Source: Branchiostoma floridae | Lineage: Eukaryota; Chordata; Leptocardii; Amphioxiformes; Branchiostomatidae | Assembly: GCF_000003815.2 (NCBI RefSeq) | Contig: NC_049981.1 | Span: 16,227,646-16,291,645 of the forward strand | Reading direction: 5' to 3' | Length of the DNA stretch: 64,000 nt | In this document: piece by piece, positions 1-64,000 of the stretch | How the letters are laid out: every line of letters starts with the position of its first letter | How positions within the stretch are numbered: the stretch's first letter is position 1 | Program-made: the position numbers and the translations under genes | Notes under the pieces: model-generated | The model's database searches: none | The model's input: only the letters and a program-made list of their open reading frames with translations | What the model was told of the DNA's origin: nothing

Positions 1-3000
1 CCACTGGATCATTTTTGACCCTCGTGGATCCTGATTAAAAACAAAGACAGATTTTAAAATTGAAATCAGAAAAAAAAAGAAAAAAAAATGAACATCAGGC
101 TGATCAAAGTCTAAACAACCTTTGTGAAAGTAAATCAGAAAATATTCAATCTGCAAAAATTTATTTGCAAAAAACATACCATTGATATCTGCTAGCTATC
201 AAAGATATATAAACATTTATCATACTTCGTGTTATATACAATTAGACATTCAGAAAAGGTGTCTTTTTCACAACTTTGCAAAACTAAACTTAGTCGGAAA
301 ACGTATTCAAAAACCTTTGAATCATATTGCTTTAATTATCAAATTCATCAAAACAAACAATTTCTTACACTTTATGTTGATTAATTTATCACACACAATA
401 TGCCTGAGAGATACAAATTGTATGTACTTCTCTACTGGTAATACAGTAAGGACCTCTATCAGTCCAACTCAGTACTGCAACAACAGGCCATTCGATACCA
501 TACACATTGTAGTCTCAATACTCACCGTTATGTATGCCTCCATCTAAAGACGAAAGGAAAGTGAACAAGTTCAGTAACTGAGGGAAATGACAAGAGTTAC
601 TTACATGATAGAGGTGTCAGCATGTTAATGCTAATATGATTTGTTTTCTACGTCAATTTTAAACTATCAATTCATCGTTATGGTGAAAAAATAAACGAGG
701 AAGAAAAGTTGCTCTTAAGTTAGAACCCACACAGTTAGAGTCTTGATTTTTTAAAAATCATTTACATGTAACGTTACATAACATTAATTAGAAAAACCCA
801 GACAGTTGACGAAAGTGTGTGAAAGTTTATATAACGTTACAGATCATGGAACAAATTTACCAGTCAGAAGTGTACTAACCCCAGCGTCCAGTGGCCGCAG
901 GTTTGGGGTTGTTGTAATCACGTTGATAAAAGCTGTAGGGATAGAAGAAGACATGTACACTTTTAGCGCAATGATCTACATTAGCAATAAGCAACGCTCG
1001 TGCACATAATAGCTTTCACACATGTTGAAGTTGACTTGAACTGGATACGTGCATGTGTCATCATCTTCGAGATACGCAGCGTGTTCCACCTCGCTCGAAT
1101 GGAGTCTTTTCTTCTGTATCCTTCCTCCTACGACAATGCATGGTTCATTGTCTTCGGCCATAGTCACAGGGATTTGCTTAAAATCAAAACATTGACGGAG
1201 AAATCCAGAAATGCAGAAATGGCGCGCAAGTCAGTAAGTTCTGACTTTTGACCTTTGATCTAGAAGTACGGAGTCATCTCATCCAAATAACATCACAATA
1301 AGACCGCTTATCTGGCAAGCAACCGAGTAGCACACGTTTTCCCCGTTGCTTAAATTGTACACTTGGATAGTAGCTGATGTAGTCTTCTGTAACAATTTGG
1401 AGTATATCCCTTTTCAACGTTTCTCTTATCTGGCTTTCTACCTCCAAGCTTTCTACCTTCCGAAAATTGGCCTTTGACCCGATGTGATCGTCATATTATC
1501 TGTATCAAATCACATCGCGTCCGCGAATCTCACATTACCGGAAAATTGTCCCTCGGATGACTCCAGTATGTTTTGTTGAGGAAGTCAGACATTCAATACC
1601 ATACTATACTGTATCATCAACTCATGGACACTATTTATTCTCACATCCTCGTGTTAGGTTCGTGGATACAACTTCACAAAAACTTAATTAACACTACAAC
1701 CGGCCATGTGCTCGGCCGGAGCTGTGATTACCCGATCGTCTGTCACGATTTCGACAAAGTCCAGTTTGTTTTGAAGTGGTGCTAAACATCTCAATCTAGG
1801 CACCGGTACACAACATGCTAACTTGTAAACTAAGGAACCACTTGAGAGACAAGAGGCCTCTGTGCGATACTTCATGTTGACAAGACTCTCAACACGATGT
1901 TTATGTGTTTGATAAGAACAGGCGTGTCTATAATGCACGAGAACAAATGCCATTTGCCTTTCCTTCCAAGTAAGGGCACTGGTTCGGCTCCATGTATGTT
2001 ATATTATATTGGACATCTTTTTATGTTAAAGTTTAACCAAGTGCGATTATGTTACGATAATCATGATGTCCTTGCGTGTTTTATGAAACCATAGGTTCCG
2101 CCAACTTCGAAACTCGGACAACTTCTAGTATGCTGTTTTTTCCTGAGTTCGTTCTGTCTACACGGAGTGGTAGTTAAGTTTACTTTGCTCTTAAATGTAT
2201 TTTTGCTTTAATATATGACAAGTCCGTATTTTTTTATGTATTTCATTTTGGGCAACGGGCCAGAACATTTGACATCATCATCATCATCAGTTCACCGTAT
2301 TTCAGTGTTCACTGATGCGGGCCGTCATTGCTCCACATATTTGAACCATGCAGTGATTTTTGATTTGTTTGTACGATTTTATTTCATGATTTTAGACTAC
2401 AGTGTGGTCATGTCAGATGTCGGATGAAATGTCAATGACACTGGTAACGTTTCCCACCACCCCTGAGATAAAAGAAACGGCGGGATATTTGCGCAGGCGT
2501 GTTTATCAACAACAGAAGTACGTTGTAAACGTCCGGGCAGTGGTAGGAACTTGAGATTTCTGACTCAGTGGCGTGACTTGCCGTCTTATCTAAACTTGAC
2601 CAGTTGAGCATCAGAAACAAGCTACCGACACAAAAATATGCATGACTTACATGGAGAGATTTGAGTCAAATTTCTATCTTGACTCCCCCAAATATATAAT
2701 TTAGTCAAATTTTATATTGACCTAAAATTTAGAAGGTGGCATATTTGTGAAAAACAAGTGCACATTGTGCTGTACAAAGCACAGTACATGTCATAGTAGA
2801 GACTGCAATCCGGTATAATCGCAGTGCCGCGAGAAATCCCAATTGGAGTCTGTAAATTTACGGATATTTGCCTTAAACAAAGTCAGAACTTTTTGATTTC
2901 TAATTATGTCACTTATTAGAGTCGATTGGATTGACTTGAAACTTCGGGGTAAATGGGAGACCATCCCAACACATACATTCCTAGCATCCTATTGGTGAAA

Positions 3001-6000
3001 TCGATGATTCTGCCGGATTTCAACATTTACCCTGACATAACGTTTCATGTACAAAGTACAATTGAAAATCTGACACAGGTATGTCAGTCTTGAGCTGACC
3101 GTAACGTCTCACTCATGGAAACAGAATCATTTATTGTCACTTAGAAAGTGTTACAAGTACTTGTTTGTCGTAAACACTCCGCATCATCAATCAATAGTCT
3201 GTTTTCTATCTGTTTATTTCATTGGTCGCGTAGCAGGAACTAAAGATTCCTTCTTAACTTGTTTTTCAGTGATCATGACAAGTCCGGACAGTTCACCGGG
3301 CATGTTTGTAAACAACTGTAAAACGTTTTGTTTGACTGTGTGTGAGGCAGTTGAGATGTCTGACTCATGATTGCTAAACGGAAACGACACATCACTTACC
3401 ATGAGCTTAAAGACTAACTAACAACCGTTACGGTGCATGTGTAAGGATAAACAAGCTAAGAAAATGGGTGTGCTATATTGTTGCCATTTTGTGGAAGAAA
3501 GTTTGAAGCCAAAAACATGAACGATGCGTGATACCCAAGACTCGTTAAGTGTCAGGAATCCTTGGAATGTTCACCTCCATCCATCCACCCACTTTCGAGT
3601 TACCAGAGATTCCGGACATACTGAACTTGATATGCGGGACTGCCCAGTGAACGAACGATAGTCAGATACTTGAGTGGCGTGGTTCAGATCTAGACATTCA
3701 AAAAATGTATAAAAAGCCATGAATGTCCCGTAGTGTCCCTCTTATGTATGTGTGTCAAGCGTCTTCGTTCAGTAGTCGTCAAGTCGAGTCGATGTCCTGG
3801 CATGCGGACCCAATAACTCCTTCCAATTTTTTTTCATTCTCTACTACTTTAGATTCCTTGCATATCCTAATGGAGCAGCGTTAGGAAATTTGGCGTTATG
3901 TAGAGGAAATGCCACGAAATGAAAACATGTGTGGCACGTGGCGCTAGAAAGCCACAGACATCAAAAGCTCTTGGCGTATCAAGCGTACATGACAATTATA
4001 TTGTCTTTCCAATATCTCGTTGCTGCGTATCTAAATCTACCATGTAAGTATGTTGTTCATTAGATGCTACTTCGCGAAGACATCTATCTAGGAGTGCGGA
4101 ATGACCTTACACTTGAAACAAGTCGAAAGTTGAAGTATCTGATTTTAGTGGATCGAAGCTCAAATGTTTTTGTAGCACATTTTATCCAATATTGTACTGG
4201 TATTTTCTTCTCCAGGATTTTAACACTTGGTTTGAGAGGATCTGATTATTTCTCATAATGGCCAAAGTACTTGACCGAATATTCACTGAAATGCAAATAG
4301 TCGTGTCCACCTTCATATCAGCGTCCCTGTGATGCCCCGTGAAAATGCCAGCGCTCTCATGATTCTTGCTGATAGCGTTATTTTTCGCCGCTCGAATATT
4401 CTATAGCAAAGAGTACCATTCGTTAATGTCATCCACCTACTTCATTATTGGAAACATTCGGATCCAGGTGTCTTACTATTAAAGGGACGACTGTGGTGTA
4501 AAATATCGATTAATCGAGGAATGAATCAACACTTAAGAGGATAATTGTGGCATAGTCATGACAGTAAGATGCCCTAAACTGCTCACCTGTTTGCCCGGGT
4601 TTGTATACGGGTTTGTCCGTTTGTATGAAGACAGCCGACCCCCTCTCCTCGATAATAACCGACGTGGAGTTGTGGAAGAAGAAAACTTCCTTTTCCCCGA
4701 CCCTGGCAGCTTGAGCGCAGTTTCCACACACCTAAGAAAACAAACAGCGATACTGAACTCACTATAAACCAGACTTATCTTCTAAAAATTTATATACTCG
4801 CTCAATATCGATATTGGAATAATAAGCTAATCATGTTTCAATAAATACTGACCTACCTTTAATGTAGCCTTGCCTTTTGCGTCATGGGGTACCTACAAAG
4901 AATAGATAAAGTAGAAAACGTAAGGCATCACGAGTGTGATTAACGTTGAGATTTAGGAACATGCAAAATTATTAGATATGTCCGACCTTTCAAAGCATGG
5001 CTGCATGGGCAGGTGACTTAAGAAAAAGGCCGATGTAACAAAAGAGAGATGATAATCCTGACGTTATGTTACATAGCAGTTTCAGGTGTACCTTTGCGTG
5101 TACACGTGATCATTTTCCTCTAATTGGTTTCAAGCTATACATGTATAGTCCCCCTGTCTCTGACAAAGCTACAAAAATAGGCTGACCTTTCCCATGTTTA
5201 TTCCGGCTCATCCACGTATACTTGGCGAATAAGATCATGTCAAGATCTAGCACAGGCTAGTTAGTTCACCTGTTTACAGCCAATGAAAGGTGAACAGGCT
5301 TAGTAAATAAAGGTCAAGTCCGTGTGGCAGCAATGACCTGAAGCATTACAAATATCATGGTCTGGGAGAGACTTTGAAGTTCAATGTTTACCAAGATTTT
5401 CTCATAATACATGGGTTTAACTTTAAATCGTATCAACATTGACATAGGTCCAATGCCACCCTACCTTAGACCTTAGACCCTCCCACAACACTGTTGCATT
5501 GGTCAACTCGGTGCCACAGAATTTTAAATGTCATTTTGTGGAAACGGCAAACAAACAATTGATTTTGCATCATGTTTAAGAATGTCGGAAAGCGTGAAAT
5601 GTTGATATGTTGTGGTGGTGATGGTGGGGATTTCCATACAGTTGAACTGGTATATTCATTAGAAGAGTCGGATATTTTTTAAAGGGATGAAGGATCTTAA
5701 AGGGATGAAGTGGCGTTTAATTACTGCTTTTTGATTCTTATAAGTTCTAAGTTACAAATTGTGATAGTATTCCCTCACTCTACATTGCCCAAGTAACACG
5801 CATGCCCAGTCAGCCCTCCCCCGGTTTATCAGTGTGTAATCCAACAAGTGGCGGCTGTGTCTCTCTCACAACACCGCCGAGCCCACTCCAGCCTACCCGC
5901 ACACGGATCTGTATCTGTGGATTGTCCACAGCTGGCCTGTAGTCACCCGTATCACGGTTTAGTCCAAACACAAGTCTGGAAACCACGAGAACATGTTTCC

Positions 6001-9000
6001 GCCGGGCTGTACTTGACGTTATCTGTGTTTAAGAACAGGTTTCCTGTTTGTCGGATTAGACGACTTCTAGTTCTACACTTTCAGACTATCAAATTGATTT
6101 CATCTCACTGAGTCATTTCATCTTTATTTCTTCATTTCATGTATTTATTGAAGCGTCAAAAACAGATTCTTACTGCCCTACCGTTACCGACGAAGAGAGA
6201 ACAATTCTACCGTTAAAATCAAGCAACCTACATGAAGAAGTGGGATAGATTTGTCTTCCACTGCCTCCAGAGAGGACGCATTTCACTTTATTATTATCTT
6301 CCATTATAGTGGATGAATCACCTATTGATATCACCGTACTGTTTCCATATTATACGTATTAGCAGTTAGCCTTTTCAATGATATGTATTTTCAATCATCA
6401 ATTTGCTACCAACATCTATATATTGTTAATTCTAGCCCTTGAAAACACACAATTCATTCCTAAATTTATCATATACGACACTAACAGTTTTAAAGTGACC
6501 AGGTTGACGTTTTGGTTGCTGAAGTAGTGATGAGTTTTAAGTTATATTGAAAACCCTTCCAACACCACTCAGTGTATAGGGCAGTGCCCATCTCTGTTTC
6601 TATAGCCCCTGAGCAATACAGCTGAAGTCATGCCCACCGGAGAAAGACCTAACTAAATAATTGAGCAAACGCCGTGGTAAAGGAATGAAAAGACTGCCCT
6701 TCTGTGGCAATATCGTAATGTTTTTACCGCTACGGATTGTATCATGTACAGTGTTCCATCCCTATTTGTTTGTTTGTTTGTACTGCTCCCCGTTATAAAA
6801 TGGGCTTTTAGACAAACACCGTAACGTTGCCCTACACGACGTCTACTTGTATAGGAAGATGATGGTTTCCTAATATAACTTTGTGTCAGAAAGTCTGTCA
6901 GATCTTTCGAGGATCTAGATTGTTTCCCTATGCAGAAAATGTACAGCAAAATGTCCTGGGTACGAGGTTGCCCCGGGTACGAGGTTGCCTGGGTACAGGT
7001 GGTTGACCTTCCATCACCTGATTTGGCGTGACCCTCGGTTAACTGTGGTTTGGCCCCTGTCGGTAGGGTTGACAGGATCGAACCTTGGAACCACAAAGTG
7101 TCAAAACAACGCTCTTAGGGACAAAACTATCACCGCTACAGGTCGGTAATCGTGGTACTACTCCAGTTAAAAATTGACAAAGTGCGCTCGAAATAGCACA
7201 GAGGATTACGCAATCAGTATTTATCAACTACCCGACAATTTTGAGGGTTCTTTAAGAATATGAAAATCTAAAAAAAATAAGTTCAATGCTTCAGTGCCAC
7301 TTATATAAAAATGAGAGATTGAAACAGTATTATATGCACAGATGTAATGATTTTGACAGCAGGTGGTAAAACAAAGAGCTGACTCAGCGAGACACCGGAC
7401 TTGACCTTAGACTATTCCACTGAAGAAGTTTACAGGGAGGGTGAACGTTGCTTTGATATAAGAAAAATAAATAAATAGAAAACATCACAGAATGTTGCCA
7501 CAGAGCTTCACACTTCACATCTAAACACATCTCCTGAAATCTGATAATTGAACTGTCTTAATTATATGTTTTGTAAGAAGAGAGTCTTTGTCCTACCTTG
7601 AGACGTAAACTTCCTTTTCCTGTACAAGAAGAAAAGAACAAAACAATCGTGAGTTGACGCAAACACAGCTGAACCAAACTTACTTGTAGGACGTCTGTCT
7701 ATTGATAACGCAAAATGCACAATATTTACAGCAATTGATGTACATATATCTAACTTCAGTTCTATAGTTCATTGTAATCTAATATTTCTTCAAAGGTTCG
7801 TTACTCCAACGTACATGTTTATTTGATAAATGTTTTTTAAAAGGAAAATGGCTGCCATCTTCCCTTATTGTTCATTTGTACTATCGTCGTCTTCATGTTC
7901 GAAAGTAACGCAATATCTGTCATAACTGAGACCATATAAAGATTACTCCAATATATCACAAGTCAGGGAATTTCCTAATCTCCAAGCAGATCCTACGGTA
8001 GCATAAGATAGTATCAAAAGCTGGCAGAGGACTGAAGCCGGCTTAGGAGTGTGTTTCGCTACCGGGGAAAATGGAAAATGGACACCTTTTGGCTGACTAC
8101 AGTCTTTGGCCAGTTTGGTACTATCTTATGCCATTGTAGGATCTCCTTGGAGATTAGGAATTTCCAAGCTTCGGCCCTGTGGGACACCCTGTATTTTGGG
8201 GATTTTAAGTCGGAGTTAAAAACAGACAGGAATGCGGTAAGAAATAGACGACCTACCCAGTAGCACATCGGTACCGAGAGGTTTATACCCCGTGGTATCC
8301 GGCAGTCTACTGGGACAGATTTGTGGCTTTGAGGACCAGCCGGGGCTGCACCCCCTTCGGGCACCGGTGCGAGTGTGACAAACGTATAAGGCGGCAACCA
8401 GACTCTTGTATACAGTATAGTAGCCGATTGTATTAACGAAAAAGTGTGTTTTGTGCATTTTACACCGCTTGTAATTACTGTAAACAAAACGGGTATGTAC
8501 ATAAGGTAGAGCCATACTGATTTGATTATGTGGATGACATCGTCAGGACACCCCAAAACTGATGCGGGCGTGCAAAAAAAACATCATGACATTCATTAGG
8601 TAATCTAAGTGGTCAGCAAAATTAAACAAATGACCAAGGACGTCTCATATAACGTCCTTGAAATGACTGAGCACGCTGAACTTGGTATTGCAAACAATTG
8701 AATTCGTCATTTCTGTCGCCGATCATTTCGCAACTTCTCTCTGACTTTGGAAGACTAGATCATTGGTCTCTATTTTGTGGGCCATGCTCAGTCCTTAGTC
8801 ATTGGTTATAAAAGCTCAATTGTGGTCGCTTAACGGCAAATATCTAATGAAGAGGGCGCCTTAAGGGGGTACATTATCTCATCAAAGCTGCTGTACGTTG
8901 ATGGCGTCGCTTCGTTCAAGATTTGAATTTGTGTTACCATGCCTTTTAAACGAGGTGTAATGAAGAACGTACAAGTATGACTAAAATGACAGTAAAACAC

Positions 9001-12000
9001 ACAGAGGGAAAAAGATTAATCATTTTATCGCTGAAATTTGTTGAGCGCTCTGTCAAATCGCAAGACCATAGCGACACTGTAAAGCATGACCACAGAAACA
9101 CTGTAAAGCACGACCATAGAAACACTGTAAAGCACGACCATAGCGACACTGTAAAGCCGAAGCTAAGCTTCAGTGAGATACCACCTTTAGCAATCAATAA
9201 CGTTACAACGGAGAGAGCATGCTGTATTTTACGGCATCAGTGTGAGAATACCGGCTTATTTGTCCCGTCTGAATTGTATCAAGTGCTGAAATAGCCACAG
9301 AAAGTTTACCGAGTAACAGATTTTATACACTGAACCGGTGTGCCGAAGGGCTTTGACATCCGAAGTGTCTATTTACTCCCCCAATTATCTTTGTCGGTGT
9401 TTCAGTGATCTGGAGTTACGGGTAAACTACGTTATCTTTATTGGCGCAGGTGGAGCATCCTTTGTATCACTCTTAGGGTTTTACTGCGTAGTATGTTTTT
9501 GTTTGTTTCGCAAAACGTTAACCGGTAAACATACGGTTTCGATAAGGAGTTACAGTTAAATGCACATACGTATGCCCGACAACATTTAACCAACAAGGGC
9601 AGGGGTAAGTAAAGGAATAAGCTAGGGGGCGATTGCTTATTTATTTATTGTTGTCACGTGACAAAAACAGCGGATCATTCATTCTGAAGAAGCGAGAACA
9701 TTCTGAAGAAGGCGAGATCATTTTTCGAAAATGAGATCGTTGAAACTTTTGCAATCTTATATCTTTTTATGTACTGGGCCAAAGTAAAGTCAAGTAAACG
9801 ACAATGCTATTAAATGACACGGAAGAATCCCTTTTGGGCAAGTTTAAGAACCAAACACACTTATCGAAAAGACAATAATTTCTTGTTGGCGTGAGTGATT
9901 AAAGAATTTACAATCCTATAACTATACGTACACCAGGGGCAATAGTCTAATTGAGACCTCCAAGTTAGCCAAATTTTAGCCACTCCAGACCTTTGCAACT
10001 CAGCTCTTGGCTGTAAAGAGTTGGCTTACTACATAACGAATAACAATAACTAAAGTAGTTGTCGACCGACCTGTGATTGTTTCCGCGGCAGAAGCCACAC
10101 TGGCCCTGTTGATGTGCACAGTGGCCTCCACATGGACAGGACTGGTGACGTTAAACATCGTGATGCTGATGACTTCCTCTACACCAGGTCTGAACACCAT
10201 GGGGGCGACCGCCATGTAACCCGCCTCACGGCTGATGGAAGGAACGGGTGAATGAACGAATGAATGAATGAATGAATGAATGAATGAATGAATGAAATTA
10301 TTTTCAATTTGATATCTAAAATGCTTTGATACCTTACTACAGTTTTTTCAATCTTGACATTATTTCACAAGTGTTGGTCCGGTCCTGACAAGCTATCTCG
10401 GTGACGTTTTTAAAGGAAGACTCCACCTTACGTCTAATGAACTGAGTTTGAAATGCAATTTCTATCTTGTCTCTCTTCCTATAGTAATCATGAAATAACA
10501 TTCTTAAGAATCTATCTGTATTGAATCGATTGTTGCCTCGTAAGCTATGAAGAGGCCTAGCCAAAGTAATTTTTTGGCGTATACAACGTCATACATCTGA
10601 ACCATTTCTCTTCTACAAAATAAAATAGAATATCTAACTGCATATTTGCGGAAGTGGGTGACGTACATGAGAAAGAATGTCAGACGGGGACCGTGCCTTC
10701 CTGGCGTGTGGTCACACCAAGGTCACGGTCAAGAACAACTCGTGAAGGACAAGGCTGCCGGGTGTGCGCCAATGTCAAGGATATTTCTGTTGTTCTTTCA
10801 CAGAGCTAAATGTTTTCATTCAGAAAATGCACAATTATCAACAGTGTAGTTTCATAGGTTTAGAGTAATATATCTTACACAATGTGGCATCGTACTTATT
10901 CTATTCTGGGTCTATTGAGGTTGAAAATGCTTGAATTGTTAAAAAGAGACAAGCATTTGTCTATACCTTTCGTAACTTTTCAAAATAAAACAAGGTCTTG
11001 TAAATGTGTTGGCACGTGAAATGTTGCTATCTAGATGTAAATAGACACGAAGGGGCCTAATCATATAGCTGACCGACACCTTACTGTATCACCGTCACCC
11101 CTCATAAACGCGACACAAATAAGAAAGCGTACATTTGAATCGTTTAGAAACTAACACACCAGACTCATTTTTTCATCATGTATTCAAGCACTCATGCATT
11201 AGGAAATAAAAAGAGATTTCCGTAACCACTTCTGTCAAAACTCGTGACCTATTATGCGATGTGCATAGCGGCCCTTCCTATATTTCAACGCATTCAGTTC
11301 TTTCCGGATCAGCTGCCTTTGTTGTTGTTATTGGTGGAAACTCCGGTCACAACGTGGAATCAAAAGTCGCTCCTGTTTACGACAACTTTCTTTCACACAG
11401 CTCTAAAAAGTCTTTGTCAGCAGCACCGCGAGTTAAACGTGACCCCTGGCCTCGGATTCCAAAGATCCCCACACCGCATAAAATGTCAAAATAGGCAGGG
11501 TTTTTACAAGGGATGGTTGTGTGTGGTTACAAGATTATCGAGGCTTTGGGGGACAAACATTATGCAAGCCAAGATTACACAACTGCGCTTATAGCTTAGA
11601 GCAACTTGTTTTTCTACCATGTTCTCTGCTCACACGACAAAAACAAGACTTGTTTAAGACACTCCTCCAGACATAGTCATTTATTAATCAGCCGGGTTTA
11701 CACCTTCGACTGTTTGCTGACAGATAAGAAATAGTTCATTTGAGCCTTGGAGAAAAATAAGTAAACTTATAGTTGTAGCAGTTACATCATTCGTAAGAGC
11801 ATAATCTAAATAAAGCACCCTCGGTCCAAATGTCATAGTCAGTTCGCACGGTGCAAGTGTCAAATGTTCAACCTGATGTTTGCTGAATGCTGATTACCCA
11901 CTGTTATCATCCAGTCAGATTAGCTACATGGCAAATAAATCTGTCCCTTCCCCCGGCGACTTCCCCCTCTCCTTTCCCACTTTGGAAAGAAAAACGCTGC

Positions 12001-12157
12001 ACATTCTTGAAAGCTCGTTAAGTTCCGAACTAGGAAATGTGGAAAGCCGCTAAATAAGGACCAAATGCTCCCACCTGCTGGCCGCGGCCGAGCCCAGAAG
12101 CGTGGCGAGAAGGAGCCATGGCAGCCCCAGAGGCAAGGTCAGTCCGTTCGGAGCCAT
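1..12157 (-). CDS. Alpha-2-macroglobulin/CD109/TEP-family protein, N-terminal part (partial at left edge)
   Basis: This is a secreted or membrane-anchored thioester-type protein; relatives trap proteases or opsonise. Eight coding exons were assembled from splice sites and phase: 12157-12075 (start ATG and hydrophobic signal peptide, [16 protein letters not shown]), 10231-10071 (contains [13 protein letters not shown], a first macroglobulin-domain strand), 7619-7597, 4892-4857 ([12 protein letters not shown]), 4731-4587 (contains the family hallmark [15 protein letters not shown]), 932-880 ([16 protein letters not shown]), 543-526 (MEAYIT) and 30-1 ([10 protein letters not shown]). All junction phases agree. 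From the QTDK motif to DP..K.IQW the spacing equals that of human CD109 as I recall it. The thioester and C-terminal domains would lie beyond the left edge. The start was chosen because the ATG has G at -3 and G at +4 and is followed at once by the signal peptide. CD109-like is favoured over C3-like, but this fragment cannot decide. The long introns hold MITEs and simple repeats. Confidence 0.85.
7967..8165. mobile_element. MITE with CTCCAAGCAG-type termini and 9-bp target-site duplication
   Basis: A 181-bp element (7976-8156) has terminal inverted repeats beginning TAATCTCCAAGCAGATC at the left, mirrored by GGAGATTA at the right. The complementarity continues inward through AGCATAAGATAGTA for about 45 bp. 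Perfect 9-bp direct repeats GGAATTTCC flank it (7967-7975 and 8157-8165). It has no coding capacity. It lies in an intron of the thioester-protein gene. A 9-bp duplication suggests mobilisation by a Mutator-like transposase (inference). Confidence 0.85.
9064..9159. repeat. 24-bp minisatellite, four copies
   Basis: Four 24-bp units (9064, 9088, 9112, 9136) carry the core ACACTGTAAAGC and differ at a few positions. Because 24 is divisible by three, both strands read open with an 8-residue repeat (DHSDTVKH type on the plus strand). No splice signals or family resemblance support translation. It lies inside an intron of the minus-strand thioester-protein gene. Confidence 0.85.
10248..10296. repeat. 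(GAAT)n microsatellite
   Basis: About twelve GAAT/AATG units in tandem, just upstream of exon 2 of the minus-strand thioester-protein gene (exon start 10231). Confidence 0.9.
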
Positions 12158-12828
12158 GCCCGTCCACAGCCAACACGCTTGCTTCCCTCCACTGAAATCC
12201 CGACTCACCACAATCCTCTCGGAGAACTCCAAGGACGGGAAATGACGTCAACGTTACGTCACGGATAGTCGAGATTGTTGGGACAGGCGCTTGTGAGCTT
12301 TAAGTCCGTGTTAAGAAAGACAGAAGACACCAACCAACTGGTAAGGTGATCGCAAGTTGGACTCCCCTCTTAGAATGGTGGAGTGTTCCACATTTTTATT
12401 GCATCTGCAATAATAGACACCCCTGTTTTGTTAACTTCATCACGAACTAACAGATATTCATCCCGACTGACTAATATGTCAAACGTTTAAGAGACTTGAT
12501 ATCTAAACTATGATTTTACGGACAAATACTAAACGTCTCCCCTTAGGAAAGTCAATGGATTGACCCATGCGGTTCTTCTGATCAGATTTATATGTGATTC
12601 ATTACGGAGAGTTAAGTGCCTTCCCAGCGTGCCCCGGGGCGGGGGAGGCAGGAGTACTTGCGGCACACGTGTGTGTCGGTGGGCGGCAGTCCGGGGGACC
12701 GTGACCGCCAACTCCAGGGGTTACCCTTTAAACACTCTTGTGGGCTAGGATTATTACCTCCATGAAATGTCATGGAATGGAGGTTATATTTTCTGTTATG
12801 TGTCTCTGTCTGTGTAGATGATTACTCA
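12158..12828. other. Upstream region of the thioester-protein gene
   Basis: The DNA directly 5' of the signal-peptide exon is mixed in composition, with a short GC-rich patch at 12600-12700. It presumably contains the promoter and 5'UTR of the minus-strand gene. I could not identify a TATA box or a defined start site. Short ORFs here show no family resemblance. Confidence 0.4.
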
Positions 12829-13600
12829 AGAACGGCTGGATGGATTGGTTTCATACTTGTTGTGTTGGTGGGGTGTGATGAAAGCTTGAATCGATGAGAT
12901 TTTGGGAGCCGTATCTGTCGTTATAATTGATGTAATAATATCAGAAATCACCCCTATATTTGCGTTATATTGGAACAGGCATCATGGTTTCCCTCTTTGT
13001 TAATCACCTTATCTCCAAGCAGGTGGTGAGGTGATTTGTTTCGCCAGTGATAGCCATGAACATATGTTTTTTTTTGGATCAGTTGACAACAACTGTTGGG
13101 AGGAAACGATAGCCTCGACTCAAGAACGGCTGGGTGGATTGGTTTCATACTTAGTGTGTTGGTGGAGTGTGATGATAGCTGGAAGTGATTAGATTTTGGG
13201 CCTCGTATCTGTCGATATAATCGATGTAATAATATACGAAATCACCCCTATATCTGCGATATATTGGAACAGGCATCGTGGTTTCCCTCTTTGTTAATCA
13301 CCTTATCTCCAAGCAGGTGATGAGGTGATTTGTTTCGCCAGTGATAGCCATGAACATATGTTTTTTTTATCAGTTGACAACAACTGTTGGGGGGAAAACG
13401 ATAGCCTCGACTGAAGAACGGCTGGTGGATTGATTTCATACTTGATGTGTTGGTGGGGTGTGATGATTGCTGGAAGTGATTAGATTATGGGCCCCGTATC
13501 TGTCGTTATAATCGATGTAATAATATCAGAAACCACCCCTATATCTGCGATATACAGTTGACATCGTAGAGCATCTGTTGGGGGGAACCAGGACAATTTT
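12770..13600. repeat. Tandem ~292-bp repeat, two full copies plus a partial third
   Basis: The phrase AAGAACGGCTGG recurs at 12829, 13122 and 13414, giving a period of 292-293 bp. Units share GGTTTCATACTT, GTTGGTGGGGTGTGATGA, ATCACCCCTATATCTGC and a GATAGCCATGAACATATG block. Each full unit contains TCTCCAAGCAGGTG (13012 and 13306), resembling the MITE termini found elsewhere in the window. The third copy loses its central part and runs into unrelated DNA near 13550. Minus-strand ORFs at 12954-13148 and 13248-13439 are two copies of the same repeat reading frame, not genes. Confidence 0.85.
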
Positions 13601-16470
13601 GAAAGTGATAATAAATTGTATTTATGTACTTGTGCGTTTAGGAACAAGCTGTATTATATTTCTTTTGTGCCGTTAGATGTTATGTGGTCCACCTTGCGTC
13701 ACGCTGAAGTTTTGTTAGTATGTACTCGGTTTTATTAGATATATATTATGTGGATGTGTTTGGTAGTACCCTATCTGAACAGTTGACGTCATATAGCAAC
13801 TGGTTAGGGCATCTGTAACAGTTGACTCCTTAGAGCAACTGTTTGCCGATCCTGGACAATTTGAATATGATAATTAACTTTGTATTCATCCACTTGTGCC
13901 TTTGGGGACCTGGTGTGTCATACTTCGTTTATGCTGTTAGATGTTTCGTGCTCCACGTGGCGTTACGCTGATGTTGTGTTGGTATGTACTTTGATATATC
14001 TGGCATAAACTTGTCCCCGTAACCTATATGTGGGTATTGGTTGATGGACATTTTGTGTCTTATTGCTTGTGTTGAAGATGTGTTTGTATCCTGATGTGTC
14101 GCAGTAATTTGTTATGGATTCTGAAACATACTCTCTACCTTGCAAGTTGCCAGTACTATCATAACATGATAATATAAACATCACAAAGATTCCACACACC
14201 TGCTGCATGTTACCATAGGCCCATGTGATAACTATCCACACAACTAGTAGAAATAACACGAATATCATTACATACAAGTCATCATCAACAAGCATAAAAT
14301 CGACAAAAACACTCAATATATCATGGAGGTATGAGGTCGCCGAACTCTAGTTAACCCTTAGTTTGGCCCATTCTGGCCATGTTCCCAGCTGTTGGAACAA
14401 CATACCAGACTACTTAGCATTTGTCTTAGTGATGTTCTTCACCTTAAGCCGGTTTCTTCATGGTAACTTTCAAAATGGCCCGCCCATTTATGCCTTTGCG
14501 CATATAAAGTGTGTATGAGTTGCATATTCAATTTTTGTTTTAGGTACATGTGGAGTTTGCGGGAAGTTGTTTTAACTTTGAACCATCGTTGTCCAACCGA
14601 AAAATTCCTTTTTCGTCCCGAACTTTACCTAATACAAAGAGTGTAAAATAGACAATTCATACTAACTCGCAGATATGCGTGAAGTGTTAGGCTTTTGATA
14701 CCCATAGTAAACAAGAAAAGATGTATCTTTTTTACTTGTGCAACAACATCATTCTTTGTTCAAGGGTACAGCTGGATAGTATAAACACACCTTGTTATAG
14801 TAAATGCGCCTTGTTAGTGTAAGAACACATCTTTAGTCTAAACATATGTGGAATTTCAGTACTCCTTCCACTCAGGAAATTTGGCTTTGCAGCGAGGAAT
14901 CTGAATCTGTCAACAAAACAAATACATGGAGCGACCCTGAAAAAACGACTGGCTTTGAATGCCCCTGTCTCATAACGGTAGAAACGGGTGTCTGCATGGC
15001 ATTTTTCGCGAGAAATATCAATTCGCCGTAGCCAGTCCGCTCTTATACATAAATTATTCGTGAAGCATAATTTTTCGTTCTGAATCTACGTAGCACGTTG
15101 TCTGTTATCGATTCAGAGTCCATCCTTAACTTAAGTGACAATATCTTTTGGTGTAGTCCAACGCCGGATTTCCTCAAAATCACATCGTAACCTCCATAAA
15201 TGTATGTACTGGAAACACCTATTCTCCAAGCAGATGTTGAGTCTCCGCGACTCAACCTGTGCTTGAAGAATAGGAAACACCCCTTTGGTTAGGGTCAAGC
15301 GCCCAGGAAGCGGTACCGCACAGCTAATGTCAATTCCCCACGTGTTGGGAGACCGCCTTCCTCAAATTCACCGGATCTGATATTTGCTTCCGTGTTGAAT
15401 ATTGTAGAGAGTTCCATTATAAAACCTAATACCTGATCATGAAACTGTATAAGCGAAATGACAGTTTGAATTCCTAAAATATGACAACGTTTTTCATCCA
15501 CTGATTGACGTGCGCGGGTCGTCGTAGTTAGTTTATATACTCTAGTCGCTAGTTAGTGAGGCTGGGGATAGGTGAAGGGGGTATGCTCCTAGCAAACTGT
15601 AATTAGGACGGCAATCAGGCTAGACGGAAGACACGTTTGCCCAATCTATTTCATAGTGCTGTTTGAAGCAAAAACGAAAGGAGGCGCTCTGCCTGGGACC
15701 GAAAACCAAATTGTGACAAGGCCCCGTTCAACTGAAATTAAGCTATAAACGTCACATTGCTACAAAGGGGTAGTTTAGGAAGTACTTCAGAGCCCGGCCG
15801 GGGCCTAAATCGGCTAGACACCGCGCGGGACCCCTAGGTTATGCGACGTAGGGCCTACTAGTAACCTCCCAAGTTCCCAGAACAAAACATAAAAAAACAT
15901 GTTTGATACCTGGCATGACTATGATCTGAATATACCGTTCAATATCTTATAAGTACCGAATGTCCTTATTTTCAGATTTCTCCTTATTCAATTCAGCCTT
16001 TACACGATCGCGAGTGGCTAAGAAGTAAGAATACATAGCATCAGTTCAAAAGAAGATCATACGGTAAATAGACACGAAATAGGAAGGCAGGAGTATCAAA
16101 AATGGTAAACTTATTCTAAAGGACGGTTATGTGACATGTTAAATGTGGCACTAGCTGTTAGAATGAGTTCGTAATACTTGAGTGCAGCGCTTTTTTCTTG
16201 ACTTACAATATTAACTCAATAAAAGATCTTAAAACAAATTTATGATGTTAGATCATGATTGACCAAGATTTTTGAAAATGGTGAATAAACTTCGAATTCA
16301 TATCTACTTAAAAGCAAACAATACTACTGATACTACGATACTGTGAAATCTATTGTTCATATTATTTCATGCTGTCCTTATCACAGCAGCTCAATTTGAA
16401 TAAGTCTAGTTCGGAACATTGACAAGTCGATAATGGAACAGTGGAACAAGATGACAGCATGGACAATTGT
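13601..16470. other. Intergenic region, no gene recognised
   Basis: This spacer lies between the thioester-protein promoter side and the 3' end of the LRR receptor gene. Apart from a small MITE at 15211-15281, I see only short ORFs without splice context or recognisable protein families. Around 13780-13870 there are short diverged copies of the preceding tandem repeat (TTGAC...AGCAACTG phrases). Confidence 0.5.
15211..15281. mobile_element. 53-bp foldback element with 9-bp target-site duplication
   Basis: The element at 15220-15272 starts TATTCTCCAAGCAGATGTTG and ends with the near-complement GCTTGAAGAATA, so nearly the whole length folds into one hairpin with a short loop at 15243-15247. 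Perfect 9-bp repeats GGAAACACC flank it (15211-15219 and 15273-15281). It shares its terminus with the elements at 7976 and 40771. Confidence 0.85.
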
Positions 16471-16483
16471 ATCAGTGAAACTC

Positions 16484-16489
16484 TTTATT
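16484..16489 (-). terminator. Polyadenylation signal of the LRR receptor gene
   Basis: AATAAA on the minus strand, about 400 nt past the stop codon at 16889. This is a sensible 3'UTR length, and it is the first canonical hexamer I found downstream. Confidence 0.5.
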
Positions 16490-16888
16490 TTCCACTAAGA
16501 ATGTTTCGTGCTCAAACCATAACAACAGATGACGACGAAAATGCGAATACGGAAAATATATAAAAACCAGACACAGTCTGACTACATGTAGATTAATTAA
16601 AAGAGTTATAATAATAGAAGAAAACTTTGTCTCATTGTAATCACATTTCATCTGCCTTCTATGATCAAAACCAACCTAACGTTTCAAAAGGTAGATGTCA
16701 TGTACAGTGGTTGGGTTGCTGGATACATACTGTCCTTTTCTGTGTGCACTAGGTATTGTCAAATACGTTCTTTGTAGAGTTGTGCATTCATCTATGTTGT
16801 GCTGTGTGTATATGAACTGGTATCTGTGCTCTCTGACACCCATGTTATGGTGTTTTGACGTGTTGCTGCAGCAATGCGCAATGTCAGC

Positions 16889-19800
16889 TTAGGGATCGAC
16901 AATTTGGTCTAGAGGCGTGAAGGAATGCTGTTCCATCTCATCGTGCTGTTGGACCTCTGGGATTAGAGAGATACCGCCCGACGCATTCATTTGTTCGTCG
17001 CGGATGTCGTCCAAATTGACGCTGCTGTACGGTTCGATATGCAGGGTGTTATCAATTGCATCCAAAGGTACGGTAAGGTAAGGTCTCAGCTCCGATTTCT
17101 GCTCAGTTTCTTTTGTTGTTACAGTGTCCTTGTTGATGCTGTTGTTAGCAGACGGTTTGTATAGGCGATTGGAAATCAGTCGAGATGTGTCGATGGTGAC
17201 CCCGTGATGTTGACGGTAGGGACCATGTCTTGCCGAATTTTCCTCAGTTTCTTTCTTTTCTTTGGCGCCTGGGTTTCCACCCGATGGAAGGATACCGTCC
17301 GATGTAAGCTTCAGGTGCAAATCTTTATCCGTTTCTTCATTACGAATGTCCTCCAAATTGACGGTGCTGTAAGGCTCGATATGCAGGGTGTTGTTGATGG
17401 CATCGAAAGGTACAGTGAGGTAAGGTGTCAGCTGTGAGTTCTCTTCAGTTTCTTCTGTTGTTTTAGTGTCCTTGTTGGCGTTGTCCAAAGCAGATCCAGA
17501 GCATTTGTACAGCCGATTAGAGATCAGTTCAGATGTGTTGATGGTGACGCTGTGTCTTGCGAAATCCTCCACAGTTTCTTCTGGCTCTTCCTTGTCGTTG
17601 ACATCCCCTGTGGCAGAGTGTTGGTACATCCGATTACTGATGAGTTGAGAACTGATGATGACGCCGTGCTGTCTGAGGACCTGATTTTGTCTTCTCCCTG
17701 AAACACGTCTCTTGTGCATTATAACCGCCACTGCCGTCCCAATTGACAGACCTATAACGGTAACAGTAAGTCCGAGAGGTATGTAAAGATAGTCAATTGA
17801 AGGTTGTTTTCCGTCAGCAAGATTCGTATCCAGTACAAGGCCAAGGGTACTGACCATGGTACCCAAAGTTGTTTTCCTCGCCAGCTGCGTCAGGGCAGAA
17901 CCTGTGGTCCCGAATGACTTTTCAGGGAGCGTAGTAGATTCTGCCATTGGAGATGTGGATGCCATTGCAGATCGGGATGCGGATGTCGGTTCTGAAGATA
18001 AGCAGAGTGACTTGGTGTGGAGCGATTTGAAGTGGTAGCCGGTCAGTTCAGGTGGGGACATGCACCGAAGATTGCCAGCAAAAACAATGTTCGAGCTAGC
18101 CAAAGTCGTGGCGTTGCAGACCAGCCATGTCATTCTACCGTCACAAACTAAGGGGTTGCCTTTGAGAAAAATGGTGAGCCGTGAGTCAACGATTATCCTC
18201 CAAGCCGTTCCCGATACCGTGCTGATTTGGTTATCCTCAAGATTAAACAGCAGGCGCGCCACAGTTGTGCAGCGACGGATCAGTGACAGAGCCTCAAAAG
18301 GTACCGCCTTCAGTTGATTGTCGTGCAAGTACATCTTCTTTAAGCTGTGGAGGCCAACGGCCGCCCTCGGAGACATTGTCTTGATGAGGTTATGATCCAG
18401 AAAGATTGTCTCCAAACTGGGCAGGCTGTAGAAGGTATGGTCATCGATATTCAGGAGGCGGCTGCACCGGATGGCTATTGACATTATGGTCGGTACGGAG
18501 GAGAAGGCACCCGCTTCTGTACAAGAAGGAACGAACGCATTACTATCTCTATGTTCTTATTGTTGCTGGTGCGCCCTTTGAATACTTATTTTATTGCACC
18601 ATGGATATTTTCAGCCAAAATTTAATGTTGCCATCAGCCATAAAGGCGTCATTTCAATATGAAATATGTTGCCGATAGTTGATTGGGTAAGTCTTACATA
18701 TGTATGAATAGATCTAGAAATTGGATACATATTTTAGATTGCTAAAATGCGTTTTCAAAACATCAGTGTTTTTAAAAATCAATGTAAAAATTTACTTTGT
18801 CTTTGGATTGTTTTGCTTGGTTACATTTGTGAGAGACTAAAATGTATGCTTTCGTACTATTTCTAAAATTACTACATACAATATGAAAAAATGTATGCTA
18901 GCATTGCTATGTTCTTTCCTCTTATTTTATCTCTGTAAACCTGATTCTACATTTTTCTTTCAACCTATCACAAGATTCTATTTCTAGCTGCCAGTTCAAA
19001 TGATTGAAAAAAATCCTCCCACGGAATCCTAATTATATTGCTTGTTTCCTACGTCTGCAAAAATCTTGTAATTTTTCTTAGTCAAAACAGTTGGCATATC
19101 CCCACACCCACCTATAGCCTGGATGGTGCTGCCGGTTATACCGAATGTGATGAGGTTGGGTAGCTGCGGGATGTGCTGTTTGGTGAGGGTGGTGAGGTTG
19201 AACAGATCATTCAGCATGATTCCAGTCACGGACTGGTCAAACCCAGTAGGTACGTCATTCAGACACGTCAGGCCATGATTTTCTGCACTGCAAACTCTGT
19301 CAGCGGTAACCTGCACGGAGAAGAAAAACAAATTCGTTGAGGACGCACAGGAAAGGTATACGTAGTGAGTAACGCCTCCGTCAAAGGGGGCTCGTCATGA
19401 CATTTACACATTATCAAATCACTCCCAACTGAAAATATTTTACAAATCTATTGACTTTTGAAGAGTTTTTGTGGGTATATATTTGCGTGTTAGGTATAGA
19501 GCTCGAGGTTCTTGAATATTGTCGGCTTGCTATGAATGAATTCTGTTTTCCGTACAAGAAGAGTGACCGTGAGGGCGCGGTCACACACGCCATACGATCG
19601 CGAAAACTAAGCTGGTCATTCTGGGGGACAGCCATGCATGTGTCGGTCCTACAAAGTTCAACTGTCGCTACAAGTGAGGATCGTTGTCGGTGGTTAGTCC
19701 TGTCACAGCCTGCTTAAATATCGCACGACGTATGTGGCCGCGCCCTGGATGATGTTGTCTTACCGTTATTCCACGTGAAACGCACGATATCCGATAACTG

Positions 19801-19952
19801 CTGTCTCGCTGGGTCGGGCACATGCAGCTCTTCCTTTTCACAAATTTCCACTCGTGCTGCACGAAGCACTCCTCTGGGCAGGGCGAGGAAAACTTCAGAA
19901 CCAACAAGACCAGGATGGCGACACACTGCCCCGTCCTTTTCTCCATGGCCAT
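16889..19952 (-). CDS. Leucine-rich-repeat type I transmembrane receptor with duplicated tyrosine modules in its tail
   Basis: Three exons: 19952-19764 (phase 0 donor GTAAGA), 19310-19112 (phase 1) and 18516-16889, giving about 671 residues. In order: signal peptide ([12 protein letters not shown]), an N-terminal cysteine cap ([13 protein letters not shown]), about four or five LRRs ([34 protein letters not shown]), a C-terminal cap ([15 protein letters not shown]), a Ser/Thr-rich stalk, a membrane segment near residues 373-396 followed by HKRRVSGRR, and a ~270-residue cytoplasmic tail. The tail has three LISNR(L/M)Y motifs and two PYLTVP...IEPYS(S/T)VNL modules. No TIR or kinase domain is present. 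Exon 3 opens mid-repeat; joined to exon 2 it restores IQAIEAGAF, which supports the junction. Start may be the ATG at 19952 or 19946, the latter in better context. Ligand and signalling partner are unknown; SH2/PTB binding by the tyrosines is inference. Confidence 0.88.
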
Positions 19953-21689
19953 ACGACTGGACAGCACGTACGCACAGACCGACAAACTCCACAACTAGCG
20001 ATAACACGTCTGTGCGGGGGCGGGGTGATATATCTGATTGGTACGTCCAGGGACGTTATATGGCGTCCTTGGTATTTCCGGCATTACTTTCTTCTGTTGA
20101 TTGTGTGCACAGATCAATGGCCAGGCTGAATGAATAAGCGCTAGCAGTATTTCGGGATGGAGAGTATTTACATCTTTTTATCTGATAATATTAATCTCAA
20201 TTTTTTTTGCGCTGTGTGCATGAAAGGCGGTGTGGTTGAACCGTAAACCTTTTATGCAAATTGTAACCTCCATGTGGTGTAGTCAGAATGTTATAGACAA
20301 GAAATTGGATCAGTGAGATTCAAGGTATGGAGAATACTATTTCAGCCTTTCATGACCCCGCGCGGCCTAAATACATAATTTCATGAAAACCCAGTAAGGA
20401 GACTGAGATGAAACAGATACAAATATGTTTGAAATTGTTTCTTCAATAAATAAATAATAAACATGCTGTTAAAGAGCCGATATTATAAACCCCTTTAGTT
20501 CTTTTTCATACGAAGATCCTGTAACAAGACGTATTGTAAGATGTTCAACTAGAACTGAGGTAACAGTTGCAAGCAGATACATATGTATGTCTACCTTTAC
20601 ATTGTCTAACCTAACAAAGTACTGCTCAATAAACTGTTTATTCTTACTTCACCAAATTTATATATCCAGTGACCCAACCCTTCTAATTATTTCTGTTCCT
20701 AAACCATTTTGCAACATTATATTATTCAAACACCCCAGGTTGGGGCGCTACTTTTACCCAGTTTACTTAAAAAATAATGGCAGGCGTCTAGTATAGGTCA
20801 TTGACTTTATTTGTTTTGGGGGAAAAACAGAGCAAAATCAACATGTTTCCCTTCCGCAAAGGTAAATATAATCAGTTAAACTCATCTCTAAAACCTGCAT
20901 GTAGCATTTTTACACTTGGACAATATTCATAGCGTATTAGAAGGGCAGAGTAATGTGGGAAAAACGAAGCCATTTGATCAAGTTTCAAGATATTTAAGAA
21001 AAATGACACAATCTCAGCCTTACACTATCGACTGTATACGGATTGGATACGAGAACGCATAGAGCATGCATGAATAATATTGCTTTGAAGGGTTAGAAAG
21101 TGTAAAATGTGTCAATTGTTAGTATCGATTTTTGCGACGTCGTGGGCATATTCGTATGTCTTTTGAGTTGTGGTTGGTCAGAATTGTTATAGACGAGAAA
21201 TCAAATTGGTAACATAACAGGTGTGGAGAAAAAATGTATTTCATAAATCATAATCCCGTGGGACCTAAATACATAATTTCATGTTCCACTCTGTCCTTTT
21301 CATTTTCCCGCCGTCTTATTTCCTTGGGAGGTCCGCGCGCTACCAGATTTGAGCATTTTTGTAGGTGTTGTTGTGGGTGTGTTTGCCTGTTTGCCGTCTG
21401 TGTTTCAGGATATTTTGTAAAAAGAAGTTGAGAACCTGGGGATTGGTTGTGACGCATTGCGCTCGCCCGACCTGCCAGCTGTTGACCACGGGGGCGTGGA
21501 TAAATACTGTGTTATGCCACCAACAAGACCTGTTTACAAGTCAGAGGCGTTCACCTTTTACCTTGCACATGCGTACTCTGGACGGCGAACGAGCTTGTAG
21601 GATGGCTACGGGGCTAATGTACATTGTGAAGCTCAGATTAAAAACGAAGCAAAAAACAACACTGCATTTGCAATTGCTTCTTACAAGGC
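19953..21689. other. Intergenic region between LRR receptor and antizyme
   Basis: The first few hundred bases next to 19952 should hold the LRR promoter. I find no clear TATA box and no further gene. The 20150-21690 stretch is AT-rich with only short, unsupported ORFs. Confidence 0.45.
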
Positions 21690-21695
21690 TTTATT
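21690..21695 (-). terminator. Polyadenylation signal of the antizyme gene
   Basis: AATAAA on the minus strand, about 1.16 kb beyond the antizyme stop codon. The intervening DNA is AT-rich with no other gene, so a long 3'UTR is plausible but unproven. Confidence 0.4.
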
Positions 21696-22853
21696 CCATC
21701 ACCAGCACATGTTCACGAGATAAACTGAACACACAGACGTACACCTCAACCATGAGAACACCAGCTCATTTACAACTCTTCATAGAGACAGCTTTTTGGT
21801 TCATGAAATAAGCCAATACAAGTAAATCTATGCAAAAGTATCCTCGGTGTAAACGTGACAGGATATCCAGGTTTATGTTAACTGAGATGACATTCATCTT
21901 TGATGTAAGCAAAGTAATTTTCTTTAGGGTGACGACATTCAAAGAACCTAAAAACAGTTTAACAATATTTCTACTTATGTTAATATGAATTGATTAGATA
22001 AACTAGTTTTGAGACAAGGAATGCAAAAAAAAATAAGTGCAAATTATTGGCACAATAGCCTACATGTATTTCCCCATTTGACCATCTTTTTATTCCATTT
22101 CAAAGTCTTTCCATTGTTACTTCTTGATACATGTGTCATAAATGTGGAAATAAACAACAATTAGGAAGGCTCTGACCCGTGGCGTCGCCAAAAACTGATC
22201 GAAGCATTCTTCTGTAACATATTCTCCATACATCACTGTACAGCATCATAATCAGAACATCAAACACAAATGTTTGGTTGGTAGTTTCACTATGTAACTG
22301 CATTTTGGAGAATTCTTATCAGACAAAAATTCAACATACTGCTTATGTTACATCCTTTTATCACAGCAGGTCAAAAAGCCTAAATATTACAATGTGGTGT
22401 TACTTATCTTAATGAACTAAACATACATAAGTGCAGTACACACAAAATAAGTTTGTTAGAACATTGTACATCATATAATCTAGCAAAGTCTATTCGTAGT
22501 GACTTTTGAGCAAACAACAAAAATCAGAACCAACTTAGTCGAAACTTAAGCTTACCCAATCACGTAATATGTTACAAATTTTACATGGAAAAAAGGCATC
22601 ACCATGTTCCACCAGTTCACAAACTCTTACTCTATCCTCCATTCTCATTAGATAAGTTCACTCAATGACCTTCAAACTAGCACAGGCAAAAACACCCCTA
22701 TGTATGAAGTGGTCAAGTCCAATTCACATCAAAACTGATCGTTCTTTTATAAATCATCCAAGATTGAAATGGCGCAACCCATCCTATTCTCAACCGATTA
22801 CAGACAGTATTTTAGACTACCACATTCACGGCCATGGGGGTGATCAGGCCAGT

Positions 22854-25800
22854 CTAGTCAATGGTGTAGGCCATGAAGAAGTAATCAGGATTGTCGGGGA
22901 TGTCAGGGTGACCTGGGGCCACGACCTCTAACCCCATGAACATGAAGACTCGGATCAGGGAGGCGCGGTCGTTTCGGTCCTTCTTGAAACAGATCAGCAC
23001 AGTTTCACACTGGAGTTGCTCCTCCGCATAGTCAAGGAGGTTGACAAAACTGAAAAAAAAAAAAAGTTCTTGAATAAAAAAATGAGACTTGAGAGTTCTC
23101 GTTCCAATATGACACATTCAAGGCAGTTTCAGGTTATCTGTTCTTTTAGATGTTATTACTGGCTAACTTAGGGAGAAAAATACAAGATGGTTACATAAAA
23201 CCACTTATCCCCCAGCTGTGAAATAATGGTGTCGCACTGCTATACTGCTTAAAATTTAGTCCATTTCTCTGCCAATACCTGGATTATTTTGCTAAATCTC
23301 ATTAAATACATACACCCTTCTTCCTGGCATATGTCCTCTAACCTACCTCTCCTTGCTGCCATCTGGCAGGATGCCTGCGGGGATCTCCACCAATAGTACG
23401 CTGCGCCAGAGGACGGCCTGCCACTCCACAAGCCGCGAGTCGGTGAGTCGCGACTGGAAACGTAGGGACTGGAGCTCACTGCTGTACTGGGTCAGCCCAT
23501 CCTGGACAAGCACAATTTTAATCAATATCTTGGTTTGTCCCTCCTAAAATCATCTTTATCTTGTAGTTTGACACCAAATTTACAACAGTATTTACTCCCT
23601 GTAGTTTCATATATGAGTTTTTTTGCGGTGACCTCTCCTGAACTCATCACACTGCAAACATGCACACTGTCATGCATTGCATGACATTGGTTACTTCAAC
23701 CACCGGTAACTTCAACTACTTGAAACAAACTGAGTGCCACCATTCCCCTACCATAAAAGTTAACCAAATTGCCACATGGCAATGTCAAAAGCATTTTCAG
23801 TATACTTATCCAAATGTCATCAATGTTATCTGCAGATTTACCCCAAAGACACGTTGCGCGAACGCTCCGTGGCCGTCCTCCTCTGCGCTGACCCCCTCCC
23901 CTCCCCAGTCTGTCTCGCCTGAAGGAACATCAGGAGCACCACCCGGCCCCACCGGTAGGGGTTGAGCAGCAGTCTTGGGGCAGTCGTCTGTGGGGGAACA
24001 AAAAGTAATGTACTGTGTAAATGCAGTTATCACATTATCACATACTGTACAGTAATGGAAACATCAGGACCTTTACAGACAACCACCTTCTAGTGATTGG
24101 GCAAGGGTGCTACAAACAGACAGAACAGTCTCTTAATCAAGTTGTTTTATTAACACTCAACAAGAACAATATGACAGTTGAACATATCCCCTGCTGTAGA
24201 GCCAGGCAGCGCACAAGTGTGTGGCATATGGGCTACAGGAATAAAGATGGGCACTGCCCAATTGGCAACACACAGAATGTCGAAGGAAAGATTTTGAGCT
24301 AGCTGATATAAGAGACGTGACCATATCTTTCCACTCATCCTGTTGTCTGGTATTCAAACCTATTATAGGTGCCAAGTCTTCTAATGGAGGACAGGGTCAA
24401 GTAGAGGAGAACGGTCAGAACCCATGAATGAGTGACTCCAAGTCTTTTCTGTTGTGGGTAAAGTGGGACAAAGTCTAAGTTATGTGAAACATCTAGAGGC
24501 AGTTTGGCTGTGCTTGAACCCCAATGTTACATATGAGACAGCTTAATTGTTTTCATCATTTCAAAATTCATGGCTGAACAAGTCTCTAGTGCTTTCTTCC
24601 AATACATTTGCTAGAAAAGGTACTGTCAGCTAAAATAGGGTATAGGCTGACTGGCAGGATCCAGTTTGGCAAACAAAATCAATACCAGATGTGGAACATG
24701 GTTGTCTTCTCAAAAATGTGACCCTGGAAACTGCTGGTGTAGCAGCCTTGCCCTTTAACATCTTTATGGCTCTGCGATTCTGCCTTAATTGGCAGTTCCT
24801 GAGGGCCTCTTTGATTCATTACAACACCAAGAGACCAAAGTTCATTATCAAACAAAATTGTGTAACTCACACTCAGCAAAACCAAAGTCCATTTGCCATT
24901 GCCAAATAATGCATTATCACGGCAATATTCATGGGCAAATGTCTTCACGTGCAACTTAGATTTTCTTGAAGTAATCTCCATTTTTATCCAGTTGTAGAGA
25001 TTGAATTTGTGAAATTATATTGTTTACCTGTAACGTTATGTCTAACCTTCATAAACACGAGTCATATTTTATACTTTGTGAATGGGTGAGTACATTGCAT
25101 ATTTTTGTAGTTCTGTCATAGATATGACACAGCAATATAGATGCGTGCAAATTATGAACTCATCAAAAATGATGTAGTATTTCCTAGAGGACATGTTGTC
25201 CCAAGAGCCGAGGAGTCCGGGTACCGGCCAGTCTGACATCCAAGCTAAATAATTTGACACGTCACACCTAAGTTCTCACGTTATCGTACCAGACAATAAA
25301 ACGGCAAACAAATTAAGTCAACATTAAAAAAAAACTCAATTTAGAATCCAACCCTGTCTGGTATATTTGCTTTTTCTATGCAGAATAACGAGGACAAAGC
25401 CAGGAAAGACGACCAGGGTGTTTGTGGAGAAGAGAAATCCAATATGGCTACCGGATACCTTTCTCATTATAATTCTCCTTCGTCAACCGCGCCTAGTTGT
25501 CAGAGAAAGGCTGATCATATTTCGTACCACCATCTAAATATAGTTCCCGAAACACAGTTCAAAACAATAACATCAGTGCAGGGACCCTCGGACCACGGAC
25601 GAAATATAAATACAGGTTTTGGGGTGTAGAAAAATACAGGAAAACTTCACATATGAAGGACGACAGGTTGGGAGAAATGACGTTTGTAATCGGCAGAAAG
25701 ATCCAACATCCTGTCATGCGAGATAAATATCATACAAAAACAAAACAAGTGGAAGCTATCGTCCTGATGTTCAAGTTCAGTGCAAGAACAGGGAATATGC

Positions 25801-25890
25801 AGTTTGATTATCAACATGGCAGAAAATGATTTCAAAGAAACTGTGCAATACTCACATGAGAGTTGTTTGGTTGTCCCGTTTTGTAGGCAT
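22854..25890 (-). CDS. OAZ: Ornithine decarboxylase antizyme (expressed by +1 ribosomal frameshift)
   Basis: Antizyme binds ornithine decarboxylase, targets it to the proteasome without ubiquitin and blocks polyamine uptake. Coding exons: 25890-25856 (ORF1 start, MPTKRDNQTTL), 23987-23842 (end of ORF1, ...GWCS then TGA, and start of ORF2), 23501-23347 (SRLTDSRLVEWQAVL, IPAGILPDGSKE) and 23049-22854 (YAEEQLQ, ICFKKDRNDRASL, PGHPDIP, YFFMAYTID). All phases agree once one base is skipped at TCC-TGA. The total is about 176 residues, near the 189 of vertebrate OAZ2. The last exon matches the conserved antizyme C-terminus closely. The start at 25890 has A at -3; the frame stays open upstream to 26124, so a longer ORF1 (for example from 25968) is possible, as in OAZ1. 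The first-exon donor is a strong GTGAGT. Regulation by polyamine-stimulated frameshifting is known for the family. Confidence 0.93.
23930..23935 (-). promoter_or_regulatory. OAZ: Programmed +1 ribosomal frameshift site of antizyme
   Basis: On the minus strand ORF1 ends TGG-TGC-TCC-TGA (23941-23930), the same dodecamer I know from vertebrate antizymes. Skipping the T of TGA gives GAT and opens 30 codons to the exon end, in phase with the two downstream antizyme exons. Reading without the shift terminates at TGA. The purine-rich 3' flank (GGGGAGGGGAGGGGGTC near 23905-23887) could contribute to a stimulatory structure, but no pseudoknot was folded. Confidence 0.93.
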
Positions 25891-26342
25891 GTTTCTGTTT
25901 TCTTTTTTCGTTTCTTTTTCGACGCAATTTTGACTGTTATTACTTCTCTCTAGGGCGGTAAGTAACATAAGGCTTGCCGGTTGGGCTTGAAGCCTTAAAA
26001 TAAACGTAGGAGTTACGAAAAAACTGGAAAAACAGGCTTGAGACGCTGACTTTCCTCTTCTTCCACGAAGACGGACGACTGTGCTGTGACGCAAAAAAGT
26101 ATCATAAACCCTAGAGTACCGCACGGGATCCTGGGAGCTGTTTCATTGGTCACGAAGTTTACCGAACATATCCGAGCTTTTAGATATACAGAGTAACTAG
26201 TTGTGATTGGTCAAAACTGCTACACGCCCTTTCCGAAATTTTTCGAAGTTTCCCGATTTTACACGAGCAAGTATTGCGTAATTCCACCGTCAAACTGCGC
26301 CACCTGTCGGTTAATTAGTAAACTGACATCATCTTCATCATC
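25891..26342. promoter_or_regulatory. Divergent antizyme/DCTN6 promoter region
   Basis: The antizyme ATG (25890, minus) and the DCTN6 ATG (26343, plus) are only 452 bp apart, head to head. The interval must contain both 5'UTRs and transcription start sites unless further upstream non-coding exons exist. I see no clear TATA box. The arrangement suggests one shared bidirectional housekeeping promoter (inference). Confidence 0.6.
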
Positions 26343-38630
<12,288 letters not shown>

Positions 38631-38725
38631 CCTGAAGCCGTGGGGAAGATTTTACAAGTGCATAGCTAGTCGCCTTCCAACAGCATATCATGTATAGGGT
38701 GGTGCCCATTATCATTTCAGTCAGT

Positions 38726-38767
38726 CCAAGGAGGTTAAAGAAAGAGCTCTTTCTTTAACCTCCTTGG
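38726..38767. repeat. 42-bp perfect palindrome
   Basis: Positions 38726-38746 (CCAAGGAGGTTAAAGAAAGA, then G) are followed immediately by their exact reverse complement, with no loop. It lies in the DCTN6 3'UTR, about 100 nt past the stop codon. In RNA it would form a hairpin of up to about 20 bp. Shorter AAGGAGGTT...AACCTCCTT inverted pairs occur elsewhere in the window. Confidence 0.95.
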
Positions 38768-39155
38768 TCAGTCAATCAATCATTTTTCTTTTAGGATGTT
38801 CCATTCTGTTTCATTGGCCTTTGCTCATTTCATTGGCCTTTGAGTTATGTATATATATTTTTGCATTTTGCCACTTGCAGTGGCAAAATGCCCTGTGGCC
38901 AGAGTAGTCGCCGTTGTGATGTTGAGATGTTGAGATGTTGAGATGAACGGACCTGTTTAAAATCTGCAATGCATTTGTATACTTCTTAAAAGCTCTGTCA
39001 TGAGTCATTGTTTGTGGTCCGTAATGGGGCCTGATATTTGATTAGATTAAATGAATGAAGTATGATATTCCTAAGATTGATGCAGCATATAATCAAATTA
39101 TTGCTCTTACATTTTAATGTTGTATTACCAATTCATAAAGATGAAATGTTTTCCA

Positions 39156-39163
39156 AATAAATC

Positions 39164-39200
<37 letters not shown>
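39156..39200 (+). terminator. DCTN6: DCTN6 polyadenylation signal and adjacent (TA)n
   Basis: AATAAA at 39156-39161 lies about 525 nt after the DCTN6 stop, followed at once by a (TA)n run to 39200. It is a reasonable transcript end; no other gene intervenes. Confidence 0.45.
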
Positions 39201-39201
<1 letters not shown>

Positions 39202-40761
39202 CAGTTACATATAGCCTATCCCAGATTCCTTTGCGACTTAGTTAATATTCATTAGTAGGATTTCCAGTGCGAAAATGGAAATTGCCACGATTTTTCATTG
39301 ATCGCCCTGTATTATCGAAAAAGAACTGGACCTTCTAACTTACCAGATTTGTAGTATGTACTATGGAGACCGTGACAATGTAAAAATGTTAAAGCAGGGG
39401 GTAAACGATTGCTGAGATATCATTTTCTGAAAAGTGCAGTAGGATGCAGGGAAGTGACTTCCGGGTTCAGGGGTCACTACACAAATACCTCTGACGTCAG
39501 CCTGATTTGCAGAGCTACGGTCCGTGCGACCCGGGATCGAGTCCAGGGGAGGGTGATTTTCAATTGTTCTTGTTTCCTTTTTTACATCCATTTAATATAA
39601 ACAATAGTTTCAGCACATTCCAATACATGTAACTAGAAAAAACCGTGTACACACGCAAACCTTGGCAAAATGCCAGCTTTTTTAAAGCACTTGTTTAAAT
39701 CATTGTACGTGATATGAGATGTTTAATTGACCATACTTTCTGTTGAACTTCACTAGGAAGGGTAATGTGAGAATTTTACATGTAAATTGTGAAATTTGGT
39801 TACCTGACAGCTAACTTGAAAGTTTTCCCTTTTGGTGTCTACATGTCCTTGCCCTGCTTGTTCACTGACCATAGAATTGTGTTAATTTCACTTCAATTTT
39901 TCCCCATTGTCTGCTGACAACTCACACACCCCTGTCTATCATTCAAAACGTAACACAATATTGCATTGTTCTACTACAAAATTTACATCTGGTTGTCCTG
40001 CAATTAGTGCAAATGATGCAATCATTGTTCCAGAGAGTGTTTCAAGCTTCCTCACCTCACCTGGAATGGTGTTTTTCCTTCTTCATTTTTACCACCATGC
40101 TGTGTTCTGGATCAATTTAAATGAATGAAGACCTTTAGTGTACATTTTTGCCCAGTAGAGCTAAGTATAGGTCACAACAAAGACAAAAAACAGCCATAGT
40201 AGACACTATCTGCATGCTGACTGCCTGATCAACTGTTTTGTATTTGTCTTTGGCAGCCCACATTTTTATATCAATCACAAATTTCAAATCATTATTTCCA
40301 GCAACACTGATTTATTGTCATTACAACCCTTCACAGATGTTGGTTTCACCACTAAAAGAGGTCAATTTCCTTTGTTCTTTTGAAAAGCTCTATTATTTAT
40401 ATTTGTGTATGTGAACAATTGTGTTTTATATAAGAACATCAATACTTATGTTGTACATGTATGACAACTCTAGCTAAAGACCACCAATTTTCTTGTTTAA
40501 CACCCAGTACATCAACATTGTTGTTCACTATCAGATTGAAATGAGTTTGTAACAGTTATCTTCTCATGATAACAAACAGTAAGAAAACAAGAATCACCTG
40601 ACAAAGAAGATTAAAAGGATATGAAAATCAAACAGTATATGTTGACATATTCATTCATATATACATGGAGAAGACAACATTAGATTTGTGACTCTGTTAC
40701 ATGTTAGATTTGAAGACAGGCCTTATTCCTTTTACAAGAAAGTCCCACAGCAAACATTGTA

Positions 40762-40909
40762 CACATATGGTACTCTCCAAGCAGAGGTCGAGTCGCAGAG
40801 ATATACTAGTACTCGAAAAAAATACAGAGCCGCTCCTCCTAGGCTCTATTTTTTTCGACTACTAGTATATCTCCGCGACTCGACCTCTGCTTGGAGAGTA
40901 CACATATGG
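40762..40909. mobile_element. 130-bp foldback MITE with 9-bp target-site duplication
   Basis: The element at 40771-40900 begins TACTCTCCAAGCAGAGGTCG and ends with the complement CTGCTTGGAGAGTA. Arms of about 60 bp pair almost perfectly across a short GCTCCTCCTA centre. Perfect 9-bp repeats CACATATGG flank it (40762-40770 and 40901-40909). Confidence 0.92.
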
Positions 40910-40934
40910 GGCTGGAGATACCATCTGCATAAAT

Positions 40935-41418
40935 GCAGGTAACAATAGGGCTGTGCAGGTATCACTGATATCTACCTGCACCAAACCTGCACTGGTCCAT
41001 GTACTGTGTTTATACACGCTAGTGCAGGTAAAATTGGAGCTGTGCAGGTATTCCTAATATCTAGCTGCACCTAACCTGCACTGGTCCATGTACTGTGTTT
41101 TATACTGGTTAGTGCAGGTAAAATTGGAGCTGTGCAGGTATTCCTAATATCTAGCTGCACCAAACTTGCACTGGTCCATGTACTGTGTTTTATACTGGTT
41201 AGTGCAGGTGATATTGGAGTTGTGCAGGTATTCCTAATATCTAGCTGCACCAAACTTACACTGGTCCATGTACTGTGTTTTATACTGGTTAGTGCAGGTA
41301 ATATTGGAGTTGTGCAGGTATTTCTGATGTCTACCTTCACCCAAGCTGCACCTAACCTGCACTGGTCCATGTACACTGGGTGTACACAGGTAAGTGCAGG
41401 TAAAATTTGAGGTGTGCA
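40935..41418. repeat. ~90-bp minisatellite, five copies
   Basis: ACTGGTCCATGTAC starts at 40991, 41080, 41170, 41260 and 41361 (spacings 89, 90, 90, 101). Units contain both GTGCAGGTA and its complement TACCTGCA or near forms, so each can fold. Periods of 90 bp keep reading frames open, producing spurious repetitive ORFs on both strands (for example 41071-41376 minus). Confidence 0.92.
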
Positions 41419-41873
41419 TCAGTCATGGAGGTTTAATAAACCTTCCTAGGTTTGTAGTTCTACCTAAATGACAATAACATTTCCTAACATTGCTTTCCCA
41501 GACTGAAGGCACAGGAAATCAGTGGTGTAATATAAAATTTCCAAAGCAGGTAATTTTGAGTAGTATCAGCACCACTGCACTTATGAAAGGAAAATACTCA
41601 GTATTTTGAACCCTGTAATAAAGTTGTCTGTAAAAGTTGACGTGGCTTTCTTAACGTGTAATTAAGGTATTTATTGTATTGGTTTCTGTTCGTTTACCTT
41701 GTGCGCATGCCCAGGCCAATGACCCGAGAAGCACCTGTTCCACAATGATATGATGGCGTTAGACAACTGACCTTTTCAGACTACAGTTTCAAAATGGTAG
41801 TGTCTACTACGCTGGCTGAAAAATTGGAAAAGTTAGCCGAATGGGGAGAACAATTTGCTAGGGGAGTTTAGCC

Positions 41874-41986
41874 GCGTAGGTTTTCAATGGTACGCAGTTT
41901 CCAATGGGAAAATGTTATCCTTAACGAATAACAGCGTAGGTTTTCATGTGTACGCAGTTTTCAAGGGGAAAATGTTATCCTTAACG
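41874..41986. repeat. 60-bp direct duplication
   Basis: GCGTAGGTTTTCA starts at 41874 and again at 41934, each followed by GTACGCAGTTTTC-like sequence and AAAATGTTATCCTTAACG. Two copies with a few substitutions. Confidence 0.9.
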
Positions 41987-44956
41987 TTACTACGGTTCCT
42001 TTTACTGGCGAATTTTTCACACTATTTGAGCGACTTCTAACTTTACCATCCTTATCCGCATAGGAAGGCCTGACTGAGAACATAGATATTCTATATAAAG
42101 TACTTGTCACAAGCTTAAAAAGTAAATGTCTAGTTGACATGTGTAACATAAGGAGAATGTCTGCTGGGTCAATTCTTTCATTTGAACCTGGATTTTGTTT
42201 GGGGTTCATGAGATATCATATAAAAGTCTGGAAACTGAACTTCTCTCCAATTAACAGGTGGTAGCTGTACAATATCCCGTGTTAGACAATTTCTCGCTGT
42301 CGGGCGCTTATTGGCCCTCCTCGCGAGGCTAGGTTTGTGTTGTCGCCCGAGGGGTACAGTGCTTCGGCGCGCGCGACTCATTAGTTGGCAAAACATGCAC
42401 CTGGAAAATATTGTGTGTCTGACACCTAAAGTTTTCAAGTCCAGGATACACAGTACAATATCTCGTTTATAAAAGTGTTTCTTTAAACGACAAACTTCAA
42501 AAAAGTTCATCTCCGGTACGATCTGCCCACGCCCCCTTTTAATCCGGATTTATCCAGAAGTAGTTGTATTACCAGTTGGGTAACTTTTGACGCAATGCTT
42601 CGCTGCGCATCCTTCATGATAACGGGCTAAATCGTTGAATATGCCAATAGGAGTTCTAACTGATACGTTATCAAATTGAACCTATTTTACAAGCATTTCT
42701 ATCGTCTATTTCTCATCGCTACTGTGTCTGACTTAATACAAACCTTATAAAGGAGACTTGAGAAAGAAAATTGTTGATTTTTTTCCTTCCCCAACAACAG
42801 GAATGTTCAGTCCCCTGTGACGTATGCACATACGGGGACTTCAGATGACCATATATGGAAGTCGTAGAACGCTTCCCATTGGCTGTCTAAAATTGGGTCA
42901 TTATCTACCCAACTCGTGTCTCTCTATTGTTTTCGCCAATCATTCGACTCTGGACATTTTCTGTGTAAGGTGAGTTTTTCTTCTGGCTCTATGTACACGT
43001 AGTTTTTGACAATACACGGAGAGGCATTCAAAGTTTCTGCCTCACTAACTGTAGCCAAGGTGCAGTTGTGTGCGTATGTCATGCGAATAGGACACTTGTT
43101 CTGTTGTTTTGCTGTTGTGTTGTTTCCAATGAATACAAAACTTATGCTCATGATTCCTTGTGAATTTGCCGATAAACGAAGAAATCGGTAAACCAGTAAT
43201 GTAATTCAGAAATAGTTGTCAAACTCCTAGATTCTGAACACAGTGAAGTAACTTCCGTATACTAGTAGTCAAATCTTGCGAAATGCAGATTCGGGGAGGC
43301 AGATTACCATATCCCCGACCCTGTGTCCGCGGGCTCCCATACGTTTTTGTTTTCCATCCCAAGTCTTATCAAGTATAGAAAGTATTCAGGATGTAAGAAT
43401 ATTTCCGGAGAAGAAAAGACTCCATGCTTCGTGAGACACTACAACAAACTGCCGGATATTTCCTAAAAGTGCCTCCCCCAAAACTGCTTCTGGAATGCAC
43501 CACACACTGACAATCCTAGGTGTAAACCCCGCAGGCTAGATCGCTCCCTGCAAGCCAATTCTTCGACAACTCACCCGGCGACAACACCCCAAACCAAGGA
43601 GGTGGAAAGGAGATTTATTTTACCCTCCTTGCCAAAACGTATCGCTAGCCCAAAACAAGTATATGCTGACCTCGAGGTTATGGGGATGGTTTAATGTTAG
43701 AAGAAAGAGAAAAAATCATGACTCTCCCCTTCTACTGGTGAATAGCCGTTGATTTGTCTGGTTATATACTCAATTTCCTTTAGACGCCAATCACTGAACA
43801 CACAGCGATCAAAACGATTTGTTTGACCTTTCATCTAATATTTCATAACCATAATTGGAATGTGGCGCAAGGTGTTAAATCGTTACTTTATAGAAGAGAA
43901 CAAAACACATAAAATGTACACATTTTGGCTACAAAATTCGCCCAGTGATCGTTCAACTCTCAGGTCGCAGAGCGGTTGTAGTGCAGTCACAGCCGAACTT
44001 TGTGTAACCAAGTTTCATATAGTCTACGGTGTTTTCTCGCTCGGAAAGCACTCTCCTATGGGAAACTGAATTTTTTTAACCAATCACAGTTATATAGATT
44101 GTACGATTTTTTCTTCTTTTTTTCGGCATTAGTGCTCACTTCATCGCAATGACGCACTTCCAAAAACATCGACGCCATCTTCATTTTTTGACCTGGCAAA
44201 CTTATTCCAACGAAATTCATCATGACAGCTGAATAAAAGGGAAAATATAAAGTTTACAACTGTAGATTTTAGATATCGGTCTTTTGTTCACTTTATTGAG
44301 ATCGAGACATGTTTAAGAACAACAAACAATTCTAAGGGCTTGCAGTTTGAAAACCGAGTTAGTCTGGTTCTGAACAGGTACTGTATATTTTTGTAAAAGG
44401 TGTTGTTTGTGAAGCTGTCAATCATATCAAATTGTAGCATCATCAGATCTATTCTGCTCATTTGAATATTGCTCACTCCCTTCGGCCGACACATGCCCCA
44501 TACATCGTAAAGTTTTGACTAACGCAGATAACAATTTCCATTCAAATTTTCAGTCGTCCAAAATTACCGATTCGCAAGGAAGGGGGTTATGTAACCTTAT
44601 TCGAAGTCCACACCTTTCCCACGATAGGCAATCACATGTAAAAGGTCACTCAACAACAATAATGGTTCTCTGCACACAAGACTGCGTCCTCATCATTTGC
44701 ATCTTGGCGTAGGAGAAACCGGTCTATCTACATGTTGAATATGCATGAAGCTAACCTATTATGATACAGAGGTTCGTCGCTTGAAGGGAGCGAGTAATGC
44801 TTGTTATGAGCAGAATATATCTGACACGATTGACAGCTTCGCAGACAACATTCTAAAAACATGTACATGTATATGTGTAGAAAAAATGACCTCGAGTTTT
44901 CATTTTTTTTGGTACTTTTTTTTTCAGAACCACACAGAAACCTGTGAGAGGTAATC

Positions 44957-47900
44957 ATGAAGTGGTGTGTTCGTCTGCTGGCCCTGGTTGCTATGGCAAC
45001 ATTGATTGACACCTCGAATGCCGGGGTGATCAGTCGGGCAAAGCGAGAAGGTATGTGCTCATTTATTCATTGATTGATTTATTGATTCATTCATTCATTC
45101 ATTTCTATTTTTCTGACATTACTACCACTCGAGACTGTTGGTACATTAGTACTAAATTTAATCTAATCATCCCAATGTTTTTAATCCCCCAAACAGTTAG
45201 CCTGGGTGAACTACAGTCCCTACTAGAGAGGTTGGACAGTGTTGTGGGAGGTCAGTACCCCTATGTGTTAGCTTGTTATCAATTTTGCTTCACTGTTATA
45301 TTACCATGTTCTCCTTGCCAGGCCCACCGCTTGTCTATATTAAGGCATCGGATTAGCGCTTACAATCCGCCAACCAACCAGGAGCTGCCCTAGCTGTTAC
45401 TGGAGAAAAAGTTACAAGCCAATGGCGTTGCCTTTGGACCATGAGCGGCGACGCGATTGGCTAATAACTTTCCCTCCAACGACAGCAGGAGAAGAACCTG
45501 ATTGGCTGATGCATGACCAGCGCTGGCGCAACGAGAAGGAAGGATCGCAGGTCGATGTGTCAGGTCGTTGATTGACACATTCAAGCGATAGGCATGATAG
45601 GATGATTAGGCACACTGAAATGAACTTGTAATTGTTTGCTCTAGCTTGGAACAAACAGAGCGCTTCAAATGTTAGTAAAAAGAAGCCACACTCAAGAAAA
45701 ATGACTGAACTCTTTACACTACTGTAAACACAGATCAGGAAGAGAGGGGCATGGAGGAAGAAGACGACGTCGATGAGGATCTTGACGAAGATGACATGGA
45801 AGAGAGAGAAATGGGGGAGGAGGAGATAGGTTTAGATGATAATGACTATCTAGACGAAAATGATGGTCATGTATATTTGGACGAGGAAGAAATGGAAGAA
45901 CAAATGAGGGCGGACTATCTCGATGAAGATGATGAAGAAGATTTCGACGAGGATGACACTGAGGGAGAGATGGGTATGCCATAGTTTTCCTTACCCTGAC
46001 GACCTTTAACCCGTTTGCTTAGCAGTCAAGTCTTTGACTTAGTTAAAATTCCTACGCGAATGTTACATTCTGTGTAATGACCTAATCTAAATTATGAATG
46101 AAACAAGACACAGACGGATATTGGTTCTGCTTGTTATTAGAGTTTTGAGCCAAACATCGTATTCGGTACGCCAACACGGCGCCACGTTTGGACTATGCTT
46201 TCGCTTTTAGTGATGGCTATTCTAGATATTGACTTGATTTATTTTGAACACAACAGATGATGCTGAACTGGCACTGAGAGAGCTCCAGGATGAATTTAAG
46301 AAACGACGGGAAGGTAAGAACACTTTCATTATCATCATCATAATTCTTACTTAAAGAGTGGAAGCTTACACAAAAAAATTAGCTTCCAGTATCCCCCATC
46401 TCACAATGTGTCATAAACATGCGTCACAAATCTTTCCTGTCACTTGAGTAACAGTTGTATATCTTGCGTATCTTACCACCTGGATGCTTCAACTTCAACG
46501 ACCTAGAAAAGGGATAGTTTCTGTTGGGACTAACAACTCCATTATTTTGCTCTCAGAAATTCCAGTTCGAGAGTCTGTTATGTCCAGTCTCGACGAACGG
46601 CTGTCTCGCCTGATAGAACAACTGGAGGGACTGAAACAGATGAAGAGAGAACAAGAAGAGGATGTGGATGAGACCAGAGCTATGGAGAAGGAGGAGGAGA
46701 TAGAATTGGAGGAACAAGAGGAAGAGATGAGAGCTATGGAGGAGATGGAGGACATAGAGGCGGCTGAGCAGGAAGAGGAGATGCGAGCTATGGAGGAGGA
46801 GGAGGAGAAAGAAGCAGCGGAGCAGGAGGAGGAGATGAGAGCAATGGAGGAGGAGGAAGACATTGAGGCAGCGGAACAGGAGGAGGCGATGAGAGCAATG
46901 GAGGAGGAGGAGGAGAAAGAAGCTGCGGAACTGGAGGAAGAGGCCAGAGCTTTGGAAGAGGAGGAGGATATAGAAGCAGCGGAGCAGGAGAAGGAGATGA
47001 GAGCAATGGAGGAGGAGGAGGAGGTTGGTTTGGAGAAGGACCTAGAGTTGGTCGACGTGGAGGCTCAAGATGCGCAGATCGAGGAGAGGGAGATGGCCGA
47101 GCAGGGTCTTGATGCTCCAGAGCAACTGGGTAAGAGAGTTGGCGATCTTTGTGTATACATTGATATTGTTCTCCCCACAGATCGCATGGCAAAGGCTAAA
47201 AAGTAAACGACACTAGTTCTATGATGGGAGGTGATCCGGAAGCCAATATGATATAGCTAAAGCTAGATTCCTTTAAGTTTTTTTTTTCATAGACAGGAGT
47301 GATGTGATGGAAAGGTTTTGAAAACCATATAAACATGTTAAAATTCAATACCTGACTTGTAATGATGGCGAATGTTTTACGTGCAGAAAACTCTGAGACT
47401 GGTGGACTTGCCGCCCTGGCAGCCCAGCTGGAACAGTTGGAGCAGCAACTGCGTGAGACTATGGGTAAGTAGGGAGTCCGGGGATGAGGGGTAGACAATA
47501 GAACAGGAGGGGATGGACTTAGTAGGAACAGAAAATAATGCTAGTAAACCGGTACCGCTTAACAGTGTAGGAACTTTCGAGTTAGGTAAAGGGTGAGACG
47601 AAAACATTATATCTGTGTGTACAGCGCGTCTAGATCGATGCCGGTTTAGACCTTAGACCACTCTGCTGTTGCATGTGAACTTAGACAATGTGACATGGAA
47701 TGAAAATGTACCAGAGTGAACGAGGCTTCTAGAGGACTGATGATGAGTGTGACTTGGATAGATTAAGAGAGCGACTGAGAGTAAGACAGGTTGCTGGAGA
47801 CTCTGCTGAGTTTGCTAAAAAGCCCATGTACCTACATGTATCGATTCGCCGCTATGTTGTAGTCACTAAGTGACTCTTTTTAGATTTGCACTTTTCACAA

Positions 47901-48232
47901 CCGCTGTATGGACTGACAGCTTAGATTATAGTACACAGAGACACAGGTTTGACTCAAAATTTACATAGTACATGTGCATCTCTTCTGGTAATACCGTGGT
48001 AGCGTAATGCTATACGCAATAGAGATACTTATTTATCAATGTATGCCAAATTGAAGCTTCATGTGATGTTTGATGTACTGATTCTAGATGAGGACACTCC
48101 GGAGGAGGCTGGTCTGGACACTGATCTGGAGCAGGTGGGGCGGTTCCTGGAGGATCCTGTCCAAGCTCCGGAGCAACAGGTTGAAGGTAACACATCCACC
48201 CTATCATGCCAGACACACAGAGAGAGAGATAG

Positions 48233-48290
<58 letters not shown>

Positions 48291-48306
48291 GCAGAGACAG
48301 ACAGAC

Positions 48307-48339
<33 letters not shown>

Positions 48340-48793
48340 AACAGAGTGGCAGAAAGGCAGACAGAAAGAAAGAAAGACAGACAGACATAAGAAAGACAGA
48401 CTGACCGAGACAAGCAGAGAGAGAGATAGAGCGAGCGAGGACAAGAGAGCTAAGACAGCGAGAGATGAGAGAGAGAGAGAGGTGAGAAAGAGAGAGAGAG
48501 AGAAGGAGAGAGAGAGAGGTGAGAAAGAGAGAGAGAGAGAAGGAGAGAGAGGTGAGAAAGAGAGAGAGGTGAGAAAGAGAAGGAGAGAGAGATATGAGAT
48601 GAGATGAGATGAGACGGGGATAGAAAGATAGACAGAGAACGTCTGCAGAGGTACATTCAATGTCCATGTGTGATGTGCAAATATTTGTCTGCGTGTTATC
48701 ATGCCGTGACCCTGAACTTGCCTGTGATACTTCTGTCTAATTCTAGATAACAACAACTGGCAGGCCGGCGAATACCTGGAAGTGCCGAACTAA
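44957..48793 (+). CDS. Secreted, extremely acidic Glu-rich repeat protein (unrecognised)
   Basis: Eight coding exons: 44957-45050, 45197-45250, 45734-45973, 46257-46313, 46557-47129, 47387-47464, 48088-48186 and 48747-48793. The product is about 413 residues. Exon 1 gives a signal peptide (WCVRLLALVAMATLIDTSNA) followed by a dibasic AKR. Later exons encode a short helix (SLGELQSLLERLDSVV), an Asp/Glu/Tyr-rich stretch, a LRELQDEFKKRRE segment, six 18-residue Glu-rich repeats in exon 5, a helix (LAALAAQLEQLEQQLRETM) and the tail WQAGEYLEVPN. All seven introns are phase 1, so every internal exon is symmetric. Signal peptide plus acidity plus dibasic sites resembles granins or acidic matrix proteins, but there is no homology I can name. 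It is not a cytoplasmic coiled-coil gene, because the first exon is clearly a leader. The start has A at -3. Confidence 0.82.
46718..47041 (+). repeat. 54-bp in-frame repeats (18 residues) in exon 5 of the acidic gene
   Basis: Six units start at 46718, 46772, 46826, 46880, 46934 and 46988. The consensus is EEEMRAMEEEEDIEAAEQ or EEEMRAMEEEEEKEAAEQ. The two versions alternate, implying that a 36-residue (108-bp) dimer was amplified. The antisense strand reads as a Pro- or Ser-rich ORF, which is a shadow. Confidence 0.9.
48221..48612 (+). repeat. ~390-bp purine-only-like GA/GATA/GACA tract
   Basis: Intron 7 of the acidic gene holds consecutive (GA)n, (GATA)n, (GACA)n and GAGAGGTGAGAAA units, almost without pyrimidines on the plus strand except in GATA, GACA and GTGAG units. 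The antisense ORFs here (Ser/Leu repeats) are artefacts of the tract. Confidence 0.95.
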
Positions 48794-49345
48794 AATTTCC
48801 AAGGTACGATGATCACTAATTTACGACACTTATTTTGCTCATGTTTGTTGCTAACGTATCCAGCTATCTTCTGTAATTGAAAAACACTGACCCATTTTTT
48901 AATCATTTTTCTTTCAGAGTAGAGCGGCAGTGGACATAAAAGTTCCATCCATGGCCGCATACCGATGCCGGTTCTCCACAAACCGCGATAGGACGGCAAT
49001 TTAACCAACAATGCCATCGTTTTTACCTTTTTTTTAAATCTTGATATGTCAAATTTCAATATTATAATGGTGGCATTCTGGAATAAGCTATAAAGTGCTT
49101 TTATGATAGATATAAAGATCTTAACTATACGGTACTCCGTCTTGACTAAAAATCTCAATCTAATGCTGCTACTCGACTTGCGTCTTCTGTTAGAATGCAT
49201 ATATATATTCGGTATGAATCTATTTAGTCCTTTAAGTTCTGGTAGAATTGTTCTTTTGCTGAAATTTATGATAGATGGAAGAGAATTATGATGTTTCGAT
49301 TTAGTTTTACTTCATACAAGATTGCAATATCTTCGGAACTTCGGA

Positions 49346-49351
49346 AATAAA
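49346..49351 (+). terminator. Polyadenylation signal of the acidic-protein gene
   Basis: AATAAA about 550 nt past the stop codon. A possible 3'UTR intron lies between a donor after 48804 (CCAAG|GTACGA) and an acceptor ending at 48918 (TTTCTTTCAG). Confidence 0.45.
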
Positions 49352-50465
49352 TGGGTGAAAAGCGAACGTTGATGTCTTGTTTTGTTTTTGTTTGTTGTTT
49401 TCATGAGCAAAGGACAGCAACATTTATTTACAGCAGTCTAATGCATACTTCTACAGTATTTTGAAATGATGTTTAATGACTTGATTAGCAGTAGTCATGT
49501 GAAACAGTCAGCAGCCGAACGAAACGCGTTTGCAACAGGATCACAGTTTTTCCATGACAGAAGATCAGAGGCCGCACGTAAGTTCTGTTGCAGTGCCAAA
49601 TTCACTCACCAGGCGGCCCCCAATCAACATCGACCATTCCGGTTCCAAGACCTACTTACATGCCAAATATCATCACAGTACATATAGAGGTTCTCAAGTT
49701 GGAGCTCCGGACACAGATCTAGAGACATATATATATATATGCAAACAGTCGGACACAAAACAATACCTTTATTATGATTACTCACGGAGGTGCAAAATAG
49801 ACATAAAAGGTAGTGAGTTGTGACGACTTCATAATTATCCGAGTACGAGGGATGCACGAGGAGAAGTTCTCGGCTTCACCCAGTAATGATAAGCACAACT
49901 CAACTTTTGAGGCACAACTTCATAGTATGGAGCCTTTTATCAATATCCTCCAAATCACAAATCATTGGAGTCATTACTTTCCAGGCATTCGTTTCTTGCA
50001 AATCAGAAGGTAAGTGGCGAGAGAAAAGTGATGTGAATTGTGATCAGACATGTGTGGGTCGAGCTCCCCATGCCGTAAATTAACAAAAGACATTGTCAAA
50101 ATGTTTGATAATGATTCTCTTCCTATTTCAAGCAAAAAGAATTGGGTGTCTGACATCCAGCAGCGCAGTTTGACCCGCACACCTCAGGTCAGGTCAATTG
50201 TCCACGTTTTTCCCCTTACCTAACATTACTGGGTGTCGCCTGCAAAGTAATGATCACAATAATTTGAATTTTGGTACATATTTATATAAGACTTTATACT
50301 TGACATCTATGCTTCGAAATCTGAGCTGTGCTTATTATTTCTCGGTAAAGCCGAGGACGTATTGATAACCCCACATACATGTATAAAGTCTTATATAAAT
50401 GTGTACCAAAATTCAAATTATTGTGATCATTACGTTGCAGGCGACACCCTGTAACGTTAGGTAAT

Positions 50466-50830
50466 ACCCCCATTCCACTGGGACGGCGCTCTCGCGGCGC
50501 TCTCACGGCGATGGAAAATTTGACCATCGCGGTGAGAGCGCGGTGAAATCGCCATGGTCGCCATGGGAGCGCGGTGAGAGCGCGGTGAGAGCGCCCTGGG
50601 AGCGCGGTGGGAGTGCCATCGCCGCGAGAGCGCCGTCACCACGGCGATGGTATGGAGCCCTGTCATACCATCGCCATGAGAGCGCCGAGGATGGCGATGC
50701 AACAATGATCGCCATGAGAGCGCCATGAGAGCGCCGAGAGAGCGCCGAGAGCGCCAATAGGGCTGAACAATGGTAAATGATAGGGCCGATTCCACTAGGA
50801 CGGCGATCTCACCGCGCTCTCGCTGCGCTC
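50466..50830. repeat. GC-rich array of GAGAGCGC-type units
   Basis: More than a dozen copies of GAGAGCGC(C/G) in one orientation, plus inverted GGCGCTCTC copies at the left end and GCGCTCTC copies at the right. The block is bounded by near-identical ATTCCACT(G/A)GGACGGCG at about 50472 and 50790. It is embedded in the surrounding inverted repeat. ORFs on both strands are repeat artefacts. Confidence 0.85.
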
Positions 50831-51253
50831 TCAACTATAGTTCATACAATCTTTATTCTTGAAGAAGTATATTTGATGAATTTTTTTGTCAAATCTTACT
50901 TTTGTGTCATGAGTCACTTCCTAATTAAAATCATGGCTAATACAAATTAGATAACTACACATACAATGCTTTTATTCAGCGTTTTGTATCACATGATTTC
51001 TCCAGATTAGATATAACATAAATTGGCGAAAAAAACTCGGAGAAATGTTTAAAAAATGTACAAATGATGTACAATGAAGAAACTGAGATGGAATAATCAA
51101 GAACACAAAGGTTTATCATGTCTTGACTTATTTTTAATTGTCAACAGAATAACATTTTAGTTTTCATTACGGAAGACTTATTTTCTATACATCAAATCGT
51201 TTCACTATTTCATTATTTACCATAATAACGTGGCATGATAATGATATTCATTT

Positions 51254-51401
51254 NNNNNNNNNNNNNNNNNNNNNNNNNNNNNNNNNNNNNNNNNNNNNNN
51301 NNNNNNNNNNNNNNNNNNNNNNNNNNNNNNNNNNNNNNNNNNNNNNNNNNNNNNNNNNNNNNNNNNNNNNNNNNNNNNNNNNNNNNNNNNNNNNNNNNNN
51401 N
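51254..51401. other. Assembly gap (148 N)
   Basis: Run of N inside the 49.8-51.8 kb inverted-repeat structure. Confidence 1.
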
Positions 51402-52883
51402 CCATAAAAAGTGCTGACTGCTTCGAAATCTGAGCTGTGCTTATTATTTCTCTGGTAAAGCCGAGGACGTATTGATAACCCCACATACATGTATAAAGTC
51501 TTATATAAATGTGTACCAAAATTCAAATTATTGTGATCATTACGTTGCAGGCGACACCCAGTAACGTTAGGTAAGGGATAACGAAAAAAGTGGACAATTG
51601 CAACCTGATGTGTGCGGGTCAAATTGTCACACTCCACCCTTCTTTTTCTCGCCACCTGCCTTCTAATTGAGAAAAAACGAATGCCGGGAAAGTAATGACT
51701 CCAATGATTTGTGATTTGGAGGATATTGATTAAAGGTTTCATACTATGAAGTTGTGCCTCAAAATCTGAGTTGTACTTGTTATTTCTGGGTGAGGCCGAG
51801 AACTTTTTGATCACTCCTCGTACTTCGGTTTCTGTTTCTGTCACCAGACGAGCCCGTTCCTGTTGCATATCTCTGTTACAAAGTTATGCATTGAATCAGA
51901 TTTTAGTTGAATTCCCTGTAGTGTGGCACCACCGCGCATAGTGTTTACATGTTGCAATCTAAATAAAGAAAATTGACAGCTAGCTGTTACTATACATCAA
52001 ACTTATACTATAATGTGTATACGGACGCGTATCCAGAATAGGACGACACTCCCACATGAAGAGCCACCTTGGCAAGTGACTGGCTGTTTGCGAATCCATC
52101 ATAATTGCCAGTGAATTTTGTGGCAAAACAGAAATGAAAGATGACGATATGTGTGTTACACAAAACGTATAATGTTACTTGCCGTCAGTTACCCATATGC
52201 CTAAAAGTATGTAGGTCATAATAACAACTGTTTTCGGCACTCTTCATTGAGGATACTTGTGAATTCATAGTGCTATTTGTGTTTGGAACAAACGCTATAA
52301 CCAAAATAGACCAAACTATCAGGCCTATCAACTCAAATGTTTTCTGGGTTAAAAAGAAACAACTGTAAAATATGCATTTAATGAGACTTTCATCGCCTTG
52401 TTTTGACTTCAATAGTTTGTTTAATAAAGCCGGCCTAGATACTTAGTTGTTATTGACAACCCTTTACTCTCATCAAAAACACGTTAAGCCTCATCTGCGC
52501 TACCTATATTTTGTACTAATATAATCAAATGGTGTGTTGGATCGGTTTGCTAAGACAATGGTGTACACAGACCGTCATGTGTGTCTATGGAGTACTGGAG
52601 ACGCATTCGCCTCTTGGATAAGTGGTTAAAAATAACCGTATCGCGTGTTTGAGGTGATAAACACACGTCATGAGTTTATGCGAGTAACGTCATGTGTTTG
52701 TGTATAAACACCGCAAACCGACTGCTGTCCTTGCAACCAAGACTTGTCCTTCTGTCATCATCACACATTGACAGGACCTTCCCATGGGTTTGGTCCGACC
52801 ACTCCCCAAATAATTTAAGGTCGGCGCTGGGATGGGAGCAGTCTGGAATCCGACCTATTCTATAGCTGCTGAAATAAAGTGCG

Positions 52884-53470
52884 TAACAGGTTGTTTCNNN
52901 NNNNNNNNNNNNNNNNNNNNNNNNNNNNNNNNNNNNNNNNNNNNNNNNNNNNNNNNNNNNNNNNNNNNNNNNNNNNNNNNNNNNNNNNNNNNNNNNNCGT
53001 CAGTTCGATTACATGTGGGATAGGTTCGCAACAAGCTCAAGTCTTTTCGCAACAAGGTACAAAGTCGTTTCGCAACAAGGTACAAGTCGTTTCGCATCAT
53101 TTGAATGTTATTAATCTTGATAGCCTAATAGTATTAGAAATCGTATTCCTAACATAATTATACTCCTTTCGCGTAAAAATTTACCGGGTGCGAAAGACAA
53201 CCCCGGCGGCAGAGGAACATGGGGCCGCATGGACCTGGCAGCCCGGTTATTTTCATGCGCCGGGCGGTACAGTTCATACGTGCACAGATAGGAGTATAAT
53301 TATGTTAGGAATACGTAAACGATTTCTAATACTATAAGATTTCTAATACTATCATAATTAATAACATTCAAATGTTGCAAAACGACTTGTAATTTGTACA
53401 TGTTGCGAAAAGACTTGCCTTGTTGCGAACTGACGGTTGCGAACTGACATTGTTGCGAAACAACCTGACC
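52884..53470. mobile_element. Foldback element with GTTGCGAA subrepeats, containing an assembly gap
   Basis: The left end AACAGGTTGTTTC (before the gap) is mirrored by GAAACAACCTG near 53457-53467. Sequence 53040-53160 (TTTCGCAACAAGGTACAAGT, then GAATGTTATTAAT, GTATTAGAAATCGT, ATTCCTAACATAATTATACT) is mirrored in 53293-53420. Several TTCGCAACAAG units repeat within each arm. The N run at 52898-52997 lies in the left arm. Outside, ATAAAGTGCGTAA (about 52874-52886) has an inverted copy at about 53811, hinting at a larger composite. Confidence 0.75.
52898..52997. other. Assembly gap (100 N)
   Basis: A run of exactly 100 N, a conventional placeholder length; its true size is therefore unknown. 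Confidence 1.
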
Positions 53471-54205
53471 GCTCCAGTTCGCTCCTCTGATCACGGCAAG
53501 CAGAATTAGTCTTTTCCTGCCTTTGATTTTTTTCTTCAAATTCATCGCCGGTTGGTGCAGACCACTTTGATATAGAATAGTACGCCAGTTTTCCGATCAA
53601 CGTCCAACCTGCAACTCACACATGGCTTTGCTTACAACTAACTCTCGACCACGGTCCGGGAAAGAAAGGTTAACTTAAGAGGCCGGCCATGGTTGATTGT
53701 GTGGGACAGGGGCTTTACTTTGGTACCATACTCCGCTTCAAAGTCTGCTATAGATAGACAACATCAGCTAAGGTTGTTCACAGCTGCCCTGCTTAAAGTA
53801 GCAATTTATTACGCACTTTATTTCAGTATAAACAAAACGAATCCAGACTGCAATACATAGTAAAGATATCAATAAAGACTGACTTACAAAGTGCCTCATT
53901 GTGTGATGAGATATGGAATATTTCTGTGACATCATTTTTGTTGCTGCAAATTGTGTAGTTATCCTTACTTTGGAGAGCCTGACCACTGACAGAATATTCT
54001 GCAAATTGAGTTAAATCAGTCTAACCAAAAGATCAAAAGAAAGTCATATGTATTTCCAATGTTCGTAATGATATGTGTTACAAGCCTCACTATGAAGAAA
54101 TATCAATAAAAACGTAATCAACAAGTAAGTAGGTCTTAAAATGGGAAATGGTGTTCTTCCGCCACCATCCAAATACAAATCTTGCTGTAACTCCTCAGGT
54201 ATCTT

Positions 54206-54417
54206 CCTTATACCCCCCTCACATTAGGCGCGATTCCATCGGACGACAAGTCTGCGAGCTCTAATTTATGAGGAGGCATGACCCTGACGGGAAGAGGAAA
54301 CTCTGCCATTTCTTCGTCTGCATCATGGTCATGCCTCCTCGTAATTTAGAGCTCGCAGACTCGTCGTCCGATCGAATCGCGCCTAATAATGTGAGGGGGG
54401 TATAAGGGCATGAACGG
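54206..54417. mobile_element. ~210-bp MITE with ~75-bp terminal inverted repeats
   Basis: The left end CCTTATACCCCCCTCACATT continues AGGCGCGATTCCATCGGACG and on to GAGGAGGCATGACC. The right end is the inverse of the same series, with a 3-bp insertion (AATAAT for ATT). The spacer is only about 50 bp. TA dinucleotides at both ends may be the target duplication. Confidence 0.88.
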
Positions 54418-54637
54418 AGAAGGTCATTTTTTTCATTTATTTGTCATAAGAGCGCATTTGGGAACAGTCCTGTATTCTGACACCGCCTTTTTTCTGACAT
54501 CCCTATGTTCCGATAGCCATATGTATGTTGGAGTTTAATTTAATAAGGTTTAGTTAGGAAGTGTGATACATAGGGGTGATTGTTATAGGGTGTCGGAACA
54601 TAAGAGTTTCGGAGCAAAGGGGTGTATGAACTTAGAC

Positions 54638-54643
54638 TTTATT
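54638..54643 (-). terminator. Polyadenylation signal of the Kunitz/antistasin gene
   Basis: AATAAA on the minus strand only about 45 nt past the stop codon at 54684, giving a very short 3'UTR. Confidence 0.55.
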
Positions 54644-54683
54644 TCGGTTGTGTCAGAAGAACATCATTGTTCTCAGCGCAGCT

Positions 54684-57600
54684 CTATCCGACGTAATGCT
54701 CCGGTGCGTTAGCCGACTCGTGCATGACGACCACACAGTCACAGGTAGGGCACCCGGAAGCGTCGATGCTGTGTTCTCCCTCCTGACACGGTCCGGGGCA
54801 GTCGAGGACAGGGCAGTCCAACACCGGCAGGCAGTTTGTCGTGCAGTACTCACAGCCCTCTCCGTCCGTCAGTGTCTACAGACAGGATGGCAAGGAAACG
54901 TGTTAGTCACCAAGAAGATAATGTTTTTGGCGCCAACGTTTGTAGCGTTGTTTGTGGTTTACGGTGCGGTCGCATACGTACGTATCATGCGATTTTGATG
55001 TAAATTTTCAAGAAGGCTGTGACAAAACCATACCGCCGACAAAGATAAGACAGCCTTCTCTCGTAAACAAACAGCTGACTTGTGCATGGCACGTGCAGGG
55101 CCCATCCCAAGAATGCCCTCAGTTTCTATTTCAGTTTCAAAGAGATTGTACTATTTTACACGCTGACCTCTCTTAACTATTTCACGAGTTACAGTATTTA
55201 CCTCTCTGGTATACCCGGCTGGGCACTTGGGACACTCCCTGAGGGGGCAGGGGCTCTCACACTGACAGAGGTCACAGCCGAACTCGTTCTTGGCATACAC
55301 CCCACCGGGACAGGCGTCGTTACAGTTCAGCTCATTGCACTCACACTGGCAGGTGTCACAACCGTACTGGTCCTTCATGTACCTACAGACACAGGGATAT
55401 CGATATGTACAACAGTTATAGCTGTTATTACCTTAGACAAGAGGGTTATGTTTTTGCACATTGTTTCCATATTTGCACTTTAACTGAAAATGCAATGGAT
55501 GTATTGTCATAGAATTCAGTATGTCTTGTACAAAAATACTTTTCTTTGTACTGTAACAGAACTTCTGGTTTTTACATCTCATGTTCTGGACAAGCTCTGA
55601 TCACGATTTTAAGGTGGCAGATAGGTCTTCTGCTCTAAAAGACGAGACAATGTTGCAAGTTTCGTACCTGTAGTGTTTAATTTACGGTCAAAACTGCGGA
55701 ATAAAAGCATCCAGGGGACTGAGAAAGTCTGGTCCATGTGGTCGCTGTTGACAGGATTCTTAATGCATGTAGCAATGGGGAAACGTTTCTAACTTAGGGA
55801 ACACCAAAAAAGGTGAAGAGACCTATGATAAGAACTACGATTTAGAGGGGGAGTGACAATGGCAACGACAATGATAACCTACATGTCATTGGGGCAGGGC
55901 AGACACTTGAGTTGTGGGCAGGCACAGCCGCATGTCTGACAGCCGTTCTCGTCCGAGGCGTACAGATCGCCCGGGCACCCCTCCATACAGAACACCTCGT
56001 GACACACGTGACCCAGATGCGCATGCGTATCAGTCGCTTCAGCAAGCTCCCGAGCAGGAACTGGTGGAGAAATGATCAATATGATTGGTCAATAAATGGA
56101 TGATGTACACAATATACAGAAAGTTATGAGGAAGAGGAAGATTTCGTGAAAAGTCCTACGTTTCAGGTAGCCTCCACAACCTCTCGTCAGTGACTCAGAC
56201 TGAAGACATGCTGGTTAAAATGTATGCAAAGTCTATCCAGTTGTTTGAGCACATATAACTTTTATCTGTGCTGTGTATCTTGTTAGTTGGGTGTCTAACC
56301 TCCAACGGCGTATCAATGTATAATCTAATATGTTCATTCGAACATTTCACCAACATGGTCAAATCAAGGAGGTTTTTTTTATTGAATATTTCAGCAGAGT
56401 GTATGGTTGGGGTTTTGTCTCTTTGGCATGAACAGTGTTTTTTTAAACCTCCTTGGTCAAATAGAGGAATATTTGCCCAGCTATCTTTGTGACGTTATAT
56501 GACCATGATGACGACAAACCAGGGTCAAAACGTGTGAACCTTGCAAGTGAATACTATGTAAAGGCACCAATGATTCTTGATACTTATTGGGTAACATCGA
56601 TTCTCATAATTCCACCCAGTACTCTAAGACTAAGATCATGATGTCAACCTGTGAATACTAGACTACCGGTAAGTGTATTTTAGTACAATTACCGATAGTC
56701 TAGAATTGAAATCCATGTTCATAATTAACGATAGCAGCACGTCTCATGCAAGCTATGGATTTCTATCTAAAAGGTAGATAATTGCTCGTAATAGGTTCGC
56801 GAATAATTGTTCCCATACAGTTTCGCACTGTGAAGAGCCCTGCAAATACACAGCGTACTTGTGGTGCATACTCGCATGCAAACTAGCGACTATGTTCACA
56901 ACTGTTTGACGTACATGTGCATGTATGTAGCGGTCTTGAGATTGGACTCTATAGGTTTGTATACCTTTCTGGCATGTACAAACAGAAGGTATCATTGGTT
57001 CAATCTTCAAACGCGCCGCGTGGATTATGTGTGGAGAGGGCTGTTTAAAATGTTTTGCCTACAACAGCCGTCTATTGCCGATATCAAGAAATAAAGGAGG
57101 TCTTGATAGGGTCCCTATGTGGTAAATTGCTCAGGATGCAAGGCAATTTTGTAGACACAAACAGCAAATGTTTAACGTCTGTATATTACAACAAGTCTGT
57201 CGGCTTTGTTGGATTTCTATGGAAAAGGTCCGGAACGTGGGACCCCGCCTCATTAATAAACTCATAGTTGACATATTGTTCTTGAATATTTCAGCAGAGT
57301 GTGTGGTTTGGGTTTCGTCTCTATGGCATGAACAGTGCTGTAAGATCTACCTAATACTAGATCATTACATCATTGCTACATCACTGAGGACGTGATTATT
57401 CGATAAACCAGACCATTTCTGGATAAGACAACGCCTGACGACGAAAGTGTTCACAGCTTAAAGGAAAATGGGTCTTGGCTCGCCCATAGAAGGCGTTCAA
57501 AGCTGCTTATCTCCAGGCAGTCAAACCTGCATTAGTGACCACCTTTGTATAGTCACCACCTGGCCATTGCGGTCACTTTTTATAGGTCCCTTGGATTTTA

Positions 57601-60493
57601 CCAGACCTAAGCATTAAGAAATGGTCTATAGCAGCCACTTGTCCAACGCGGCCACGGACACACGATTTCCGGTCCCGTAGATACAGAAACACTGCCTATT
57701 GCTACCATACAGCGGCCGTATGTCACCCTGCGCCGAGTTAAAAATCGAAGTTTGCCAGGGTTTGGAGTCATTTTAGCGGTAGGACTTGCCTTGAACGTTA
57801 GATAGCAACAACGCAAGTCTTTGTAAGCATATTTACCAACATTGCGCATGGCAGTATTAATCATTTTCTGTAAATTTGACTTTGGCAGGGTCAGCTGAAT
57901 TTTGAGACGATCGAGACAATACTCATTGCCTTGGTGAGAAAGATTAGTGGGTACTGAAGTCATGTATAACTTATTGCCTTTGGTCAATTGATCAGCATTT
58001 TCTCTATAGTGGCCATATGTCTGTCCCTGGCGTGGCCGCTATAAACAGGTTTAACTGTATCTTTATTGGCGTGGTCCTAGGCCTACGGAAACAGAGATAG
58101 GCGCGACACTATACAGCATACAATGTGGAAATTGCAACGTCGGCTTGGTGTACCGCAAAGATGTTCATAAGTTTATATTCTTTCTGATTTTTCAACTTTG
58201 CGATATACTTCTGTCCTTCGGAAGGTCTTATTTTGTTTTAATTACGGAGCTTGGTCCGAGTAAAAATGAAAAAAAATAGTTTTACGACATCGCCCAATTC
58301 ATAATACATATTCCCCGGGAATTGTGTCATCCGCGCCTTTCTTACAATGACTCACACTCCGGAGTTTTACAATGACAGGATTTTCCCACGAACACTCCCC
58401 AGAAATTTCGGTCCAGGGATAGGAGTAGCCTGGAACAGTTGGCCACGTAGATTGACTTTAAGCAAAATGGGACTTCCCCGAGTTCGATTGTTATTCTATT
58501 TTTATTCAGCTTTACCACATTTGTGGGATCCCGGGAGGATTGACATAACAGGTGACAATCGCCGTTGCAAGATGTCAACCCGGAGACCAGACTGTAAGGT
58601 TTGATCTACTCACACCGGGAAGGACCCTTACTCCTTTTGATAAGAGCGTTGGGTTCTTTAACGTACGTGGGTGTGGCTCTCCCCATGTAACGTGCTATTC
58701 GAGGGATAGGACGTAAACATTTCAAAATTTTAAAAATATATAGTTTGCTGGTGCATACGACTTTTAAACACTAGTAGGCAACATTGGCAACTAGTTCCAA
58801 TCACAGATGATCGCTCACATTTAACACCAACCAAGGCCTAGAAAAGGTCGGAAGGTTATGCTCAACTGACCTTGAGTAATATTCTTGTTTACAAAGCGTG
58901 ACAAAAGTCCAAGATATTTGGTCAAGCATCATTAGGTTTTGTACAGGAAAACTATATACAATGTATATAGCGCTAACGTGGCAATCGCTCTACGGTACAA
59001 CACATCAGCTTCACATGCGCGCTTTTCAGTTAGTTCCAGTCACCCAGTGACATCAGACGGCCTGTCACACCTATCATTAGAACATTTAAGAGGTCCAAAG
59101 TGATCTTAAGCACCAATATTTGTCGTTAATGCACTCTCAAATATTCTTTCAACACTTTGGTCAACACCAGAATAAAGGAACAAACTGTTCCAGGTACTGT
59201 ACTCACTCCCACATCTCTCCATACACTCTCCCCAGGTGTTGAACCTGTTGGAGTTCCCCCCGCAGCCGCCGTACGGAAAACCTTCACATTTCTGCTTATC
59301 GGTGTTGAAGTAAAACGCCTGTTTGTAGTTGTCGCAGGGGCCCGACTCCTTAGGCAGGCTGCAAAAGCCTGTAGAATGGAAATGACCATGTACGAAGGTT
59401 ATGCGAGGGTAACAGTTCGTTACCGGCACTAGGCTTGGGAATTTGCGCCAACGAAAAGTATGATAAGCAAGACCGAACACACAACACACACACACCACAC
59501 AGAACATTGAAATACCAGTCATTAGCATTATTTGTGTATATTTCTTGATATACCCCAGGTTTTCCCATGGGACAGAACAGGGACGATTGATCTGTGACCT
59601 GAGGTGTGGGGTCAACTCCAGCGTGCTCTCTGCCCTGCCCTAAGCACAACCAGACACTTCAAGGATAGTCCCCGTCAAATATTCTCTTTACAGTTCATGG
59701 CACCGGGCGCACAAGAGAAGAACTAGCTCTGAACACAGCCCGGACTTCCTTCTTTGTCATGCCTCATGCTTATAAATGCCCAACCTTAATTTCATCACCA
59801 TGAAAAATGGAGATATAGTTTTGAGTGTGTCTGTCTGTTTGTCTGTCTGTCTGCCTGTCTGTCTGTCTGTTTGTGTTTCCGGATGTTTGTAGTCAGCATA
59901 ACTCAAGAACCTCTGGATGGATTACGATGATATTTGGTATGTGGGTGGGTGTTGGAAAGATGAAGGTCAAGGTCAATTTTGGATCCCCTGGTATGTGACA
60001 TTGGTACTGCAGCAGAAATTCCATCTCTTTGTATTTTTTGACCTGGATGTGCTATGGTCTGGTTTCAACATGTTTTGTGCCGTTATAAAGAGCAAGGCTT
60101 TAAGATTGATACAATTACTCTAGTGTAATTTCGCTGAACTAACGCTTCTTTATTCGTCCAATATTTAGTTTCTTTTCTTGGATGTAGCTTTTGCGTACGC
60201 CTGTCAAAAATTTTAAAAAGATGCAGATGTAGAAAAGCCTTAGTTTATAATCTCTGCTTCCTCTCAGCTAGTCTTAAATTTCAGTGGGTCTGGATCCAGC
60301 TTGATGTTTTTTTCTGAAGAAGAGATACTGTTTCAATAGTGTTCATATAGCCTGTAATCTATGGATCTTGTTACGTCTTGGTGCGTTAGTAACAAAAAAA
60401 AGTAAAGATAAATGAATATAACTTACTTGCGAGGAGTGCCGAGCTCCCTGCCAGATGACAGACGACGAAAACGACCACGGCTGAGGCCTTCAT
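54684..60493 (-). CDS. Secreted Kunitz plus antistasin-like protease inhibitor
   Basis: Five exons with consistent phases: 60493-60427 (signal peptide, MKASAVVVFVVCHLAGSSAL), 59368-59207 (one Kunitz domain), 56060-55883, 55382-55202 and 54875-54684. The product is about 259 residues. The Kunitz domain has all six cysteines at canonical spacing (residues 25, 34, 50, 58, 71, 75) and the FPYGGCGGNSNRF core. The remainder is cysteine-rich, with about five antistasin-like modules, such as CPGDLYASDENGCQTCGC, MKDQYGCDTCQC, CPGGVYAKNEFGCDLCQC and EHSIDASGCPTCDC. It probably inhibits extracellular serine proteases. The Kunitz P1 position (residue 35, after the second Cys) is Asp, not Lys or Arg. The start is the only ATG leading into a leader, 67 nt before a consensus donor (GTAAGT). 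Confidence 0.93.
56363..56456. repeat. Inverted pair CAAGGAGGTT ... AACCTCCTTG with a duplicated interior
   Basis: TCAAGGAGGTTTTTTTTA near 56363-56381 and TTTTTTAAACCTCCTTGGTC near 56438-56457 are inverted copies. The interior TTGAATATTTCAGCAGAGTG...GGCATGAACAGTG (about 56383-56437) recurs at 57282-57336 without the flanking arms. Both lie in an intron of the Kunitz/antistasin gene. Confidence 0.8.
57519..58060. mobile_element. Non-autonomous pogo/Tigger-like DNA transposon
   Basis: The left end CAGTCAAACCTGCATTAGTG is followed by ACCACC; the right end is the complement of CAGTTAAACCTGTTTATAGC then GGCCACGCC. Internal (A/T)AGC(G/A)GCCAC phrases near both ends (57630, 57710, 58010, 58035) are typical of pogo-like terminal regions. 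The interior ORF (57607-57987 minus) does not resemble a transposase. Confidence 0.65.
58500..58720 (+). repeat. Dispersed repeat, copy 2 (see 28190-28440)
   Basis: It contains CCACATTTGTGGGATCC, GGAGGATTGACATAAC, AAGATGTCAACCCGGA, CCAGACTGTAAGG, TGATCTACTCACACCGGG and GGGTGTGGCTCTCCCC. These phrases are collinear with the copy in DCTN6 intron 2 but better preserved. Confidence 0.65.
59820..60000 (+). repeat. (GTCT)n plus GGATGGATT...TTTGGTATGTGGGT element
   Basis: A (GTCT)n run (59827-59873) precedes AACTCAAGAACCTCTGGATG, GATGATATTTGGTATGTGGG and AAGGTCAAGGTCAA. Related pieces appear at 12780-12860 (CTGTCTGTG, AACGGCTGGATGGATTGG) and, inverted, at 34320 and 34786. It is therefore a dispersed family, here in intron 1 of the inhibitor gene. 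Confidence 0.75.
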
Positions 60494-61769
60494 TCTGAGC
60501 TGTTCACGTGAACGTTGTCGCTGTGACGAAAATTAAGAAGCCACAATAAGTGCCAAGGTAAGACACCTCTTGCGCAAGTTGGGTAGGGCTGAGTTTGATA
60601 CGAGTGCTCAGCGTTCAAATAGATATAGCGCGGACTGTACCAACTTATATTAGTCACCATTACGAACATTCACACAATATTCTAAAATCTAAATATTAAT
60701 AATGAAATCAGATCTACATTGAAGATAATTTTTCCTAACAACTCAAACAGAGTGTTTTTTTAATTTAAAACCTACTCTTTTCCTAATCTGAGAAAGTCAT
60801 TTTCTTTCATACCGATAGACAAATACATGGTATGTCCCAGTCAATATTGTTCGTCCCATTGGATAATGATTTACCTATGTGTAATTGTAGTCGCCTTGGA
60901 TCCACGTCGTGTTGTGTGAAGTTTGCGCCAAACTCTGGGCGATACTACATTACCGCTCCAAAACACGCGCTATTTATACACTAGTGTTTATCCGGGTCAT
61001 CAGTGCACCCCTAGTACAACATAACACCTGTACAAGCTAACACCCCGTTACTATGGCAACGTGGAAACATATGACGTCAATCGGCATCTTGTTTTTGAAT
61101 GTTCTTAAAGAGGTTTGTCTTGTGGGTATCAACATCGCTATTGGCCGACTTGTTAGTTACAATGTGCCAATTTCAAACGGGCGATTCCATTCAATACGGT
61201 CGATACCATTTCTTCCGTTTTCCCCCAAGATATACCAGATATTTTTTTCGCACCTGCCTTCGTATGTACTGTTTTAACCCTACATATAATCCTAGATTTC
61301 CTTCCTTGTATTGATAAAGGGGAAAATGTATATTCAAAACATATTATATTGAAACATCGGTTTACCCACTTCCAAGAGTGGAATAGTCCACAAACCTCAC
61401 AAAATATATATAACGGTTTCCGGACTGCGAATTCGAACTTCACACATCCAATCGTTCCCGTGTATATCAAGATGAAGTAACCGATGAAGTGTGGTTCGAC
61501 GAAAACAAGGTTATTGATAATGTTATTTGTGTTCACCTTTGCCCGAGTTGTCTAAATGTGCCAATCCTAAAGAAAAAGAAAGTCATATATCACATATGCG
61601 TGCCGCATTGGGCCCAGCGCAACTTTAAAAAAAGAATGTAGAATATGAATGAACGAAATAATTTGAATGAATTTCTTTATGTCGGGTATGTAACCCATAG
61701 AAACTAGCATACAAAAGATGGTTCGTGACAAAATCACCTACACAACAACCGACCTTGGCATTTTTCAAT
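60494..61769. other. Upstream region of the Kunitz/antistasin gene
   Basis: The minus-strand promoter should lie next to 60493. A TATAAG (minus, about 60649-60654) some 160 bp upstream of the ATG is a weak TATA candidate. The remainder is AT-rich intergenic DNA with unsupported short ORFs. Confidence 0.4.
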
Positions 61770-62200
61770 CTTTGACTCATGTCAACATATAGACGTTAAA
61801 AAGGTGAGGAGAGTAGAGCCTCCCTTGTCAAACTCTGTTGCGACACACTGAATACACTGAAGCGGGTAGACAGTGTTGTATCCCACCTTACATACATAGT
61901 TTGGTTCTTATACCAGTAGACTAGGAATCTCACAAGATATAACGGAACATTTCTGTCAATAAGCGTCTTGAACAACAACCGATGGTTCACTCGGTCAAAA
62001 GCCTTGGACTCTATAAACACACAAAGATGGGGGGTCCCAGTGCCATGTAATATTCAATAACTTCTTTAAGAGTAAAAACACACATGTCAATATCATGCTT
62101 GGGTTTAAAGCCAAGCTGGAAGTCGGATGTCTGGAAGAAAGGTTTAAGACGACTTAGCAGCAGTGTATCACCAGAATATCTGGGTTAAAGTAGTGTACAA
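61770..62200 (-). pseudogene. Broken non-LTR (LINE) reverse transcriptase fragment
   Basis: The minus strand reads DFQLGFKPKHDIDMCVFTLK, then SKAFDRVNHRLLFKTLIDR and LVRFLVYWYKNQTMYVRW. These match the palm region of LINE reverse transcriptases, including the S-K-A-F-D-R-V-N-H catalytic block. After FSV the frame shifts: the expected NG.RQG..SPFLFN segment is found only in another frame as QGRLYSPHLFNVYM. There is no intact ORF and no YADD motif in frame, so it is a dead fragment. Confidence 0.85.
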
Positions 62201-63350
62201 TAGCAGATGTAGAATAATAGAATAAAAGATGATAAACATAATCACAATATACACGTACATGTACTTACAAACGACCGTAACGAAAAATTACCATGGCATA
62301 ACAAGAGTGTATTTAACAAAACGCTTAACCCATATTTCAAGCAGGAAATCAGCCTAAACGCGACAATTTTTCGTCTCCACATCTAACGTTTCTTCTTAAA
62401 TTTTCTCAATACCATTTCACAGTTCCAAAACGGACAATACAAGCAGAATATTGTTACGTTAATATATACGTTTATACTACAAATTTCTTGTTAGAAATGA
62501 TATTACAATCCATAAAAGATTTAAAAACGTCTATTGTCTTTACCCTGACAAGAAAAGAAAACACCAACAGAATATCAATTCTCAATCGCATTTAAAACAC
62601 ATACCCTATATGAAAGAAAACCGGCTCGCACATATGTAAAAAAAATACACATGTAAAAAGTTATGAAAGTTTGATCACAAACGGTGACTTGGACTAAAAT
62701 TACACTGAAACTTAAAACAATTTAAACAGCGAAATCAGGTTTGTTCAATTCTATTATAAGAAATCTATGATATCTGTCCCGATAATGTATGTGTCGTCTG
62801 GTGAGATATTACAAGTTTACAAGCTTAAAAAAGGCTCTATGTAAGTTATAGCTGCTTGAATTACATGTGTGATTCAGTTGAGCTTGAAGTTGCGCTCTGA
62901 GACCCTAAACACAGACGTTGAATCTCTGCGGTATCATTAGAATTAGGCACCACTGTTTCTCTGTTTCCATAAGTGAAGTAGAAACATATTTTCTCTCTCT
63001 CTCTCATGTGCTCAATACAACATTTAATAGAAAGGTGTGACAAAAACCGTTGTACAACAAAACATAACAGGGTGGTTGAGGCCATCCGTCCTCGTTGGAA
63101 TGTTTAATAAAGAAGTGTTATAACGTTTCAGATTGGAATTCTACTTTTCATCAATCTAATTCCTTTTAGATTGAGGAATGAGCTCTATATTTGTGTATCG
63201 TTCTTTGTATGTAACGCAATGCAGGACATGTAGTCAATGACAATGTATAATTGACTGGTCCCTTCATAGCTCTGTGGACTTCGGAAAAAGCAGACACACA
63301 AAACAAACGGACAAATAACTCACAGATGTTCTCTCATATGTAAAATAACC
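62201..63350. other. AT-rich intergenic DNA
   Basis: I see no supported gene, splice structure or recognisable repeat here, apart from a short (CT)n at about 62990-63003. Confidence 0.45.
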
Positions 63351-63356
63351 ATTGGG

Positions 63357-63520
63357 GTCGTGTGGCGCAACAGTAGGGTGTTTGGCCCATAACCCAGAGG
63401 TCCTGTGTTTAGTTGTCTACATCTAACGTTACATCATTAACGTTACATCATTAACTTCGGTTTAGTTCAATGGGTAGCCATGGTTGTATGTTTTTGTACA
63501 GCCAAATAAATGAAATCCAA
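63357..63520 (+). mobile_element. tRNA-derived SINE
   Basis: The head TCGTGTGGCGCAACAGTAGG followed by GTGTTTGGCCCATAACCCAG resembles a tRNA D arm and anticodon arm with a CAT (Met-like) anticodon. The following AGGTCCTGTGTTTAG is a degraded B box. The tail has ATCATTAACGTTAC repeats and ends GTACAGCCAAATAAATGAAA. The acceptor stem is not preserved, so it is a SINE rather than a functional tRNA gene. Confidence 0.6.
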
Positions 63521-64000
63521 CTGTAAAGTTTGATTGACGGCCTGGATCTGTCTAATCGCATAAAACGACAGCAGGGTGATCGTACGTGTGTCTAGCGACA
63601 TGCCCAGTTAGGCATCAGAAGTTCATCGTCTAAAAGGTAGGGCGGGATCAATAAGAGACGAGGCGTGCAGAAGCGCCTCCTGCCATGATAGATCACACTG
63701 CAGATGGGTTCATGTACATACCACCAGTCATCAGGGGACAGCCAATCGCTTCAATTCAAGGACACGCTGGAGCAAGATTAGCCTGGAGCAAGATCAACAA
63801 ATTGTATTTTGTAATTTTCACAGCTATACGTTGAACAGTACATGGTGTAACCTCACTTTTGCACGGTCCAGATATTTCAGACTTTCGTGCGATAACGTTT
63901 ACTTCCAAAATGAAAATAATTTGAAGATTAACGATCACCTCCATGAATACGAAACATAACGAAGACATCCACTGTTTTATACATGTACTGGTATCACAAT

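Follow-up and report, generated by a model that had tools for sequence, protein, structure and literature searches.

An all-phase-1, eight-exon gene of Branchiostoma floridae encodes a strongly acidic, putatively secreted protein with granin-like features

Introduction

The closest described counterparts of the protein reported here are the granins, which to our knowledge are known from vertebrates only. Chromogranins A and B and secretogranin II combine a leader peptide, high acidity, basic cleavage sites and tyrosines in acidic sites with short helices set between acidic stretches; among granins, an N-terminal disulfide loop is found in chromogranins A and B only. Other secreted, acidic proteins encoded by small modular exons are the secretory calcium-binding phosphoproteins (SCPP), whose genes have introns of phase 0 only, and acidic repeats also form single α-helix rods, which usually balance Glu with Lys/Arg. 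PMC5642266 quotes a content of 19.4% acidic residues, assigns 8–9 dibasic sites and a cysteine-free mature chain to secretogranin II and proposes a fruit-fly granin on the basis of composition and loose correspondences.

We have analysed a stretch of 64,000 nucleotides from B. floridae (RefSeq assembly GCF_000003815.2, contig NC_049981.1, positions 16,227,646–16,291,645, forward strand), referred to here as the window, to which coordinates refer unless stated otherwise. A preliminary description, made from the sequence alone, had reported an unrecognised secreted poly-acidic protein in it, built from phase 1 exons. The gene product shares with chromogranins A and B and secretogranin II the high acidity and resembles them in its putative leader peptide, candidate basic cleavage sites, tyrosines in acidic sites and possible short helices between acidic stretches; with secretogranin II it also shares the cysteine-free mature chain. 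It shares with SCPP genes the modular small exons and acidity but differs in intron phase, and it resembles the single α-helix rods in that its largest exon is modelled as one long helix but differs from them in the scarcity of basic residues. It thus resembles a known kind of protein, the acidic secretory scaffold, yet lies outside the families tested. Among the literature matches listed, we found no amphioxus granin and recognised no paper on this gene, which offers a concrete candidate for asking whether granule packing in a non-vertebrate chordate relies on an acidic scaffold, and whether acidic granule proteins share ancestry or have arisen repeatedly by design.

Gene structure

Eight coding exons (Table 1) are joined across seven introns, all of which are GT–AG and all of which are phase 1, so that the exon chain and intron phases of the preliminary description are upheld. 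The reading frame opens with the ATG at 44957, the last base of its TAA stop codon is 48793 and the product has 413 residues. A T-rich tract followed by CAG (44916–44927) resembles a 3′ splice site by eye, and an upstream non-coding first exon is therefore likely.

Table 1. Features of the gene (window coordinates)
Feature	Coordinates	Strand	Description
5′ UTR end	44928–44956	+	Read from the sequence by eye
Exon 1	44957–45050	+	Putative leader peptide, short propeptide and RAKR site, the end of which is residue 30
Exon 2	45197–45250	+	VSLGELQSLLERLDSVVG; possible helix
Exon 3	45734–45973	+	80 residues, 59% Asp/Glu; three of the four tyrosines of the protein, each in YLDE
Exon 4	46257–46313	+	DDAELALRELQDEFKKRRE; amphipathic helix with KKRR cluster (residues 144–147) at the end
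Exon 5	46557–47129	+	Amphipathic segment, then KR site (residues 178–179), then acidic 18-residue array; 45% acidic
Exon 6	47387–47464	+	ENSETGGLAALAAQLEQLEQQLRETM; likeness to chromogranin A C-terminal motif, as a lead only
Exon 7	48088–48186	+	Acidic linker including amphipathic stretch
Exon 8	48747–48793	+	NNNWQAGEYLEVPN and stop codon; fourth YL[DE]
Probable 3′ UTR intron	48804–48917	+	GT...AG by eye
AATAAA	49346–49351	+	Sole AATAAA or ATTAAA within 48790–50000

A strict splice scan recovered one of the six internal exons (exon 5), which indicates that several acceptors have weak pyrimidine tracts. With the criteria relaxed after the fact until the gene's own sites passed, and the controls treated equally, all six internal exons appeared as open, symmetric phase 1 candidates among 26 symmetric candidates at the locus. 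The controls for this relaxed scan, 15 other 3.7 kb blocks of the window, gave 305 candidates; only two of these were at least 25% acidic, and the highest acidic content among candidates of at least 60 residues was 23%. By this comparison the exon chain is beyond chance. A scan of the introns for additional acidic symmetric exons gave a single weak candidate (47733–47780, 16 residues), which does not fit the phase 1 series because it is of phase 0. Phase 1 symmetry is common among secreted and extracellular proteins, and it is for this reason less telling than the preliminary description implied.

Composition, motifs and repeat array

Glu makes up 29.5% of the protein and Asp 10.4% (together 40%), with a pI of 4.05 and a calculated net charge of about −130, in keeping both with the poly-acidic character first reported and with that of the granins. 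The hydrophobic leader, read by eye, follows the classic pattern of a signal peptide with cleavage after A22 and supports the proposal that the protein is secreted. The dibasic site noted at the outset is one of three basic clusters: RAKR (residues 27–30), KKRR (144–147) and KR (178–179). The sole cysteine is residue 4, within the leader, leaving the mature chain cysteine-free, and the protein contains no N-glycosylation sequon, SG glycosaminoglycan site or C-terminal Gly-basic amidation site.

All four tyrosines (residues 88, 97, 111 and 408) lie within YL[DE], three of them as YLDE. When the mature chain was shuffled 20000 times, four YL[DE] or three YLDE never arose, a result that is descriptive since the motif was picked after the sequence had been viewed. 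Acidic YLDE is a good context for tyrosine sulfation, and these tyrosines are candidate sulfation sites.

The 18-residue array of the preliminary description is present as a 54 bp tandem repeat (46676–47023, 6.4 copies, 79% matches), its unit corresponding in length to five turns of α-helix. Amphipathicity, measured as hydrophobic moment, exceeded that of shuffled sequences for exon 4 (fraction 0.011), the start of exon 5 (0.0285) and exon 7 (0.028), but not significantly for exon 2 (0.185) or exon 6 (0.134), and the repeat unit was likewise not above its shuffles. A single-sequence AlphaFold model of exon 5 predicts one helix over residues 3–184 of 190 (mean pLDDT 89.8, pTM 0.40); AlphaFold without an alignment tends towards helices for such repeats. 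Given the scarcity of basic residues, this predicted helix is doubtful as a free structure at neutral pH. The alternation of helical and acidic exons proposed earlier is too neat, since the two kinds of sequence are mixed within exon 5, which is predicted to form one helix.

Comparison with known families

No match above cut-off was found in Pfam for the protein or its pieces, no family match in NCBIfam for the protein, and none above cut-off in a sequence search of solved structures (best E values 0.2 and 0.45), in agreement with the initial statement that no family could be named. Weak hits to Sec10_N (0.055), DUF4404 (0.014), EAD9 (0.014), the H-NS N-terminus (0.007) and DASH_Hsk3 were all under the curated cut-offs and were rejected as effects of helical or acidic sequence content.

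The preliminary description had named a confident HMM match to a known family such as the granins as one finding that would speak against it. The Granin profile (PF01271) gave no match at E ≤ 10 to the whole protein or to pieces, including those from exons 2, 5 and 6. Human sequences used as positive controls did match it in the same test, the C-terminus of chromogranin A (44 residues) at 3.9e-15 and secretoneurin (33 residues) at 2e-7, which makes the silence a meaningful negative. A genome-wide search with this profile also gave nothing, but says little, as none of 14 control genomes matched either. The C-terminal granin signature [DE][SN]L[SAN]xx[DE]xEL is absent from the protein, and with a single cysteine located in the leader an N-terminal disulfide loop is impossible. 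The protein further departs from the granins in its tandem array, in having two more exons beyond the motif-like exon 6, and in having fewer basic sites and twice the acidic content when set against the figures quoted in PMC5642266. By these tests it is not a member of the granin family. In the same genome, one borderline match to Secretogranin_V/7B2 (E = 0.004, 24.5 bits) hints that machinery for regulated secretion is present.

A marginal likeness links exon 6 to the C-terminus of human chromogranin A (ungapped score 44 over 23 residues). This score was reached by 3/1500 shuffles that kept the hydrophobic pattern, equivalent to about 0.05 after correction for the 24 exon–reference pairs tried, and by 0/1500 free shuffles; the best score among 520 coiled-coil or acidic control windows was 31. 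BLASTP gave no alignment between the two at E ≤ 100. Exon 2 scored 30 against secretoneurin, a value reached by 94/1500 pattern-keeping and 3/1500 free shuffles (best of the 520 windows, 27). We regard the exon 6 likeness as a lead and not as a sign of membership.

A partial duplicate and its divergence

When exon 1 was searched against the genome (431 contigs, 513,431,437 bases in total), a single further locus emerged, C3:7023411–7023504, which is 94% identical (88/94) and lies about 9 Mb from the gene on the same contig, C3. The duplicate region (14.8 kb, covered by segments L003 and L004) contains exons 1, 2 and 4, part of exon 5 and the sequence upstream of exon 1; exons 3, 6, 7 and 8 had no match there. 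Identity is 52/54 for the upstream block 44901–44956, 48/54 for exon 2 and 54/57 for exon 4. Exons 1, 2 and 4, together with the first 104 bases of exon 5, align over 309 bases without a single gap column. The remainder of exon 5 contains two gaps (18 residues and one residue), both of which preserve the frame, and the array copy number differs by one in-frame unit. Such frame-keeping provides independent support for the gene model. The RAKR, KKRR and KR sites are also present in the duplicate, and the 30-residue peptide 148–177 differs at 4/30 positions.

In the duplicate, read by eye, an insertion has shifted the acceptor side of exon 2, and the donor of this exon is lost. The insertion, of about 3.2 kb (L004:115–3436), lies directly before the exon and supplies a new AG adjoining it. 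Although the exon 2 donor is gone and no exon 3 is found there, exons 1, 4 and 5 would, by eye, still join in frame, as the modularity suggested in the preliminary description would lead one to expect. An all-symmetric-exon gene with one partial copy in which modules have been lost or scrambled makes a clean case of its kind.

The exon 5 frame of the duplicate stays open for 303 codons in total and runs into a CHMP1-like stretch (Snf7 domain, 2e-11; human CHMP1B residues 2–166 of 199, 6.6e-63). This array–CHMP1 reading frame, at L004:4315–5225 (C3, about 7.0277–7.0286 Mb), has the appearance of an accidental gene fusion next to a copy of CHMP1; a stop truncates the CHMP1B-like sequence, the rest of which seems to resume downstream in another frame. 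Open sequence resembling, by eye, the reverse transcriptase of a non-LTR retrotransposon is found at L004:7500–9000.

A genome search with the whole protein (E ≤ 10) scored 101 of 355 candidates and gave, as a lower bound, 22 matches: six to this gene, two to the duplicate and 14 to the acidic array only, the last with 15–46% identity and a best E of 1.9e-4 among the matches listed. Beyond such array-only matches, one partial duplicate was found among the candidates scored.

Over 193 codons, the gene and its duplicate differ by 26.5 nonsynonymous changes in 460 sites and 8.5 synonymous changes in 119 sites (pN 0.058, pS 0.071). Protein-level divergence thus looks nearly neutral, and the comparison carries no sign of strong constraint. 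An initial count, limited to exons 1, 2 and 4 and the beginning of exon 5, gave 22 changes in 309 bases, compared with 16 in 531 bases of intron (Fisher p = 0.009). This suggested fast-evolving exons, but the count had omitted the first part of intron 2, with 11 changes in 106 bases. Positive selection on the exons was rejected: with the rest of exon 5 included, nonsynonymous changes against introns gave p = 0.057, alongside the pN and pS given above.

Functional implications

From the design of the protein we propose, with a probability of roughly 0.45, that it most likely acts in the secretory pathway as a polyanion resembling the granins and restricted to its lineage. The leader would direct the chain into the ER, and a furin/PC-type enzyme would trim the short propeptide at RAKR. 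Further cuts may occur at KKRR and KR, yielding an acidic N-terminal piece, the 30-residue amphipathic peptide and a long acidic C-terminal piece, and three to four of the tyrosines, in their acidic YL[DE] context, would probably be sulfated. Either inside an acidic granule rich in calcium or once the protein has been secreted, repulsion between its charges would be reduced by protonation or by Ca2+, and the acidic rod would then be able to fold and condense and so to pack cations, amines or basic cargo. The eight-exon anatomy, the acidic composition, the cleavage motifs and their retention in the duplicate, the cysteine-free mature chain, the YL[DE] context, the 54 bp array, the exon 5 helix model, the amphipathicity of exons 4, 5 and 7 and the borderline 7B2 match are all consistent with such a role. 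Against it stand the lack of a match to granins or any other family, the near-neutral divergence of the two copies, the lack of a C-terminal amidation site, and, relative to the values quoted in PMC5642266, the small number of basic clusters and an acidic content far above 19.4%.

Two other readings fit nearly as well. One is a constitutively secreted acidic protein, located in the matrix or in body fluids (mucus, notochord sheath, endostyle or pharynx) and serving outside the cell to bind calcium or basic proteins; we regard this tentative alternative as rather doubtful. Its dibasic sites would be incidental, the furin-type RAKR excepted, and RAKR suits furin and the constitutive pathway; the restriction of basic clusters to three, the variation of the array by one in-frame unit between copies, as in structural repeat proteins, and the all-phase-1 exons typical of extracellular genes also agree with it, but the mature part has no N-glycosylation sequon, SG site or cysteine, and the Pfam search revealed no matrix domain. 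Alternatively, the product could be EEIPVRESVMSSLDERLSRLIEQLEGLKQM, the 30-residue peptide bounded by KKRR and KR, released from a hormone precursor in which the acidic parts serve as spacers. Basic clusters flank this peptide in both copies and its amphipathicity is matched by 0.0285 of shuffles; the absence of an amidation signal, of repeated peptide units at cleavage sites and of a Pfam match to the peptide piece, together with the four differences in the duplicate, speaks against this reading, which we hold to be unlikely.

That the protein is a true but highly diverged chromogranin, with exon 6 as the C-terminal chromogranin motif and granins predating the vertebrates, appears more improbable still. 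The scores of exon 6 and, less markedly, exon 2 above their best control windows hint in this direction, as do the shuffle counts for exon 6 before the correction that brings them to about 0.05, but the Granin profile is silent where human control pieces match, BLASTP finds no alignment, the signature is missing and the disulfide loop is impossible. The same low standing is given to the idea of a cephalochordate counterpart of the chromogranins, an all-symmetric phase 1 modular gene in which a single small exon would carry an early form of the helix at the chromogranin C-terminus; were it true, granule polyanions would predate the vertebrates and would have arisen by symmetric-exon shuffling. 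Least probable is that the locus is a decaying or recently formed sequence and no functional protein gene. Near-neutral pN and pS and the finding of no relative beyond the duplicate among the 101 of 355 genome candidates scored would suit this, but the eight exons stay in frame with their splice sites intact, the array is open and the 15 control blocks lack comparable acidic coding potential, all of which argues for a gene; the duplicate's own decay (exon 2 donor lost, exons missing) could alone raise pN.

Other features of the window

Rfam gave no matches over the window and ARAGORN no tRNAs. Intron 7 is mostly filled by a long GA-rich simple repeat (48219–48614), and a high-copy repeat of about 600 bp lies directly downstream of the gene (49864–50464); at first look the latter had 2597 candidates in the genome, and 38 of the 40 scored were copies with 90–93% identity. 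Elsewhere in the window are a single-exon sulfotransferase gene (30478–31389, + strand; Sulfotransfer_1, 7.8e-58) and an exon of a leucine-rich-repeat protein with an apparent transmembrane stretch (16889–18556, − strand; LRR_8, 1.3e-17). Exons with antistasin-like (5.3e-4, just below cut-off) and Kunitz (1.4e-16) protease-inhibitor domains at 55151–59639 (− strand) possibly belong to one gene. Two further tandem arrays consist of 294 bp units (12824–13554, 2.5 copies) and 90 bp units (40934–41351, 4.7 copies).
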